This document shows, in pieces, positions 1 through 64,000 of a DNA stretch of 64,000 nucleotides (positions within the stretch are counted from its first letter, which is position 1; every line of letters begins with the position of its first letter). Source of the stretch: Verrucomicrobiaceae bacterium (GTDB lineage Bacteria; Verrucomicrobiota; Verrucomicrobiia; Verrucomicrobiales; Verrucomicrobiaceae); contig JAIXYN010000009.1 in the NCBI GenBank assembly GCA_027490195.1, positions 1-64,000 on the forward strand, in the 5' to 3' direction. The notes under the pieces were generated by a model, which worked only from the letters and a program-made list of their open reading frames with translations, had not been told where the DNA came from and ran no database searches. The position numbers and the translations under genes are program-made.

Positions 1-1406
1 ACGGTGAAGGATGCGGCGTTAGTCGCACCGAATCTCACGGCGGAAGCTGCCGTCAAATTCGTACCGGTGATGACCACGGAGGTGCCGCCTGCCGTCGGGC
101 CGCTGGTGGTGGCGAGGGACGTGACGGTCGGAGCGGCAACATAAGTGAACTGATCCCCTGGAGTGGTGGCGCTGGTGCCGCCGGGGGTGGTGACGGTGAC
201 ATCGACCGTGCCCGCGCTACCCGCTGGAGAGACTGCGGTGATCTGGGTGGCGGAGTTGAAGGTGAAGCTGGCGGCGTTGGTGGCACCGAACATCACGGCT
301 GTCACGCCGGTGAAATCCGTACCGGTGATGACCACGGAGGTGCCGCCTGCGGTCGGGCCGCTGGTGGTGGCGAGGGAGGTGACGGTGGGCGCCGGTGCCA
401 GGGTGGTGAAGGTGGAGACGGGGCTGTAGGAGGTGCCGACGCTGTTGGTAGCATAGGCCTTGTAGGAGTAGCCGCTGTTGGGGGTGAGGCTGCTGACAGG
501 GACGGTGAAGATGCCGGTGGTGCCAGGGGTGGTGGCTTTGACCACGCCGGAGCCGTTGATGAGGGGATTGCCGTTGGTCGTGGTGAGCGAGTAAACCACG
601 CCGCGCTCGGTGATTGCAGCACCGCCGTCGCTGGTGGCATTGCCCCCCAGGGTGGCGGTGGTGGCTGCGATGCTGGCCGAGGTGGGTGTGGTGACGGTGG
701 GTGCGACGGCAGGTGTGACGGCGGTGGCAATGGTGATGTTGACCAAGGCGACCCCGCCGGCCCCGGTGGTCGGTCCGGTGATGCGCACTTCGTCGATGTT
801 TTGAAACCCAGTGATTGCAGACACATCCCAGGTTACTTCATTACCAGGGCCAAAGGTCGTGACGGTCAGCGTACTCGTGGCTCCAGAGACGGCGGAGCCA
901 GCGCTGTACCCCGTCAAGGTCAGCGCGGTAGCATAGTTCGCGACGGTGGCGCGGAAGCGAAAACTATTGAGCTTGAATTTGCTGCTGTCATCCGAGCCAA
1001 AGCCCAGATAAATAGGACCTCCTGAATTCACCAGAAGATTTACCGCAGTGCCAGCCTGTGAAATGCTGACGTTCGTACCAGAAACCGCCCTGAAGGTGAA
1101 ACCCAGATAATTCACCGAGCGTGGAGAAGATTGATTTCCAACAGTGGTGAACCCACCGCTGGCTGGAAAGCTGGTGGTGCCAGTCGTCGGTGCGGCCAGG
1201 GCTAGGTGTGGCGCACTGAGGAAGATGCCCATGAACCCAACGAAGCAGGCAAGCACTGGCTTGGCACTGAGGGCTGCCTGTTGAAATGGTTTGCATAGGA
1301 CGCTGTGAAATGCACTCCAATTCACTAGTCTCTTGGCACCAAAGCTTTCCAGCCTGTTTTTAAGGATTGGAAAGGAAATTGAGTGGTGACTATTTGGCTG
1401 TTTCAT
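1..1406 (-). CDS. Secreted protein with FN3-like and TIG/IPT repeats (3' end outside window)
   Basis: The frame is open from an ATG at 1406 to the left edge (468 codons) with no stop, so the C-terminus is missing. The start gives a long basic N-region followed by a hydrophobic segment at about residues 44-66 ending near ALAA, which I read as an export signal. Residues about 70-220 are a beta-rich, Ser/Thr/Gly-rich stretch that I do not recognise. Residues about 230-330 form an FN3-like module (GGNATSDGG and ERGVVYS motifs). At least two TIG/IPT modules follow, at about 332-415 and 419-468, each with the motif TSGPTAGGTSVVITGT. TIG modules are known from cell-surface and adhesive proteins, so a surface or adhesin role is inferred. 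No Shine-Dalgarno is evident, and the upstream sequence is AT-rich. Confidence 0.85.
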   Translation of the reverse strand, partial: MKQPNSHHSISFPILKNRLESFGAKRLVNWSAFHSVLCKPFQQAALSAKPVLACFVGFMGIFLSAPHLALAAPTTGTTSFPASGGFTTVGNQSSPRSVNYLGFTFRAVSGTNVSISQAGTAVNLLVNSGGPIYLGFGSDDSSKFKLNSFRFRATVANYATALTLTGYSAGSAVSGATSTLTVTTFGPGNEVTWDVSAITGFQNIDEVRITGPTTGAGGVALVNITIATAVTPAVAPTVTTPTSASIAATTATLGGNATSDGGAAITERGVVYSLTTTNGNPLINGSGVVKATTPGTTGIFTVPVSSLTPNSGYSYKAYATNSVGTSYSPVSTFTTLAPAPTVTSLATTSGPTAGGTSVVITGTDFTGVTAVMFGATNAASFTFNSATQITAVSPAGSAGTVDVTVTTPGGTSATTPGDQFTYVAAPTVTSLATTSGPTAGGTSVVITGTNLTAASAVRFGATNAASFT

Positions 1407-1986
1407 GAAAAAAGTAGAAAGAAAAATAGAGTATCTATTTGATAAATATCGTAGAATGCCGCTAAACTCCTAGAAGAAAAAAAATTCAGATTTCGTCGTT
1501 CATTTATTTTCTTCAACCTAATTTTGGTTGCAAATCAGCTCGTTTTGTAACATTTTATTAGTTAATTGAATGAAATTGGGGTGTCGGATCCGATGGTGAC
1601 GCCCACTTTTTGTGTGCTGCAAGAAGCCGTAACACGGGTCATGGTGACGAACGATCAAAGGTGCCGCTGGTGATGGTGGTCAGGCTGCTGCTGAAGAAGT
1701 TCGTATCGCTTTGGACCCACTCTCAAAAACCTTGTCCGATTGCCCGGACGGCAGAGTGGGCCCCTTTGGCTGCGTTGGTCGTTGGCCTGTTATTGATCAA
1801 TTGCAGGCGGCTCTCCCGCCTTGCCACTGGGGCCGCTGCGCTCGCTGGTTCCATAGGACCCTCTTTTCGAGAACTGGCCCAAGCCCTGGGGGTGGCCTGA
1901 ATTTCCGTTTGTACCGCGTGTTGATTCGCCGCGGGCGGTTCCTGGTGGGTGCGGGTTCTTCCGTTTGGCCGCGCTGAGGCGGAAGA
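1407..1986. other. Intergenic region between TIG protein gene and tRNA-Val
   Basis: Bases 1407-1590 are markedly AT-rich and probably hold the promoter of the leftward TIG-protein gene, but I could not settle on one -35/-10 pair. Bases 1600-1980 are GC-rich. Open frames of up to 96 codons exist there, yet none shows recognisable protein character or a ribosome binding site, so no gene is called. Confidence 0.5.
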
Positions 1987-2061
1987 TGGTGCGCGGAGAG
2001 GGATTCGAACCCCCGACCAACTCGGTGTAAACGAGCCGCTCTACCACTGAGCTATCCACGC
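1987..2061 (-). tRNA. tRNA-Val (anticodon UAC)
   Basis: On the minus strand a full cloverleaf can be folded. The 7-bp acceptor stem begins GCGTGGA at 2061 and pairs with TCCGCGC. There is a D-arm starting TAGCTCAGTGG, an anticodon arm with loop TTTACAC (anticodon TAC, read UAC, valine), and a T-arm with loop TTCGAAT. Discriminator base A and an encoded CCA (complement of 1987-1989) follow. The gene stands alone. Confidence 0.95.
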
Positions 2062-2498
2062 GCTGGTGAAGCAGGCATGTTTGCAGGCAATGAGGCCTTT
2101 CGCAAGCGGGCTGTTGCGATCAGGATTGATTTGGTGAAAATGGGGGATGAAGACTGCCCTTCTGACTGCCGCTTTTCATTTGGGCGAAAGTGGCTGCTGC
2201 TGTCGCAGGGGGGAGGGGGAGGTGCTGTGGGCAAAGAGCTGAATCTGCTCTGGCAGCATGGGGAGACGGGGGGCGCGGCTGCCTGCTGAACTGGCGAAGA
2301 TGACGGCGGCGCTGATCGACAGACAGGAGTGCTGAGGCTTGGTGAGAAAGGCGAAGCCAATCTATCGTACTTCGATCTGCGGTGTGTAGGGGAGATGAGG
2401 GGATTGCGGTGGCGCTGGTCGACAGACAAGAGTGTCTGTCGTAGTGCCGGAGTTGAGGTGGAGGGTGGCAGCGGGGTGCAAGCAGCTACCTATCACAG
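2062..2498. other. Repeat-bearing intergenic region
   Basis: No convincing gene is seen here. The region holds two diverged copies of a dispersed palindromic unit. One is truncated (core 2316-2331) and one is complete (2420-2441). A similar pre-core segment, roughly GCGGTGGCGCTG, precedes each, so the unit is longer than the palindrome itself. A third copy lies at 3828-3849. Confidence 0.5.
2420..2441. repeat. Dispersed palindromic repeat, copy 1 (9-bp stem, AAGA loop)
   Basis: CGACAGACA and its perfect complement TGTCTGTCG flank a 4-base loop AAGA. Together with the copy at 3828-3849 and a half copy at 2316-2331 it makes a REP-like intergenic family. The loop differs between copies while the stem is conserved, which suggests the hairpin itself is maintained. 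Confidence 0.75.
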
Positions 2499-2846
2499 CT
2501 ATTTGTTTCCATGATCTGTGGCCGAGGGTGTGGACAGAAGGAGTACGATGTGGGTCACAAAATCGGGGCCGAAGACTGGATTGTGAAAATTGATTTGCAC
2601 CTGCATTCCGGCGCGGAGGGCCCCAGGCGAGGTGTCGGCAGTGCCGTGCCAGAATTTCGCGCTGCGGGCATAGACGAAGCGGCGGATTTCTTTGCCCCGG
2701 CCTTGCTCGAAAGTGACGGAGTGGGTGGAGTGATCGACGCTGGTGACCATGCCTGTCATGGTGATGCCGTTTGGCCGCATGGCGGAAGCGGTGATGGGGA
2801 TTTGGCATGCGGCGAGAAGGAGGAGTGCGAGACGAAGGTGTTTCAT
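2499..2846 (-). CDS. Small predicted lipoprotein of unknown function
   Basis: The start at 2846 gives a 115-residue protein with a classical lipoprotein signal: MKHLR followed by a Leu/Ala stretch and the lipobox LAAC, lipidation expected at Cys14. An upstream in-frame start 30 codons earlier would bury the signal peptide and is rejected. The mature part is short and beta-rich (GMVTSVDHSTHSVTFEQ, then RRFVYARSAKFW), which resembles small OB-like secreted domains, but I do not recognise a family. It is downstream of, and on the same strand as, the small membrane protein at 2981-3487. Confidence 0.65.
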   Translation of the reverse strand: MKHLRLALLLLAACQIPITASAMRPNGITMTGMVTSVDHSTHSVTFEQGRGKEIRRFVYARSAKFWHGTADTSPGALRAGMQVQINFHNPVFGPDFVTHIVLLLSTPSATDHGNK

Positions 2847-2980
2847 GTGGATGATGGTTTGAGGGTGTGCGGAAGGCTGCGGGGTGTTTTCCTTCCGGGT
2901 TTCTGCCCGAGAGGCGTGGCCAGGGGCGCGACCCACCGCGGGCGGATGGCGTCACGGGGGGAAGGGTCAGTGCCTTGTCT

Positions 2981-3487
2981 TCAACACTGGAGCAGGGTCT
3001 TGCCTGCCTGCAGTTGTAGTCCCGGGGACCAGGCCGGGGCCTGTGCACGGGGAACGCTGAGCGCGCGCCTTGGTGGGGCGGGTGGCTTTGCGAGCACGTA
3101 GTGCATGGCGGCGGCAGGGATGGTCGTGGCGACGGAGAGTACATCGCGCTCTGTGGGACGGCCGAGATCTGCGATGGACTGGAAGGCGAGGATGTGGTCG
3201 GACCTCTGGGAGGTGGGCGCTTGAGCGAAGACCATCATCAGCGTGGTCAGGGGGCTGTGCACATGTAGGCCCTGCGACGCATCCATGCCCTCGTGGGTGA
3301 GAACGACGCGCACTTCGCCCTCGGAGGAATTGCCGACTTTGACGTGATGGCAGCGATCCAAGCTGGCGGCTAGGAGTGTCAAAGCAGGGGCAAGCCCATT
3401 CGAGGAGAGCAACCAGCCCAGCAGTAACAGGACGTTCACCATCCGTGTCAGCGGGGATGAGGTGTGTCCGTTGCGTGGGGCGGTCAT
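2981..3487 (-). CDS. Small membrane-anchored hypothetical protein
   Basis: An ATG at 3487 gives 168 residues with one strongly hydrophobic segment at about residues 16-41 (VNVLLLLGWLL and onward) and a soluble remainder ending Pro/Ala-rich. A longer frame opens upstream, but the extra 84 residues are Pro/Arg-rich and lie in repeat-containing DNA, so I prefer the internal start. No family is recognised. The Cys-His-His near residue 46 and the several His/Met could bind metal, but this is speculative. It precedes the lipoprotein gene at 2499-2846 by 134 bases, so the two may be co-transcribed. Confidence 0.5.
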   Translation of the reverse strand: MTAPRNGHTSSPLTRMVNVLLLLGWLLSSNGLAPALTLLAASLDRCHHVKVGNSSEGEVRVVLTHEGMDASQGLHVHSPLTTLMMVFAQAPTSQRSDHILAFQSIADLGRPTERDVLSVATTIPAAAMHYVLAKPPAPPRRALSVPRAQAPAWSPGLQLQAGKTLLQC

Positions 3488-3827
3488 GGGATGATGGGGA
3501 AAGTTAAAGCAGCGTACGAGCGGTGCCAGCGTAAAAGATGTGCGGTGTTTGCGCTGCGGGAGGTGAATCTGCCGGCAGGGCTTCCTGAAAATAGGTCGGA
3601 TAGGGCCAGTAGGACCTATGGGGCTGATGATGGGGGCGCTGGGCGGTGCGGAGGCGCGAGGGATCGGGACGACCCCTCTCCTCCAGAGAACTGACGCGTT
3701 GGCAAAGCGACTGAGGAGCATCACGCTTGATGGCTGCAAACGCGGCTTGGCCTCTTTTTCAACTGCGCGTGATAGGAGCTGATTGCAGCGGGTTTGCGAG
3801 GGCGAAGGAGATTGCGGTGACGCTGAT

Positions 3828-3849
3828 CGACAGACAGGAGTGTCTGTCG
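3828..3849. repeat. Dispersed palindromic repeat, copy 2 (9-bp stem, GGAG loop)
   Basis: Same stem as the copy at 2420-2441 (CGACAGACA/TGTCTGTCG) with loop GGAG. The preceding 12-15 bases (GCGGTGACGCTGAT) also match the other copies, showing that a larger unit moved or was duplicated. Confidence 0.75.
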
Positions 3850-3938
3850 CACCTGCAGCCAGCCGGAAGGCTGGCAGAGGTGGCTGAAGTTGTTTTTGAG
3901 TGTTTGAAAAGCGTGGTGGGCATTGGGGGCCGTGGGCT

Positions 3939-3958
3939 CATCTCGCGGGTGCGAGATG
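3939..3958 (-). terminator. Hairpin downstream of the TIM-barrel gene
   Basis: CATCTCGC and GCGAGATG form a perfect 8-bp stem around a 4-base loop, beginning 20 bases past the stop of the gene at 3978-5027. No T-run follows on the minus strand, so it is not a canonical intrinsic terminator. It may stabilise the 3' end or be another dispersed repeat. Confidence 0.35.
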
Positions 3959-3977
3959 GCTATTTTCCAAACACCAC

Positions 3978-5027
3978 TCACGCGTTGGCGCGGAGCCAGG
4001 TGAAGCTGCGTTCGGCTTCGCCTTTTTGGTAGGCGATTTCGGCGTCTTTTTTGGCGGGGCCGTCAGGGGCTTTGAAGGTGTCGATTTTTTTGCCGCGTTT
4101 GGCCATGTCGAGCCAGGCTTTGAACATGGGGGTGTCGCGGTGGTTGGGGAAGATGTTCCAGAACTCGTCTTTCTTCCAGGAAAAGGGGCGGGCGAAGCCG
4201 GAGATGGTTTCGACTTGCAGAGGGACACCGGGGGCGAGTTCGGCGAAGCGTTTGGCGTAGGCTTTGTAGTCAACGAGGCCTTCACCGACGGCGGTCCATT
4301 GGACGACGGCGCCGTTTTCGTCTTCCCAGAGCATGCTGTCGCGGACGCTGCTGCAGATGGTGAGCGGGCCGAGGATTTCGAGGTGGAGCATGGGCTCTTC
4401 GAGGGCCCAGACGGCGTTGCCGGGGTCGATGTTGGCGCCGACGTAGCCTTTGCCGGCGGCTTCAATGAGGGCTTTGAGTTCGTGTGACTGCATGTCGCCG
4501 GCGTGATTTTCGACGGCGATTTTGATGCCTTCGCCTTCGGCTTTGGACTGGCAGGCTTTGATGGTTTTGACGATTTCCTCGATGTGCTTCTGGATGCCGC
4601 CATCGCTGCTGCGGTCTTTTTGGTTGCCGAGGTAGCAGCGTGCGACGGGTGAGCCGAGGGTCTTGGCGATGCGGATGGTCAGTTTGAGGTGCTCTTCGGG
4701 CGTGCCGTAGATGTCCTTCCAGGTGTTGGAGGTTTTGCAGACGCTGCCGGTGCCGACGTAGAGTTTCAGTCCGGCGCGATCGGCCTGTTCTTTGAGGCTT
4801 TTGAGGTAGGCTTCTTCGAAGTTCTCGAACACATGCAGTTCAGAGATAAACATGGTGTCGAGCTTCAAGAAGGCAGCGTAGTCGATGAACTGCGCGGCTT
4901 TCCAGCCGGTGGCGCGGACGGCGAAGTGATCGAGGCCGAGGGCGAGCTTGGAGCTGGTGGCAGCCTGGGAGAGGGAGGCGGCAGCGGTGGCGGCGATGGA
5001 TTGCGCGAGGAAGGAGCGGCGGTTCAT
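3978..5027 (-). CDS. Tat-exported xylose-isomerase-like TIM barrel protein
   Basis: This 349-residue protein begins with a twin-arginine signal (MNRRSFLAQS, then an Ala/Ser-rich segment to about residue 23). The rest is a sugar phosphate isomerase/epimerase-like TIM barrel (AP endonuclease 2 / xylose isomerase superfamily). Visible motifs include KIAVENHAGD, VGANIDPGN and PLQVETISGF, which match the metal-binding acidic and His positions of that fold. Exported members are frequent in planctomycetes and verrucomicrobia and are thought to act on sugars or inositols in the periplasm. The exact substrate cannot be read from the sequence. The gene stands alone. Confidence 0.85.
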   Translation of the reverse strand: MNRRSFLAQSIAATAAASLSQAATSSKLALGLDHFAVRATGWKAAQFIDYAAFLKLDTMFISELHVFENFEEAYLKSLKEQADRAGLKLYVGTGSVCKTSNTWKDIYGTPEEHLKLTIRIAKTLGSPVARCYLGNQKDRSSDGGIQKHIEEIVKTIKACQSKAEGEGIKIAVENHAGDMQSHELKALIEAAGKGYVGANIDPGNAVWALEEPMLHLEILGPLTICSSVRDSMLWEDENGAVVQWTAVGEGLVDYKAYAKRFAELAPGVPLQVETISGFARPFSWKKDEFWNIFPNHRDTPMFKAWLDMAKRGKKIDTFKAPDGPAKKDAEIAYQKGEAERSFTWLRANA

Positions 5028-5281
5028 ATGGCGGATGCTAGCGGAGGCGTGAGGGCTGTCGATAGAGAATCGTGGAGGGTAGTTGCGTTTGTCCGGAACC
5101 GGCTGAAGCCGGACTACAATACCAAGAGGCAGAGCCCGGAACGGGCTACGATCCCGAACTACGAACGGAGAGGCTGGCGCAGGAGCGGAGGTGGCTTGTA
5201 ACTTGAGACTTTAAACTTGAAACTCGGCGCTTTGATCGAGGACGAGTTCGAGTAGGAGGACGATCCTGTTCTCGCGAGGCT
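5028..5281. other. Intergenic region with composite short repeats
   Basis: No gene is seen. The region contains a CCGGCT-GA-AGCCGG hairpin at 5099-5112, a nearby AACGGGCT-type motif, a low-complexity AACTTGAGACTTTAAACTTG segment near 5200, and a GAGGACGAG-type stretch near 5235. The patchwork resembles relics of several dispersed repeats. Confidence 0.45.
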
Positions 5282-5896
5282 TTAGCGGATGATGAGTTTT
5301 ACGGCACCCTGGCCCTGGCGGTCGTCGGAGGAGGAGACGAGGATTTGGGCGAGGTGATGGCCGGTGCGCCAGGGGGCACCGTTGATGGGCTTGACCTGGA
5401 GGAGGTAGGCCCCGGTGCCGACATTGCGGAAGGAGGTGATGTTGTTGCTGAAGGGGGCCTGCTGGCCGGGCACTTCGAAGTACTCCATCAGGGTGAAGTG
5501 ATCTTTGGTCAGATCTGTGACGGGCCAGCCGCTGCTGCTGACGAGCACGAGGATGTTGGCGGGATGGGAGTTGCCATTGGCGGCGGCACCTGCCGAGGAC
5601 TGGGCGGCAATGGTGAGCGCGGATGTGCCACTTGTGCCGGTTTTCATGACGACTTTGGCGGTGGGCGCAGGGGCTTGGACGGCTGACCTCGGGGCCGGTG
5701 CTTCAAAGACAGGCTTCAAGATGGGTGCGGGCTCGGTCTTTTTGACGGGGGGCGCAGGCGCTGGCTTGGCTGCTGCCTTGGGTTTCACCTCGGCTGCTTT
5801 CTTCACCGGCAGCGGCTTCTTTTTGGTCACGGCTGGCTTTTTGGACGCTGCTGGCTTTTTAGCAGGTGCCTTCTTGGGAGCAGGTTTTTTGGCCAT
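5282..5896 (-). CDS. Lys/Ala/Pro-rich protein with C-terminal beta domain
   Basis: The 204-residue protein has two parts. Residues 1-75 are a highly basic, low-complexity tail of KKPA/APKK repeats, like histone-H1-type or ribosome-associated tails. Residues about 105-204 form an ordered beta-sandwich-like domain (ILVLVSSSGWPVTDLTKDHF, GAYLLQVKP, VKLIIR). No signal peptide is visible, so a cytoplasmic, possibly nucleic-acid- or polyanion-binding role is inferred from charge alone. The C-terminal part is not assigned to a family. The start ATG at 5896 is the only reasonable one. Confidence 0.7.
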   Translation of the reverse strand: MAKKPAPKKAPAKKPAASKKPAVTKKKPLPVKKAAEVKPKAAAKPAPAPPVKKTEPAPILKPVFEAPAPRSAVQAPAPTAKVVMKTGTSGTSALTIAAQSSAGAAANGNSHPANILVLVSSSGWPVTDLTKDHFTLMEYFEVPGQQAPFSNNITSFRNVGTGAYLLQVKPINGAPWRTGHHLAQILVSSSDDRQGQGAVKLIIR

Positions 5897-6152
5897 AGTC
5901 GATTGTGAGTCAGAATTGTTTCGATTTGCGCGAGGCTAGCAATACTTTCGGCCTTCTGTCGAGATTCCTCTTGGGATGAAGGGTAAATATTAAGATGTCG
6001 AAAAAAGTGACAGACGGTTTTGAAGGCCTGTTGTTGTGAAAGGGTGAGTCGCTGCCATTTTCGGTTTGAGGGTAACTCTAAAACCTCTAGTTGATCGAAT
6101 GAACAGTATTCTCGTCATTCTATGAAAAGATGAAAATTCTGAAAATAGACGA

Positions 6153-6181
6153 TTGCCAAGAATATGGTCTCTCGATTATAA
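6153..6181 (+). promoter_or_regulatory. Candidate sigma-70 promoter of the dcw operon
   Basis: TTGCCA (6153-6158) is separated by 17 bases from TTATAA (6176-6181) within the AT-rich 5897-6259 spacer. Transcription would start near 6188, leaving a leader of about 70 bases before the ATG at 6260. It is the best promoter-like pair in the spacer ahead of rsmH. No mraZ gene or other feature is seen in this spacer. Confidence 0.45.
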
Positions 6182-6259
6182 GGATTAGTTAGAATTTTAG
6201 ATTTACGGCCTTTCTGTCACGCTTCGAATACTCGACAGCACTGCAATTCCGTTTCTTTG

Positions 6260-7450
6260 ATGAACGCGCTCTCAACAATAGGTTTCCCTTTGTCGCGACT
6301 CTCTCCTCGGCCCGTCCGACGCGAGGGGTCGTTCGTGTGGAAATGGTTTGCTGGGATTTCCAGACTGATTGAATTTTCTCAAGTGGGAAGCTGGGCGTGG
6401 TTTGGTGCTGCCGATGCCATGGATGACCTGATGCCGTGGGGGCGTGGCAATTTGGTGACACGTCAAGGCGCTGGGGGAGGGGGGGACGCTCCAGAACCGA
6501 CTCCATCCGAAGCCGCTGTGAGAAACTTGCCCTTTTATCATGCACCGGTGCTGCTGGCGGAGGTTGTCGAAATGCTGCAGCCTGCTCCGGGCAAGCTTTT
6601 TTTCGATGGGACTCTGGGTGGTGGCGGACATTCCGAGGCGCTGCTGCAACATGGTGCGCGGGTCGTGGCAATGGATCAGGATCCAAATGCGCTGAAACAC
6701 GCCACGGAACGGCTGAAGCCTTATGCGGCGCAGTTTTGTGCCTTGCGCGGCAACTTCCGCAACTTTCCACAGATCGTGGATGAGACCGGGGTTTCCGGTT
6801 TTGACGGGATGCTGGTGGATATTGGGGTGTCGAGCCATCAGCTGGATGATGCGGCTCGTGGATTTTCTTTCATGAGAGACGGCCCGCTGGATCTGCGCAT
6901 GGACACCGAATCATCGCGCACCGCTGCGGACTTGGTGAACACGGAGGATGAGGCGGAACTGATGCGCATCTTCTTTGAGTATGGCGAGGAGCCGAACGCC
7001 CGCCGCATTGCACGTGCCATCGTGAAAGCACGCATGACGGGGCCGATCCGCACGACCTTCCAACTGGCCGACATTGTTTCGGTGGCAGCGCCGAAGCGCA
7101 GCAAACGTCATCCGGCGACGCTGGTGTTTCAGGCATTGAGGATCGCGGTGAATGATGAGCTGGCCGCGCTGCACGATTTTCTTGCTGCTGCGCCACGATG
7201 GCTGAAGCCCGGCGGCAGGCTGGCTGTGATTTCCTTTCACTCGCTGGAAGACCGCATCGTCAAACAAACGCTGCAGCACCTGGCGGCGCCAACCATTGAC
7301 CGCCCTGAATGGCCTGAGGCGCGGAAAAATCCGGACTGCGTGCTGAAACTCATCACGCGCAAGCCGATTCAGGCTACGCCCCAAGAGATCGAACTGAACC
7401 CACGTTCGCGCAGCGCGGTGCTGCGCGTCGCCGAACGACTCCACGCATGA
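6260..7450 (+). CDS. rsmH: 16S rRNA (cytosine(1402)-N(4))-methyltransferase
   Basis: RsmH (MraW) uses S-adenosylmethionine to N4-methylate C1402 of 16S rRNA. Homology begins only around residue 90 (NLPFYHAPVLLAEVVEML) and continues with the SAM motif FDGTLGGGGHSEALL, the segment VDIGVSSHQLDDAARGFSF, and the C-terminal AVISFHSLEDRIVK. The core is about 306 residues, the normal length. From the first ATG (6260) there is an extra leader of about 88 residues, so translation may truly begin at an internal ATG near 6419 or a GTG near 6519. No Shine-Dalgarno decides this. It is the first gene of the dcw operon, as in many bacteria but without mraZ, and its stop overlaps the next ATG by 4 bases. Confidence 0.93.
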   Translation: MNALSTIGFPLSRLSPRPVRREGSFVWKWFAGISRLIEFSQVGSWAWFGAADAMDDLMPWGRGNLVTRQGAGGGGDAPEPTPSEAAVRNLPFYHAPVLLAEVVEMLQPAPGKLFFDGTLGGGGHSEALLQHGARVVAMDQDPNALKHATERLKPYAAQFCALRGNFRNFPQIVDETGVSGFDGMLVDIGVSSHQLDDAARGFSFMRDGPLDLRMDTESSRTAADLVNTEDEAELMRIFFEYGEEPNARRIARAIVKARMTGPIRTTFQLADIVSVAAPKRSKRHPATLVFQALRIAVNDELAALHDFLAAAPRWLKPGGRLAVISFHSLEDRIVKQTLQHLAAPTIDRPEWPEARKNPDCVLKLITRKPIQATPQEIELNPRSRSAVLRVAERLHA

Positions 7451-7833
7451 AACCACGCCCGCGCAATCGCTACCGCAACAGCCTCGGCCTATCCACGATC
7501 ACGGCGATCTTGATTGTCGTGGCTTCGTTGGCGCTGGTGGGCCTGGGGATCGTGGTGAGCAAGAACCGGGTGCGTGCGATCGGAGAGGACCAGCGTAAGG
7601 TGGAAGCTGAAATGCGGCTGCTGAATGCGGAGATTCTGGCCATGAACAACCGCATTGAAACGATGCTGACGCGCGACCGCGTGCAGCCGCGCCTCACCAA
7701 TGCGGGCACCCTGCTGCGTCCGATCACGAAGCATGGAATTCTTCTTCTCAAACCCCTGCCTGAAGCGCCGGCGAAAGCCGCTGCAACGGCTGCGGATCCG
7801 TCTGTTGCCCAAATCATGTCCAAGGCCCCGTGA
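7447..7833 (+). CDS. ftsL: FtsL-like cell division protein
   Basis: This 128-residue protein is assigned by position and architecture, since FtsL sequences diverge quickly. It has a short basic N-terminus (PRPRNRYRN), one membrane helix at about residues 17-38, then a heptad-like coiled coil (residues about 40-75, VRAIGEDQRKVEAEMRLL) and a low-complexity tail. FtsL bridges FtsB/FtsQ and helps activate FtsW/FtsI at the septum. It lies between rsmH and ftsI, the standard slot, and overlaps both neighbours by 4 bases (ATGA and GTGA), which indicates translational coupling. Confidence 0.75.
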   Translation: MKPRPRNRYRNSLGLSTITAILIVVASLALVGLGIVVSKNRVRAIGEDQRKVEAEMRLLNAEILAMNNRIETMLTRDRVQPRLTNAGTLLRPITKHGILLLKPLPEAPAKAAATAADPSVAQIMSKAP

Positions 7834-9692
7834 GTCAGCCCCTGCCAAATCAAATCCAGCTTCGCCGAGATCGTCCGGTTTGCCGCCGCATGCTGCTGCT
7901 GCTGTTTGTGCTGCTGGCGGGTTTTTCCCTGGTGACGTGGCGTCTGGCGGTGATCCAGATCAAGGAATCGCCGCGGCTGGTGGGGCTGGCGGCGAGAAAA
8001 TATCAGCGGCACATCGTGTTGCCTGCGCACCGTGGAGCCATCAAGGATCTGAGTGGTGAATACCTGGCTCATGATGAGGATGTGCGGGAGCTTTACACGG
8101 ACCGCACGCATTTGCGTGAGGTGATCACGGTGCGGCATCAACTGGCGGCGATCCGGGGCGTAAAAGCCTTGGATCTGCGCGAACAACTTAGTGAGACGGA
8201 AACCATTGCCGCCTACCATGACCATGTGGCCAAGGTGCTGGCGGGCGTGCTGCCGCAGTCCGAGCAGGAAATTCGCAGCCAGATTGCCTCAGACAAACCG
8301 GAAATCGTCCTCGCCAAATTGGTGGACGAAGAAACGGCGAAGCAGTGGAGCAAGCTGTTCAAGGATGAGCACGTTTTCGGCATTTACACGCGGCCGACGG
8401 TGGCGCGGCGTTTCCCGGCGCAGGATCGTCTTTCGCTGGTGCTGGGCGACACCGATGTCAGCAATAAGGGGCGCTGGGGGGTCGAAAAGCTCATGGATGC
8501 CAAGCTCACCGGCGTGGCTGGCGAGCAGTTGATCGAGCGTGACAAGGCCGGCCACGAGCTGCCGTCGTACCGGAGTCAAGTTATTGATCCACAGAACGGT
8601 AGTGACGCGCATTTGACCATCGACATGCAGTTGCAGGACAATGTTGAGGCGATTTGCGAGCGTGCCTGGAAGGCCCACAATGCGCGCCGGGTGGTCATCG
8701 TGGTGACTGAGCCATCCACAGGCACGGTGCTGGCCATGGCGGCGCGCCCGCACCGGGATCTGAGCAACCCCGATGTCAGCACCTGGACCAATCACGTGAT
8801 CGCAGAGCCTTATGAACCAGGCTCCATTTTCAAGGTCGTCACGCTGGCGGCGGGGCTGGACAATCACAAAATCTCGCCCGGAGAGAAGATCGACTGCGGC
8901 AATATGTATTACGAAGACCCGGTGCGAAAGGTGAAGCTCAGTGACGATGAGCCGCTGGGCATGCAAACCGTCAAGGGGGTGCTGGTTCATTCGAGCAACA
9001 TTGGCATGTATAAAATCAGCAAACGTGTTGGACAGGACATGATGCTCGACTATGCCACACGGTTTGGATTTGGTGCTCCAACTGGAATCGGTCTGCTCGG
9101 CGAAAAAGCCGGCTACCTGAACACCGGTAAATGGAGCAACACCACCTATTCACGCATGCCTATTGGATATGAAGTATCAGTCACCCCGCTGCAGATGTGC
9201 ATGGCCTATGGAGCCATTGCCAACGGCGGCGTGCTTATGAAGCCGCGGCTCATTGACCGCATCGTCAAACCGAATGGCGAAACCGAAGTCATGCCGCCGC
9301 AGCCGGTCTGGCAGGTCTGCTCGGCCAAGACCGCTGCTTCCTTGCGCGATTTCCTCGAAGGAGTCGTGCTTGAGGGCACCGGCAAGCGCGCCGCACTGCC
9401 CGACGTTCGGATCGGTGGCAAAACCGGCACCACCCGGCGCTACGATCCTGAAAAGAAACGCTACATCGACGGCTCCTACCTGACATCTTTTGTCGGCATG
9501 GCTCCGATCGACAACCCCAAGCTCGTTTGCCTGGTGATGCTCGACGACCCGAAAGCCGAGACTTCGGCCATGGTGCGAGGTGGTCGTGTCGCGGCCCCCA
9601 TTTTTGCTGAAATCGTGCGGGAGACGCTCGATCATCTGGCCATTCGGAACGAACGCCCCATCAAGGTGGCGGCCAAAGGAGGTCAGCCATGA
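7830..9692 (+). CDS. ftsI: Peptidoglycan D,D-transpeptidase FtsI (PBP3-like)
   Basis: This septal class B penicillin-binding protein cross-links peptidoglycan together with FtsW. The start is a GTG that overlaps the ftsL stop. Residues about 20-45 form the membrane anchor. A PBP dimerisation domain follows (HRGAIKDLSGEYLA, residues about 65-250), then the transpeptidase domain with active-site S332-I-F-K, S388-S-N and K531-T-G. The length of 620 residues is normal for FtsI, and no C-terminal PASTA domain is seen. The stop overlaps murE by 4 bases. Confidence 0.96.
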   Translation: MSQPLPNQIQLRRDRPVCRRMLLLLFVLLAGFSLVTWRLAVIQIKESPRLVGLAARKYQRHIVLPAHRGAIKDLSGEYLAHDEDVRELYTDRTHLREVITVRHQLAAIRGVKALDLREQLSETETIAAYHDHVAKVLAGVLPQSEQEIRSQIASDKPEIVLAKLVDEETAKQWSKLFKDEHVFGIYTRPTVARRFPAQDRLSLVLGDTDVSNKGRWGVEKLMDAKLTGVAGEQLIERDKAGHELPSYRSQVIDPQNGSDAHLTIDMQLQDNVEAICERAWKAHNARRVVIVVTEPSTGTVLAMAARPHRDLSNPDVSTWTNHVIAEPYEPGSIFKVVTLAAGLDNHKISPGEKIDCGNMYYEDPVRKVKLSDDEPLGMQTVKGVLVHSSNIGMYKISKRVGQDMMLDYATRFGFGAPTGIGLLGEKAGYLNTGKWSNTTYSRMPIGYEVSVTPLQMCMAYGAIANGGVLMKPRLIDRIVKPNGETEVMPPQPVWQVCSAKTAASLRDFLEGVVLEGTGKRAALPDVRIGGKTGTTRRYDPEKKRYIDGSYLTSFVGMAPIDNPKLVCLVMLDDPKAETSAMVRGGRVAAPIFAEIVRETLDHLAIRNERPIKVAAKGGQP

Positions 9693-11257
9693 TCCTGCGC
9701 GATTTTATCCCCCATCTCGACAAGCCTGCGGTTTCTGGCAGTCTTGACACCGAAATCACCGGTTTCGCTTATGACTCACGTCTTGTAGGCCCAGGCATCG
9801 CGTTTGTCGCCCTGCGTGGTACGCATGCCGATGGTCATGCCTTCATCGGCAAGGCGATCGAGCTCGGAGCAGCGGCGATCATTGCTGAACAGGCACCGGC
9901 GGATGACTGCACGGTGCCGTGGGTGCATGTGCGCCATTCGCGCATCGCACTTGCCCAGGCAGCGGCGGCACTGAACGGCCACCCAGCCAAAGGGCTGACC
10001 ATTGCTGGCATTACCGGGACCAACGGCAAGACCACCACGGCGTTTTTGCTTCACCACCTGTTCAATTCTGCACAGATGCGCAGCGGCCTGCTGGGCACAG
10101 TGTTTTATGATCTTGGCGACGGTGAGCAGGTGCCCGCCACGCACACCACACCTGAATCACTCGAAATCCAGGGGCTGCTGGCCGGCATGCGCGACAACGG
10201 CTGCCGGGCCTGCGTCATGGAGGTGTCCTCACACGCGCTGGATCAGGATCGCGTCTATGGCCTGCCGTTTGCGGCTGCTATTTTCACGAACCTCACGCAG
10301 GACCATCTGGACTACCACGGTACGATGGAGAAGTACTTTGAGGCCAAGGTGAAACTTTTTCAAATCACCGCCGATTCATCGCCTCGTTCTTCGCTGATCA
10401 TCAATGGTGACGACTCCTGGGGGCGCAAGCTAGTCCAGCGTTTTGAGCACACCGGCCGCGTGGTCCGTTACGGATTCGGGGTTGGGTGTGAGTATCGTGC
10501 CATCAATGTGCGCTACGATGTGACTGGCACGACGTTTGAGCTCGAAGCGAAAGGGCGCAGCTTTCTGGTGCGTCTGCCGCTCATCGGCGACTTCAATGTT
10601 TACAACGCCCTTGGCGCTCTCGCTGCGGCCCAGGGAGTCGGTTTGAACCTACGTGAAGCCATCAAGAGCCTGCAAAGCGCACCGCAGGTGCCGGGACGCA
10701 TGGAGCGGGTGTCTGATAACTCACGCTTCCAGGTGTTCGTCGATTACGCGCATACGCCGGATGGTTTGGAAAATGCCCTGCGCACCGCGCGTGCGCTGCG
10801 GCCGCGCCGTCTCATCACGGTGTTTGGCTGTGGTGGAGATCGGGACCGTACCAAGCGCCCGAAGATGGCCGCTGCAGCAGAGGCTGGCAGCGACATCTGC
10901 GTGCTGACCTCCGACAATCCGCGGACGGAAGATCCGCAGCAGATTTTGGACGACGCGAAGGCAGGCTTCGCCCGCCCGCAAAAGCACGCCATCATTGTGG
11001 ACCGCCGTGAGGCCATCCAGACCGCGCTGCAGAATGCGTGGGAGGGTGATCTGGTGCTCATTGCCGGCAAGGGACACGAGGACTATCAGGACATTCAGGG
11101 TAAAAAGCATCCATTCGATGATCGCAAAATCGCCCGCATCCTGCTTCACCAACTCAAAGCTGACCGTGCTGCTGAGCGCGAAGAAAAAGCCGCTGAACGC
11201 GAAGCCATGCGTGGTGGCTTTGACCGGCCTGACCGCCCTGAACGATTTGACAGATGA
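9689..11257 (+). CDS. murE: UDP-MurNAc-L-Ala-D-Glu:meso-diaminopimelate ligase
   Basis: MurE adds the third residue of the stem peptide in the cytoplasm using ATP. The 522-residue protein has the Mur ligase N-domain, the ATP-binding G110-TNGKTTT loop, the central domain (EVSSHALDQDRV), and the C-domain with D409-N-P-R, the motif that selects meso-diaminopimelate over lysine. The wall is therefore predicted to be A1-gamma, Gram-negative type. The last 35 residues are an extra charged tail (AEREEKAAERE, then Arg/Asp/Pro repeats) not usual for MurE. It overlaps ftsI and murF by 4 bases each. Confidence 0.96.
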   Translation: MILRDFIPHLDKPAVSGSLDTEITGFAYDSRLVGPGIAFVALRGTHADGHAFIGKAIELGAAAIIAEQAPADDCTVPWVHVRHSRIALAQAAAALNGHPAKGLTIAGITGTNGKTTTAFLLHHLFNSAQMRSGLLGTVFYDLGDGEQVPATHTTPESLEIQGLLAGMRDNGCRACVMEVSSHALDQDRVYGLPFAAAIFTNLTQDHLDYHGTMEKYFEAKVKLFQITADSSPRSSLIINGDDSWGRKLVQRFEHTGRVVRYGFGVGCEYRAINVRYDVTGTTFELEAKGRSFLVRLPLIGDFNVYNALGALAAAQGVGLNLREAIKSLQSAPQVPGRMERVSDNSRFQVFVDYAHTPDGLENALRTARALRPRRLITVFGCGGDRDRTKRPKMAAAAEAGSDICVLTSDNPRTEDPQQILDDAKAGFARPQKHAIIVDRREAIQTALQNAWEGDLVLIAGKGHEDYQDIQGKKHPFDDRKIARILLHQLKADRAAEREEKAAEREAMRGGFDRPDRPERFDR

Positions 11258-12618
11258 CGCCCGTTTCACTCCAGACGCTTGCCCAGTTCGCCGCAGGAAC
11301 CCTGCGTGGTGATGGCACGCGCCTAGTGACGAACGTGAACACCGATTCGCGCAAAATCACCGCAGGCGAAGTATTTGTCGCGTTGGTAGGGGACAAGTTT
11401 GATGCGCATGATTTCATTCCGCAGGTGGCTGCGGCTGGCGCGGCAGCCGTCGTGGTCAGCCGGATTGATCCGGCATGGGGTACACTGCCATGCGCTGTGA
11501 TCGAAGCAGGAGACACCCTGCTTGCGCTGCAAAACATGGCGCGCGGTTACCGTGAGCTGCATGCGCCCTTGATCATTGGGCTGACTGGAAGCAACGGGAA
11601 GACTTCGACCAAGGACCTTGCAGCGGTGGTCATGGCGCGCAAATGCCAGACGCGTGCCACGCTTGGCAATCTGAACAATCACATCGGCCTGCCGCTGACG
11701 CTGCTCTCACTGCGAGAAGGCGACCAGTGCTGCGTGGCTGAGATGGGCATGAACCATCCGGGTGAAATTAAAGTGCTCACGGACATCGCGAAGCCGGATG
11801 CCGGGATCATCACGAACGTCGGCATGGCGCACATTGAATACATGGGCACGCAGGATGCGATTGCGTGGGAAAAAGGCACGCTGGCAGCGAATGTGCGCCC
11901 AGGGGGTGTCGTGGTGCTGAATGCCAATGACAAATACAGCGAGGTCATTGCCCGGCATTGCCAAGCCAGAGTTTCGATGGCGGGTGTCGGTTGTGGGGAT
12001 GTGGCAGCTTTGAATCTGCGTGCGGATGCCACGGGTACCACCTTCACACTCGACTTCGGCGGTGAGAAAGTGGAAACACGGCTGCCCATTCTTGGCGAGC
12101 ACATGGTGGGCAATGCCGCGCTGGCTGCCTGCATGGGCTGGAGGCAGGGCATTGCGCCAGCCGAAATCGCAGATGCGCTGAATCAGGCAAAGCTCACCGG
12201 TGGCCGAGTGGAGCCGAAAGTGGTGAAGGGCATTCAGTTCATTGATGACTCTTACAACGCGAACCCTGACAGCATGATCGCAGGCTTGCGTACGCTGAGC
12301 ACGCTTGGGGCAGCCGGCAGCCGCCGTGTGGCGGTGCTGGGCCGCATGGGTGAGCTGGGGGCGATAGCAGAGATGGAGCACCGCCGGGTGGGTGAGTTTG
12401 CCGGTTCGCTCAAGCTTGACGCTGTTTTCAGTGTGGGCGGCAATGAAGCCGCATGGATCACCGAAGCCTCGAAGGCCGTGACATCCGAACATTTTCCCGA
12501 TCAAGCCTCTTGTGCCGCACGTCTGCGTGAGTGGTTGAAGGAGGGAGACGTGGTGCTGCTCAAAGGCAGCCGCTCCGCGCGCATGGAACAGGTTCTCACG
12601 CATTTTTCCGCCTCATGA
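11254..12618 (+). CDS. murF: UDP-MurNAc-tripeptide:D-alanyl-D-alanine ligase
   Basis: MurF attaches D-Ala-D-Ala to make the UDP-MurNAc-pentapeptide. The 454 residues carry the N-terminal substrate domain (VNTDSRKITAGEVFVAL), the ATP loop T111-GSNGKTSTKD, the segment CVAEMGMNHPGEI, and FIDDSYNANPDSM, all characteristic of MurF rather than MurC/D/E. Length is normal. The start overlaps the murE stop (ATGA), and the stop overlaps mraY in the same way. Confidence 0.96.
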   Translation: MTPVSLQTLAQFAAGTLRGDGTRLVTNVNTDSRKITAGEVFVALVGDKFDAHDFIPQVAAAGAAAVVVSRIDPAWGTLPCAVIEAGDTLLALQNMARGYRELHAPLIIGLTGSNGKTSTKDLAAVVMARKCQTRATLGNLNNHIGLPLTLLSLREGDQCCVAEMGMNHPGEIKVLTDIAKPDAGIITNVGMAHIEYMGTQDAIAWEKGTLAANVRPGGVVVLNANDKYSEVIARHCQARVSMAGVGCGDVAALNLRADATGTTFTLDFGGEKVETRLPILGEHMVGNAALAACMGWRQGIAPAEIADALNQAKLTGGRVEPKVVKGIQFIDDSYNANPDSMIAGLRTLSTLGAAGSRRVAVLGRMGELGAIAEMEHRRVGEFAGSLKLDAVFSVGGNEAAWITEASKAVTSEHFPDQASCAARLREWLKEGDVVLLKGSRSARMEQVLTHFSAS

Positions 12619-13760
12619 TGTACTGGCTTTACGAACTAAGGGAATGGCTCTTCGCTCATCAATGGATCAGCGATGACGCTGCTCTGTACAAAATTCTCAA
12701 TCTCTTCAAGTACCACACGTTTCGTGCCGGTGGTGCCGCTGTGACGGCGTTTGCGCTTTCGCTGATGTATGGTGACCGCCTCATCCGCAAACTGATCTCC
12801 TTGAAGATCGGCCAGCCGATCCGCACCGCCGAGGAGGTGCACAAGCTGCATGAACTGCATGGTAAAAAGGCTGGCACCCCGACAATGGGCGGCCTGCTTA
12901 TTCTCTCGGCCATTGTGATTTCGACGCTGATGTGGGCGAAGTGGGACAACATCATGGTGTGGACGGTGCTGTTCACCACCATCGGTCTCGGAGCACTGGG
13001 CTTCCGTGATGACTACCTCAAAATCAGCAAGAAGAACTCCAAGGGAGTCAGCGCCCGGACGAAGCTCATCTGGCAGACCTCGGTGGCGGTGGTTGCGGGC
13101 CTGCTGTTTGCGTATGCGGTGCCGGGAGACAACGGCGTGACACTGCGTGCGCTTTACATTCCGTTTGTGAAGGATGCGGTGATCTCGGACATGCATCTCT
13201 TCGCGGTCGCGTTCTTTGCCATCATCATCGTGGGTGCTTCGAATGCGGTGAATCTGACGGACGGTCTGGACGGTCTCGCCACTGGCTGCTCGATCACCAC
13301 CTCGCTGGCGTATGCGGCGTTTGGCTACATCTGCGGCAACGCGAAGTATTCCGAATATCTTGGAGTGGCGCACCACAGCCTGGCCAATGAACTGCCCATC
13401 GTGGCGATGGCGATGGCGGGTGCTTGCCTCGGCTTCCTCTGGTTCAATGCGCATCCGGCCAAGATGTTCATGGGAGACACGGGTTCGCTGGCACTGGGCG
13501 GCTGCATTGCGGCGCTGGCCATCGGGTGCAAGCAGGAGATCGTGCTGGCCCTCGTCGGCGGTGTGTTTGTGATGGAGGCCATGAGCGTCATTCTGCAGGT
13601 CTGGAGCTTCAAGAAGCGCGGCAAGCGCATCTTCCGCATGGCCCCGATCCATCATCATTTTGAACTCGGTGGCTGGCATGAGAACCAGGTGATCGTGCGC
13701 TTCTGGGTGCTCTCACTGCTCTTTGCCATGCTGGGTCTTGCCACGCTTAAACTTCGTTAA
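12615..13760 (+). CDS. mraY: Phospho-N-acetylmuramoyl-pentapeptide transferase
   Basis: MraY transfers phospho-MurNAc-pentapeptide to undecaprenyl phosphate, giving lipid I in the inner membrane. The 381-residue product starts MMYWLYEL at the ATG that overlaps the murF stop. A longer upstream frame lies inside murF and is rejected. About ten hydrophobic helices are visible with the catalytic signatures GFRDDYLK, NLTDGLDGLA and MFMGDTGSLALGG, plus the HHHFELGGWHE segment before the last helix. Length is slightly above the family average of about 360. Confidence 0.96.
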   Translation: MMYWLYELREWLFAHQWISDDAALYKILNLFKYHTFRAGGAAVTAFALSLMYGDRLIRKLISLKIGQPIRTAEEVHKLHELHGKKAGTPTMGGLLILSAIVISTLMWAKWDNIMVWTVLFTTIGLGALGFRDDYLKISKKNSKGVSARTKLIWQTSVAVVAGLLFAYAVPGDNGVTLRALYIPFVKDAVISDMHLFAVAFFAIIIVGASNAVNLTDGLDGLATGCSITTSLAYAAFGYICGNAKYSEYLGVAHHSLANELPIVAMAMAGACLGFLWFNAHPAKMFMGDTGSLALGGCIAALAIGCKQEIVLALVGGVFVMEAMSVILQVWSFKKRGKRIFRMAPIHHHFELGGWHENQVIVRFWVLSLLFAMLGLATLKLR

Positions 13761-13765
13761 TTTTC

Positions 13766-15070
13766 ATGCGTTTCGCCTCACAACACTTTGCCATTCTCGG
13801 TGCTGGGCGCAGCGGCCTAGGGGCTGCGCGTCTGGCGCGCCTGCATGGCGCGGAAGTGACGATTTTTGATGAAGGGGACAAGGCGAAGCCGGTGGAAGAT
13901 TTCCGGTGTGTGCTTGGTCAGGCTGCGCGTGATCTCGTCGTCAATCCGGGCGAGTTTCAGCAGGTCATCATCAGCCCCGGGCTGGATGAGCATTGGCCGT
14001 TGCCGAAGAAATTCACGGATGCAGGCGTACCGCTGGTGGGGGAGACCGAATTTGCCTTTCATCTGACCGACATGCCCATGGCGGCGATCACTGGAACGAA
14101 CGGCAAGAGCACCTGCACGGAGCTGATAGCGGCGCTGTTTAACGGCTGCGGCCTGAAGTCCCTGCCCTGTGGCAACCATGGCGTATCGCTGAGTGAAGTC
14201 GTCGCCAGCGGCGTGCGTTACGATGTGCTCGCGCTTGAGATCAGCAGCTTTCAGCTTGAGACGATCCGTGACTTCCGTGCGAAGGCGAGCCTGTGGCTCA
14301 ATTTTGCACCGGATCATCTGGACCGTTATCCAGACATGGAGTCGTACTTTGCCGCGAAGGCCCGAGTTTTTGAAAACGTCAGGGCGGAGGATGTGGCCAT
14401 CGTGCGTGCAGGTGAAAGCGTGTCTTCCGGTGCTGCGGAGCGCTGGACCTTCTCTGCCTATGGCGAAGAGGCTGGCTATACCTACCGCGCTGGCAGTTTT
14501 TATCATCTCGGCGAGGAGATCGGCAGTGCGAGCGGATTGAAACTGCGTGGCAAGCACAACATGGAGAACGTGCTCGCGGCGCTGATGACCGGCCGCGTGT
14601 TCGGACTGGAGTATTCCGACATGCTGAAAGCGATGGAGAGCTATGAGCCGCCAAGGCACCGCTGCGAACTGGTACGCACTCTGCATGACCGCGAATACAT
14701 CAATGACTCCAAGGCGACCAACCTGCACGCGCTGGAAGCCTGCCTGCGCTCGCAGGAGCGGCCGATTGTATTGATCGCCGGCGGCAAGGACAAGGAGCTG
14801 GATTATACGCCGCTTCGTGCTGGTTTGAACGGTCAGGTGCGTGCGATGGTGCTGATCGGCGAGATCGCTGAGCAGCTGAAGCAAACCTTTGGCGATCTGC
14901 TGCCCTGCCAGTGCGCCACCGACATGGCGGATGCGGTGCGTCTGGCCACGGAAGTTTCGCAGGCGGGGGATGCGATCATCCTCAGCCCCGGCACCTCTTC
15001 TTTCGACATGTACACCGGCTATGGCCAGCGCGGCGAAGTTTTTCGTGAGGCCGTGAACGCCCTGAATTGA
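13766..15070 (+). CDS. murD: UDP-N-acetylmuramoyl-L-alanine:D-glutamate ligase
   Basis: MurD adds D-glutamate to UDP-MurNAc-L-Ala. The 434-residue protein has a Rossmann-like N-domain (AILGAGRSGLGAARLA), the ATP loop G110-TNGKST, EISSFQLE, the Mur ligase NDSKATN segment, and the C-terminal ILSPGTSSFDMY signature typical of MurD. It follows mraY after 5 bases, so it is co-transcribed. Length is normal. Confidence 0.96.
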   Translation: MRFASQHFAILGAGRSGLGAARLARLHGAEVTIFDEGDKAKPVEDFRCVLGQAARDLVVNPGEFQQVIISPGLDEHWPLPKKFTDAGVPLVGETEFAFHLTDMPMAAITGTNGKSTCTELIAALFNGCGLKSLPCGNHGVSLSEVVASGVRYDVLALEISSFQLETIRDFRAKASLWLNFAPDHLDRYPDMESYFAAKARVFENVRAEDVAIVRAGESVSSGAAERWTFSAYGEEAGYTYRAGSFYHLGEEIGSASGLKLRGKHNMENVLAALMTGRVFGLEYSDMLKAMESYEPPRHRCELVRTLHDREYINDSKATNLHALEACLRSQERPIVLIAGGKDKELDYTPLRAGLNGQVRAMVLIGEIAEQLKQTFGDLLPCQCATDMADAVRLATEVSQAGDAIILSPGTSSFDMYTGYGQRGEVFREAVNALN

Positions 15071-15115
15071 ATTTAAAGACCCCGAATCCCGACAATCCAC
15101 TGACCCCAAGGTCCT

Positions 15116-16306
15116 ATGAAAATGAAACCCAAGCCCAAAGAAACCAAGCTGCTGCTGAATCTGATGGATGGTGAGCGGCACCGCCACCGCGTAGCGCTCG
15201 TGACGGAAGAGGGTGAATGGAACCAGCATGAGCCGAACTCCGGGATGGCGCGCATGTTCGTCGTCATGCTGCTGATCCACGTCGTTCTCATCGGTGGCAT
15301 CATCGTCTATGATTTCATGGGTGATGACGAAAAACCGCAGCAGACGGTGACGCAGGCGGCGCGTGCGCTGAGCAACGGCAACGGACTGCCCATGGCCTCG
15401 CCGGAAGTCATCACTGCCCAGGCGCAGGCGGCGGCGGACACGGAGCAGTTTGACAATTACGAGATGCGCTCGGGGGACTCGATCAAGTCCATCGCAGCCA
15501 AGTTTGGCTCCACCGAAGCGGAGATCACACGGCTGAACCTGATCGACAAGGGAATCCAGATTGGCCCTGGAACCATGCTGCGTGTGCCCAAACAGGCCGT
15601 GCTGAGCGCGATTCCAGTGAATCCGAAGACGCTGAAGCCGATGGCGATCGTGGAAGAGGTGCCGAGGGCCGTTCCCGTGGTGAGTGAGCAGCCACCGGCG
15701 ACGAAGGTGCCCAGTGAAGCCGTGAAGCCATCCGAGGCGCCTGCCAGCCTGTCTGCGGCCACGATGTCACCGATTTCGCTGCTGGCTCCGAACGAAGCCC
15801 CGCCTGCCACAACCTCCTTGGTGGCTGATGCCAACATGCCGGCGACCGCCACCGCGCCTTCTGCCAGCACCGCCGAGCTACCCCCTCCTACCAAACCGAA
15901 TGTCGTTTCGTTGCTGCAGGAAAATGCACCGAAGGTAGAAGCGAGCAAGCCGGAGGCTGTGAGGCCTCGGGATCGGGATGAGCCAAGTCCCGTGGCCAAG
16001 GCGGAACCCAAGCTGCTGGCGAAGCCGAATCCGGTGCCGCCGCCAACGCAGATGCTGAAAAAAATCGCCGATTCACCTCCGGCAACGAAGAAGGCCGAGC
16101 CGACCAAAAAAGTGGTGACTGATGCACCCCCCAAAACCGTGACCAAGGCAGTGGCTGCCCGCACGCATACGCTCAAGTCAGGAGAGACGCTCTACCGCCT
16201 AGCCTCGAAGTATGGTGTTTCGGTGACGGCCATTCAAAAAGCGAACAACATCAAGAATCCCAACTCGATGCGTGATGGGATGAAACTGGTGATCCCGGCG
16301 AAATAA
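15116..16306 (+). CDS. Membrane-anchored protein with two LysM domains
   Basis: The 396-residue product has a cytoplasmic N-terminus of about 45 residues, one membrane helix (MFVVMLLIHVVLIGGIIVY, residues about 47-66), a first LysM domain at about 117-160 (EMRSGDSIKSIAAKFGS), a long Pro/Ala/Lys-rich linker, and a second LysM at the extreme C-terminus (THTLKSGETLYRLASKYG). LysM binds peptidoglycan glycan strands, so the protein probably ties the inner membrane to the wall. It sits between murD and ftsW inside the dcw operon, which suggests a division or wall-assembly role. It is not one of the classical dcw genes. Confidence 0.85.
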   Translation: MKMKPKPKETKLLLNLMDGERHRHRVALVTEEGEWNQHEPNSGMARMFVVMLLIHVVLIGGIIVYDFMGDDEKPQQTVTQAARALSNGNGLPMASPEVITAQAQAAADTEQFDNYEMRSGDSIKSIAAKFGSTEAEITRLNLIDKGIQIGPGTMLRVPKQAVLSAIPVNPKTLKPMAIVEEVPRAVPVVSEQPPATKVPSEAVKPSEAPASLSAATMSPISLLAPNEAPPATTSLVADANMPATATAPSASTAELPPPTKPNVVSLLQENAPKVEASKPEAVRPRDRDEPSPVAKAEPKLLAKPNPVPPPTQMLKKIADSPPATKKAEPTKKVVTDAPPKTVTKAVAARTHTLKSGETLYRLASKYGVSVTAIQKANNIKNPNSMRDGMKLVIPAK

Positions 16307-16324
16307 GTTCCCGATTTCGGCAGC

Positions 16325-17485
16325 ATGGCCAAATATTCCATCCTCCTGCTCATCCTTGCGGCGCTGTCGTTGATCGCGCTGGGTGTCACCATGCTGGCGA
16401 GCACGACATTTCAAGTCGCGCATGAGGGTGGGGAAGATTACGTGACGCTCTGGAGGCAGCTGGGCTGGCTGGCAGCCGCGACGGTGGTGTGCGTGATCAT
16501 GGCGATGGTGGATTACAACGTCTGGATGCGGTGGCGCTGGCATATTTTGATCGCTGCTGCGGTGCTGCTGGCCCTGTGCTATGTCCCGATGATTGGAGTG
16601 AAAATCAACGGCTCCAAGCGATGGATAGGTCTGCAAGCCCTGGGCGTGAGCGGGTTTCGTGTACAGCCGTCCGAATTTGCGAAGATCGCGCTGATTATCG
16701 CATTAGCGGGCTGGTTTGGGACGAACGAGGCGGCGACGCGTACTTTTTGGCGTGGATTTGTGCTGCCGGGCCTGATTTTGCTGGGCATCGTGGCTTTGAT
16801 CGGCTGTGAATTTGACCTCGGCAGTGCGTTACTGGCTTCGACGGTGGGTCTGGGCGTGATGTTTGTGGCGGGCACGAAGGTGCGCTACCTGGCTATCATT
16901 GTTGTGCTCTGCGGCGGTGGCCTCGCGGCGGGGATCAAGTTCCTGCCGAACCGGTTTGAGCGAATCATGGTCACTTTTGACCTCGAACACCACAAGGAAG
17001 ACCTGGGCTTGCAGCAGTGGGTGTCCAAGCTGGCGTTTGGCTCCGGCGGGCTGGAGGGGCGCGGGCTTGGGGAGGGGCGCATGAAGCTTTCCTACCTGCC
17101 TGAGGCCCATACCGACTTCATTTTTCCGATGGTGGGAGAGGAGCTGGGACTGCGCGGTACGGCGGCGGTGGTGCTGGCGTTTGCGGTGCTGGTCATGGCC
17201 GGGATGGTTGTTTCCTCGTATGCCCCCAACCGGTTTGGCAAGCTTTTAGGAGCCGGAGTGACATTTTTGCTAGGAATGGAAGCGCTCTTGAACATGGGGG
17301 TAACCACTGCTTTGCTGCCAAATAAGGGATTGCCACTGCCTTTCGTAAGTTACGGAGGGTCCAGTCTCGTCGCCGCGATGGTCGCGGTGGGCATCCTGAT
17401 CAACATCCACCGCCAGGGCGTCCATCTGACCTGGGATCAGCTTCCCGTGATCCGCAGAAAGCGCCGCTGGACTCCACAGCTTTAG
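16325..17485 (+). CDS. ftsW: Septal peptidoglycan glycosyltransferase FtsW
   Basis: FtsW is a SEDS-family glycosyltransferase that polymerises lipid II at the septum with FtsI. The 386 residues form about ten membrane helices. Family signatures visible are GVKINGSKRWIGL, RVQPSEFAKIALI, DLGSALL, the large periplasmic loop, and LPFVSYGGSSLVAAM near the C-terminus. The location next to murG and downstream of ftsI supports FtsW rather than RodA. It begins 18 bases after the LysM gene. Confidence 0.94.
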   Translation: MAKYSILLLILAALSLIALGVTMLASTTFQVAHEGGEDYVTLWRQLGWLAAATVVCVIMAMVDYNVWMRWRWHILIAAAVLLALCYVPMIGVKINGSKRWIGLQALGVSGFRVQPSEFAKIALIIALAGWFGTNEAATRTFWRGFVLPGLILLGIVALIGCEFDLGSALLASTVGLGVMFVAGTKVRYLAIIVVLCGGGLAAGIKFLPNRFERIMVTFDLEHHKEDLGLQQWVSKLAFGSGGLEGRGLGEGRMKLSYLPEAHTDFIFPMVGEELGLRGTAAVVLAFAVLVMAGMVVSSYAPNRFGKLLGAGVTFLLGMEALLNMGVTTALLPNKGLPLPFVSYGGSSLVAAMVAVGILINIHRQGVHLTWDQLPVIRRKRRWTPQL

Positions 17486-17499
17486 CCTTTTGAACAGTA

Positions 17500-18615
17500 G
17501 TGAAACAAAAAAATTCGAAGTCCATCCACGTGCTTATCGCGTGTGGTGGCACCGGGGGGCATTTGTTCCCTGGGATTGCCGTTGGTGAGGTTCTGGCCTC
17601 CCGTGGTCACGAGGTGACCTTGCTTATCAGTGAAAAGAAGATCGATACGCTCGCCGCTTCTGGGCATCCGGAATTGCGGTTTGAGAAGATGCCGTTTCTC
17701 GCCATGCCGAAACCATGGTCGCCGAAGATGTTCGGGTTTCTTAAAGGACTCTGGCAGGGAACGAAGGCCTGCCGGAAGATCATCCGCGATCGCGATGTGG
17801 ACGTGGTGCTGGGCATGGGGGGATTCACGTCCTTTGCCCCGCTGTACGCCGGGCGCAAAGAGGGCTGCCACACGCTCATTCACGAAAGCAACGCCATCCC
17901 TGGAAAGGCGAACCGGCTCAACGCACGCTACAGCGACATCGTGCTGTGCGGCCTTGAAGCCTGCAAGGAGCACTTTCCGAAGCATGGGGATGTGCGCGTG
18001 GTGGGAACGCCGATCCGCAGCAGCATGCGAAAGGCGAACAGCGACGACCCGCGTGCCTTCTTCAAGCTGGACAAGGACAGGCGCACGCTGCTTGTCATGG
18101 GCGGTAGCCAGGGCGCGCGCGGAGTGAACCGTGCCGTGGGCATGGCGCTGGAAGAGTTTGAGAAAATGGGCATCCAGGTGCTGCACATCGCCGGACCGAC
18201 CGATTACGAAGAGGTGAGGGACGTTTACGCCAAGATACCGATGCTCAAGCAGCACGTGGCCGCCTTCTGCCATCGCATGGATCTGGCCTATCGCGCGGCG
18301 GATCTGGCCATTGCACGTTCGGGAGCTTCATCCATGTCTGAGCTGGCCTATTTTGGCGTACCGAGCCTGCTGGTCCCGTATCCTACTGCCGCCGAGGATC
18401 ATCAGACCCGCAATGCGGAAATTTTCGACAAGGCTGGTGCGGCCAGACTGATGCGTGAAAGCGATCTGAATGCCGACACTCTCGCGGACTCTGTGCGTGA
18501 GATCTTCAATGACCCGCGCAAGGCTGGCGAGATGAAGAAGGCGGCGCAGAAGCTCGCGGTGAAGAATTCGGCGGAGAAGATTGCGGAGCTGCTGGTGAAG
18601 ACGGCGGCGGGGTGA
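17500..18615 (+). CDS. murG: UDP-GlcNAc:lipid I GlcNAc transferase
   Basis: MurG adds GlcNAc to lipid I to complete lipid II on the inner face of the membrane. It starts with GTG, 14 bases after ftsW. The 371 residues show the N-terminal CGGTGGHLFPGIAVGE loop, VVLGMGGFTSFAP, HESNAIPGKANR, and the C-terminal donor-site motifs MGGSQGARGVN and ARSGASSMSELA. Length is normal. It is the last dcw gene here: the usual murC, murB, ddl, ftsQ, ftsA and ftsZ do not follow, and the next gene is on the other strand. Confidence 0.95.
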   Translation: MKQKNSKSIHVLIACGGTGGHLFPGIAVGEVLASRGHEVTLLISEKKIDTLAASGHPELRFEKMPFLAMPKPWSPKMFGFLKGLWQGTKACRKIIRDRDVDVVLGMGGFTSFAPLYAGRKEGCHTLIHESNAIPGKANRLNARYSDIVLCGLEACKEHFPKHGDVRVVGTPIRSSMRKANSDDPRAFFKLDKDRRTLLVMGGSQGARGVNRAVGMALEEFEKMGIQVLHIAGPTDYEEVRDVYAKIPMLKQHVAAFCHRMDLAYRAADLAIARSGASSMSELAYFGVPSLLVPYPTAAEDHQTRNAEIFDKAGAARLMRESDLNADTLADSVREIFNDPRKAGEMKKAAQKLAVKNSAEKIAELLVKTAAG

Positions 18616-18630
18616 GGCGTTGAGGGGGGC

Positions 18631-19746
18631 TTATTTGGCTACGGCGGCGCTCCATTCGTCGAGCTTTTGCTTCAGCAGCTCTTTGGAGGGCAGGTAGAGA
18701 TTGTACTCTTGTGCGTGGATGTTTGTGCCTTGGGGTAGCGTGAGTTCGACGACGGTCTTTTTGGCGGACTTGCAGAGGAGGAGGCCGATGGTGGGGTTCT
18801 CGTCGGGGAGTTTTACTTCGCGGTCGTAGTAGTTCACGTACATCTGCATCTGGCCGAGGTCTTGATGCGTGAGCTTGTCGAGCTTGAGGTCGATGATGAC
18901 GTAGCAGCGGAGGAGACGGTTGTAGAAGACGAGATCGACGAAATAGTGGTCTTCATCGAAGGTGAAGCGTTTCTGGCGGGCCTCGAAGAGGAAGCCTTTG
19001 CCGAGTTCGAGGAGGAAGTGTTCGAGGCGGTCGATGATGGCCTGTTCGAGGTCGTTTTCGGAGTAGCTGGCCTTGTCGTCGAGGCCGAGAAATTCGAGCA
19101 CGAGCGGCTCTTTCAGCAGATCTTCAGGCCGGACGACGACTTGGCCTTCGCGGGCGAGTTTGCGGATTCCTTCTTTGTCCCGACTGAGGGCGAGGCGTTC
19201 GTAGAGGCAGGAGGCTTTCTGGCGCTTGAGTTCGCGCACATTCCAATTGGACTGTGCAGATTCGATTTCGTAAAAGCTGCGTTCGTCCGGGTCTTGGATG
19301 GTCATGAGCACGACATAGTGCGACCAACTGAGGGTAAATGGCCGTTTGAATTTCCCAGACTGCGTCTGGGAAATCTCTGTCAGCGCGGATTGTCCAGACG
19401 CTGTCTGGGAAATTGGGGCATGTTTTTGCCATTCGAGGAAAAACTTCCTCATGTACTCGAGATTTGAACGCGAAAAGCCACGCCCAAACTCCTCGGTCAG
19501 TCGTTCAGACAGTTCCTTCAGCAACTCCGCACCGTAGGCTGCACGCTTCGCGCCTTTTTGTTCGTGTTCGACGATGCGGCGGCCGATTTCGAAGTTGGTC
19601 ATCACCTGAAAGGTGTCCACGATGGTGGACACGCCACGGCGGGCGCTTTGGACGAGCTGCCGGACTTCGGTGAGGAGGGGAGTGAGGCCGTCCGGTTTTG
19701 CTTTGGCCGGGGTGCTGGTTTTGCGAGTGGCGGGCGGCTTTTTCAT
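18631..19746 (-). CDS. YhcG-type PDDEXK nuclease (DUF1016 family)
   Basis: The 371-residue protein shows the DUF1016 N-terminal helical domain (GRRIVEHEQKGAKRAAYG, LSERLTEEFGRGFS) and the central WSHYVVLM motif. A C-terminal PD-(D/E)XK nuclease domain follows (DLVFYNRLLRCYVIIDLKLDKL). Such proteins are common accessory genes near restriction systems and mobile DNA, and their function is not settled. It is convergent with murG, only 15 bases away. Between the two domains lie two palindromes that encode near-repeats of the peptide ISQT, an insertion that varies among family members. Confidence 0.88.
   Translation of the reverse strand: MKKPPATRKTSTPAKAKPDGLTPLLTEVRQLVQSARRGVSTIVDTFQVMTNFEIGRRIVEHEQKGAKRAAYGAELLKELSERLTEEFGRGFSRSNLEYMRKFFLEWQKHAPISQTASGQSALTEISQTQSGKFKRPFTLSWSHYVVLMTIQDPDERSFYEIESAQSNWNVRELKRQKASCLYERLALSRDKEGIRKLAREGQVVVRPEDLLKEPLVLEFLGLDDKASYSENDLEQAIIDRLEHFLLELGKGFLFEARQKRFTFDEDHYFVDLVFYNRLLRCYVIIDLKLDKLTHQDLGQMQMYVNYYDREVKLPDENPTIGLLLCKSAKKTVVELTLPQGTNIHAQEYNLYLPSKELLKQKLDEWSAAVAK
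19351..19373. repeat. Palindrome inside the DUF1016 coding sequence (10-bp stem)
   Basis: TTTCCCAGAC and GTCTGGGAAA form a perfect 10-bp inverted repeat with a 3-base loop. A related, slightly degenerate palindrome (CCAGAC/GTCTGG) lies at 19394-19408. Both are in frame and encode similar Gln/Ser/Thr-rich peptides. Confidence 0.75.
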
Positions 19747-19835
19747 GGGGCTGAGGCGGAGGTCTCTGGCGAGGTGTCGCAGTTGGCTATTTTTGTCAAA
19801 TCATGGGCGTTGGTGGTTTCAGGTATGATCCGTGT

Positions 19836-19863
19836 TTGAAACACGGGGCGGAGTCGTTATGTA
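19836..19863 (+). promoter_or_regulatory. Candidate promoter of the aldo/keto-reductase gene
   Basis: TTGAAA and TATGTA are spaced by 16 bases, about 30 bases before the start codon at 19895. It is a weak match to sigma-70, called mainly from position. Confidence 0.3.
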
Positions 19864-19894
19864 TCCACCCCTCAAAATTCCAACCTGACCTTTT

Positions 19895-21013
19895 ATGAAT
19901 CTGACACGAACAGCCTACGGCACCTGGAGCGGCGGACGCTTCATGCATTACGGAGAACAGCTCTCCGAGGAGCATTACATGCAGCTCATGCGTGATTCGT
20001 TTGCCAAAGGCGTGCGCACCTTTGTCACGGCGGATGTGTATGGGGTGGGGCGCGCGGACGCCTTGCTGGGTGAGGCACTGAAGGGCATTCCGCGTGAGGA
20101 ATACTGCCTCGTGGGCATCGTGGGGCATGACATTTACGAGGGCATTCGCCAAGGGTCGAAAGGGTATCCGCGGTTCACGGACCCGGCGCTGCGCGGGCCG
20201 GAGAAGTATTATGATTATCTGAAGATGGCGACTGAGAAGAGTCTGGAGCGTTGTCAGACTTCGAAGTATGACCTGCTCATGCTGCACAATCCGGACAGCA
20301 TCAGCTACACGAGTGAAAAGGTGTGGGATGCGTTCACGGCGCTCAAGACGGACGGCCTGACGGATCGGCTGGGGATTGCCCCTGGGCCGGCGAACGGGTT
20401 CACACTGGACATGATCGAGTGCTTTGAGCGTTTTGGTGACCGGATGGACTGGGCAATGATCATTCTGAACCCCTTTGAACCCTGGCCGGGGCAGCATGTG
20501 CTGGGCGCAGCGGCGAAGAACAATGTCGATATTATGGCCCGCGTGGTCGATTACGGCGGTCTGTTTCATGACGATGTGAAGCCGGGGCACAAATTCCGTG
20601 ATGGGGACCACCGTACGCATCGCCCAGGCGGCTGGATTGAGCATGGGGTCGAGAAGCTTGAGAAGGTGCGTCCGATTGCCGAGAAGCATGGGCTGTCGAT
20701 GCTCCAACTCGCTTGTTTGTGGACCTTGGGCAACACGGCGGTGAAGAGCGTGGTGCCGACTTTGATTCAGGAGCACGGTGAAGGTGCACGCACGATTGAG
20801 AGCAAGCTGGATGATCTGGCGGCTTTGCCTGAGCAGTGTCTGTCTGCCGAGGAGATCGAGACGATCCGTCAGATCGGTGACAACACCGGCTGCATGGCGC
20901 TCAAGGGAGCCAGCCACCGTCATGAAGGGCAGGAGGCACGCGCCGATGAATGGCCGCTGCGCCCTGATCTGCTGGATCTCGCGACGCGGTGGAGTTTGGG
21001 AACGAGCTGGTAG
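19895..21013 (+). CDS. Aldo/keto reductase-like protein
   Basis: The 372 residues show the aldo/keto reductase barrel: FVTADVYGVGRADALLGEAL matches the D-x4-Y region and YDLLMLHNPD supplies the catalytic-type His. The Lys usually found at the end of the third strand (T-K-V/L) is not seen. The corresponding stretch reads CLVGIVGHD. Activity may therefore be altered or the Lys displaced. The C-terminal part (LQLACLWTLGNTAVKSVVPT) is typical of the family. Its product overlaps in position with the longest nadB frame, but the likely nadB start lies 47 bases after its stop. Confidence 0.85.
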   Translation: MNLTRTAYGTWSGGRFMHYGEQLSEEHYMQLMRDSFAKGVRTFVTADVYGVGRADALLGEALKGIPREEYCLVGIVGHDIYEGIRQGSKGYPRFTDPALRGPEKYYDYLKMATEKSLERCQTSKYDLLMLHNPDSISYTSEKVWDAFTALKTDGLTDRLGIAPGPANGFTLDMIECFERFGDRMDWAMIILNPFEPWPGQHVLGAAAKNNVDIMARVVDYGGLFHDDVKPGHKFRDGDHRTHRPGGWIEHGVEKLEKVRPIAEKHGLSMLQLACLWTLGNTAVKSVVPTLIQEHGEGARTIESKLDDLAALPEQCLSAEEIETIRQIGDNTGCMALKGASHRHEGQEARADEWPLRPDLLDLATRWSLGTSW

Positions 21014-21060
21014 CGCATTTGCATGTTGCCGGTTCCGCGACGAAAGAGTCACCTAAATTC

Positions 21061-22665
21061 ATGATCGAGGCAGACTTCATCATCGTCGGAACTGGGGCAG
21101 GAGGGCTTGTCGCTGCTTTGCATGCTTCCGAGCACGGCAAGGTGGTGATGATCACCAAGCGCGGCGCGCTGGACTCGAACTCGAACTGGGCGCAGGGCGG
21201 CATCGCCTGCGTGACAGCGGAGAATGACTCCATCGAGAAGCATGTGAGTGACACGCTCATCGCCGGGGCTGGCCTGTGCAAAGAGGCTGCGGTGCGCACG
21301 ATTGTGAGCGAAGGCCCTGCACGCATCGCAGATCTGGTGAAGTGGGGCGTGCATTTTGACCAGCGCGAGGCGGTGGACGGGCATCTGGAGTTTGATCTGA
21401 CACGTGAAGGGGGACATACGGCCCGCCGTGTGCTGCATGCGGCGGATGCCACTGGGCGGGAGATCACGGAGAAGCTGCTGGCTGCCGTGCGGGCCAATCC
21501 GAACATCACGATCTACGAGAATCATTATGCCATCGATATCCTGACGACGGCCAAGCTTGGCCTGGTCTCGGAAGACCGGGTGCTGGGGCTGTACGTGCTG
21601 GATGAAGCCAGTGGCGATGTGCATACCTTCCGCTCTGACCGGGTTATCCTGGCGACAGGCGGCTGCGGCCGGGTCTATTTGTACACGACGAATCCGCGCG
21701 TAGCGACGGGTGACGGTGTGGCGATGGCTTGGCGTGCGGGGGCTACGATCTCGGACATGGAATTCATCCAGTTCCACCCGACCTGCCTCTACCATCCGCA
21801 GAAGCGGTCGTTCCTCATCAGTGAGGCGATGCGGGGTGAAGGGGCGCGGCTCATTGACAAGGATGGGCAGGAGTTCATGCAGCGGTATGATCCGCGCGGC
21901 TCGCTGGCACCCCGTGACATTGTTGCGCGTGCGATTGACCATGAGATTAAGAAGACTGGCGGCCCGTGCGTGTACCTCGACATCAGCCATCGGTCGCCGG
22001 AATTCATCGCGAGCCACTTTCCGAACATTCAGAAGGCCTGTCTCGATGTCGGTATCGACATCACCAAGGAGCCCATTCCGGTGGTACCTGCCGCGCATTA
22101 TCAATGCGGTGGCGTTCTGACGGATGTGAACGGGGCGACTAGCGTTCGGGGGCTCTGTGCTGTGGGAGAGGTGGGCTGCACCGGGCTGCACGGGGCGAAC
22201 CGTTTGGCGAGCAATTCGCTGCTGGAATGCTGTGTGACCGCGCAGCGAGCGGTGGCGCATTTGATCAAAAAGATCCCGCAGGGGAAGGTGGCGGAGCAAA
22301 GCTATGAACTCCGTGCCTGGGAGACCAGCGGGGTGGTGGAAAATGATGAGCTCGTCGTGATCTACCATAACTGGGATGAAATCCGACGTTTGATGTGGGA
22401 CTACGTTTCCATCGTGCGGACCAACAAGCGCCTGCAGCGTGCTGCGGCGCGCCTGAGAAATCTCAAGCGTGAGGTGCAGGAGTTTTACTGGAGCAATCAT
22501 GTCACCAGTGAAATTCTCGAGCTGCGCAACCTCGTCGAAACGGCCTCCCTCATCGTTGAATGCGCCATCCGCCGGCATGAAAGCCGCGGGCTGCATTACA
22601 CGCTGGACTATCCGCAGACTGATGATACGCGGCCGCCGCAAGATTCCACTTTGCGGAGATATTGA
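21061..22665 (+). CDS. nadB: L-aspartate oxidase
   Basis: NadB oxidises L-aspartate to iminoaspartate, the first step of de novo NAD synthesis, with FAD. The 534 residues begin MIEADFIIVGTGAGGLVAAL, the dinucleotide-binding fold. They continue with SNWAQGGIAC, REGGHTARRVLHAAD, VILATGGCGR, and the succinate-dehydrogenase/fumarate-reductase type HYQCGGV and LHGANRLASNSLLEC motifs. Length is normal. An in-frame start at 20989 would overlap the preceding gene and add 24 atypical residues. nadA and nadC are not in the window. Confidence 0.95.
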   Translation: MIEADFIIVGTGAGGLVAALHASEHGKVVMITKRGALDSNSNWAQGGIACVTAENDSIEKHVSDTLIAGAGLCKEAAVRTIVSEGPARIADLVKWGVHFDQREAVDGHLEFDLTREGGHTARRVLHAADATGREITEKLLAAVRANPNITIYENHYAIDILTTAKLGLVSEDRVLGLYVLDEASGDVHTFRSDRVILATGGCGRVYLYTTNPRVATGDGVAMAWRAGATISDMEFIQFHPTCLYHPQKRSFLISEAMRGEGARLIDKDGQEFMQRYDPRGSLAPRDIVARAIDHEIKKTGGPCVYLDISHRSPEFIASHFPNIQKACLDVGIDITKEPIPVVPAAHYQCGGVLTDVNGATSVRGLCAVGEVGCTGLHGANRLASNSLLECCVTAQRAVAHLIKKIPQGKVAEQSYELRAWETSGVVENDELVVIYHNWDEIRRLMWDYVSIVRTNKRLQRAAARLRNLKREVQEFYWSNHVTSEILELRNLVETASLIVECAIRRHESRGLHYTLDYPQTDDTRPPQDSTLRRY

Positions 22666-22771
22666 GTTTATCGGTGGTGGGTGAGTCCGGATTTTTTAAC
22701 CACGGATGACACGACCAGCACGGATGAGAGGAACCCCATTTTTTGGAAAAGGAAGCGTCGAGACGCTCGAC

Positions 22772-22793
22772 GGCGGCTTGAGGACAAGCCGCC
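22772..22793. repeat. Hairpin repeat (9-bp stem, AGGA loop)
   Basis: GGCGGCTTG and CAAGCCGCC are perfect complements around AGGA. The adjacent GCGTCGAGACGC is a second small palindrome, so the unit is multi-hairpin. It has no T-run and lies 106 bases past the nadB stop. Confidence 0.6.
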
Positions 22794-22954
22794 CTACCTC
22801 CCGCTGGGCATGCGCAGCCCTACCTGCGGGCGAGCGGAGCGGCGCTTTTTGAACAGCGGAGCCCTGCATGTGTCCCATCATTCTGCGCAGTTGTTTCGTG
22901 GATCGTGATCATTTACCCCATCAGGCCGCTGCGCCTTACCCGGCGAATTACAGA

Positions 22955-22984
22955 TTGCAGTTTGCCATGGTAAGCTGCTACAAT
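22955..22984 (+). promoter_or_regulatory. Candidate sigma-70 promoter of the secreted protein gene
   Basis: TTGCAG (22955-22960), an 18-base spacer and TACAAT (22979-22984) precede the ATG at 23005 by about 20 bases, giving a very short leader. Confidence 0.4.
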
Positions 22985-23004
22985 TCTGCCAAACTGGTCC
23001 TCCC

Positions 23005-23961
23005 ATGTTCGCCAAACGCTCCATCAGTTCAATTATCGTCGTCGCGACTCTCGTGGCGGCGGTCTCGGCGTTTGGCCAGGGGGCGTCCTCGGTTTCCGCC
23101 ACGGGTGCTGCTGCGGCATTGAAAAAAAGAGGGGCTGCGCCGGCTGCCCCAAGCAAACCCGCCGCGCCAGCCCAGACACAATCGTCGCCTCCCCGCAGCA
23201 TTTCCGCCACGCTGCCGAGCTTCAGTTCGCCTTCGATGCCGCATCTGGGATACGCACGCTATCCGTGGAAGCTGGACATTGTGGCCACGGTGTTCTGGGT
23301 GGGCGAGCAGCCGACGGAAAACAACCCCACGCCCAACGACAAAAGCTCCTGGGACACTCAGTGGATGCAGAGCTTTGGTGGCTACGATGATCCCGATCCC
23401 GCGAAGCGGACGGACAATTACACGCCGGTAGGATTCACGCCGAAGCAGAACCCGTTTTATGTGGCGCTGCCGTACAACGACTGCATCGATTACAACTCGC
23501 ACAAGCCAGAGGCATCCAAAGTGATCCCGTGGTTCAAGCAGAAGTTTGTGCGTTCCGGTAAAACGGTGCTGAAAGGGCAGTGGATCGCGATTCGCTACGG
23601 CAACCGCGTCTGCTATGCGCAGTGGGAGGACTGCGGCCCCTTTGTGACGGATGACCATGACTACGTTTTTGGCAACGCACGCCCCAAGAACACGAGCAAT
23701 CGCGGAGCGGGTATCGACATCTCGCCCGGCGTGAGAGATTACCTTGGCATTTCCAGCAGCGGACGCTGTGACTGGCGTTTTGTGGATGTGAGTGAAGTCC
23801 CCGCCGGCCCATGGCGCAGCCTTGGCAGCAACAACCATTTCGTCACGCAGCAGAAGGTCGAAAATGCACGCGAGCACACGGAGATTTCGTCGCGGCTTGA
23901 GGAGTTGCGCCGCATGCGGGATGCTTACTTTCAGCAGAATGGGACCGGGGCTGCGCGGTGA
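23005..23961 (+). CDS. Secreted protein of unknown function
   Basis: The 318-residue product has a signal peptide (residues 1-25, ending AFGQG) followed by a low-complexity Ala/Pro/Ser linker to about residue 70. The folded part (about 80-285) contains YALPY-like beta strands and a distinctive segment AQWEDCGPFVTDDHDYVFG followed by GAGIDISPGVRDYLG. These resemble the double-psi beta-barrel of RlpA/3D-type wall enzymes (a D-C-G-P-F and an Asp-containing GIDISP motif). A wall-related role is inference. The tail is helical and charged. It is monocistronic. Confidence 0.7.
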   Translation: MFAKRSISSIIVVATLVAAVSAFGQGASSVSATGAAAALKKRGAAPAAPSKPAAPAQTQSSPPRSISATLPSFSSPSMPHLGYARYPWKLDIVATVFWVGEQPTENNPTPNDKSSWDTQWMQSFGGYDDPDPAKRTDNYTPVGFTPKQNPFYVALPYNDCIDYNSHKPEASKVIPWFKQKFVRSGKTVLKGQWIAIRYGNRVCYAQWEDCGPFVTDDHDYVFGNARPKNTSNRGAGIDISPGVRDYLGISSSGRCDWRFVDVSEVPAGPWRSLGSNNHFVTQQKVENAREHTEISSRLEELRRMRDAYFQQNGTGAAR

Positions 23962-24012
23962 GCTTGGATGTGAAGTGTCAGGGGTGATGCAAATGGATGG
24001 GACGCTCGTGTT

Positions 24013-24031
24013 GGCATCGCTAAGCGATGCC
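24013..24031. other. 8-bp hairpin between secreted protein gene and IS element
   Basis: GGCATCGC and GCGATGCC pair around TAA, 52 bases past the stop of the gene ending at 23961. No T-run follows, so it is a possible but non-canonical terminator. Confidence 0.3.
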
Positions 24032-24147
24032 TGTGAGTTGTTGGGTGATGCGTAAAAGTGAGGGAGCGGGACGATCCCCGTCTGCCAGAAAGCTGGGCGG
24101 CTGCGTGGTATGGGCGTTGCCCTACGCTGACGGGACGGACATAGCAT

Positions 24148-24161
24148 GCATTTCTCACACC
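24148..24161 (+). repeat. Left terminal inverted repeat of the IS element
   Basis: GCATTTCTCACACC is an exact complement of 25925-25938. Confidence 0.85.
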
Positions 24162-24220
24162 AAGGTGAGCAGGCGTGGTGGTCTTTGATTACAAAGGCAA
24201 AAACACACCGGAGCCCCCAG

Positions 24221-25720
24221 ATGCACACGACTCAAGCGACGACAGACTGTTATCAGCAAAGTTTCGATTTTCAAGGGCTGGGAAGCAGACGTGTCGAGGT
24301 CGATTTCTCCGGCGGCCATCTCTCCAGCGATGGTGGCTGCCTGCTGCTGCGCGAGGCGGACCGCGCCGAGCGCCTGTGTGAGCAGCTCGCTGAGTGCTTC
24401 ACCGATGCGCGCGAGCAGCGCTACGTCGAGCATGCACTGCCGGTCATGCTGCGCCAGCGCATCCTGGGCATCGCGCTGGGGTATGAGGATGTCAACGATC
24501 ACGACAAGCTGCGGAGCGATCCGCTGCTCGCCGCCATGTACGGGCGTGAGGATGTGCTCGGCTTGGAGCGTCATCAGGAGCAGGACAAGGGCAAGGCGCT
24601 GGCTGGCAAGAGCACGCTCAACCGGCTCGAACTCGGCGCACACAAAACCAACGCGCGCACCAAGAAGATCGAGGCGCATGCCGACAAAATTGAAGCCCTG
24701 CTGCTGCGTCAGGGCGTGGCGGCCATTGCGCGCCGCAGCATGGTCATCGTGTTGGATTTTGACGCCACCGATGATGCCCTGCACGGCCAGCAGGAGGGCC
24801 GCTTCTTCCATGGTTACTACGGCGGCTACTGCTACCTGCCGCTCTATTGCTTCTGTGTCGACATCCCGCTGTGGGCGCAGTTGCGCACGGCGGACCGCGA
24901 TGGCAGCGACGGCACGCTTGCAGCCCTGCAAAAGATCGTCGCGGCCATTCGTCAACGCTTTGGCAAACACGTCGCGATCATCGTGCGCGGGGACTCGGGC
25001 TTCTGCCGCGATGAGCTCATGACGTGGATCGAAGCGCAGGAGCACGTGCATTACGTGCTGGGCCTGGCGCGCAATGCGCGGCTCGAGGGCATGCTCGCAC
25101 CCACGTTCTGGGAGGTGGCCACGCAGATGGACCCGGATGTCGTGCTCTGCGCCAAAGCCTCTGGAGCAGATGCGCCACCACTGCCGCAAGAAGGCAGTGC
25201 GCGTGTGTTTGCCGAGCTGCGCTACCGCACGCTCAAAAGCTGGAGCAGGGAGCGCCGCGTCATCGGCGAAGCCGAGATCACACAGGTCAAACGCAACCCG
25301 CGCTACATCGTCACCGACCTCAAAGGCGATGAAGACTGGGCGCGAGATGAGTCCGCCTTCGCCAGCGGTGGCAGCTTGTATGAAGAGTTTTACTGCGCAC
25401 GCGGCGACATGGAGAACCGGATCAAGGAGCAGCAGTTCGACCTGTTTGCCGACCGCACTTCAAGCGCATTCTTCAAGAGCAACCAGTTGCGGCTGTGGTT
25501 CTCCACCTTTGCGTATTTGCTGATGCGACAAGTCCGGGCGGTGGCATTGAGCGGAACCCGGCTGGCGCGTGCCACGGTGGGCACGATCCGGCTGCAACTC
25601 ATGAAGATCGCCGCGCAGGTGACGGTGAGAGTTCGGCGTGTGCATGTGAGGCTGTGCAGCGCGTGTCCGCTGCGGGATGTGTTCGCCCACGCGCACGGCG
25701 GATTACGAGCGTTGAGTTGA
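24221..25720 (+). CDS. IS1380-family transposase
   Basis: The 499-residue DDE transposase (IS1380/DDE group 1) starts MHTTQATTDCYQQ. An in-frame ATG 25 codons earlier overlaps the left terminal repeat and is less likely. Visible family features are SSDGGCLLLREAD near the N-terminus and VMLRQRILGIALGYEDVNDHD. The catalytic core shows VIVLDFDATDD (first Asp), IIVRGDSGFCRDELM (second Asp) and GDMENRIKEQQFDLFADRTS (Glu region, with the tyrosine-transposase-like E-N-x-I-K). The frame is intact, so the element could be active. Confidence 0.93.
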   Translation: MHTTQATTDCYQQSFDFQGLGSRRVEVDFSGGHLSSDGGCLLLREADRAERLCEQLAECFTDAREQRYVEHALPVMLRQRILGIALGYEDVNDHDKLRSDPLLAAMYGREDVLGLERHQEQDKGKALAGKSTLNRLELGAHKTNARTKKIEAHADKIEALLLRQGVAAIARRSMVIVLDFDATDDALHGQQEGRFFHGYYGGYCYLPLYCFCVDIPLWAQLRTADRDGSDGTLAALQKIVAAIRQRFGKHVAIIVRGDSGFCRDELMTWIEAQEHVHYVLGLARNARLEGMLAPTFWEVATQMDPDVVLCAKASGADAPPLPQEGSARVFAELRYRTLKSWSRERRVIGEAEITQVKRNPRYIVTDLKGDEDWARDESAFASGGSLYEEFYCARGDMENRIKEQQFDLFADRTSSAFFKSNQLRLWFSTFAYLLMRQVRAVALSGTRLARATVGTIRLQLMKIAAQVTVRVRRVHVRLCSACPLRDVFAHAHGGLRALS

Positions 25721-25924
25721 GGGGAACGCACGAGTGAATGAATGGGTGGATGAACAACGCAAGGAAAGTCCATGCCGCCGCGCAACGCCCAGGTGGCAAG
25801 AGGGGCTTCTACGGCACGGAATCGAGCCGAAAAATCCATCACGGCCGCATTCTCAAATGGCCAGGCTCGATCGTAAGGATGACCTCGCTTGAGTCCCCTC
25901 TCAAAAAGACGCCTTTTTACATGG

Positions 25925-25938
25925 GGTGTGAGAAATGC
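25925..25938 (-). repeat. Right terminal inverted repeat of the IS element
   Basis: GGTGTGAGAAATGC is an exact complement of 24148-24161. Confidence 0.85.
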
Positions 25939-26442
25939 TGGTTAGCCCGCTCTGGAGCCAGCCCTCAAGGGTGCGCTCGTTGGTTGGCGACGGCTGGATC
26001 CGCTCTCAAGTAAACGCTATCTCCGGTTAAAAACGAGACCCGTCTTTAACTGAGCGTGGTATGACACGCGGTTAACAAAGTGTTTGGAATCGGGCATTCA
26101 CGCGAAAGCCGCAGCGCTTTTGGACTGCGGTCGCGCAGATGCACGGCGCAAGCCTGCATCGGAGCTACCGCTTTCGCGGGGTGAAAAGAGTCCTCCGCCC
26201 TCAGCCCACCGTTCAGCCTGCAAAAACGTCCTCCCACCCAGGCTTGCCTATCCCTCGTCGCCTCGGCGAAAACGGATTCCGAAATCAAGTCTCAGCCCCA
26301 TTCCCTTGCTGAAAATCAAAGATCCCAAAGGCTCTATCTCATTCCCTGCCCCATCCCCCCGAGTTCTCGGGGTCCCGTAAGGAAACCCCATCTCACTCAG
26401 TAAATCCTAACCGAACCTTTCCCCGCAATCCCTTCCCAGCCC
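25939..26442. other. Intergenic region at the left edge of the C-rich block
   Basis: No gene is supported. Bases 26031-26051 resemble, in opposite orientation, bases 45990-46010 at the other edge of the block (17 of 21 match). Bases 26085-26190 hold an AAGCCGCAGCGC/ACTGCGG-type patch that looks like a dispersed repeat. From about 26190 onward the + strand becomes C-rich. A CATTCCCTTGC motif occurs at 26299-26309, about 135 bases before the next gene. Confidence 0.5.
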
Positions 26443-27807
26443 ATGAAACTCCCCGCCCCCTCCGGCTGCTCCGGCTTCCGCCAAATGAACCTCCACCGCC
26501 GCGAAGCCATGCGCATCGGCTTCTGCAGCGCCCTCGGCCTCAGCATGGCCGACCTCCTCAAACACGAAGCCCGCGCCACCGTCGAGCCCGGCTTCTTCAA
26601 AGAAGGCAAAGCCAAGAGCATCATTCATCTCCACCTCCCCGGCGGCATGGCCCAGCAGGAATCCTGGGACCCCAAACCCGAAGCCCCCACCGAATATCGC
26701 GGCGCATTCGGCGTGGCCAAGACCAACACCGGCGAGGTCTTCAGCGAAAACTTCACCCGCCTTTCCAAGATCGCCGACAAGCTCACCATCGTCCGCTCCG
26801 TCACCGGCAAGATCCCCGATCACCAGCAGGCCACCTACCACCTCTACACCGGCTACACACCCACCACCGTCATCGACTACCCGCAGATGGGCAGCGTCGT
26901 CTCCCATCTCATGGGCGTGCGCCAAGGCATGCCGCCCTACGTCGCCATCCCCTCCATGCGCGGCTTTGAAGGCGGCACAGGATTCCTCAGCAGCAAGTAC
27001 GGCCCCTTCCAGCTCAACGCCGACCCCGGTGCCAAAGGCGAGTTCAAAGTCCGCGACTTCAGCATCCCCGACGGCGTCTCCATGCAGCAGTTCGAACGCC
27101 GCAAAGCCGCACGCGACATCGTCGAAGGCCAGCTCCGCAAACTGGATGCCGACATCGACAAGGTGAACACCATGGATGACTTCTACAAAAGCGCCTACTC
27201 CCTCCTCACCTCGGACGCCGCACGCAAAGCCTTCTCCCTCGCCGATGAAAATGACGCCACGCGCGATCTCTACGGCCGCGGCTACGAATTGAAACAACGC
27301 GCCCCCGCCGCCGTCGGCGAGCGCCTCCTCCTCGCCCGCCGCCTCGTCGAGTCCGGCGTGCGTTTCGTCAGTGTGAACTACGGCTCCTGGGACTCCCACG
27401 TGGACATCAAAAGCACCTGCACCGAATTCATGCCCGCCCTCGACCACGCCATCTCCGGCCTCATCACCGATCTCGATCAGCGCGGCATGCTCGACAGTAC
27501 CCTCGTCATGGTCACCACCGAGTTCGGCCGTACCCCGAAAGTCAACATGAGCAACGGCCGCGACCACTGGGCCCGCGTCTATTCCATGCTCCTCGCCGGC
27601 GGCGGCATCACCCGCGGCCAGATCTACGGCGCCTCCGACGCCACCTCCGCCGAGCCTGCTCGCGATGAAGTGAAGCTCGAAGACTTCCTCGCCACCGTTT
27701 ACAACCAGCTCGGCATCGACTCCAACGAAGAGCTCATGGCCTTCGGCGGTACACGCCCCATCGAAATCGTCAAAGACGGCAACGTCGTCAAAGGCATCAT
27801 CTCCTAA
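26443..27807 (+). CDS. DUF1501 family protein (Tat-type leader)
   Basis: The 454-residue protein belongs to the DUF1501 family, related to the alkaline phosphatase/sulfatase superfamily and abundant in planctomycetes and verrucomicrobia. The N-terminus has HRREAMRIGFCSALGLS, a twin-arginine-like signal. The true start may be Met15 (MNLHRREAM). Diagnostic stretches are HLHLPGGMAQQESWDPKPEAP, GKIPDHQQATYHLYTGY, NYGSWDSHVDIK and VTTEFGRTPKVN. The last two carry the acidic/His residues expected for metal binding. It heads a same-strand run with the PPC-domain gene 5 bases downstream. Family members usually pair with DUF1549/DUF1553 proteins, as here. The substrate is unknown. Confidence 0.93.
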   Translation: MKLPAPSGCSGFRQMNLHRREAMRIGFCSALGLSMADLLKHEARATVEPGFFKEGKAKSIIHLHLPGGMAQQESWDPKPEAPTEYRGAFGVAKTNTGEVFSENFTRLSKIADKLTIVRSVTGKIPDHQQATYHLYTGYTPTTVIDYPQMGSVVSHLMGVRQGMPPYVAIPSMRGFEGGTGFLSSKYGPFQLNADPGAKGEFKVRDFSIPDGVSMQQFERRKAARDIVEGQLRKLDADIDKVNTMDDFYKSAYSLLTSDAARKAFSLADENDATRDLYGRGYELKQRAPAAVGERLLLARRLVESGVRFVSVNYGSWDSHVDIKSTCTEFMPALDHAISGLITDLDQRGMLDSTLVMVTTEFGRTPKVNMSNGRDHWARVYSMLLAGGGITRGQIYGASDATSAEPARDEVKLEDFLATVYNQLGIDSNEELMAFGGTRPIEIVKDGNVVKGIIS

Positions 27808-27812
27808 TCGCC

Positions 27813-30230
27813 ATGCGACTTTTCACAGCCCTCATGAGTTCAGCATGTCTGCTCACCTCGGCGCTCGCAGGCCCCATGGTGCATCACATCGAGTATGTCA
27901 CGCCACGCGCAGGCCAGCGCGGCACTACAGTCGAGGTCACCATCGAAGGTGCCTTCATCAAAGAGGCACGCGAAGTCCTCTTCTATCGTCCCGGCATCCG
28001 CTGCATCGAACTGAAAAGCCTGCCCTCGCTGCCGCAGCCACGCAGCACGATCCACGGCGGTTTCATTGAGGACAGCGTGCAGGCAAAGCTTCAGATCGAC
28101 GCCGACTGCCCGCTCGGATTGCATCCCTTCAAACTGCGCACCGCCACCGAACTCACCACCCTCAGCACTTTCGCGGTGACGCGCTTTCCCATCGTCAAAG
28201 AAGCGCAGGAAGACCAGCCCGTGCCGATGAACAGCGCAGTGCTCGGCCGCATGGACACGACTCAAGTCGGCGATGTCGATGTCTATCGCGTCACCGGTCG
28301 CAAAGGCGAGCACCTTTCCGTGGAAGTCGATTCCGTATGGCTCACGGAGAAGTTTTACGCCGGGTCCGAGTTCGACCTCACCGCACGCATTCTCGATGCC
28401 AGTGGCAAAGAACTCGCCCGCAGTGACGACAGCGCCCTGCATCTGCAAGATCCCGTGCTCAGCACCATTCTCCCCGCCGACGGCGAATACCGCGTCGAGG
28501 TCAAACAGCGCATTTTCAATTCGGGCGGCAACTGCTACTACCTCGCGCACATCGGCTCAAATCATCGTCCCCTCGCCGTCTATCCCGCCGGCGGCATGAA
28601 AGGCGAAAAGCTTGCCACCACCCTTCTCGGCGATCCTCAAGGCGATGAAGCCATCCATGTCACTCTCCCCGCACAAACGGGCGACTTCGCTTTCAACGAC
28701 AACATGCCCTCGCCGCTGCTGATGCGCGTGAGCGACTTCCCCAATGTGCTCGAAGCCAAAGAGGCCGAGTCAACCAGCGTCACCGCCCTCCCGGCTGCTT
28801 TGAATGGCCGCATCGAAGCCGCCAATGATGCCGACAGCTTCCGCGTCAAGGCCAAAGCCGGTGATCGCTGGCGCGTGCGCGTGTTTGCACGGTCATTCGG
28901 CACGCCTCTCGATCCACGGCTCACCATTCGCAAAGCCGATGCCGAAACCGACGACATCACCGCTGATGACTCCGTTTTGTTGGATCGCGATCTCTGGGCC
29001 ATGTCCCGTCAGATTCAGCGCAAGGAGCTCATGGACCCGGCGGTCATTTGGGAACCAAAAACCGATGGCGATTACCTCATCAACATCACCGACATGCGCG
29101 GCCTTGGCGATCCAACTTCCGTTTACCGCATCGAGGTCGAACCCGTCCGCGATGAGATCAACACCTTCATCCAGGCGCGCGTCATCGACATGGTCGAATG
29201 TCCGCGCCTCACTAGTATCGCCGTGCCGCAGGGTGGCCGCTGGACGGTGAATGTGAACCTCGTCGATGCCCCCGGCTCTCGCTACAAAGGCGAGCTCGAC
29301 CTCGTCGTGCAGGGCCTGCCCAAAGGCGTGCGCATGATCGCTCCGCGTCTGCTCGCCGGTCAGCGTCAGGTGCCCGTTCAGTTCATCGTGGACGCCGCCA
29401 CCAAGCCACAGACCGCGCTCATCTCCATCACCTGCAAAGCCACCGATGGCACCCCACTGCTCAGCCGCTCGCAGCAGTCCTTTCCCTTCCTTGGCCACAG
29501 CGGTGGTCACGCCTGGCATTCCTTCGTCGTCAATGACTACGCCTTTGCAGTCACTGAGCCTGCCCCGTATCAAATCGATGTCGAGCAGCCCACCATCCCG
29601 CTTTCCCAAAACGGTGAACTCACGCTGCCGGTCAAAATCACGCGCATGCCCGGCTTTGATGAAGCCATCGAGCATCAGTTCGACTGGGTTCCACCCGGTG
29701 TCGAAGGCGAGCCCACACTCACCATTCCCGCAGGTAAAAACGCAGGCACCCTGCGCCTCAGCGCCAGCACCTCAGCCGTGCCCGGCACCTATCGTCTCGC
29801 CATGACCGCCTCCACCGCAGGCGGCTCCTACTACCTCGGCGCAGGTCGCATCCGCGCCTCCAGCGCCTTCATCGACATCACCATCGCCCAGCCCTACATC
29901 GCCCTGAAGAGCAATCCCACCGCCGTCCGTCGCGGCGAAAAAGCCCAGGTCATCTGGGACATCGAGCACAAGAAACCCTTCGAAGGTGAAGCCACCGCCA
30001 CCCTCCTCGGCCTCCCCAAAGGCGTCACCGTCATCAACACCCCCAAACTCAATTCCGGCGACAAACACCTCACCTTCGAAATCTCCGCCACCACCGAAGC
30101 CCTCCTCGGCCAATACAAAGAACTCAGCTGCGAAATCACCGTCACCGAACGCAACCAGCAAATCCGCCAGCGCACCGGCAAAGCCATCCTCCGCGTCGAC
30201 CCCGCCCTGCAAAAATCAGCCCTGAAATGA
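27813..30230 (+). CDS. Secreted multidomain protein with PPC domains
   Basis: The 805-residue product has a signal peptide (1-19). It continues with an Ig-like N-domain (PRAGQRGTTVEVTIEGAF), a bacterial pre-peptidase C-terminal (PPC) domain at about 145-240 (VGDVDVYRVTGRKGEHLSVEV), and a second PPC-like domain at about 330-445. C-terminal beta-sandwich modules follow (KGVRMIAPRLLAG, GVEGEPTLTIPAGK). No protease catalytic domain is present. It follows the DUF1501 gene by 5 bases, and the pair with DUF1549 is a recurrent planctomycete/verrucomicrobial arrangement. A substrate-binding or partner role in the periplasm is inferred. Confidence 0.87.
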   Translation: MRLFTALMSSACLLTSALAGPMVHHIEYVTPRAGQRGTTVEVTIEGAFIKEAREVLFYRPGIRCIELKSLPSLPQPRSTIHGGFIEDSVQAKLQIDADCPLGLHPFKLRTATELTTLSTFAVTRFPIVKEAQEDQPVPMNSAVLGRMDTTQVGDVDVYRVTGRKGEHLSVEVDSVWLTEKFYAGSEFDLTARILDASGKELARSDDSALHLQDPVLSTILPADGEYRVEVKQRIFNSGGNCYYLAHIGSNHRPLAVYPAGGMKGEKLATTLLGDPQGDEAIHVTLPAQTGDFAFNDNMPSPLLMRVSDFPNVLEAKEAESTSVTALPAALNGRIEAANDADSFRVKAKAGDRWRVRVFARSFGTPLDPRLTIRKADAETDDITADDSVLLDRDLWAMSRQIQRKELMDPAVIWEPKTDGDYLINITDMRGLGDPTSVYRIEVEPVRDEINTFIQARVIDMVECPRLTSIAVPQGGRWTVNVNLVDAPGSRYKGELDLVVQGLPKGVRMIAPRLLAGQRQVPVQFIVDAATKPQTALISITCKATDGTPLLSRSQQSFPFLGHSGGHAWHSFVVNDYAFAVTEPAPYQIDVEQPTIPLSQNGELTLPVKITRMPGFDEAIEHQFDWVPPGVEGEPTLTIPAGKNAGTLRLSASTSAVPGTYRLAMTASTAGGSYYLGAGRIRASSAFIDITIAQPYIALKSNPTAVRRGEKAQVIWDIEHKKPFEGEATATLLGLPKGVTVINTPKLNSGDKHLTFEISATTEALLGQYKELSCEITVTERNQQIRQRTGKAILRVDPALQKSALK

Positions 30231-30243
30231 ACGCCTTCCATTC

Positions 30244-30271
30244 GGCAAAGGAATAAAGGAGCAATGGAATG
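30244..30271 (-). repeat. 28-bp inverted repeat, left arm (flanks GxxExxY gene)
   Basis: Read on the minus strand, this segment begins CATTCCATTGCTCCTTT and ends CTTTGCC. It matches 26 of 28 bases of 31123-31150 on the plus strand. The two arms bracket one gene, 907 bp end to end. Confidence 0.8.
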
Positions 30272-30307
30272 ACTGAATTTTGAAGGACGGATATCTTATT
30301 TCACTTC

Positions 30308-31099
30308 ATGCCGATCACCTGCGCCATACCCATCGCCAATCTGACGCGCGACGAGTTCATCAAGCGCGACGAAATCATCATGAAATGCGCCTACGCCACG
30401 CAGAACAAACTGGGCCGCTTATGCGACGAGCAAGTGTACGAAAATGAACTGGCAGATCGCCTGCGCGCTGCCGGAATGAAGAATGTCATGACTCAGGTGC
30501 CACTTCGTGTGATGCATGGTTCATTCACCAAGGACTATCGCCTCGACCTTGTGGCAAATGATGCCGTCTATGAGCTGAAGACGCTTGAACACCTTATCCC
30601 CGCTCACGACGCCCAAGTGTTCAACTACGCCATGTGCCTCGGCATCCGCTGTATCAAACTGCTCAACTTCAGCGATCACAAAGTAAATGGAAAACTGCGC
30701 ATGGCTCCGGTCACAACAGCCCAGCGCCATGCATGTAGGATCACGACAAACGGCTGGCAGCCACTTTCGGAAAAATGCCGTCTTCTCAGAGACCATCTCA
30801 CCTGCCTTGTTGATGATCTCGGCGGCTTCCTCGAAGCCAGTCTCTATCGGGAGGCCCTGTCATGCCTTCTTACCGCTCCCGAGACTCGGCTCACCGTAAC
30901 CAGCAACAACATCGAACTCGGCACCCATACACTGCCAATGCTCGCCGGACACACTGCCTTCCACGTCAGTTCCTACACAACCTACATCGAGCAACAGCGC
31001 CCCCACCTCCAGCTCCTTCTCGCCACATTACCTCTGAAGTGCCTCCACTGGATCAACTTCAATCACCAGGACATCACCCTGACCACTCTCCTCCAGTAA
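30308..31099 (+). CDS. GxxExxY protein with PD-(D/E)XK nuclease-like core
   Basis: The first 135 residues match the GxxExxY family: E41-Q-V-Y44 at the family signature, then a nuclease-fold core with D80, E89-L-K91 and H100-DAQVFNY. The remaining 125 residues are an additional C-terminal region I do not recognise. No catalytic activity is proven for the family. The gene interrupts a run of secreted-protein genes, has no signal peptide, and is enclosed by the 28-bp inverted repeat, so it looks like an inserted cassette. Codon use is less NNC-biased than its neighbours. Confidence 0.85.
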   Translation: MPITCAIPIANLTRDEFIKRDEIIMKCAYATQNKLGRLCDEQVYENELADRLRAAGMKNVMTQVPLRVMHGSFTKDYRLDLVANDAVYELKTLEHLIPAHDAQVFNYAMCLGIRCIKLLNFSDHKVNGKLRMAPVTTAQRHACRITTNGWQPLSEKCRLLRDHLTCLVDDLGGFLEASLYREALSCLLTAPETRLTVTSNNIELGTHTLPMLAGHTAFHVSSYTTYIEQQRPHLQLLLATLPLKCLHWINFNHQDITLTTLLQ

Positions 31100-31122
31100 A
31101 GCCATAAATTCAGTCTCCGGAA

Positions 31123-31150
31123 CATTCCCTTGCTCCTTCATTCCTTTGCC
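31123..31150 (+). repeat. 28-bp inverted repeat, right arm (flanks GxxExxY gene)
   Basis: It begins CATTCCCTTGCTCCTTC and ends CTTTGCC, immediately before the DUF1549 start codon at 31154. It is the inverted partner of 30244-30271. The core CATTCCCTTGC recurs at 26299 and twice at 37951-37976, ahead of other genes of the cluster. Confidence 0.8.
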
Positions 31151-31153
31151 AAA

Positions 31154-33346
31154 ATGAAACCCCTCCTCCTGGCCCTGCTATTCCCTCTCCAGGTCATAGC
31201 CTCCGAAGCCCCCAGCTTCCGTCGCGACGTCATGCCCATCCTCTTCCGCTCTGGCTGCAACCAAGGCACCTGCCACGGCTCCGCTCGCGGCAAAGACGGC
31301 TTCATGCTCTCCCTCTTCGGCTACGATGCCAAAGGCGACTACTACCGCATCACCCAGGAAATGGTCGGTCGCCGCGTCAATCTCGCCGCCCCTGAGCAAA
31401 GCCTCATGCTCCTCAAAGCCACCGGCAAAGTACCCCACACCGGCGGCGAGCTCTTCAAGCCCGATACCCAATACTACCAGACCCTGCTCAACTGGATCGC
31501 CGCCGGCGCCCCCGACGATGCCGCGTCCGTCCCCCAGCCCGTCGAGATCACCCTCGCGCCCGAACGCCTCGTATTCGAAGGCGGCAAAGGCACGCAAAAG
31601 ACCACCGTCACCGCCCGCTACTCCGACGGCACCAAGCGCGATGTCACCGACCTCGCTCTCTTCTCCTCCAACAACCCCTCCACCGCCAAGATCGACAAAA
31701 ACGGCGTCGTCACCTCCACCGGCCGTGGCGACACCCACGTCTTCGCCCGCTTCAGCCGCTTCACCATCGGCTCTGAAGTCATCGTCCTCCCCCAGGACAA
31801 AAACTACCAATGGACCAATCCCGTCGCGAACAACTACATCGACGAAATCATCCACGACCGCCTGCAAAAGCTGCGCCTCCTCCCTTCCGAAATCTGCGAT
31901 GACGAAACCTTCCTCCGCCGCGTCTTCCTGGATCTCAGCGGCGCACTCCCCACCACCAAGGACTATCAGGAGTTCATGGCGGACACGTCCAAAGACAAGC
32001 GCACCGCCCTCATCGACCGCCTGCTAAAAAGCGATGGCTTTACCGATCTCTGGACGGACCTCTGGGCCGAAATGCTCCGCGTCAAAGGCGGCGGCTACGC
32101 ACCGTCCGCCACAGACGTGAAGGCTGCCGACGTTTACTACGAATGGATTCACGATCAGATGGCACAGAACCGTCCGCTCAACGAATTCGTCGCCGATCAA
32201 ATCACCGGCACCGGCAGCAATCTCAACAGCGGCCCTGCCAATCTCTACACCATGCTCATTCATGATGTGAAGGTGACCCCGAAGAACCTCGCCGCCGACT
32301 TCTCTCAGCTCTTCACCGGCGTGCGCATCCAGTGCGCCGAATGCCACAACCATCCCTTCGACCGCTGGACCCAGGACGACTACTACGGCTGGGTCAGCTT
32401 CTTCACCGGCATCCAGCGCAAGCTCGGCGTCGAGCCCCGCGAGTTCTATGTCTTCAATGACCTTTCCGCCGCTCCGGCAAAGCACATCGTCGACGAGCGT
32501 CCCATGCACCCCACCGTGCTCGGGGGTGAAAGCAGCGTGCCCAAAGGCAAAGATCCCCGTCAGGCCCTCGCTGCCTGGCTCACCTCGCCAAAGAACGAGC
32601 TCTTCACTCGCAACCTCGCCAACCGCATCTGGTCCCACTTCATGGGTCGCGGCCTCGTGGAGCCTCTCGACGACATGCGCGTCAGCAACCCGCCCACCAA
32701 CGGCCCTTTGCTCGACGCCCTCGCCCAGCACCTCGCCGACTCCAAATTCAATCTCCGCACCTTCATCCGCGACATCACCACTTCGCGCACCTACCAGCTC
32801 TCCGCGCAGCCCAACAAGACCAACGCCGACGACACCCGCCAGTTCTCACGCTCACAGCTTCGACGACTGCGCGCGGACGTCCTGCTCGATGCCATCGTGA
32901 AAGCCACCGACGGCGAACGCGGCTTCACCTATTTCCCCAAAGGCACCAAGGCCGTCCAGCACTACCCCCGCACCCCCGGAGACACCACCAACGCCCACAC
33001 CGGAGATCCCTTCTTCGAAACCTTCGGCCGTGCCGGACGCGCCAGCGTCTGCGCCTGCGACACCAAGCTTGAGCCCACCCTCTCACAAACCCTCCACATG
33101 GTCGCTGGCGACACCGTCCAAAGCCAGGTCGGTTTCGGTCAGGTCATCGAAAAACAGCTCAAAGCCAGCACACCGCCGGAAACGATCATCGAAAACCTCT
33201 ACCTCCGCTCCCTCAGCCGCAAACCCAAGCCCGAAGAACTCAAAGCCCTCCTCGAACTCGTCGGCAGCGACACCAAAGACCGCAAACCCTACCAGGACAT
33301 CTTCTGGAGCCTCCTCAATTCCACCGAGTTCATCTTCAATCATTGA
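31154..33346 (+). CDS. DUF1549/DUF1553 protein with cytochrome-like motifs
   Basis: The 730-residue product starts MKPLLLALLFPLQVIASEA, a clear signal peptide. An ATT/ATG eight codons earlier is unlikely because it lies in the repeat. A PSCyt-like N-domain has C35-NQGT-C40-H41. A BIG2-like domain follows (about 135-210, VTARYSDGTKRDVTD), then DUF1549 (about 225-420) with C394-AE-C397-H398, and DUF1553 (about 470-720, NRIWSHFMGRGLVEP). The C-x-x-C-H motif could bind haem c. It belongs with the DUF1501 gene in one periplasmic module. Substrate and electron partners are unknown. Confidence 0.93.
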   Translation: MKPLLLALLFPLQVIASEAPSFRRDVMPILFRSGCNQGTCHGSARGKDGFMLSLFGYDAKGDYYRITQEMVGRRVNLAAPEQSLMLLKATGKVPHTGGELFKPDTQYYQTLLNWIAAGAPDDAASVPQPVEITLAPERLVFEGGKGTQKTTVTARYSDGTKRDVTDLALFSSNNPSTAKIDKNGVVTSTGRGDTHVFARFSRFTIGSEVIVLPQDKNYQWTNPVANNYIDEIIHDRLQKLRLLPSEICDDETFLRRVFLDLSGALPTTKDYQEFMADTSKDKRTALIDRLLKSDGFTDLWTDLWAEMLRVKGGGYAPSATDVKAADVYYEWIHDQMAQNRPLNEFVADQITGTGSNLNSGPANLYTMLIHDVKVTPKNLAADFSQLFTGVRIQCAECHNHPFDRWTQDDYYGWVSFFTGIQRKLGVEPREFYVFNDLSAAPAKHIVDERPMHPTVLGGESSVPKGKDPRQALAAWLTSPKNELFTRNLANRIWSHFMGRGLVEPLDDMRVSNPPTNGPLLDALAQHLADSKFNLRTFIRDITTSRTYQLSAQPNKTNADDTRQFSRSQLRRLRADVLLDAIVKATDGERGFTYFPKGTKAVQHYPRTPGDTTNAHTGDPFFETFGRAGRASVCACDTKLEPTLSQTLHMVAGDTVQSQVGFGQVIEKQLKASTPPETIIENLYLRSLSRKPKPEELKALLELVGSDTKDRKPYQDIFWSLLNSTEFIFNH

Positions 33347-33348
33347 TC

Positions 33349-36300
33349 ATGCGCTTAGCCTTCAGTCAGTTACAAAAATTCGTCCTCGGCACCTGCCTCT
33401 GCATCTCATGCTCGGCTCACGCGCAGGATTTCAAAGCACTCGACCCCGCGCTGCTTGATCCCGCAAACTTCGCCCAAAGCGTCGCAGGCAAAGAATCCCC
33501 CAATGACACCGGACCACAGACCGTGGTATGGACCCAAAAGACCAAACCCGACTTTCGCGGCGTCAAATTCGGCGAAGACCTCCAGGCCGGCATGCGCCAT
33601 CTCCGCATCGGCTTCATCAAACCCGTCGCCATAGGCAGCGTGCTCGTCAGCGGCGGCGGCACCCTCAGCGTGCTGAAAACTTCGTCAGCCAATCCCGGCG
33701 ATCTCAGCGACGACTCCCAATGGCAGCCCGCCGAACGCCTCATCAATGGCGCAGCCTCTTACACCGAAGTTCCCGCTGGCGACTACGCCCTCTGGCTTCT
33801 CCCTCCCGGCACCGAGACACGCGCCCTGCGCTTCAGCCACGCACCCGCCCCCGGAGATCGCGAGATGGCCGGTGTCCTCGGCGGCGTATGGGTCCTCCCC
33901 GAGCGCCTTGGCAACGTCGCGCCGCAGGCCCTCGTGCAATCCCGCGCACGCGATGATGTCTCCGCAAAAATTGTCGATGAATCCGGCAACAAAACCTGGC
34001 AGGCCTGGGACAATGGCGAGCAGGGCGCTGCTCTCCCCATTTCCCTCGAACATCCCGAGATCGTCACCCTCACATGGCCTACCTCCGTGCATCTCAACGG
34101 CCTCTGCCTCCTATGGGCCGGCGTTGCCGCCATCGAGATCGACACCTTCACCGGCCCCGACAATCTCGCACTCCAGGACGCTACCGAATCAAGCTGGCAG
34201 CACATCGCCACCAAGACGGGTATCGAATCCCTCTATCCTCTCCCACTCGGACCGCATTGGATACCCTTCGAAAAACCCGCGCAAACCCGTGCCCTGCGCC
34301 TCCGCATCATCGCCGGTCCCAGATCCACTCACCCGCATCTCGACAGCAAAGTTAAAGACGGCCGCCGTGCCTGGCTCGGCGAAGTCATGGCCCTCGCTCC
34401 TCTCAAAGAAGACGCCAAGCTCGCTTCACTCGTATTGCCCAAGGCCACCGAAGAACCACCACCTATCCCCGTGAAGTTCACGCTTCCTGAGGCCGGACTC
34501 GTCACCCTCGTCATCGAAGACGCACAGCATCATCGCGTGCGCAATCTCGTCAGCGAGACCCCGTTCCCCGCCGGAGAAAACACCGCCTGGTGGGACGGCA
34601 GCGACGACCTTTTGCGCGATCCCGAAGCCGCCAAGCACGGCGTTTACAACATTCCCACCCGCCCCGTCGCTCCCGGCACCTACACTGTGCGCGGCCTCTG
34701 GCGCAAGCCGGTCAAGCTCCACTACGAATTCAGCATCTACAATGCCGGCAAACCCGCCTGGACCACCGCCGACAACACCGGCTGCTGGCTCACCACCCAC
34801 ACCCCGCCCACCAGCATTGCCACCATCCCTGCTTCTAAAACAGCGGATGGAAAACCTCTCATCATCATGGGCACTCGCATCGCCGAAGGCGGCCACGGCT
34901 TGCAGTGGCTACAGGAAGACGGGACCAAAATCGGCGGCCAGCACTGGGTCGGCGGCACCTGGACCGGCGCTCCGACACTTGCGGTCGATCTCGGCGCTCA
35001 AGCCGTCACCGATCACGCGTGCTACGTCGGCTCCGTATGGGAAGGCGAACTCCGCATCACCGCGAAAAAGCGCGATTTGAGCGATCAGCCCGTTTTCAAA
35101 GTGAAGCTAGGAGATGATCCACGCCTCAAAGAAAACGATCCGCGCCGGCCGCCGGTGCTCGCAGGGTTTGACGGCGGTGAACACACCTTCGTGCTCGCAG
35201 GCATTGCGGCGCACAATGGCGAGCTCATCTGTTCCATGCCGCGGCAGAATGAATTGATGGCCTTCAACATCAAGGCAGACGCATTCGAGAAGTCAGTCAG
35301 CATCCCAGATCCACGCGGCGTGGCCTATGATCCTCAGGGCCGCCTCCTCGTCCTTAGCGGCACGAAATTGCTGCGCCTTGAGGCTTACGATGCCAAACCC
35401 CAGCCCCTCATTTCGACCGGGTTGGACGATCCCCGCCACGTCACGACCGATGCCGCCGGAAACATCTTCATCACCGACCGTGGCACCTCCCATCAGGTAA
35501 AAGTCTTCTCAGCCAAAGGAGAGTTCGTCCGCACCATCGGCATCGCCGGTGCCCCTGCTCTTGGGAAGTACAATCCCAAGCACATGAACAATCCCAACGG
35601 CCTCGCGCTCGACTCGCAGGGCCATATCTGGGTCGCCGAGTCGGACAACTACCCCCGTCGCGTTTCAGTCTGGTCAGACAAAGGCACGCTTGAGCGCACC
35701 TTCTACGGCCCCACCGAGTACGGCGGTGGCGGCGTTCTCGACCCGCAAGACGCCACCAAGTTCTTCTACAAAGGCATGGAGTTCGCGCTCGATTGGAAAT
35801 CCGGAACCGATTCCCTTCAGCGCGTCTTCGCCCGCCCCGATCCGCTCATGGAAGCCCACGGCGGTCACTTCTCGCCTGACTACCCGCTGTATGCGCACGG
35901 CAAACGCTACTTCACCAGTTGCTACACCCACAATCCCACCGGCGGTGACAACGCCGCCTTCCTCTGGCGCGATGACGGCGAGTCCGCCAAACTCGTCGCT
36001 GGCATCGGCGATGCCCATTATTTCCAAATCCTCCGCACTCCTGAGTTCCGCTCTCTGTGGCCCACCGGTACAAAGCCCGACGAAGAAAATCCATCGCCCG
36101 AAAAACACGCCGCCTTCATCTGGTCCGACCTCAATGAGGATGGCCGCCCGCAGCCCAACGAAGTCAAGATGACCAAGGAAGTCCTGCGCGGCATCACCGT
36201 GATGAATGACCTCTCCTTCATCGCCGCCCGCTTTGGCGATAAAACAGCACGGTTCGCTCCCGCCAAGATCTCATCCACTGGCGTGCCCGAATACAACCTC

Positions 36301-37617
36301 CAGCCCGAACTCCTCGGCCCCGCAGGCGGCACACCTCCTTCCAGCGGTGGCAATCAGGCACTCACCGAAAACGACTGGACCATCACCACCAATGCCGCAG
36401 CCCCCTTCTCCCCGCACGGCCTCGGCGGCATGTTCAAAGGCGAGCCCCGCTGGAGTTACCCCAGCGCATGGCCCGGCCTGCACGCCAGTCATGAGGCGGC
36501 CATCCCAGATCGTCCCGGCATGGTCGTCGGTCACACCCGTCTTCTCGGCGGCTTCGTTCAGGGCAGGGCAGGGGCCATGTTCTGCATCAACGGCAACATG
36601 GGAAACATGTACCTCTTCACCGCAGACGGCCTCTTCGTCGCCACCCTCTTCCACGACATCCGCCTCCGCCCCAACTGGGCCGCGCCTGTCGCTACGCGCA
36701 ACATGGATGTCACCAATGTCTCCCTGCACGACGAAAACTTCTGGCCCAGCATCACGCAGACACCCGACGGCAAAATCTTCCTCATCGACGGCGGCCGCAC
36801 CAGCCTCGTCCGTGTCGATGGCCTCGACTCCATCCAGCGCCTTCCCGATCAAACCCTCGAAGTCACCCCCGCCGATCTCGACAAATCACGCGCCTGGTTC
36901 GCCCGCGCCGAAGCCGCACGCCAGCAGGCTCGCGGCAGCGGCACCCTCAGCGTCGTCATGCGCCAGCAGCCTCCCGTCGTCGATGGCAAACTCGACGACT
37001 GGCCCGCCACCACCGACTGGGCTTCGATCGACCGCCGTGGCATCAAAGCCAACTTCAACAGCAACTCCCGCCCCTACGAAGTCAGCGCCGCCGTCTCCCT
37101 CAGTGGCGACAAACTCTACGCCGCCTGGCGCACCACCGAAAAAGACCTCCTCAGCAACAGCGGCGAAACCCCCAACGCCCTCTTCAAAACCGGCGGCTGC
37201 CTCGATCTCATGCTGCAAGCAGACACCGACCAGCGCCTCCTCATCACCCTGGTCAAAGGCAAGCCCCGCGCCATCCTCTATCGCCTCAAAGTCCCCGGCA
37301 CCACCCAGCCCATCGCCTTCGGCAGCCCCTGGCGCAGCATCCACATCGACGTCGTCGAAGACGTCACCGACCGCCTCAGCTTCGCCACCGATACCACCGG
37401 CAATTTCGAAATCAGCCTCCCCTTGGAAACCCTCCACTGGCAGCCCAAACCCGGCGACACTGCCCGCGCCGATCTCGGCGTCCTTCGCGGTTCCAACGGC
37501 CAGACCACCCAGCGCATCTACTGGTCCAACAAAGCCACCGCCATCACCGCCGACGTCCCCAGCGAAGCCGAACTCACCCCCCAGCTCTGGGGCAAATGGA
37601 AAATCATCCAGGAATGA
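33349..37617 (+). CDS. Very large secreted NHL-repeat protein with C-terminal CBM9-like domain
   Basis: The 1422-residue product starts at ATG 33349, three bases after the previous stop. A signal peptide (about 1-27, ending SAHAQ) is followed by discoidin-like/beta-sandwich regions (about 60-390) and a FlgD-like Ig segment (about 400-480, FPAGENTAWWDGSDD). Next come NHL/beta-propeller repeats at about 620-800 (PRGVAYDPQGRLLVLS, PRHVTTDAAGNIFITD, PNGLALDSQGHIWVAES) and further propeller-like sequence to about 1180. The last segment from about 1205 (PPVVDGKLDDWP) is a DOMON/CBM9-type carbohydrate-binding or haem-binding fold. The combination suggests binding of a polymer at the cell surface, but no catalytic motif is identified. 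Confidence 0.85.
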   Translation: MRLAFSQLQKFVLGTCLCISCSAHAQDFKALDPALLDPANFAQSVAGKESPNDTGPQTVVWTQKTKPDFRGVKFGEDLQAGMRHLRIGFIKPVAIGSVLVSGGGTLSVLKTSSANPGDLSDDSQWQPAERLINGAASYTEVPAGDYALWLLPPGTETRALRFSHAPAPGDREMAGVLGGVWVLPERLGNVAPQALVQSRARDDVSAKIVDESGNKTWQAWDNGEQGAALPISLEHPEIVTLTWPTSVHLNGLCLLWAGVAAIEIDTFTGPDNLALQDATESSWQHIATKTGIESLYPLPLGPHWIPFEKPAQTRALRLRIIAGPRSTHPHLDSKVKDGRRAWLGEVMALAPLKEDAKLASLVLPKATEEPPPIPVKFTLPEAGLVTLVIEDAQHHRVRNLVSETPFPAGENTAWWDGSDDLLRDPEAAKHGVYNIPTRPVAPGTYTVRGLWRKPVKLHYEFSIYNAGKPAWTTADNTGCWLTTHTPPTSIATIPASKTADGKPLIIMGTRIAEGGHGLQWLQEDGTKIGGQHWVGGTWTGAPTLAVDLGAQAVTDHACYVGSVWEGELRITAKKRDLSDQPVFKVKLGDDPRLKENDPRRPPVLAGFDGGEHTFVLAGIAAHNGELICSMPRQNELMAFNIKADAFEKSVSIPDPRGVAYDPQGRLLVLSGTKLLRLEAYDAKPQPLISTGLDDPRHVTTDAAGNIFITDRGTSHQVKVFSAKGEFVRTIGIAGAPALGKYNPKHMNNPNGLALDSQGHIWVAESDNYPRRVSVWSDKGTLERTFYGPTEYGGGGVLDPQDATKFFYKGMEFALDWKSGTDSLQRVFARPDPLMEAHGGHFSPDYPLYAHGKRYFTSCYTHNPTGGDNAAFLWRDDGESAKLVAGIGDAHYFQILRTPEFRSLWPTGTKPDEENPSPEKHAAFIWSDLNEDGRPQPNEVKMTKEVLRGITVMNDLSFIAARFGDKTARFAPAKISSTGVPEYNLQPELLGPAGGTPPSSGGNQALTENDWTITTNAAAPFSPHGLGGMFKGEPRWSYPSAWPGLHASHEAAIPDRPGMVVGHTRLLGGFVQGRAGAMFCINGNMGNMYLFTADGLFVATLFHDIRLRPNWAAPVATRNMDVTNVSLHDENFWPSITQTPDGKIFLIDGGRTSLVRVDGLDSIQRLPDQTLEVTPADLDKSRAWFARAEAARQQARGSGTLSVVMRQQPPVVDGKLDDWPATTDWASIDRRGIKANFNSNSRPYEVSAAVSLSGDKLYAAWRTTEKDLLSNSGETPNALFKTGGCLDLMLQADTDQRLLITLVKGKPRAILYRLKVPGTTQPIAFGSPWRSIHIDVVEDVTDRLSFATDTTGNFEISLPLETLHWQPKPGDTARADLGVLRGSNGQTTQRIYWSNKATAITADVPSEAELTPQLWGKWKIIQE

Positions 37618-37983
37618 ATGCCCCTCGGACACGACAGCTTTTTGTGGGTTCCATGATTACAGGAACTCAGCACGCTCCTGGTGAACGACCGTTCTCTTTC
37701 GCCACAACACTCCGCCACACACCAGCCCCAAAGGGGCTGCGGAATATAGCCCAGGGTCAGCCGAGCCTAAGCGAGGCGACCCTGGGTATGTCAACGCATC
37801 ACCGGGAAGCAAACCCAGCGATCCCTTCACGCGCCGCGCTCTCCAGCTGCGTCTTAAACGCACCACCGCTGCTGCAAGCGTCCCCAGCGCTCCCAAACCC
37901 TGCGCCCGTGACCAAGCTCCATTCCATCCCGGAATAAATCCTCCGTATCCCATTCCCTTGCTCTCCATTCCCTTGCAAAAAAC
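37618..37983. other. Intergenic region with dispersed repeat and motif pair
   Basis: No gene is supported. Bases 37730-37819 are related to 43392-43480. Two CATTCCCTTGC motifs at 37951-37961 and 37966-37976 lie just ahead of the next start codon. Confidence 0.5.
37730..37819 (+). repeat. Dispersed repeat copy A (about 90 bp)
   Basis: It shares AAAGG, CTGCGG, AGCCCAGGG, CGAGCCT, GCGAGGC, CCTGGGT and CCGGGAAGCAAACCCA, in the same order and orientation, with 43392-43480. The AGCCCAGGG/CCCTGGG parts can pair. Confidence 0.65.
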
Positions 37984-39363
37984 ATGCGCTTCCTTCTCCT
38001 CCTACCCGTTCTAATCACATCCGCGCACGCCGCCGATCCCGTCATCACCTACGACGAACACATCAAGCCCATCTTCCGTGAGCACTGCCTCAAATGCCAC
38101 GGCGACGACGAACAAAAAGCCGATCTCAACCTCGCCAACTTCACCGCCACGCTCAAAGGCGGCAGCGGTGACAAAGCCGTCATCGCCGGCCGCGCCAGCC
38201 AAAGCCTCCTCTTCACGGCCATCACCGCCGAAGACGATGCCGAGCGCATGCCGCCCAAAAAAGCAGCCATTCCCGCCCCGCAGATCGAGCTCATCCGCCA
38301 GTGGATTCAGGGCGGCCTGCGCGAATCCTCCGCCAGCAAATCCCTCGTCGCCGAACGCGACACCACCTTCACCCCCACCACCGACATCAAACTCGACGGC
38401 CCACCGCCGATGCCCGAGTCTCTCCCGCCCTTCACACCTCCGGCCCTGAAGCGCCCGTTGCCCATCATCGCCATGGCCGCCAGCCCCCGCGCCCCGCTCA
38501 TCGCCGTCGCCGGTCATGAACACGTTCGCCTCCTTGATGCCACCACCCAGCAGCCCCTCGGTGCCCTCGCCTTCCCCGAAGGCCAGCCCAACGTCATCCG
38601 CTTCAGCCACGACGGCCGCGTCCTCATGGTCGCCGGTGGCAAACCGGTGCAGTCCGGCAGCGTCGTCCTCTTTGACATCAAAACCGGCAAACGCCTCGCC
38701 ACCATCGGCGACGAAACCGACGCCGTCCTCGCCGCAGACCTCAGCCCCGATCAGCAGTTCGTCGCTCTCGGTGGCTCCGGAAAAATCGTCAAAATCTACG
38801 GCACCGCCGATGGCAAACTCCGCCACAAGCTCACCAAGCACACCGACTGGATCACCGCCCTCGCCTTCAGTCCCGATGGCAAAAAACTCGCTAGCTCAGA
38901 TCGCGCCGGCGGCATCCATCTCTGGGACCCCACCGGCGGCGGCATCCTCCTCTCCCTTTCCGAGCACAAAGCCTCCGTCCGCGCACTCGCCTGGCGCAGC
39001 GACAGCAAAATGCTCGCCAGCGGCGGCGAAGACGGCCTCCTCATCTGGTGGGACGCCAAAGACGGCTGGCCCACATTCACCAATAACAATGCCCATCCTC
39101 CAGCGCGCCCACAGGGTACCTACGGCAAGCTCCCCAACGGCGTCCTCGCCCTCGCCTTCGGTCCCCAAGGCGAACTCCTCACCGCAGGGCGCGACAATCA
39201 AGTGCGCCTGTGGAGCGCCAGCGGCGGAGCCATAAAATCATTTCCTTCAGAGGGATCACTCCCCCTGCAGACCAGCATCACCTTTGACGGCAAAGGGCTA
39301 TTTGCCGGAGGTGCGGACGGTGTTGTTCGCTGCTTGCTGGGGAGCTTGAATCATTCTCGTTGA
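37984..39363 (+). CDS. Secreted cytochrome c (PSC1-like) WD40 protein
   Basis: The 459-residue product has a signal peptide (1-16). A planctomycete-type cytochrome c domain has C35-LK-C38-H39 (about 20-125, with MPPKKAAIP). WD40 propeller repeats follow from about 155 ([60 protein letters not shown]). Such proteins accompany DUF1501/DUF1549 genes and may pass electrons. The last 66 bases overlap, tail to tail, the lipoprotein gene on the other strand. Confidence 0.92.
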
Positions 39364-39657
39364 AGGCAGTTCGTAGCCACCGTGGTCCCAGTTGTTGCCC
39401 ACATTCGTCGCCACGTCATCATACGTGAAGTTCTCACCGTAGTTGATCGTCGGCTGTGGCCAGACGCTGTAGCCATTGCCATAGCCACCGCCATGCCCGC
39501 CGAAGCTCGGTGCCCCGTTGAAGTTGCTGCCGTAATAGGTGCCACCTGGGGAGACGCGCTTGTAGCCGCCACTACCCCAGCTCCAGTCATGACCACAGGA
39601 AGTGAGGGACAAAGCGGCAAGAACCGAGAGAATGACCAAGGAGTGAGCGGATTTCAT
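39298..39657 (-). CDS. Small Gly/Tyr/Asn-rich predicted lipoprotein
   Basis: The 119-residue product has a lipoprotein signal with lipobox L-T-S-C (lipidation at Cys21), then a Gly/Tyr/Asn/Ser-rich, probably disordered mature part ([14 protein letters not shown]). No family is recognised. Its 3' end overlaps the converging cytochrome-WD40 gene by 66 bases. Its strand bias differs from the flanking genes, consistent with a real coding frame. Confidence 0.6.
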
Positions 39658-39849
39658 GGAGCGAATGATGTGAGTGCTGGCGGGTTATTTTATGGAGAAT
39701 TGGCCAAGCCAAAGAAAAAAGCAATCCTATAAATCCATCACCCCGAACAGTTTCGCGCCCAATCCTCCTAAAACGAGGCATCCGGCAGACCCAAAGTTTC
39801 CATCCGAGACTTGGAATCTTCCCCACCACATTCACGTTACCACCCACCC

Positions 39850-40491
39850 ATGAAACTCACCCTCCTAGCCCTTCTCGCCACCGCCTCCCTCTCCCTGGCC
39901 GTCGATCCCCCCGACACCACCGGTTGGAAGGACCTCATCTCCCCCGACCTCTCCAACACCGTCGCCCCCGGCAAATGGGAGCTCAAAGACGGCATCCTCG
40001 TCGCCAAAGACCACGACACCCTCTGGACCAAAGACTCCTACGGCGACTTCATCCTCGACCTCGACTTCAAAGTCGAAAAGGAATCCAACAGCGGCATCTT
40101 CCTCCGCTCCGGCAACATCAAAGACGTCCTCTCCGCCCTCGAAATCCAGGTCCACGACTCCGCAGACGGCAGCAAATACGGCATGGTCGCCGCCATCTAT
40201 GACGCCATGCCCCCCAGCAAGAGCATGGCCAAGCCCGTCGGCGAGTGGAATCACTTCACCATCACCTGCAAAGGCCCCCTCGTCAGCGTCGTCTTCAACG
40301 GCACGGAAGTCATCAACGCCAACCTCGACAACTGGCCCGCAGCCGGCAAAAACCCCGACGGCACCCCCAACAAATTCAAAAACGCCCTCAAAGACTACGC
40401 CCGCACCGGCCCCATCGGCCTCCAAGGCCTCCACGGCAAAGCCCAGGCCCCCGTCTACTACCGCAACATGAAGATCAAGGTTCTGGAGTAA
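39850..40491 (+). CDS. Secreted DUF1080 (3-keto-disaccharide hydrolase) protein
   Basis: The 213-residue product begins MKLTLLALLATASLSLAVD, a signal peptide. An in-frame start 13 codons earlier is less likely. The rest is a DUF1080 concanavalin-like fold (GDFILDLDFKVEKESNSGIFLRSG and GEWNHFTITCKGP). The family is now described as 3-keto-disaccharide hydrolase, but many members are uncharacterised. Context fits a periplasmic sugar-processing role next to the cytochrome/DUF1501 module. The gene sits 22 bases before the DUF4145 gene. Confidence 0.9.
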   Translation: MKLTLLALLATASLSLAVDPPDTTGWKDLISPDLSNTVAPGKWELKDGILVAKDHDTLWTKDSYGDFILDLDFKVEKESNSGIFLRSGNIKDVLSALEIQVHDSADGSKYGMVAAIYDAMPPSKSMAKPVGEWNHFTITCKGPLVSVVFNGTEVINANLDNWPAAGKNPDGTPNKFKNALKDYARTGPIGLQGLHGKAQAPVYYRNMKIKVLE

Positions 40492-40512
40492 GATGATTTC
40501 AACAGCTCTACA

Positions 40513-41250
40513 ATGTCCAATAACACGCAACTCGTGACCACATCTGTTTTCTGCAATCACTGCAAACTGCGAACTAAGCATGAGTTGATTGCAACTCATG
40601 CAAGTGAATATACCGAATGGGATGCCACTGATGACGAAGACTTTCCCATCTATACGGAGGATTTTGAATGGAATTTGTGGAAGTGTCGGGGATGCGAAAC
40701 TGCGCTACTTCAGAAAAAAACCCATTTCCATGGAAATGAAGATGCACAGGGAAATCCTGTTCATTCATTTGAATACTTTCCTGCTCGTAGTGAGTTCAGC
40801 TACAAAGAGCGTCATTTCTTAAAACTGCCTTCTCAGATTGCGGTTATCTACAAAGAATCTTGTGCTTCCTACAATGCCAAGTTGCCGCTGCTCTGCGCAG
40901 GAGGGTTAAGAGCTTTGATGGAAGCTATATGCCGAAACAAAAATGCTCCTGGCAACAACCTATATCAGCGGATCGATGGGCTAAAAACGCTCTTGCCCGA
41001 AAGCCTGGTTCAAAACCTTCATAGTTTGAGGTATCTTGGAAACGACGCATTGCATGAACTAAAGCCTCCAGCTATGTCGGACCTGAGGCTAGGGCTAGAA
41101 ATTCTTGGCGACTTAATGAATTATTTCTACGATCTAGACTACAAAGCCAGCTCGCTTGCCAGCCGAAAAAAAGCGAGTGTGCTGCCTGTGCCCAATAATG
41201 TTATCCCCCCCTCATTAGGAGATTCTTCGCCGGAAGGGAATGGCGTCTGA
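40513..41250 (+). CDS. DUF4145 protein with N-terminal zinc-ribbon-like motif
   Basis: The 245-residue product has C14-NH-C17 and C58-RG-C61, a probable zinc ribbon, followed by a DUF4145 helical domain (CAGGLRALMEAICRNKNA, LHSLRYLGNDALHEL). DUF4145 is related to HEPN-like helical domains often fused to restriction or nuclease domains. No nuclease is fused here. The gene is clearly more AT-rich than its surroundings and uses mixed codons, so recent acquisition is likely. A defence role is inference. It has no recognisable partner next to it. Confidence 0.8.
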   Translation: MSNNTQLVTTSVFCNHCKLRTKHELIATHASEYTEWDATDDEDFPIYTEDFEWNLWKCRGCETALLQKKTHFHGNEDAQGNPVHSFEYFPARSEFSYKERHFLKLPSQIAVIYKESCASYNAKLPLLCAGGLRALMEAICRNKNAPGNNLYQRIDGLKTLLPESLVQNLHSLRYLGNDALHELKPPAMSDLRLGLEILGDLMNYFYDLDYKASSLASRKKASVLPVPNNVIPPSLGDSSPEGNGV

Positions 41251-41332
41251 AGTTTAGGAATGTGATCGTTGTATGAGAGAAGACCCCTGACATCAGGCAA
41301 GCTTAATCGCTCATTCCGGATATATAGCCACC

Positions 41333-43231
41333 TCACCCCGCACACGCCACCCGCACCTCTTCCAGCTCCGCCCACCTTGTAAACTTCCCCTCCAGCTCAT
41401 GCTTCTTCGCATCGAGCTTGGCAATGAACTCATTCGTCCCCGCGCCCAGCTTCACAAACGTCTCCGGGTTGCTCAGCTCACCCTCCATCGCCGCGATCTC
41501 GCTCTCCAAACTCGTGATCGCCGCCTCGCACTCCGCCAGCTCCCGCTGCTCTTTCTGCGACATCTTCTTCACCTTCGGCGCATTCGCAGCCACCACCTTC
41601 TCCTTCTTCACCGCCGCATTCACCAGCGCCAGCTCCGCCGCCGCTTTGGCCGCCCGCTTCTCCTGGTAGTAGCTGTAGTTCCCCGCGCACTCATGGATGC
41701 GTCCTTGGCCTTCAAAGGCGATCAACCGGTCGCACACACGGTCCAGGAAGTACCGGTCATGGCTCACCACCAGCACGCAGCCCTTGAAGGAAAGAATCGC
41801 CTCCTCCAGCACCCGCATCGTCTGCAGATCCAGATCATTCGTCGGCTCATCCAGAATCAAAAAGTTGCCACCCCGACGCAAAATCTTCGCCAGCAGCACA
41901 CGGCTCTGCTCGCCACCGCTCAGCTCCTTCACCCGCATCGTCACACGTTCGTCCGTGAAAAGGAATCGCCGCAGGTAAGTGCGCACATGCATCTTCTCCG
42001 GCCCAAACTGCACAAACTCAGACATCGGCCCCGCCACCTCCTCCATCACGCTGTTCTCCGGGTTCAGCAGCAGGCGTTGCTGATCCACATAGTTAAACAC
42101 CGTCCGCTTGCCAATCGTGACCTTCCCCTCGTTCGGTGCCTGCTGCCCCATCAGCATCCGCAGCAGCGTCGTCTTGCCCAATCCATTGCGGCCGATGATC
42201 CCCGTGCACGTCCCCGCTTCAAAGCTCAGATTCAGATGACTGAACAACCACCGGTCATTGATGTGCGCGCCGATCTCCACCGCATCGATGATCGTGTTCG
42301 CCAGCGGCGCGGCTGGCGGGATGATCAAATCCATCACCAGCTCCTCTTCCGGCGCATCCATCGCCGCCACACGGTCATACTCATCCAGTCGCGATCTCTG
42401 CTTCGTGCCACGCGCTTTGACCCCCGCACGCACAAACTCCAGCTCATGCTTCAGGAAATTCTGCCGCCGCCGCTCCGAATTCGCCTCCACAGATTCACGG
42501 ATCGCCTTGCTCTCCAAAAAGTCACTGTAGTTCCCCGGGTGACTGTAAATCCGGCTGTCATCGATCTCGATGATCCGCGTCGCCACCCGATCCAAAAAGT
42601 ACCGGTCATGCGTCACAAACAGCACCGCCCCCGTGAAGTCTCGCAGGAAAATCTCCAGCCACTCGATCGACTCCGCATCCAGATGGTTCGTTGGTTCGTC
42701 CAGCAGCAGCAGATCCGGCTGCGACACCAGCGCCCGCGCCAGCGCCACACGCCGCTTCTCACCACCCGATAAACCTTTCACGATGCGATCCGCCGCCGGC
42801 AGCCCCAGCTCATTCATCGCCGTGCTGATCCGCGTCTCCACACCCCAGCCATCATGCAGTTGGATCTGGTGCAGCAAATCATCCTCCTGATCCCCCTTGT
42901 AGTCGCCGGTTTCGTAGCGCTCCACCATCTCCAGCAGCGCCGCAGCACCCGCCCGCACGTTGTCGATCACGCTCGCCTCATCATCCAGCACAAACTCCTG
43001 CGCCAGATGGCTCACAATAATGCCATTCCTTCGCGAGATCGTCCCGCTGTCCGGCTTCTCCGTCCCCACCAGGATGCGCATCAGGCTCGTCTTACCAGAC
43101 CCATTGCGTCCCACCAGCCCCAGCTTCTCACCCTCATGAATGCTCATCGTCGCATCATTGAAAACCTGTTGCAGCCCAAATTGAAGGCGCAGGTCTTTGG
43201 CGGAAACGACAGCAGGAGTAATAGGAGACAT
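41333..43231 (-). CDS. ABC-F family ATPase (Uup-like)
   Basis: The 632 residues contain two ABC ATP-binding cassettes without membrane segments: Walker A GRNGSGKTSLMR (about 42) and GRNGLGKTTLLR (about 350), with signature motifs LSGGEKRRVALARAL and LSGGEQSRVLLAK and Walker B LLLLDEPTNHLD and FLILDEPTNDLD. The C-terminus is a coiled-coil tail (SQKEQRELAECEAAITSLE, about 560-630), the Uup hallmark. ABC-F proteins act at the ribosome, and Uup is also linked to DNA metabolism. It is a single gene on its strand. Confidence 0.93.
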   Translation of the reverse strand: MSPITPAVVSAKDLRLQFGLQQVFNDATMSIHEGEKLGLVGRNGSGKTSLMRILVGTEKPDSGTISRRNGIIVSHLAQEFVLDDEASVIDNVRAGAAALLEMVERYETGDYKGDQEDDLLHQIQLHDGWGVETRISTAMNELGLPAADRIVKGLSGGEKRRVALARALVSQPDLLLLDEPTNHLDAESIEWLEIFLRDFTGAVLFVTHDRYFLDRVATRIIEIDDSRIYSHPGNYSDFLESKAIRESVEANSERRRQNFLKHELEFVRAGVKARGTKQRSRLDEYDRVAAMDAPEEELVMDLIIPPAAPLANTIIDAVEIGAHINDRWLFSHLNLSFEAGTCTGIIGRNGLGKTTLLRMLMGQQAPNEGKVTIGKRTVFNYVDQQRLLLNPENSVMEEVAGPMSEFVQFGPEKMHVRTYLRRFLFTDERVTMRVKELSGGEQSRVLLAKILRRGGNFLILDEPTNDLDLQTMRVLEEAILSFKGCVLVVSHDRYFLDRVCDRLIAFEGQGRIHECAGNYSYYQEKRAAKAAAELALVNAAVKKEKVVAANAPKVKKMSQKEQRELAECEAAITSLESEIAAMEGELSNPETFVKLGAGTNEFIAKLDAKKHELEGKFTRWAELEEVRVACAG

Positions 43232-43624
43232 GAGTGGGGGGGCGGCTCAGATAGCACGCTCTCCCTCCCCCTGCGACAGATTACCTTCCACCAGCTCCAA
43301 AAGATCTCCTGCATGCATGCCACTCGTTAAACCCGAACGTCGTTCGTTGAATAGGTCTGATGAGGACGAGAACTGCCGCCTCTCAAGCACCAAAGGTGCG
43401 GCCTATCGCAGCCCAGGGCAGACGAGCCTGGGCGAGGCCGCCCCTGGGTTTCCGCCATTCCAATCCGGGAAGCAAACCCACCACTCCACCACACCCCACG
43501 CCCACCAGCAGCGTCTGCAAAAAGTTCCGCCTCGCCTCAGTCCCCTCCGAACAATTTACAATTCTCAGTTTTCAGTTCCCAGTTTTCAATCCCCGACCAC
43601 TCCAACAATCTCCGCCAATAACCC
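43232..43624. other. Intergenic region with dispersed repeat
   Basis: No gene is seen. It contains repeat copy B (43392-43480), a low-complexity TCAGTTTTCAGTTCCCAGTTTTC-like stretch around 43565-43590, and a CACGC/CGTCTG patch. Two leftward genes flank it, so the promoter of the GDPD gene is not here but beyond its start. Confidence 0.45.
43392..43480 (+). repeat. Dispersed repeat copy B (about 90 bp)
   Basis: Direct-orientation relative of 37730-37819, ending in the same CCGGGAAGCAAACCCA. The distance between copies is about 5.7 kb, so a direct-repeat recombination would delete six genes. Confidence 0.65.
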
Positions 43625-44416
43625 TCACCTCCCCCCCAGCGCTTCCCTCACCATCACCGGATCATCCGTCGTGATCCCATCCACCCCCAGCTTCGCAAAC
43701 CGCAGCACATCCGCAGGCTTGTTCACCGTCCACACATACAGCCCAAAGCCCGCATCACGTACCTGCTTCACCATCGCCTCATCCCACGGAAAATCACTGC
43801 TCCCCAGATCCAGCCCATCCAGCTTGTCCGCCTTCGTATCCGCAATGAGCTGCGTCAGATCCGTCGGCCTCTTCTCCTTTGTCTTCCCAGCCGCAAGCCG
43901 GTAAACCTGGATCCACGGCATCGCCTTCTTCGATTCCGCCGCCGCATCCCGCTTGAACGCAATGATCGCCAGCTGCGCCGCACGCTCCTTCATCGGCTCC
44001 AAAATCCGCTTCAGCTCTGGCACAATTTCCGCCCCGCATTTGATCTCGATAAAGAACCGCCGCTTGCCCATCGGCATCGTCGCCAGCGCCTGCTCCAGTG
44101 TCGGGATCTTCTCACTTGCCCACTCCTGGCCCTTCCAAGATCCCGCATCCAGCGCCATCAGCTCCGCCTGCTTCGCAGTCGCCACATCCATCTTCACTCC
44201 CGTCGTGCGCTTCGTGTCTTTGTCATGAATCACCGCCGTCTTGCCATCCGCCGTTAGGTAGACATCCAGCTCGCACGCATCCGTCTGATTCTTCCACGCC
44301 AGCTCAAAGGCCCCCAGCGTGTTCTCCGGCGCACGCGCGGAAAAACCACGATGCGCAACGATTTCGACAGCTTGGGCGGACATGGCGGTAAAAAGGAAAA
44401 CAGCAGCGAACTTCAT
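43625..44416 (-). CDS. Exported glycerophosphodiester phosphodiesterase-like protein
   Basis: The 263-residue product starts MKFAAVFLFTAMSAQAVE, a signal peptide. Longer frames through the divergent spacer are rejected. The GDPD TIM-barrel signatures are seen: IVAHRGFSARAPENTLGAF, ACELDVYLTADGKTAVIHD (catalytic His, Glu, Asp set) and GLYVWTVNKPADVLRF. It hydrolyses glycerophosphodiesters in related proteins. It is transcribed away from the type I phosphodiesterase gene, with only 46 bases between the starts, so a shared promoter region is likely. Confidence 0.92.
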   Translation of the reverse strand: MKFAAVFLFTAMSAQAVEIVAHRGFSARAPENTLGAFELAWKNQTDACELDVYLTADGKTAVIHDKDTKRTTGVKMDVATAKQAELMALDAGSWKGQEWASEKIPTLEQALATMPMGKRRFFIEIKCGAEIVPELKRILEPMKERAAQLAIIAFKRDAAAESKKAMPWIQVYRLAAGKTKEKRPTDLTQLIADTKADKLDGLDLGSSDFPWDEAMVKQVRDAGFGLYVWTVNKPADVLRFAKLGVDGITTDDPVMVREALGGR

Positions 44417-44462
44417 GAGGGAGAAAGCAAACGACGCAAGCACTCGTAACCCTTCGCCCCAA

Positions 44463-45848
44463 ATGAAATTTTGCTTCCTGCTTGTCCTCAGCATCATCAT
44501 TGTTCGCACACTGACTTCCTGTTCGAAGTCGCCTTCGACCAGCCCCAAGGACCAGCACGTCATCCTCATCAGTCTCGACGGCTTTCCCGCATGGCTGTGG
44601 AATGATGAATCCCTGCAGATCCCCAATCTGCGCAAGCTCGCCGCCGAAGGTGCCAGCACCAAGGCCATGACGGTCAGCAATCCCTCCATCACCTGGATCA
44701 ATCACACCACCCTCGTCACCGGCGTGGAGCCTCGCAAACACGGCGTCCTCTTCAACGGCCTCCTCGTCCGCCAGGGAGATAACAAACCACCCAAGATCGA
44801 GCAGTGGGCCGACAAAACCAAACTCGTCTTCGCCCCCACCCTCTACGACATCGCCCACGAAGCCGGCCTCACCACCGCCGAGTCCGACTGGGTCGCCGTC
44901 ACCAAAGCCAAGACCATCGACTGGAGCTTCGCCGAACTTCCAGACACCGAAGGCAAAGTCGAAAAAGAAATGATCGCCGCTGGCGAGATCAAGGCCCAGG
45001 ACATCGCCTGGATGCAGCTCGGCCCCCAGCGTAAAAGCGTCACCTTCCTCGACAACATGTGGACGAAGGCCGCCATCCACATCTTCAAGACCCACAAGCC
45101 TAACCTGCTGCTCTATCACACGCTGAATACCGACTCCACCCACCACACCTACGGCCCCGGCTCCATGGCCAGCGCCACCGCCCTCGCCTACGCAGACCGC
45201 CTCGTCGGCGATCTCGTCAAAGCCGTCGAAGACAGCGGCCTCCGCGACAGCACCACCTTCATCATCGCCACCGACCACGGCTTCAAGAAAGTCACCAAGA
45301 TCATCCTCCCCAACGTCGAGCTGAAAAAAGCCGGACTCGCCCAGGGCCTCGGCCCCACCATCAACACCTGCGACGCCTACTCCATGACCCAGGGCGGCAT
45401 GGCCTTCGTTTACATCACCAATCCCGCCCGCAAAGCCGAGCTCCTCCCGCAGCTCAAAGAAAGGTTCGCCAAGACCGAAGGCGTGGATCGCGTCATCGAA
45501 GGCAAAGACGGCCACACCCTCGGCATGCCCACCCCCGAAGAAAATCCAGGCATGGGCGATCTCGTCCTCTATGCCAAACCCGGCTACGCCTTCAAAAACG
45601 ACGCCGGCGGAGACGCCACTGTTACCCCCTCCGTCAACTACGCCGGCACCCACGGCTATTTGAACACCGACCCCGAACTCGACGGCATCTTCATCGCCAG
45701 CGGTCGCGGCATCAAAAAAGGCATCGTCCTCGACCGCATGGCAAACCTCGACGTCGCCCCTACCATCGCCAAACTCATGAGCCTCCAGCTCCCCAATGCC
45801 GACGGCCGTGTCCTCGACGAAATCTTGATTTCCGCCGATAAGAAATAA
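44463..45848 (+). CDS. Predicted lipoprotein type I phosphodiesterase/nucleotide pyrophosphatase
   Basis: The 461-residue product has a lipoprotein signal ending TLTSC (lipidation at Cys20). The start at 44463 is chosen because earlier in-frame ATGs lie within the divergent gene. The alkaline phosphatase superfamily type I phosphodiesterase domain follows: VILISLDGFPAWLW (metal Asp), PSITWINHTTLVTG (nucleophile Thr/Ser region), NTDSTHHTYGP and IIATDHGFK. It would hydrolyse phosphodiesters or pyrophosphates in the periplasm. It may act with the divergent GDPD on released phospholipid or nucleotide phosphodiesters. Confidence 0.9.
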   Translation: MKFCFLLVLSIIIVRTLTSCSKSPSTSPKDQHVILISLDGFPAWLWNDESLQIPNLRKLAAEGASTKAMTVSNPSITWINHTTLVTGVEPRKHGVLFNGLLVRQGDNKPPKIEQWADKTKLVFAPTLYDIAHEAGLTTAESDWVAVTKAKTIDWSFAELPDTEGKVEKEMIAAGEIKAQDIAWMQLGPQRKSVTFLDNMWTKAAIHIFKTHKPNLLLYHTLNTDSTHHTYGPGSMASATALAYADRLVGDLVKAVEDSGLRDSTTFIIATDHGFKKVTKIILPNVELKKAGLAQGLGPTINTCDAYSMTQGGMAFVYITNPARKAELLPQLKERFAKTEGVDRVIEGKDGHTLGMPTPEENPGMGDLVLYAKPGYAFKNDAGGDATVTPSVNYAGTHGYLNTDPELDGIFIASGRGIKKGIVLDRMANLDVAPTIAKLMSLQLPNADGRVLDEILISADKK

Positions 45849-46079
45849 ATCCCAGCGCGGCTCAGCAATAGCTTTCTACACTCCAGCACCGACCTGTGTT
45901 TGGTCCGGCTCTGATTCGCGGTCATTCCTCCGCATTCGCGTTAAAAATCAAAGCGCGAGCTCCAATCGCGGTCGCTTTATATCATAACTAGTTGAATACA
46001 GGTCTCGCTTGTTATCTTTCAATAGCAGGTGGTGCTCCCGCTAGAACTGTCATCATTGATTTGTACAACTGCCAGACAA
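45849..46079. other. Intergenic region at the right edge of the C-rich block
   Basis: It separates two convergent genes. Bases 45950-46070 are AT-rich. The segment 45990-46010 resembles 26031-26051 in inverted orientation. No hairpin with a T-run is obvious. Confidence 0.45.
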
Positions 46080-47813
46080 TCACACCAGTCCGCGGCGCGC
46101 CAACGACTCTTCCATGGCGCGGTCAATCAGCATGACGGCGAGAGACTGGGTGGCGTCATCGAGAGACTGGGTGGCGGCTTTGAGGGCCTTGGCGTCATGT
46201 TCCGGGGCATCGAGCAAGGCGCGGACGGTGGCGGCTTGGCTGACACAGGCGGATTTCTCTTCAGCACTGATCGCATCGCCGAGTTGTTCAAGAGCGGCAT
46301 CGACGGCGGGGAGCAGCTCTTCTGCTTTGAGTTTTGCTTCGGTCCAGATGCGTTCGTTCATGTCTTCGAAGGCGAAATCGACGCTCTCTGAGATCATCTG
46401 CTCCACGCGTTCGTCTTCGACATCGACAGCGGTGCCGCTGATTTGCAGCGTGGTGTCCTGATTCGTGGCGGTGTCGCGGGCGAGGACGTGGAGGATGCCA
46501 TCGGCGTCGATGCTGAACTGCACGCCGACGCGGGCGCTGCCTTTGGGGCCGGCGGGAAAGGGGACTTCGATTCGGCCGAGCTCCCAGTTGTCCTTGGCGA
46601 GTTCGCGTTCGCCCTGGAGGATGCGGATGAGCATGCTGTCCTGATTGGCGACGGCATTGGTGAACATCTCGCCGGCTTTGGCGGGAATGGTGGTGTTGCG
46701 GGGGATGATGATGTTCATCAAGCCACCGAAGGTTTCGATGCCGAGGGAGAGCGGGGTGACATCGAGGAGGAGGACTTGACGCAGGCTGCCGCCGAGGATG
46801 CCGGCCTGAATGGTGGCACCGAGGGCGATGGCTTCGTCGGGATTCTGCGAGGTGTTGGGCTCACGGCCGAAGATTTCGCGGACGTAGTCGCACACCAAGG
46901 GCATGCGGGTGCTGCCGCCGACGAGGATGACTTCATCGAGCTGTTCGGCTTTGACGCCAGCATCACTCAGGGCACGCAGGCAGTGGATGCGGGTGCGCTC
47001 GATCCAAGGGCGGGCGATTTTTTCGAGATCGGCGCGGGTGATTTCGAGGCCGTTGAAGGAGGCGGAGTCATCGAGGGAGAGGCGCTTTTTGACGGACTCG
47101 GCGGCTTCGAGGACGCGGATGTCGTGGGAGGGTAGTTCGAGTTTCTGTGCGATGAATTCGGCGAGCAGGCGGTCGATGTCATCGCCACCGAGCTGGGTGT
47201 CGCCGGCGGTGGAGAGGACCTGGAAGGTGCCATCGCGCATTTCGAGGACGGAGATATCGAAGGTGCCGCCGCCGAGGTCATAGACGGCGATCTTTTGATG
47301 CTCGGAGAGTTTGTCGAGACCGTAGGCGAGTGCGGCGGCGGTGGGCTCGCTGAGGATGCGGAGCACTTCGAGTCCGGCGAGTTCACCGGCACGTTTGGTG
47401 GCGTTGCGCTGGGCGTCGTTGAAGTAAGCAGGGACGGTGATGACGGCCTGTGAGACGGATTGTTCGAGCGCACGTTCGGCGACGGCTTTGAGGTGCTTGA
47501 GGATCTCGGCGGAAACTTCGACGGGGGAGGTTTTCAGCTCGCTGAGTGAGTAGGGCGGAGTCCATCCGGCTTCGCCGGGGCGGCGGCCGATGAGGCGTTT
47601 GACCGAGGTGATGGTGCGTGTGGGGTGCAGGGCGCGCTGGCGCAAGCCGACGGCTCCGACAGAGATGCTGCCGTCCTGGGCGATGCAGACGACGCTCGGG
47701 GTGCTGCGGCTGCCATGTTCATCGGCGAGCAGGATGGGAAAGCCGCTGTCAACGACACCGACGAGCGAGTTGGTGGTGCCGAGATCGATGCCGAGGATGG
47801 GGGAGGTGCTCAA
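46080..47813 (-). CDS. Hsp70-family chaperone (DnaK/HscA-like)
   Basis: The 577-residue protein has a complete Hsp70 ATPase domain: GIDLGTTNSLVGVVD at the N-terminus, AVYDLGGGTFDISVLE, DTQLGGDDIDRLLAEF and VILVGGSTRMP. The substrate domain follows (VTPLSLGIETFGGLM, about 350-480) with a shortened C-terminal lid. It is smaller than DnaK (about 640) and lacks the acidic EEVD-like tail. Neither grpE/dnaJ nor isc genes adjoin, so the HscA label is avoided. It overlaps the next upstream gene by 4 bases, which suggests a dedicated partnership. Confidence 0.93.
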   Translation of the reverse strand: MSTSPILGIDLGTTNSLVGVVDSGFPILLADEHGSRSTPSVVCIAQDGSISVGAVGLRQRALHPTRTITSVKRLIGRRPGEAGWTPPYSLSELKTSPVEVSAEILKHLKAVAERALEQSVSQAVITVPAYFNDAQRNATKRAGELAGLEVLRILSEPTAAALAYGLDKLSEHQKIAVYDLGGGTFDISVLEMRDGTFQVLSTAGDTQLGGDDIDRLLAEFIAQKLELPSHDIRVLEAAESVKKRLSLDDSASFNGLEITRADLEKIARPWIERTRIHCLRALSDAGVKAEQLDEVILVGGSTRMPLVCDYVREIFGREPNTSQNPDEAIALGATIQAGILGGSLRQVLLLDVTPLSLGIETFGGLMNIIIPRNTTIPAKAGEMFTNAVANQDSMLIRILQGERELAKDNWELGRIEVPFPAGPKGSARVGVQFSIDADGILHVLARDTATNQDTTLQISGTAVDVEDERVEQMISESVDFAFEDMNERIWTEAKLKAEELLPAVDAALEQLGDAISAEEKSACVSQAATVRALLDAPEHDAKALKAATQSLDDATQSLAVMLIDRAMEESLARRGLV

Positions 47814-48592
47814 GATGGGTCAGCAAGGTGGGATTGAGAGGCGAGACGGGCCACGGCTGCATGCAGGGACTCCAGCAGCGAGCCTTTCGTCAAGATGGGG
47901 ATGACGTCAAAGGGAACGAGTTCGTTGTCGCAGTCCATCACGTTGTCCATGTAGGCGTCGAATACGGCCAGACCATCTGCGGGGCGAAACCATGCCCAGG
48001 AGCGGATGAAGTGGAAGCCACGCTGGATGAACCAGTCGGCCATGGCCGATGGCGTGGCCGGGGAGCCATCAAAGACGGGCTGGGAAGTGACGGCCTGAAG
48101 CCGCCCGTGACTGAGAACGAAGCCTTCGAGTCGATTGAGGACGGGGTAGTCAGCACGATTCAACTCGTGCAGCATGTGGGTATTGGAGAGCAGCGTGCGC
48201 TCAAAGTATTCCAAGGGTGTGGCAGGGCGGTCTTCGAACCAGTAACGCACGGGCTTGTGCCGGGTGGTGGCGAGGGATGCGGGGAAGACACCCCAGCCGG
48301 AGCCTTTGGTGATTTTGTAAATGCGGGAAGGGTCCGCCGGATGAAAAAAGATGTGATGTTCGCGTGTGCGCGAATCATCCAACTCATCGGGAACCAAGGA
48401 AGCGACGAAAAGGCTTTTTTGAGCTGCCCAGTTTTCCAATGCGGCTATCTCTCGACGCCGCTGGGAATCCGGATCAACTTTCGCCCCAGATTCCGCTCGA
48501 TCATCGCCCGTAGTTCCACGGCAGACTTGGATTGCTTCCGTGAGGAGGCGGTCTTCGGGAGGGGGGGTGGCTGCGACGGGGGATTGAGGCAT
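47810..48592 (-). CDS. Uncharacterised protein, possibly kinase-like
   Basis: The 260-residue protein has no signal peptide. Its middle contains REHHIFFHPADPSRIYKITKG, RYWFEDRPATPLEYFERTLL and LEGFVLSHGRLQAVTSQPVFDG, then FDAYMDNVMDCDNELVPFDVIP. The order of a beta-rich start with a single Lys and a late D-x-x-x-x-N and D pattern recalls the serine/threonine/tyrosine kinase fold found in phage-type polyvalent proteins. This is a weak resemblance and no assignment is made. Its stop overlaps the start of the Hsp70 gene by 4 bases (the Hsp70 ATG follows), so translation is coupled. The protein may be a client or regulator of that chaperone. Confidence 0.75.
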   Translation of the reverse strand: MPQSPVAATPPPEDRLLTEAIQVCRGTTGDDRAESGAKVDPDSQRRREIAALENWAAQKSLFVASLVPDELDDSRTREHHIFFHPADPSRIYKITKGSGWGVFPASLATTRHKPVRYWFEDRPATPLEYFERTLLSNTHMLHELNRADYPVLNRLEGFVLSHGRLQAVTSQPVFDGSPATPSAMADWFIQRGFHFIRSWAWFRPADGLAVFDAYMDNVMDCDNELVPFDVIPILTKGSLLESLHAAVARLASQSHLADPS

Positions 48593-48703
48593 GTCTTCAA
48601 GGCTGGATCACGACTGCTCATGGGAGAAGATTAGGCTAAATCGTTGCGGATCGCAATCACTCAAGTGTTTGCCAAGAACCGGGGGCTCGGCCAGACTTCG
48701 CGC

Positions 48704-49741
48704 ATGGAAGACCTCATTGCCTCACTCAAAGCTGGAACGCACCTCGACGACGCGCAGATCGCTGAAGCTGCTGCCCAGTTGGTTGACGCTGCTGTAACGG
48801 CGGCGGACAAAGCCCATTTTCTGCGGGCGCTGGCCCACAAGGGCGAGACGCCGGCGGAGATCGCGATGTTTGTGAAGGAGTTTTTGAAGCTGGCGGTCGA
48901 TCCGGGCCTTGACCGGGCGAAGCTGCCGGGGCCGATGCTGGATGTTGTGGGCACGGGTGGGGACCAGCTGCATTTGTTCAATGTGTCGAGCACGGCGATG
49001 TTCATTCTGGCGGCCGGTGGTGTGTGCGTGACGAAGCATGGGAACCGTGGGATCACCTCGAAAGCAGGGGGCGCGGATGTGCTGGAAGCGCTGGGCATCA
49101 AGATCGACCTGCCGAAGGAGAAAGTCGTGGCGGGCATCGAGAGCATCGGGCTGGGTTTTTTCTTTGCGCCGCTGTACCACCCGACGTTCAAGGCGGTGGC
49201 GGAGGCGCGCAAGATGCTCGCGGCGGAGGGGCATCGTTCGATTTTCAACATCCTCGGGCCACTGCTCAATCCAGGGCGGCCGGACTATCAGCTTATTGGC
49301 GTATTTGACCCGCAGCTGACGCGGGCGTTTGGGGAGATCCTGGTGCAGCTCGGTCGCAAAGGGGCCTGGGTGGTGCATGGCAGCGCCGGAGCTGGGCAGG
49401 GGATGGATGAACTCTCCACGCTGGGGGTGAATGAGGTCTGCCAGGTGGTGGACGGAAAGCTCAGCGAGACCCGGATTGACCCCAAGGAGCTCGGCTTTGG
49501 CCAAGCGGCGCTTGAAGATCTGGTGGGGGGGGATGCGACGGAGAATGCGCTGATTCTCGAAGGCGTGCTGGCAGGAACGATCAAAGGCGCCAAACGCGAC
49601 ATCGCGGTGCTGAACGCGGCGGCGGGTTTTGTGATCACCGGCAAGGCGGCGGATCTGGCGGCAGGCAAAGCGCTGGCTGAGGAACTGCTGGGCCGAGGTG
49701 CGGCCCATGCCAAGCTGCGGGCGATGCAGGATTTGATCTAA
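48704..49741 (+). CDS. trpD: Anthranilate phosphoribosyltransferase
   Basis: TrpD joins anthranilate and PRPP in tryptophan synthesis. From MEDLIASLKAG the product is 345 residues, the family length. An in-frame start 20 codons earlier lacks the TrpD N-terminus. Motifs visible are the PRPP-binding GTGGDQLHLFNVSS, KHGNRGITSKAGGADVLEALG, the RSIFNILGPLLNP segment, and the C-terminal GMDELSTLGVNEV. No other trp genes adjoin. Confidence 0.95.
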   Translation: MEDLIASLKAGTHLDDAQIAEAAAQLVDAAVTAADKAHFLRALAHKGETPAEIAMFVKEFLKLAVDPGLDRAKLPGPMLDVVGTGGDQLHLFNVSSTAMFILAAGGVCVTKHGNRGITSKAGGADVLEALGIKIDLPKEKVVAGIESIGLGFFFAPLYHPTFKAVAEARKMLAAEGHRSIFNILGPLLNPGRPDYQLIGVFDPQLTRAFGEILVQLGRKGAWVVHGSAGAGQGMDELSTLGVNEVCQVVDGKLSETRIDPKELGFGQAALEDLVGGDATENALILEGVLAGTIKGAKRDIAVLNAAAGFVITGKAADLAAGKALAEELLGRGAAHAKLRAMQDLI

Positions 49742-49809
49742 GGTCATTTTCCCGCACGACAGGAGGGCGATAGATGTTAATATATCCTGACTATTAATTC
49801 GTCTCGCGT

Positions 49810-50700
49810 ATGCCTCACCCCAGCGAAGTGCTCCAGTATGCTCAAAAGGTGCCTCACAGCATGTGGGCCACCATCGCTATCGTAGGCTTCATAGCTTTCG
49901 CGGCGGGGCTGGCGTTTGCGAAGGGGGTGGTGCAGCAAATTGTGAATGTGCTGACGCTGGGGATGTGTGCATGGGCGGCATGGTATGTGTTCATGCACCG
50001 GGTGCAGATTTTTGGTGCAGCGGGGATGCACATGACGACGAACCGGCTGATCGTCATGTCCTTTGCTGCGGCACTGCTGATGTTCGGAGTGTGCAAGGTG
50101 GGGAAGTACTTTCTGGCGGCTTTTGGGCTGATGAGGATGCTGGGCGGACTGACGGGCTGGAAGGGACTGATCGTGAGCATCATTCCCTCCGGCGGTTTGC
50201 TCTGGCTGGGCAGCATGGTACTGCGGGTGGTGGGCAGCCTGTATGGCATGGAGAATGCAGCGGAGATTGTCAAACAAGGCGGGTCGATCGAGAGCCAGGC
50301 GAAGTCCATTTTTTACACCCTGAGCCAGAAGATCGACAACAGCTTCATCGGGGGGCTGGCGAAGAAGCTGGACCCCTACGACATCAAACCTACGGCCAAT
50401 CTGGCCCGCCTGCTGATTCTGTGGCCCGAGGGCAGCATGTGGCAGCGACTGGCTGAGCAGAGCCCCGCCACGGCCACCGCGCTGAATCATCCGCTCATCG
50501 TTGAACTCGGCTACGACCCCGCTGTGCGGGAGGCCATTAAGAACAAAGACTTCGCGGGGCTGATGCAGATGCGCAAGATCGAGAAAGTGGCCAGCCACCC
50601 CGACCTGCAGCCTGTTCTCGGCGGCATGCAATTGGAGATGGCGATGGACTCCGTGGTTTATCAACAGCCTCCGCCACCGCAGCCGGTGAGGTTGTATTGA
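49810..50700 (+). CDS. Inner membrane protein with four helices and soluble tail
   Basis: The 296-residue protein has four hydrophobic helices at about residues 20-38, 43-62, 80-103 and 113-140 (IAIVGFIAFAAGLAF, IVNVLTLGMCAWAAWYV, LIVMSFAAALLMFGV, LIVSIIPSGGLLWLG), then a cytoplasmic or periplasmic tail of about 150 residues. The layout is like CvpA-type membrane proteins, but sequence identity to CvpA is not evident, so no name is given. It lies 68 bases past trpD on the same strand, and transcription may continue into it. Confidence 0.75.
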   Translation: MPHPSEVLQYAQKVPHSMWATIAIVGFIAFAAGLAFAKGVVQQIVNVLTLGMCAWAAWYVFMHRVQIFGAAGMHMTTNRLIVMSFAAALLMFGVCKVGKYFLAAFGLMRMLGGLTGWKGLIVSIIPSGGLLWLGSMVLRVVGSLYGMENAAEIVKQGGSIESQAKSIFYTLSQKIDNSFIGGLAKKLDPYDIKPTANLARLLILWPEGSMWQRLAEQSPATATALNHPLIVELGYDPAVREAIKNKDFAGLMQMRKIEKVASHPDLQPVLGGMQLEMAMDSVVYQQPPPPQPVRLY

Positions 50701-50706
50701 GTGGTA

Positions 50707-50886
50707 TCAGGTAAAGAGGTGGTCGTTCTGGGGCTTGCTACTGCCTTCGGCCACCGCCGATTTCAAGAAGGCTTCCAATCTCGGTCGTGGCCGTGGATCC
50801 GCGATGATGCGCTCCCATGCTGCATCACCGTCTTCCTCAAGAAGCGACACCACTTCTGCGGCAGGGGATGGCGGAGTGGTGTCCAT
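50707..50886 (-). CDS. Small acidic hypothetical protein (59 residues)
   Basis: An ATG at 50886 opens a clean 59-codon frame ending TGA at 50707. The product is MDTTPPSPAAEVVSLLEEDG followed by DAAWERIIADP and a Leu/Ala-rich helix, with a short basic tail. It has an amphipathic, helix-rich composition and ordinary codon use. The start lies 21 bases after the SIMPL-protein stop, so the two are probably co-transcribed. No obvious Shine-Dalgarno precedes it. No family is recognised. Confidence 0.55.
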   Translation of the reverse strand: MDTTPPSPAAEVVSLLEEDGDAAWERIIADPRPRPRLEAFLKSAVAEGSSKPQNDHLFT

Positions 50887-50907
50887 GGCGTGTTGAGAAT
50901 GAATGCT

Positions 50908-51603
50908 TCAATCGATCTCGTATTCTACTTCGACAATCACACGAACGATTTTGCGTTCTGGCGTGGCCTCGTCGCGATCAACGATCTGGAACCAGCCTTG
51001 GCTGGCATTGAGGAGTTTTCCGAGTTGGGTGTTGGAATCGCGCGCGAACTGCTCACCGGCCACGCGGGCATTTTTGGTGGCCTCCTCGATCATGCCGGGT
51101 TTTACGCTGTTCAGATCCTCAAAGAAAAAGCGTGGCTCACTGACGGAGCCAAGCATCAGCCCCTGGCGCATCAAGGTGCTGGTGGCGGAGACGGCTGCTT
51201 TGACTGACTGCGCTTTCTTCGTGCGCAATAGCACCGACTGAGAGGCGCTGAAGCGGGTCGCAGGGGCTTGGGCATCCTTGTCTCTCGATTCCATGCTGTG
51301 ATCACGGAGGGAAGGCGGCTGGAGTGCGATGTCGGCCTCCTCGAAGCCTGCATTTTTAAGAAACTCCTTCACCAAAGTTGCACCTTCTGCCAGTTTTCGG
51401 TCCACCTCTGCAAGTTGGTCATCGTTGGCGGAGTAGCTCAAGGTCCAGATGGCAATGCTGGCCGGCACCTCTTTTTCGGCGAGGCCTTTCACGGCAATCT
51501 TGCTGGTTTTGTTATGTCCGAGGATGCCCTGGCCCACAAAGTAACCGCCGAGGGCTATTCCAGTAGCTATAAAGAGGGCCGCTAGAAGGGGTGGTGATTT
51601 CAT
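50908..51603 (-). CDS. SIMPL-domain (DUF541) exported protein
   Basis: The 231-residue protein starts with a hydrophobic N-terminal segment (LLAALFIATGIALGGYFVGQGIL, residues about 6-29) that is either a signal anchor or a signal peptide. It is followed by the SIMPL/DUF541 domain: ITKIAVKGLAEKEVP, then AIWTLSYSANDDQLAE and a C-terminal RVIVEVEYEID. DUF541 proteins occur in periplasm or outer membrane and have varied roles. A 59-residue gene lies just downstream. Two genes are predicted in this short operon. Confidence 0.85.
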   Translation of the reverse strand: MKSPPLLAALFIATGIALGGYFVGQGILGHNKTSKIAVKGLAEKEVPASIAIWTLSYSANDDQLAEVDRKLAEGATLVKEFLKNAGFEEADIALQPPSLRDHSMESRDKDAQAPATRFSASQSVLLRTKKAQSVKAAVSATSTLMRQGLMLGSVSEPRFFFEDLNSVKPGMIEEATKNARVAGEQFARDSNTQLGKLLNASQGWFQIVDRDEATPERKIVRVIVEVEYEID

Positions 51604-51765
51604 GAGGATGTTTTAACATGCGGACTTGTCTGCGTGTGTAAAGAACGTGTAAAAAGCGCGGGGCGCAGATTGTTCCGATTCCGCTACACGCTTTGATTTC
51701 CTGCCTTTTGTACTTGGACTGACTGCGTCCCACGTCATTTTAATTTCCGTCTTTTTCCTTTTCGC

Positions 51766-53229
51766 ATGCCCAAATACATTCTCACCATCGGCCTTGAAGT
51801 TCACGCGCAGCTCACGACGCGCAGCAAGATGTTCTGTGCGTGCCCGGTTGAGTATGGGGCGGAGCCGAACACGCACACCTGCCCCACCTGCATGGGGATG
51901 CCGGGAGCGCTGCCGGTGCTGAACCAGGCCGCGATTGAGAAGACCATCCTCACCGGGCTGATGCTAGGCTGCGAGACGCCACCAGTGGTGAACTGGGATC
52001 GGAAAAACTACTTCTATCCTGACATGCCGAAGAACTACCAGATCACGCAGATGCCTTTCCCGCTGTGTCTTGGCGGTGGTGTGCCGCTGTATGATCTGGC
52101 GTATCCGAAGGATGCGCAGAAGAGCATCGCGAATCCGGGCAAGGTGGTGAAGCTCACGCGCATTCATTTGGAGGAGGATGTGGGCAAGTCCACGCACCAC
52201 GACAAGTTTTCGACGCTCGACTTCAATCGCGCAGGAACGCCGCTGATGGAAATCGTGAGCGAGCCGGACATCGACAGCGCGGAGGAGGCCTTCGCCTATC
52301 TCACCAGCCTGCGGCAGATTTTGATCTATGGCGGTGTGAGCGATGCCGACATGGAGAAGGGCAACCTGCGCTGTGACGTGAACATCTCCCTGCGGCCGGA
52401 AGGCCAGACGGAGCTGGGCACCAAGATCGAACTGAAGAACATCAACTCGATGTCAGCGATTCGGCGTGCAATCAAATATGAGACCGAGCGTCAGGCCGAC
52501 TGCCTGGACCGGGGTGAGAAACTGGTGCAGAGCACGCTGCGCTGGGACGATGACCGTGGCGAGACCACGCTCATGCGCTCGAAGGAAGACGCGCATGACT
52601 ACCGCTACTTCCCTGATCCTGATTTGCTGCCCGTGCGCACGGCGGATCTGGTGGCGAAGATGCGGTCGCAGGTGCCGGAACTGCCGCATGAAAAGCGTGC
52701 TCGGTTTGAAAAGGACTATGGCTGCAGCGCCTATGATGCCGGGGTGCTCGCGAGCGAAAAGGAGCTGGCTCTCTGGTATGAGGCGGCTGTGGCTGCAGAC
52801 ACTAAGGTGCCGGCGAAGAAGATCGCTAACTGGGTTATTAATGATCTCCTGGGTGCGCTCAATGACCGCTCAATCACACTGGCCGACTGTCCGGTGAAGC
52901 CGGAGGCGCTGAGTGAGCTGGTCGCTACCATTGAAGGCGGCAAGATCTCCAACAATCAGGGGAAGGAAGTCTTTGTGGAGATGTTTGAAACCGGCAAGCC
53001 TGCGGCGGAAATCATCAAGGCCAAGGGATTTGAGCAGGTCAGTGATACGGGGGCGCTGGAGGCCATCGTGGAGCAGATCCTGGCTGCGAATCCTGATAAG
53101 GTGGCGGAAGTTCAGGCTGGAAACGAGAAGGCGATGAACTGGTTTACCGGGCAGGCGATGAAGGCGAGCCAGGGGAAAGCGAATCCGAAGATGGTGACGG
53201 AGATTGTGCGGAAGAGGGTGCTGGGATGA
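51766..53229 (+). CDS. gatB: Asp-tRNA(Asn)/Glu-tRNA(Gln) amidotransferase subunit B
   Basis: GatB is the tRNA-binding, kinase-like subunit of the GatCAB amidotransferase, which makes Gln-tRNA(Gln) and Asn-tRNA(Asn) indirectly. The 487 residues begin PKYILTIGLEVHAQLTTRSKMFC. They include CPTCMGMPGALPVLN (a zinc-binding Cys pair), DIDSAEEAFAYL, LRCDVNISLRPEGQTELG and a C-terminal YqeY/GatB helical domain (about 335-480). Length is normal. gatA and gatC are not adjacent. Confidence 0.96.
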   Translation: MPKYILTIGLEVHAQLTTRSKMFCACPVEYGAEPNTHTCPTCMGMPGALPVLNQAAIEKTILTGLMLGCETPPVVNWDRKNYFYPDMPKNYQITQMPFPLCLGGGVPLYDLAYPKDAQKSIANPGKVVKLTRIHLEEDVGKSTHHDKFSTLDFNRAGTPLMEIVSEPDIDSAEEAFAYLTSLRQILIYGGVSDADMEKGNLRCDVNISLRPEGQTELGTKIELKNINSMSAIRRAIKYETERQADCLDRGEKLVQSTLRWDDDRGETTLMRSKEDAHDYRYFPDPDLLPVRTADLVAKMRSQVPELPHEKRARFEKDYGCSAYDAGVLASEKELALWYEAAVAADTKVPAKKIANWVINDLLGALNDRSITLADCPVKPEALSELVATIEGGKISNNQGKEVFVEMFETGKPAAEIIKAKGFEQVSDTGALEAIVEQILAANPDKVAEVQAGNEKAMNWFTGQAMKASQGKANPKMVTEIVRKRVLG

Positions 53230-53240
53230 GCCGCTGCGTG

Positions 53241-53327
53241 GAATGACGAAACCCGAATGAGGAATGACGAATGAAGTCCGAATGATCTAAATGGACGTTT
53301 TGGGCATTCATTCGCCATTCGTCATTC
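53241..53327. repeat. Inverted-repeat element between gatB and the small basic protein gene
   Basis: GAATGACGAATG (53262-53273) and its complement CATTCGTCATTC (53316-53327) form a perfect 12-bp stem. A third copy of the unit begins at 53241 (GAATGACGAA). The T-run is missing, so it is repeat-like more than terminator-like. Confidence 0.65.
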
Positions 53328-53370
53328 TCTCCCCCCCCGCTGTTCCATTCATCCCATCGCGTAAAACCCC

Positions 53371-53398
53371 TTGCGCCCGGGTCGGGGGCTGCTATCCT
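53371..53398 (+). promoter_or_regulatory. Candidate sigma-70 promoter for the small basic protein gene
   Basis: TTGCGC (53371-53376) and TATCCT (53393-53398) are separated by 16 bases. The ATG at 53434 is 36 bases past the -10 element. Strong local GC content upstream and a short leader fit a highly expressed ribosomal gene. Confidence 0.4.
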
Positions 53399-53433
53399 TC
53401 GCGCCCTTTTTCACCCCCAGACCCTTTAGAATC

Positions 53434-53586
53434 ATGTCCCAGCATAGCAGCCTCAGAAATTCCGGCTCCGTCGGTACCAAGCGCAGCGTTTTGAAGCGTG
53501 GAGAGCGCGTCAAGCTCCTCAAATCTCGTGGTTTGTGGAAAGAAGGACGCCTGCCAACCAATCTGCCCAAGACCAAGCCGGAATAA
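53434..53586 (+). CDS. Small basic protein of the Chlamydia/Verrucomicrobia type
   Basis: The 50-residue product begins MSQHSSLRNSGSVGTKRSVL and ends NLPKTKPE, matching the small basic protein family described from verrucomicrobia and chlamydiae (TIGR04137). It is thought to be ribosome-associated, but its role is not fully known. Its charge is strongly positive. Starting earlier in the frame adds 21 residues of Pro/Arg-rich sequence that overlap the promoter and are rejected. It precedes the pseudouridine synthase by 9 bases. Confidence 0.88.
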   Translation: MSQHSSLRNSGSVGTKRSVLKRGERVKLLKSRGLWKEGRLPTNLPKTKPE

Positions 53587-53595
53587 GGCTTACCT

Positions 53596-54729
53596 GTGCG
53601 CCTTAACCGATATTTGAGCCAGTGCGGCGTTGCCTCACGGCGTGGCGCGGAGGAAATCATCCTCGGCGGACGTGTGTCCATCAATGGGCATGTCATCACT
53701 GAACTTGCCACGCAGGTTCAGCCTGAGGATAAGGTGATCGTGGATGGGTCTCCGGTACGCGCCGAGACTCCTGTCGTTCTCGTTTTGAACAAGCCAAAAG
53801 GCTACCTGTGCTCCCGTGGGGACAAGCAGGACCGCATGACGATTTACGATCTGTTGCCGCTGAAGTATCAGAATCTGCACCACGTTGGTCGCCTCGACAA
53901 AGAAAGCGAAGGCCTAATTCTCCTGACGAATCGCGGAGATCTTTCCCACAGGATCATTCACCCGAGCCAAGGTGCTGAAAAAGAATACGAAGTGGTCGTC
54001 GATCAGGCGCTGAATCCGGACGTGATGGCGAAACTCGTCAAGGGCATGATGACCGAGGAAGGCTTCGCCCGTGCGGAACGCACTTGGATGGACGGCGACT
54101 ATAGGGCGCACATCGTTCTCAAGATGGGGCTCAAGCGTCAGATTCGCATGATGCTGTATTACCTCGGCTATGAGGTGACACGACTGACCCGTATCCGCAT
54201 CGGCTGGCTGAAACTGCACGGCCTGTCCAAAGGGGCCTACAAAGAACTTACGCCGACGGAGGTCGAACGCTTCTTCAAGGAAGAGCCGGCCAAGCCAAAG
54301 CTGGAACGCAGCAAGCCGGGCGACGAAAAGGATGACGGGATCGAAGATCACCGCCCTGCGGCACGCAAGCGTGCTGCGCCGCGTGTGCATGAAGCTGAGG
54401 CCCGCGAACCGCGTGGTTTCAAGCCCACCCGTGGCAAGAAGAGCGGCCCAACGGCTCGCTTTTCCGAAGACAAACCTAGCCGTGGCAAGAAGAGCGGACC
54501 TACGGCCCGCTTCTCTGAAGATAAGCCAGCTCCGCGTGGCAAGAAGAGTGGCTCTGCAAGCTGGTCTTCCGGAGACAAGCCTTCGTATTCCAAGCCTAAG
54601 TCTAGGACTTTCAGCCCGCGCTCACGCTCAAGCGAAACGGGGCGGGACGAAAAACCACGGGGGCGGTCAGGTCCGCCAGCTCGCCGTCCAGCTCCACGGG
54701 GGCCTCGCCGCGGTCCGTCGTCACGGTAA
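53596..54729 (+). CDS. RsuA-family rRNA pseudouridine synthase with repeat tail
   Basis: The start is a GTG, 9 bases past the small basic protein. Residues 1-50 form an S4 RNA-binding domain (RLNRYLSQCGVASRRGAEEII). The pseudouridine synthase domain runs to about residue 230, with catalytic D101 in HHVGRLDKESEGLILLTN and LKMGLKRQIRMML. RsuA/RluB/RluE/RluF share this layout, and which base is modified cannot be told. The C-terminal about 135 residues form a basic tail with repeated RGKKSGPTARFSEDKP units (about 275-320) and an Arg/Pro-rich end. The last 119 bases overlap the lipid kinase gene on the opposite strand. Confidence 0.9.
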   Translation: MRLNRYLSQCGVASRRGAEEIILGGRVSINGHVITELATQVQPEDKVIVDGSPVRAETPVVLVLNKPKGYLCSRGDKQDRMTIYDLLPLKYQNLHHVGRLDKESEGLILLTNRGDLSHRIIHPSQGAEKEYEVVVDQALNPDVMAKLVKGMMTEEGFARAERTWMDGDYRAHIVLKMGLKRQIRMMLYYLGYEVTRLTRIRIGWLKLHGLSKGAYKELTPTEVERFFKEEPAKPKLERSKPGDEKDDGIEDHRPAARKRAAPRVHEAEAREPRGFKPTRGKKSGPTARFSEDKPSRGKKSGPTARFSEDKPAPRGKKSGSASWSSGDKPSYSKPKSRTFSPRSRSSETGRDEKPRGRSGPPARRPAPRGPRRGPSSR

Positions 54730-55501
54730 ATTCGCTGGTCTGGATGTAATCCAGATCTTCACACTCGTGGTAGCCGTCTAGAAGCATGCCGCGCAAAAGT
54801 TGGATGAATTCCATCCCACCGAGGCCGCGAAAGATGAGGAGGTCAAGTTTGCCATCGGTGTTGGAAGCATCGCGGAACAGTGGGAACGGCCCGCCGTAGT
54901 GCTTGCCATTGCCAATCAGAACCACGGTGCCGAGCATGGGAGCTTTGCCTTCGATTTTCACGCTGAGAGTCGGCGGGGTCCGCATGAGCACGTTTACCGC
55001 GCTCATGACGTAGCTTAGAGGGCCGTATTTTTTCTTCGCTTCCCAGGAGGTTTCCTGGACGATCTGGGCGTCCAGCCCCACGCCGGCGAGCTGGGCGAAG
55101 TACATGTCGTTGGCCATCCAGAGATCGACTTCCCGAAGTTGGCCGCTGGTGATTTCCTTCCAGCAGCCTTCGATGTCGCGGCCTGGCAACTTCAGTTCCA
55201 CGGAGAAAACATTCATGGTGCCCAGGGGCAAAACGCCGAGAGCGGTGTGCTTTTCGCCGGGCTTGCGGCGGGCGTTGGCCCGGCAGATGCCTTGCAGGAC
55301 CTCGTTCATGGTGCCGTCGCCACCGGCTGCGACGACGAGTTCGTGACCTTCAGCGGCGAGGCGCTCTGCGATTAGGGTAGCATCGCTGGGGCCGGTGGTC
55401 AGGTGGAGTTCCGGCTCCGGGGAGAGCTTGCGCAGGGCATGCTCAAGGGAGGCAGCCTTGGTGCTGCGGGCGGCGGGGTTTAGGATGACCGGAATGGGCA
55501 T
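54611..55501 (-). CDS. Lipid/diacylglycerol kinase family protein
   Basis: The 296-residue product starts MPIPVILNPAARSTKAA. An in-frame start 26 codons earlier is less likely. The DAGK catalytic fold is visible: LVVAAGGDGTMNEVLQG (GGDGT nucleotide loop), ALGVLPLGTMNVFSVEL, and LDLLIFRGLGGME, as in YegS/BmrU. It would phosphorylate a lipid at the membrane. Its C-terminus runs antisense through the 3' end of the preceding gene. A diverged fragment of a second copy lies about 150 bases beyond its start. Confidence 0.9.
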   Translation of the reverse strand: MPIPVILNPAARSTKAASLEHALRKLSPEPELHLTTGPSDATLIAERLAAEGHELVVAAGGDGTMNEVLQGICRANARRKPGEKHTALGVLPLGTMNVFSVELKLPGRDIEGCWKEITSGQLREVDLWMANDMYFAQLAGVGLDAQIVQETSWEAKKKYGPLSYVMSAVNVLMRTPPTLSVKIEGKAPMLGTVVLIGNGKHYGGPFPLFRDASNTDGKLDLLIFRGLGGMEFIQLLRGMLLDGYHECEDLDYIQTSEFTVTTDRGEAPVELDGELADLTAPVVFRPAPFRLSVSAG

Positions 55502-55569
55502 GGTGGGGGGGCTGCATAGATGGCGCGCCTGCGTCTTGATGCCAGCCACAAATTGTAGATGCTTCGGCA

Positions 55570-55631
55570 CGTTGTTCACGCTTCAGCATGCTCAGTCGAA
55601 GGCCCTCGGACACGCTGAAGCGTGAACAACG
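55570..55631. repeat. Perfect 18-bp inverted repeat with 26-base loop
   Basis: CGTTGTTCACGCTTCAGC (55570-55587) is perfectly complementary to 55614-55631. The loop contains ATGCTCAGTCGAAGG. It lies between the lipid kinase gene and the relic at 55650. No T-run is present. It is most like a dispersed palindromic element. Confidence 0.8.
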
Positions 55632-55649
55632 TACGCAGAGCGACCGCGC

Positions 55650-55704
55650 GTGATCTCCAGCCAGAAGCCTTCGATGTCGCGCCCCGACAAGTTCAGTTCC
55701 ACGG
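55650..55704 (-). pseudogene. Relic of a second lipid kinase gene (fragment)
   Basis: These 55 bases match 55149-55203 inside the lipid kinase gene at 47 positions with no gaps. Translated on the minus strand the fragment gives VELNLSGRDIEGFWLEI, the counterpart of VELKLPGRDIEGCWKEI in the intact gene. The eight differences and the absence of any flanking homology show an old partial duplicate, not a recent one. It lies between the 18-bp inverted repeat and the vapB-like gene. Confidence 0.6.
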
Positions 55705-55766
55705 TTTAGGTCGCAAAGTAAACTAAGTTGACTAAGATGGGCTTAAAAGGCACCCTTGCAGCAGTC

Positions 55767-56009
55767 ATGACGACCATCACCACCCACGAAGCCAAGACGC
55801 ATCTCTCGCGTTATCTCGCCGAGGTCGAAAAGGGGCAGGAATTCATCATTGCCCGTGGAAAAACTGCGGTGGCGCTGCTGACATCTGTGCGGAAAGACCC
55901 GCCGCAGCCACGCCCCAAGGTGGGAGACATCATCGGCCCGCCGTTTGAGTTCCCTGAGTCGGCATTTCTCCCTCTTAGTGAGTCCGAACTCGAGGCCTGG
56001 GGACTATGA
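55767..56009 (+). CDS. Phd/YefM-type antitoxin (VapB-like)
   Basis: The 80-residue product starts MTTITTHEAKTHLSRYLAEV, the Phd/YefM dimer fold with a DNA-binding N-terminus, followed by KGQEFIIARGKTAVALLTSV and an acidic C-terminal toxin-binding tail (LSESELEAWGL). Its start could also be the ATG at 55737. It overlaps the PIN gene by 4 bases, so the pair is translated together. Autoregulation at its own promoter is expected from the family but no operator was identified. Confidence 0.88.
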   Translation: MTTITTHEAKTHLSRYLAEVEKGQEFIIARGKTAVALLTSVRKDPPQPRPKVGDIIGPPFEFPESAFLPLSESELEAWGL

Positions 56010-56392
56010 AGTACCTGCTCGACACCTGTGCGTTTCTTTGGATATCCCAGCAGCCTAGTCAGCTTTCGAGCGCGGCGGCGTCAGTAGTCAATGATGCAGG
56101 CAATGAGCTTTATGTTAGCGACATCAGTTTGTGGGAGATCACGCTCAAGCACTCCACCGGCAAGCTGCCCCTACCAGGTTCTCCCCGAACCTGGATTCCT
56201 GAAAAGTTCGCTCACCACAAGTTCAAAAGCCTGAGCCTCGACCAAGTCGCCATCTATCGCAGCGGCGAGTTGCCGCGTGTGCATCTGGATCCTTTTGACC
56301 GCCTACTGGCCGCGCAAGCCATGGAGTCTGGCATGACGCTGCTCTCACCGGACACGCCACTTTCGCTGCTCGGTGCCTCGCGCCTGTGGTGA
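56006..56392 (+). CDS. PIN-domain toxin (VapC-like)
   Basis: The 128-residue PIN ribonuclease has conserved acidic residues D6, E44, D98 and D116 (LLDTCAFLW, ISLWEITLK, HLDPFDRLLAA, LSPDTP) that coordinate metal in the family. It is paired by a 4-base overlap with the antitoxin. VapC-type toxins usually cleave tRNA or rRNA. The substrate here cannot be predicted. The two genes form a typical type II cassette. Confidence 0.92.
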   Translation: MKYLLDTCAFLWISQQPSQLSSAAASVVNDAGNELYVSDISLWEITLKHSTGKLPLPGSPRTWIPEKFAHHKFKSLSLDQVAIYRSGELPRVHLDPFDRLLAAQAMESGMTLLSPDTPLSLLGASRLW

Positions 56393-56429
56393 GCAGCCGC
56401 TCCAGCTGGTGAGGTAGCCTACAGGCCGC

Positions 56430-56447
56430 TTGTGAAACTTTTCACAA
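56430..56447. promoter_or_regulatory. Perfect CRP/FNR-type palindrome upstream of nuoG
   Basis: TTGTGAAA-CT-TTTCACAA is a perfect 18-base inverted repeat and contains TGTGA-N6-TCACA, the site recognised by CRP/FNR-family regulators. It ends 7 bases before the -35 element, so it is well placed for activation. Binding protein and effector are unknown. Confidence 0.65.
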
Positions 56448-56454
56448 AATCGGG

Positions 56455-56482
56455 TTGCCCCTCTCCGAGCGGCTCCGATAAT
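56455..56482 (+). promoter_or_regulatory. Candidate sigma-70 promoter of the nuoG gene
   Basis: TTGCCC (56455-56460) and GATAAT (56477-56482) are separated by 16 bases. The ATG at 56511 follows 28 bases later. The CRP/FNR-type palindrome lies directly upstream. Confidence 0.5.
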
Positions 56483-56510
56483 CGCCCTTAGTCCCCTTTA
56501 CTCTTCGCTC

Positions 56511-58247
56511 ATGCCTGCCCCCGCCGAAGCTCCCGCCCCTGTTGCCGCTCCACCGCCCTCTGATCTCGTGAATGTACAGATCGACGGTGTCTGGCTGAAG
56601 TTCCCCAAAGGCACGCGCATGATCGAAGCATGCAAGCAGGCCAAGAAGGAAGTTCCGCACTACTGCTACCATCCGAAGCTCTCCTCTCCGGGCAACTGCC
56701 GCATGTGTTTGGTGGAGATGGGCATGCCGCCGCGTCCGGCCCCGGGCACTGAACCGGAGAAAGACGAGCATGGCATGCCGAAGATCGGCTGGATGCCGCG
56801 CCCCGTGATTGCCTGCGCCAACACCGTCGCTGAAGGCATGGGCATCCGCACGGAGTCCGTCCTCACGCAGGAGTGCCGCAAAGGCGTGATGGAATTTCTT
56901 CTCATCAATCATCCGCTCGACTGCCCGATCTGCGATCAGGCTGGCGAGTGCCGCCTGCAGGAGTTCAGCGTGGAGCACGGCAAGGGCGAGAGCCGCTTCC
57001 GCGAGGACAAGGTCAAGAAGCCGAAGAATGTCGATATCGGCCCGCGTGTGCGGCTTGATGACGAGCGCTGCATCATGTGCAGCCGCTGCATTCGATTTAC
57101 TGCTGAGATCGCGGACGAGCCGGTCCTCGGCTTCACGGAACGTGGCAGCTTCACCACGCTGGCTGTGCATCCTGGCAAGCGTCTGGAGCACAACTACTCG
57201 CTCAACACGGTGGACATCTGCCCGGTGGGCGCGTTGACCTCCAACGACTTCCGCTTCCAGCAGCGCGTGTGGTTCCTCAACGAGACGAACAGCATCTGTA
57301 CTGGCTGTGGCCGTGGCTGCAACATGGAAGTCAGCGCCCGTGGCGACACGATCTACCGCCAGACGCCGCGCGACAACAACGACGTCAACTCCACCTGGAT
57401 GTGTGACAGCGGCCGTCTCGACTTCCACTTCGTGAACAGCGAGTTCCGCCTTACGGATCCAATGATCAAGTCGGGTGGCAAACACCAGATCGCCAATTGG
57501 AAGGCGGCGCTGAGCAACATCGCCACAGCTCTTGCCGGCAAGAAGGGCGAAGAGATCGCCATCATCGCCAGCGCGCGCATGACGAATGAAGAACTGTTCT
57601 TCGTGAAGCACCTAGCTGCGCAGCTTGGCACCACGAATGTGGATGTCATCCCACGCACCGGCGGTGCTGACAACTACCTCCGTGCTGACGACCTCAATCC
57701 AAACACGAACGGGGCCAAGCTGATTCTCGGCATCGAGCCGGGTGCCAAACTGGCTGAGATCAACGAGCTCATGAGCCGTGGCCGTCTGCGTGTGGTGCTG
57801 GCCCTCGGGGAGAATTTGCTCAAGGTCGGCTTTGCGCAGCGCGACCTCGAAAAAGTGCCGTTCATCGCTTCGCTGCACATCCTTGCCAATGCCAGCGCGG
57901 AACTCAGCGACGTGGTGCTTCCTGGTACTGCCTACGCTGAAAAACGCGGTAGCATGATCAATGTCACTGGTCGTCTGCAGCGCCTGAACAAGGCCGTCAA
58001 AGCTCCAGGTAACGCCCACGACACCTGGGAAATCCTGCGGGATCTCATCGTCGCCTGCGGTGGCTCGAACGGCATCCATACCGTTGAAGACGTCTTCAAG
58101 CGTCTCAGCACTGAGGTGACTGCATTGAATGGTCTCACGTTCTCCAAGATCGGTGATCTGGGAGTGCAGGTGCTTGAAACGGGTGAGAAGATCCCGCTGC
58201 TGGAGCGCGAGAAAGAGCGCAAGGCGAAGGGGATTATTGTGGGGTGA
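56511..58247 (+). CDS. nuoG: NADH-quinone oxidoreductase subunit G (NuoG-like)
   Basis: NuoG is the large peripheral iron-sulfur subunit of complex I. The 578 residues begin with a Pro/Ala-rich leader of about 15 residues, then the 2Fe-2S domain (HYCYHPKLSSPGNCRMCLVEM) and the His/Cys 4Fe-4S site (HPLDCPICDQAGEC). Next come RCIMCSRCIRF with CPVGAL, and CTGCGRGCNM. The C-terminal molybdopterin-type domain (about 300-560) is shorter than in E. coli NuoG (about 900 residues). No other nuo gene adjoins, so it is an isolated copy or part of a split set. It has its own CRP/FNR-type regulated promoter. Confidence 0.9.
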   Translation: MPAPAEAPAPVAAPPPSDLVNVQIDGVWLKFPKGTRMIEACKQAKKEVPHYCYHPKLSSPGNCRMCLVEMGMPPRPAPGTEPEKDEHGMPKIGWMPRPVIACANTVAEGMGIRTESVLTQECRKGVMEFLLINHPLDCPICDQAGECRLQEFSVEHGKGESRFREDKVKKPKNVDIGPRVRLDDERCIMCSRCIRFTAEIADEPVLGFTERGSFTTLAVHPGKRLEHNYSLNTVDICPVGALTSNDFRFQQRVWFLNETNSICTGCGRGCNMEVSARGDTIYRQTPRDNNDVNSTWMCDSGRLDFHFVNSEFRLTDPMIKSGGKHQIANWKAALSNIATALAGKKGEEIAIIASARMTNEELFFVKHLAAQLGTTNVDVIPRTGGADNYLRADDLNPNTNGAKLILGIEPGAKLAEINELMSRGRLRVVLALGENLLKVGFAQRDLEKVPFIASLHILANASAELSDVVLPGTAYAEKRGSMINVTGRLQRLNKAVKAPGNAHDTWEILRDLIVACGGSNGIHTVEDVFKRLSTEVTALNGLTFSKIGDLGVQVLETGEKIPLLEREKERKAKGIIVG

Positions 58248-58361
58248 GTCCATAGCCTTTGCGGCGCTTTAGCATTCAGCGAGTTGTCTGACTGGTAGAA
58301 TTTTTAGTCGAAACACATCGCTGTCTGGCATTGCACGGGGGTGTTCTGCTATGGTCCGAAA

Positions 58362-61300
58362 ATGCGCCTAAAATACGTCCTTCTCATTTTGCTTGGCCGT
58401 GCGTGTGCCATGATTGCCTGCGGGCATCCGGCAGCTTTGGATGACTACCCCGAACGCTTTCCCGGTAAAACACTTCAAGCCATTGTGCGTGAGTGGGAAC
58501 CGCTGCCTGAAAAAGGCTGGGACGAAAACACTTTGCTCAATGGTGTTTTTCAACTGGCAAATCATTGGACGGAACTGCCGTTGGATGAGTTGATAAAACG
58601 CACCGCCTCTTTGATGGAGGAAAACCGCCGAGGGGATTATCGCAAGCGCTTCGCCAACGTTCTGCACGAGATGGAAGAGCTAGCTGCCAGTGGAGAAGCG
58701 GGTCACTCAGAAGAAGCCAAGGACTATCTGGACTGGCGCATGGATCACCTGGATTCTGACAACGGCTTCTTTGATAAGATGCCTTCCAGAGCATGGGATG
58801 AAACCCAGCAGAAGGCCGAGGAACGAACGCGGCAGTGGGAAACGGAGCGCAATAGGGCAATTTCAGAGATCAGTGTAAAGGCAGAGACCGCCTCGGTGGC
58901 ACTGCGCCCGCACTGGCTTGTGCAATGTGGTGCCCTGGAGTTTCATCATCGACGTTATCGGGAGGCGGCTGATTACTTTGAAAGGGTGTGCACGGCATTT
59001 CCTGATCATCCACGCGCCGAAGTTGCCGTGCTGATGCTGGCACGAATGAAGTTTGATGAATGGAAGCAGGAGCGTCAGACCTGGCAGTACGATGTCCCTA
59101 AAGAGAACCGCTTGGAAAGCGAGACGCGGCAGGCGTTTGAACGTTACAGCAAGCTTTATCCCAAGGGACGTTTTGCAGCTGATGCCATCGGCTGGGAAGC
59201 GGGAATGGCGCGCGAGAATGGAAGTTTAGGTGGTGCGATGGAGGGCTTTTTGCGGCAGTCGCAAACGGCAGGGCATCCGGAAATCCGCCGCCGTGCTTTT
59301 CAGCAGATCGAGTGGATGCTGAGAGATTTCGCGGAACATCCCGAGCAATTTAACGATTATCAGTTTCCGTGGAAAAAGGTCGCTTCGGAACCCTTTGTGG
59401 CTCTGCGCCTGGGCTATTTCATGCTCGACTGCGAAAGCGAGGCCGATCTAGGAGCTATCATGTATCGGAGGTCGGGAGGTGATCATTGCGTGTTGGAGTC
59501 GCTGGTTCCCTCGCTCGCGACAGTGCGTGCGGCGGCCAAGTCGGCGTGGAACAGGCTGGATGCGGCGTTGTCCGCCAGCGATGAGGCTTATCGTGGAAGC
59601 CGGGGCATCATTCGCGATGTTCTGCATGCCTGGTCGGCCATTGTTCGTGGTGAGCCAGGAGTTGTGGCTGGATTGGTGCAGGAACGGAAGCAAGGCACAG
59701 GTGCGGACGACGCGCTTTTGGTGCGGGCGATCGCCCGGTTGAAAATGGGACAGGCCGCTGAAGCCATCCGCAGCCTGGACCTGCTGGATGAGTCCTGCCC
59801 GCAGTCACCGCTGCTGCGTGGTGGCAATTTGCGGCGCGTGAATGCCTGGCTGGAACTGCACCAGCCTGCTGTAGCGGTGGCGTTGCTGTGGGACATGCTC
59901 AACGGCAAAGGCACGGCTGCCAGGCAGCAGGACATCGAAGATAGCCCGCCGCTGCATTTGCCAGGGGAAGTGGAGCAGCGTTTGTCGGCATTGCTGACCT
60001 TTGCACCGCTTGCCGAGCTTGAAAAAGCCAGCCTCGTCGAGGGTGTTTCGGAAGGACTAAGAACCTCTCTTCGAGGAGCTTTGCGGGTGCGCCATCTGAG
60101 TGAGGAGCGCTTCGCGGAATCTCTGCGTTTCACAGAAGAAGCCGACTTCAAGGAATGGCGGCAGCCGTACCAAAACTGGGATGCCGACGCAAACAACCTT
60201 TCACACGAGTGGAGAACGAGCGTGACCACGTTGCAGCAACTGCGCGATGCGGTTGAGAAATCCAGCAGTGAGGCCAAGGTGACGGCCTGGATGGCCCTCG
60301 GTGTCGCTTGGGAGCAGCAGCTATGGCATCTGCTGGGTGGTGGGAGCGTTGCAATACCCAACGTGTGGCTTAGCGCTGACCTACCGCCTGCTTCTTATGA
60401 ACTCCGGCACCACGCCCGCAGCCTTGGCCTGAGCGATGCCGCTGCAGCGGCCATGCTTGACCAGCGGCAAGAGACGTCGCATGCCATTCGTTGCTATGAA
60501 GAGGCGCTGAAGCTTGCTCCCAAGGGATCAGCCAGTTCGCTTAAAGCGTTGCTCGCCCTGAATGCCGCCCTTCGCACACGGGCGGAGTATTCCGCTTACT
60601 GCATGGACCGGGCGGTGGAAACCAACGCTGCTGCACAGTCCCGAATGCTGCATGAGCGCATCCTTGCCGAGCATCCCCGCACCGATGCAGCCGCTCAAGC
60701 GGTTTGGTGGACGTTTCGTCCATCGCGCACCTTGGGCGAGTGGCAGCCCGGCGGTTCAGCGCTATTCGGTCGCGAAGTTGAACTTGCGGCGCTGCTCACC
60801 ACATCTGAGCGAGCTGATTATTGGACCTATGACTGGCACGCCACCACGGCACTCAAAACGAGCACGGAGAAATTAAAATCCGCCTTCGCCGGTGAAACCA
60901 GCATCACTCAGATGCGCGCGGCCATCGCAGTGCTGAGGCGCGACACGCGGCGGGAGGCACCGGTGGCGAAGGCTGGAGCATTGCTAAATCATCTCGATGA
61001 TCTCGATCTCCTTTTGACGGCTTCTGGTGTGAGCGAAGAAGCCCGCAAGGCTTACTTCGATGCCCGCATGAGCGGCAATCCTCTGGATGCCAATGCTGAA
61101 ATGTTCGCTCCTATGAAGGACTTTGCGACCTTTTGGAATGATGTCATCACACCTTCGACGACCGCAGTGACACCCGCAGAGCAGGAACTCTTGGCAGAGC
61201 AGCGGGAGCGTGGAGCACGTCAGCGCACCGCCCAGGCCCAGGTTTGCCGCATGCAGGAATTCCTCGTGAAGTTTCCCCAGAGTGTGAAGCGGGAGGCCGC

Positions 61301-61790
61301 GCTGGCCCGTTTGGCTATTAACACCCTCCGTCAATCGCGCTGTCACTGTGGCATGAACAGCATCGACGCGGTCAGAGAAGCCACAACTGCCTATGCGGGC
61401 TTTGCCATTGAGCGGGGCATTCCCTTTGATCGTGCGGCGGTGACTGCTGCCCTGGATACCTATGACCGCGAATTTCCCCAGGGGCGCTATCACTGGGATG
61501 TCTTGCTCATGCGCGGTATCGCTGCCGCCGAATCCCACGACTGGCCCGTTGCCATGCACCACTTTGTGACTGTTCTTGATAACCCTGAGCAGCGCAGTCT
61601 TCACCTGGATGCCAGCAACAACCTCTGTGCGATTTTCATGGAACTGCTCACGCCAGAGCAGCGTCCCGCCATCATCAAGGCAGTGAAAGCCACTCCCGGA
61701 GCATGGCAGAAGCTCGACACTTTCATCCACAGTCCAAGCTGCGGCTGGCGGCTTCGTGTTCTGCTGGACTGGCTGGAGACTCAGCGATGA
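58362..61790 (+). CDS. Large secreted TPR-like protein
   Basis: The 1142-residue product starts MRLKYVLLILLGRACAMIACG. A lipoprotein or Sec signal is possible, though the segment is short and the start may be 7 codons earlier. The whole body is helical with TPR-like pairs (HHRRYREAADYFERVCTAFPDHPRAEVAVLMLARM near 205-240, and similar repeats near 750 and 1060). No catalytic motif is seen. Repeats of this kind form scaffolds for outer-membrane or wall complexes, and a related role is only inferred. Length is unusual for a single solenoid. Confidence 0.75.
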   Translation: MRLKYVLLILLGRACAMIACGHPAALDDYPERFPGKTLQAIVREWEPLPEKGWDENTLLNGVFQLANHWTELPLDELIKRTASLMEENRRGDYRKRFANVLHEMEELAASGEAGHSEEAKDYLDWRMDHLDSDNGFFDKMPSRAWDETQQKAEERTRQWETERNRAISEISVKAETASVALRPHWLVQCGALEFHHRRYREAADYFERVCTAFPDHPRAEVAVLMLARMKFDEWKQERQTWQYDVPKENRLESETRQAFERYSKLYPKGRFAADAIGWEAGMARENGSLGGAMEGFLRQSQTAGHPEIRRRAFQQIEWMLRDFAEHPEQFNDYQFPWKKVASEPFVALRLGYFMLDCESEADLGAIMYRRSGGDHCVLESLVPSLATVRAAAKSAWNRLDAALSASDEAYRGSRGIIRDVLHAWSAIVRGEPGVVAGLVQERKQGTGADDALLVRAIARLKMGQAAEAIRSLDLLDESCPQSPLLRGGNLRRVNAWLELHQPAVAVALLWDMLNGKGTAARQQDIEDSPPLHLPGEVEQRLSALLTFAPLAELEKASLVEGVSEGLRTSLRGALRVRHLSEERFAESLRFTEEADFKEWRQPYQNWDADANNLSHEWRTSVTTLQQLRDAVEKSSSEAKVTAWMALGVAWEQQLWHLLGGGSVAIPNVWLSADLPPASYELRHHARSLGLSDAAAAAMLDQRQETSHAIRCYEEALKLAPKGSASSLKALLALNAALRTRAEYSAYCMDRAVETNAAAQSRMLHERILAEHPRTDAAAQAVWWTFRPSRTLGEWQPGGSALFGREVELAALLTTSERADYWTYDWHATTALKTSTEKLKSAFAGETSITQMRAAIAVLRRDTRREAPVAKAGALLNHLDDLDLLLTASGVSEEARKAYFDARMSGNPLDANAEMFAPMKDFATFWNDVITPSTTAVTPAEQELLAEQRERGARQRTAQAQVCRMQEFLVKFPQSVKREAALARLAINTLRQSRCHCGMNSIDAVREATTAYAGFAIERGIPFDRAAVTAALDTYDREFPQGRYHWDVLLMRGIAAAESHDWPVAMHHFVTVLDNPEQRSLHLDASNNLCAIFMELLTPEQRPAIIKAVKATPGAWQKLDTFIHSPSCGWRLRVLLDWLETQR

Positions 61791-61871
61791 AGAGACCGCT
61801 GGGAGCGGATGCAGCATGCCGGAGACAAAACCAGTGAATCTGCTCAGAATGCGGCTAATAGAGGCCCATAC

Positions 61872-64000
61872 ATGCCCACCCTCCCCAAACCCGAACTCCT
61901 CTCCCCTGCCGGTAACTGGGACTGTGCCCGTGCGGCTGTAGCCAATGGGGCGGATGCGATCTTTTTTGGGATGCCGAGGTTCAATGCGCGGCTGCGGGCG
62001 GACAATTTTGTGGAGGAGGATTTGCCGGAGCTGATGAAGTTTCTGCATGAGCATGGGGTGAAGGGATATGTGGCTTTCAACACCCTGATCTTCACGAAGG
62101 AGCTGCCGGATGCAGAGAAGCAGCTCCATTTGCTGGAAGACAGCGGGGTGGATGCGGTGATCGTGCAGGATCTGGGGCTGGCGCGGATGGTGAAGGCGCT
62201 GACGCCGAAGCTGCGGCTGCATGCGAGCACGCAGATGACGATTACCTCCCCAGAGGGGCTGGAGTTTGCGAAGAAGCTGAACATTGACCAGGCGGTGCTG
62301 GCGCGGGAGCTTTCCATGCGTGAGCTGGAGCGCTTCAAAGCGGCGGCGGTGCCGCTGGAGGTGTTTGTGCATGGGGCGCTGTGCGTGGCGTATTCGGGGC
62401 AGTGTCTGACCAGCGAGTCGTTGGGGCGGCGCAGTGCGAACCGAGGCGAGTGCGCGCAGGCCTGCCGCATGCCGTATGAAATGATCGTGGATGGCGAGCC
62501 GCGCGACCTTGAGGACAAGCGCTACCTGCTCTCGCCGCAGGATCTCGCGGCGGTGGATGAAATTCCGCGCTTGATTGAGCTGGGCATTCGCAGTTTTAAA
62601 ATCGAAGGCCGTCTCAAGACGCCTGAATATGTGGCGGGTGTGACACAGGTGTATCGCAAGGCGATTGACCGTGCTTTGGCGAATCAACCGGCGCCGGCGA
62701 GTGATGCAGATCGCTATGCGCTCGAAATGACTTTCTCACGCGGCCTGTATCCGGGCTGGATGCATGGCGTGAATCATCAGGAGTTGGTGGGTGCTTACTA
62801 CGGCAAAAAACGCGGCCCGTATGTGGGGCAGGTCACGCGCATCATTGATGACGACACGCTGGAACTGGATGAATTGCACATTGCGATGAAGCCGGGCGAT
62901 GGCGTGGTGTTTGAGAATTTATCGGACACCAACTACGAGCAGGGTGGCAGCGTGTATGAGATGCGCGGGAGCGCACTGAGCTTTCGCCATGGGCATCTGC
63001 GGATGCAGGATGTGCAGATCGGCATGCGTGTTTTTAAGACGAGTGACCCTGCGCTCAATCGTGCGCTGAGGCAGTCGTTTGAAGGGGACATTCCCATTCG
63101 CAAGCAGCGCAAACTGGATCTTCACGTCACGGGCACGGTGGGTGAACCGTTGCGTGTGCAATCGGGTGCCACGGTGGTGACTTCCAACATGGCGCTGCAG
63201 GCTGCGATGAAGCGGCCTCTCACGCCGGGGGCATTCATTGAGCAGTTCAGCCGACTTGGGGGGACTGAGTTTGAGTTGGGAGAAGTGCAGTTCGATGTGG
63301 TTGGTGAGGTGATGCTGCCGATCAGCGAACTGAACCGCATGAGGCGTGATTTGATTGCGGAATGGAGCGAAGGCGCTGCATTACCAGCACCTGTCGCAGC
63401 GGTCACCGAGACCTTGGAATCGATGATGCCATCGCGCGGGACTTCGGATGACTCGCCGTTCCAGCTTCATGCACTGTGCCGCACCAAGGCGCATGTGGAT
63501 GCTGCGCTGGTGCTGGGTGTGCCACGTCTCTATCTAGATTTTGAGGACATCCGGCTCTACGCAGATGCCGTGAAGCAGATCAAGGAACGCAGTGACACGG
63601 CGCAGGTCTGGCTGGCGACGCCGCGTATCCAGAAATCTGGCGAGGCAGGATTTTTCAAGCTCATTCAGCGGGCGGAGCCGCATGGGGTGCTAATTCGCAA
63701 TCTGGGTGCGATGTCGTTTTTCAAGGATGCGGGCATTCCGATGACAGGAGATTTTTCGCTCAATGTGGCCAATCCGCTGACCGCCGAGATTTTGAAGAAG
63801 TCGGGGTTGGAGCGGCTGACGATCAGTTATGACCTGAACATTGAGCAGGTGGTTGATCTGCTTGCTGCTGCGCCGCCCTCATGGTTTGAGCTGACGCTGC
63901 ACCAGCACATGCCGATGTTTCACATGGAGCATTGCGTCTTTGCAGCGTTCTTGAGCAAGGGGACCGATTTCACCAACTGCGGGCGCCCTTGTGACAAGCA
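61872..64000 (+). CDS. U32-family peptidase/RNA hydroxylase-like protein (3' end outside window)
   Basis: The frame runs open from the ATG at 61872 to the right edge (709 codons), so the C-terminus is missing. The N-terminal half carries the U32 domain, with ELLSPAGNWDCARAAVANGADAIFFG and the U32 signature EVFVHGALCVAYSGQCLTS followed by the four-Cys region GECAQACRMPYEM. A second part beyond residue 380 matches the DUF3656-type extension of long U32 proteins. The family is now linked to RNA hydroxylation (RlhA, TrhP) as well as to proteolysis. It lies 81 bases past the TPR gene, and the two may share a transcript. Confidence 0.93.
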   Translation, partial: MPTLPKPELLSPAGNWDCARAAVANGADAIFFGMPRFNARLRADNFVEEDLPELMKFLHEHGVKGYVAFNTLIFTKELPDAEKQLHLLEDSGVDAVIVQDLGLARMVKALTPKLRLHASTQMTITSPEGLEFAKKLNIDQAVLARELSMRELERFKAAAVPLEVFVHGALCVAYSGQCLTSESLGRRSANRGECAQACRMPYEMIVDGEPRDLEDKRYLLSPQDLAAVDEIPRLIELGIRSFKIEGRLKTPEYVAGVTQVYRKAIDRALANQPAPASDADRYALEMTFSRGLYPGWMHGVNHQELVGAYYGKKRGPYVGQVTRIIDDDTLELDELHIAMKPGDGVVFENLSDTNYEQGGSVYEMRGSALSFRHGHLRMQDVQIGMRVFKTSDPALNRALRQSFEGDIPIRKQRKLDLHVTGTVGEPLRVQSGATVVTSNMALQAAMKRPLTPGAFIEQFSRLGGTEFELGEVQFDVVGEVMLPISELNRMRRDLIAEWSEGAALPAPVAAVTETLESMMPSRGTSDDSPFQLHALCRTKAHVDAALVLGVPRLYLDFEDIRLYADAVKQIKERSDTAQVWLATPRIQKSGEAGFFKLIQRAEPHGVLIRNLGAMSFFKDAGIPMTGDFSLNVANPLTAEILKKSGLERLTISYDLNIEQVVDLLAAAPPSWFELTLHQHMPMFHMEHCVFAAFLSKGTDFTNCGRPCDK

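Follow-up and report, generated by a model that had tools for sequence, protein, structure and literature searches.

We propose that an inverted-repeat cassette in the DNA of a Verrucomicrobiaceae bacterium is one copy of a REP/RAYT-like family of elements, each consisting of a gene for a predicted PD-(D/E)XK nuclease of the GxxExxY family together with its cognate repeats, with the nuclease acting on those repeats; we consider this reading probable, with considerable room for doubt. The cassette lies in a window of 64,000 nucleotides, the whole stretch of DNA that was analysed, and had been singled out from the sequence by an earlier note (the original prediction) as resembling a mobile cassette without a transposase.

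The left arm (30244-30271, + strand) contains two oriented units, GGCAAAGGAAT and GCAATGGAATG, with a 16-nt period, and the right arm (31123-31150, - strand) is its reverse complement at 26 of 28 positions, so that the predicted pairing of two 28-nt arms was borne out on re-measurement. A repeat search extended the inverted repeat to 36 nt at 86% (30236-30271 and 31123-31158), the runner-up inverted pair in the same 5.5-kb stretch being 23 nt at 83%. Just inside the arms lies a 10-nt inverted pair, with its left half (GACTGAATTT) at 30271-30280 (+) and its right half at 31106-31115 (-). The arms bracket exactly one gene, as had been claimed: the 263-residue GxxExxY/PDDEXK_3 gene (30308-31099, +) is the sole ORF between them, with a G+C content of 54.8% against 61.1% for the PPC gene and 61.6% for the DUF1549 gene. 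These two genes belong to the host operon, all on the + strand, comprising a DUF1501 gene (26443-27807), the PPC-domain gene upstream of the element (27813-30230) and the DUF1549/DUF1553 gene downstream of it (31154-33346). The right arm ends at 31150, three nucleotides ahead of the DUF1549/DUF1553 ATG at 31154, again as predicted; the mechanical ORF list starts the same frame at a TTG at 31130. An Rfam scan of the window gave a tRNA at 1990-2061 as its sole match over threshold, with nothing near the cassette. An IS1380-family transposase gene (24146-25720) is found upstream of the DUF1501 operon.

If the cassette were an insertion, relatives should include the operon without it, a check that the original prediction had proposed. 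Among 39 genomes of the genus searched, the orthologous operon is filled in five (G000, G011, G012, G038 and G048) and empty in seven (G016, G020, G040, G043, G044, G045 and G049), with the PPC stop codon at or near the DUF1549 start; in G001 the GxxExxY gene is gone and the right arm alone remains at the orthologous site. The site coincides with a contig end in G021, and no clear orthologous site was read in the remaining genus genomes. In G038 arms facing each other stand on each side of the gene, and in G048 the arms on both sides of the gene have GGCAGCGGAATG in place of G000's GGCAAAGGAAT. In G011 (L164) a segment made up of the final part of the GxxExxY gene, the right arm and the DUF1549 start stands in three tandem copies, perhaps as an artefact of assembly. 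For a second element, L155, the filled form is seen in G000 and G012 and the empty one in G001, G011, G020, G040, G042, G043 and G049; on its right side this element has, by eye, two arms back to back. Divergence at the junctions of the closest empty sites made a target-site duplication unreadable at the window locus and at L155. We conclude that orthologous sites differ in having or lacking an entire element. The predicted behaviour of an inserted cassette is upheld by the empty DUF1501-PPC-DUF1549 operons and by cognate arms elsewhere that enclose no gene.

The enclosed protein matches PF13366 (PDDEXK_3; E 2.4e-18, 67 bits against a curated cut-off of 22) and TIGR04256 (GxxExxY; E 5e-17, 62.3 bits against a curated cut-off of 35), and these are its only matches in Pfam and NCBIfam, with no match to a transposase, an HUH protein or an S23p/four-helix bundle. 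An AlphaFold2 model built from a 28-sequence alignment (mean pLDDT 95) has two tandem domains. The first (residues 14-132; 30347-30703, +) is PD-(D/E)XK-like and keeps E41, D80, E89 and K91, which are invariant in domain 1 of 28 aligned two-domain proteins; the second (residues 155-262; 30770-31093, +) has the helix and strand order of the first, and the catalytic residues were not seen in its alignment by eye. In 21 other members E30, D70 and K82 are invariant and E80 is kept at 90% or more. Many of the best structural matches are PD-(D/E)XK proteins, among them SSO0001 (Z 8.2, rmsd 3.5 over 100 residues), R.SwaI (Z 7.8), Holliday junction resolvases (Z 5.0-5.4) and Cas4 (Z 6.5); values of about 8 or less often arise by chance, and these scores alone would not settle the fold. 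Wolbachia CinB, with low TM-scores, was the one Foldseek match below E 0.001, and a sequence search of the PDB gave one match only, at chance level (E 0.83). No role is given for GxxExxY proteins in the available text of the open-licence papers that name the family (on reverse transcriptases and on an algal virus genome), nor for PF13366 where that family is named in the same kind of literature.

Sequence comparison of the orthologues indicates that the gene at the window locus is under purifying selection. The five orthologous proteins are all 263 residues long and align without gaps, with intact frames; dN/dS is about 0.14 (0.13-0.15 in the three pairs with dS below 1) and ranges from 0.09 to 0.16 across nine ortholog pairs, being undefined for one pair. 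The description of a cassette without a transposase holds in that no known transposase family was matched; it does not hold in that the most likely acting enzyme is the very PD-(D/E)XK protein that the arms enclose. The enclosed gene may thus supply the transposase that seemed to be absent.

Two observations had been named in advance as counting against a cassette, the gene mostly lacking arms in relatives and the arms being widely scattered without it. The first was not seen. In the window's own genome six of seven TIGR04256 matches lie inside inverted arms, every pair with a different sequence, and the family is present in 32 of 37 genomes searched, the own genome included. Across the own and related genomes, 84 of 128 GxxExxY loci are armed (alignment score 15 or more) against five of 137 neighbour genes (Fisher p ~1e-29, with relatedness ignored). 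Neighbour genes were chosen as the control; cross-locus pairing scored high, probably because same-class arms match between loci. The top neighbour-gene score, 86, comes from an inverted pair of similar DUF1501-like stretches. In the set of 128, longer stretches of the same places were used instead of the short initial copies L001-L005 and L007, second-domain matches of one ORF were counted once, and four matches (G005:C188, G009:C33, G019:C511 and G029:C63) were left out. The remaining 44 loci have no arms above threshold, and the arm test misses some: L090 scores 11, yet the same element shows arms in L351. Sixteen loci form an armless clade, without which 84 of 112 are armed. Flanking DNA is common to 51 of 120 pairs within this clade against 101 of 3081 in armed loci; the armless clade is thus more often at conserved places, as expected for a settled gene. 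Its members (L053, L109-L117, L119-L121, L123, L125 and L156) are candidate settled, or domesticated, copies.

The arrangement of a gene between inverted arms is general. In a named multi-phylum set, arms reach a score of 15 or more at 60 of 77 loci against three of 263 control intervals from the same loci, and a score of 17 or more at 50 of 77 against none of 263. The query here was an alignment of six armed proteins and the set is the best 80 of 569 confirmed hits, so that the armed share may be too high and is not a family-wide estimate; L255, L260 and L295, whose flanks are too short, reduce the 80 loci to the 77 tested. These best 80 of 569 come from Verrucomicrobia, Planctomycetes, Bacteroidota, several classes of Proteobacteria, Chloroflexi, Cyanobacteria, Nitrospirae, Leptospiraceae, Marinimicrobia, Lentisphaerae, relatives of Fibrobacter and others.

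An arm consists of two or three direct units, with a best period of 9-10 or 18-20 nt for 38 of 50 single-domain proteins and of 14-18 nt for 25 of 29 two-domain proteins. By eye, the unit follows the clade on the protein tree (FastTree, 124 of the 128 loci). Among relatives, once pairs with similar flanks are taken out, protein identity correlates with arm similarity at rho 0.18 (null distribution from 2000 permutations: sd 0.032, maximum 0.117), as measured on 79 loci with a score of 15 or more and arms of 20 nt or more, L148 being left out; for 57 of these 79, the arm of the nearest protein neighbour ranks in the top tenth. Across phyla rho is 0.44 (n=60), higher than in any of 2000 permutations (sd 0.034, maximum 0.136), and shared host ancestry may add to both values. 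When arms were compared in the opposite orientation rho was -0.06 among relatives and 0.09 across phyla, so the polarity of the arm relative to the gene is largely fixed. These alignments indicate that arm sequence follows the enclosed protein.

Some carrier genomes also have arms scattered through them, usually singly and at times as short hairpins with no gene. The original prediction had called for a search for further copies of the arm, and cognate arms do occur elsewhere without a gene. There is no single shared cassette repeat, each protein clade having repeats of its own. Nor are arms of the window class widely scattered without the gene, exact copies occurring in only nine of 39 genus genomes (61 matches, the element's own arms counted; reversed pattern, none), among them all five with the gene at the window locus. 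Copies outside the locus were found in four of the five gene-bearing genomes and four of the other 34 (Fisher p 0.004, with relatives not independent and 15 of the 39 outside the family search); in G048, which carries the gene, the exact pattern gave no dispersed copy. Window-class copies accompany an empty site in G020 and G043, and G007 has two copies, its orthologous site not being identified; no window-class gene is among the GxxExxY matches of G007 and G020 (G043 was outside that search). A second class of arm (class-2) occurs in 23 of 39 genomes (control, 0), including G001, which has 15 copies and whose sole GxxExxY match is armless; this class is less tightly tied to a surviving gene than the window class.

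Further afield, Pontibacter fetidus has 55 matches, all CAGGATT, and Hymenobacter siberiensis 15, all GCGGATT, in each case the form in the arms of its own gene (own arms counted; controls 0). Pontibacter beigongshangensis has four matches to the common pattern, in the CAGGATT form, and three of the six Bacteroidota genomes have none. Most dispersed copies are solo arms. An inverted partner was found for seven of 35 class-1 entries, which represent only four hairpins; here hairpin arms are counted singly and the arms of gene-bearing elements are included. For class-2, 13 of 40 copies, themselves part of the listed class-2 hits, have a partner by alignment, the fuzzy hairpin search having missed partners. 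In both classes the partner is always downstream and never upstream, with the arms facing each other. Reversed sequence is uninformative as a control for hairpins since reversal keeps them. Facing arms in H. siberiensis enclose, by eye, an intrinsic-terminator-like hairpin and not a gene in four of six gene-less pairs (L431, L432, L433 and L440). Six arm-like strings were absent from the open-licence literature searched; an earlier description elsewhere is possible.

Outside the element, 24 sites in G012 match the L155-class right arm, against hardly any in the other genomes searched. Of 18 G012 copies examined, 15 are 96-100% and three 90-92% identical to one copy, and in nine a 19-nt end sequence recurs inverted beyond the hairpin. 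These copies (L371-L388, many at contig ends) belong to a multi-copy MITE-like repeat of ~166 nt that has terminal inverted repeats of 19 nt, TCAATGTCGTTAAGTTAAG, and contains the arm hairpin. We therefore rejected self-amplification in G012: the hairpin hitch-hikes in another MITE. Several class-2 copies in G043 have a longer common context and call for the same caution.

Hitch-hiking of this kind raises the question of whether a different enzyme, either a RAYT or a DDE transposase, disperses REP-like hairpins, with GxxExxY genes as passive cargo captured between two of them. The unrelated MITE that carries the L155-class hairpin in G012 is consistent with such capture, as are the facing arms of H. 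siberiensis that enclose non-genic DNA. We nevertheless consider it unlikely, because passive cargo does not lead one to expect arm sequences that track the protein across phyla at fixed polarity, nor inverted arms that are so rare around neighbour genes and control intervals.

The elements share with insertion sequences and MITEs their inverted ends, the existence of gene-bearing and gene-less forms, and presence or absence at orthologous sites. A conventional insertion sequence, with the arms as terminal inverted repeats and the nuclease as a cut-and-paste transposase, would account for the inverted ends, for the single gene and for the clean presence and absence. It is, however, an improbable explanation: no known transposase family was matched inside the element, whose protein matches PF13366 and TIGR04256 only, and the arms are arrays of direct units, mostly solo, with some genes having facing arms on each side. 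REP/REPIN-RAYT systems (TnpA-REP, “REPtron”) likewise combine a single gene with short repeats, have cognate repeats dispersed through the genome and doublets arranged as inverted hairpins, and have an enzyme and repeat that vary together (available text of PMC3116915 and PMC8266576). A gene flanked by a genome-dispersed type of repeat, by which REP/RAYT systems are recognised, was found here too. In contrast to the RAYT, an HUH single-tyrosine transposase, the enclosed enzyme is of predicted PD-(D/E)XK type; an arm is two or three direct units where a REP is a single palindrome, and most of the copies examined are solo arms. By analogy, then, the GxxExxY family is best described as working like a REP/RAYT system and not as a member of it.

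Orientation relative to host genes was read at 73 of 79 loci with both neighbours, using simple longest-ORF calls. The upstream ORF is co-directional with the gene-bearing element at 64 of the 73, and at 49 the nearest upstream ORF either stops no more than 20 nt short of the element or reaches up to 3 nt into it. Gene-bearing elements are in sense orientation in 52 of 60 co-directional gaps (p 5e-9 for 52 versus 8). Gene-less class-2 copies, of which 25 of 40 were used and 15 inside called ORFs set aside, show no sense bias, with four sense versus seven antisense in co-directional gaps. Small as these numbers are, they favour selection for read-through expression rather than RNA-directed insertion as the source of the bias.

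Similar arms surround a second kind of gene. Inverted arms surround TIGR02436 (four-helix-bundle) genes at 18 of the 27 loci examined in the window's genome and its relatives, with no separate control; the 27 come from 35 loci, eight of unusual locus length being left out, L060 and L061 lie outside the 35, and not all family matches were taken. Four of the eight TIGR02436 genes in the own genome are armed. Armed genes with short tandem units include L054, L056, L058 and L059 in the own genome and members of the set L222-L249, and several of these arms have units of ~7 nt. The window itself contains a gene-less hairpin at 53255-53327 with arms, GAATGAGGAATGACGAATGAA, like those of the four-helix-bundle gene L058, and a solo ACTGGGAACTGAAAACTG array at 43566-43583, similar in kind to four-helix-bundle arms. 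The hairpin is absent from the orthologous site in G016, G020, G040, G042 and G045. The armed TIGR02436 genes suggest that two unrelated protein families run similar elements. The TAACTGA heptamer repeats of marine Beggiatoaceae are also short direct repeats between genes, with a period like that of several four-helix-bundle arms here, and regulatory roles have been proposed for them (available text of PMC4679880); the terms “four helix” and “S23” are absent from the main text of that paper. By analogy we offer as a suggestion that those repeats are linked to the four-helix-bundle arms.

These genes recall the intervening sequences (IVS) of 23S rRNA. In Coxiella the terminal inverted repeats of the IVS form a 28-bp stem around an S23p ORF, with heptameric repeats adjacent (available text of PMC4990558); a long terminal-inverted-repeat stem around one small ORF and the involvement of short repeats are thus common to both. 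The element described here differs in that its gene encodes a predicted nuclease and in that it lies between the PPC and DUF1549 genes of an operon, not in rRNA. It might still act at the RNA level, the arm RNA forming a stem processed by RNase III and the gene being a passenger, and the Coxiella precedent, the sense bias of gene-bearing copies and the armed four-helix-bundle loci (which lack a separate control) are all in keeping with this. We give it a low probability, since the lack of a sense bias in gene-less class-2 copies makes the bias look like selection for expression, and since an RNA-level element accounts neither for the match of unit to protein nor for solo arms scattered in genomes. 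That the arms are operators or structural sites for an immobile, host-useful nuclease of defence or toxin type is very improbable. The apparent purifying selection on the gene and a possible likeness of the direct units to iteron operators fit this reading, but it leaves unexplained why a right arm follows the stop codon, why arms occur dispersed without a gene and why some sites are empty.

The arms are small arrays of oriented units that face each other across the gene, so that either strand can fold back with the gene in the loop. Under the REP/RAYT-like reading that we prefer, the nuclease would bind its own unit array, probably as an internal pseudo-dimer in the two-domain form, and would nick or cut it, either as duplex or as extruded hairpin. 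Repair at the cut sites may then insert or convert further copies, much as the RAYT is thought to serve REPs. Expression of the gene itself probably depends on host read-through. This would account for the mostly sense orientation of gene-bearing copies close behind a host ORF, whereas no such bias was seen in the gene-less copies examined.

We suggest, with about as much doubt as belief, that these elements belong to a large and unnamed class of selfish or domesticated bacterial elements. The class would span at least ten phyla, and in it a PD-(D/E)XK nuclease would recognise the oriented repeat array that belongs to it and bring about the spread of that array; four-helix-bundle (S23-like) proteins would run a parallel system on short tandem arrays, with the rRNA intervening sequences as one special case. 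Protein and a short, readable DNA array vary together in more than 100 natural pairs (79 among relatives and 60 across phyla), making both the role of the protein and the origin of the repeat testable. If the proposal is true, this set of natural nuclease-site pairs would serve for working out DNA recognition, and the REP/RAYT system would have a non-HUH counterpart. It would likewise place the long-known rRNA intervening sequences in a wider setting, and would provide a function for GxxExxY proteins and an origin for many of the short intergenic repeats in these genomes.
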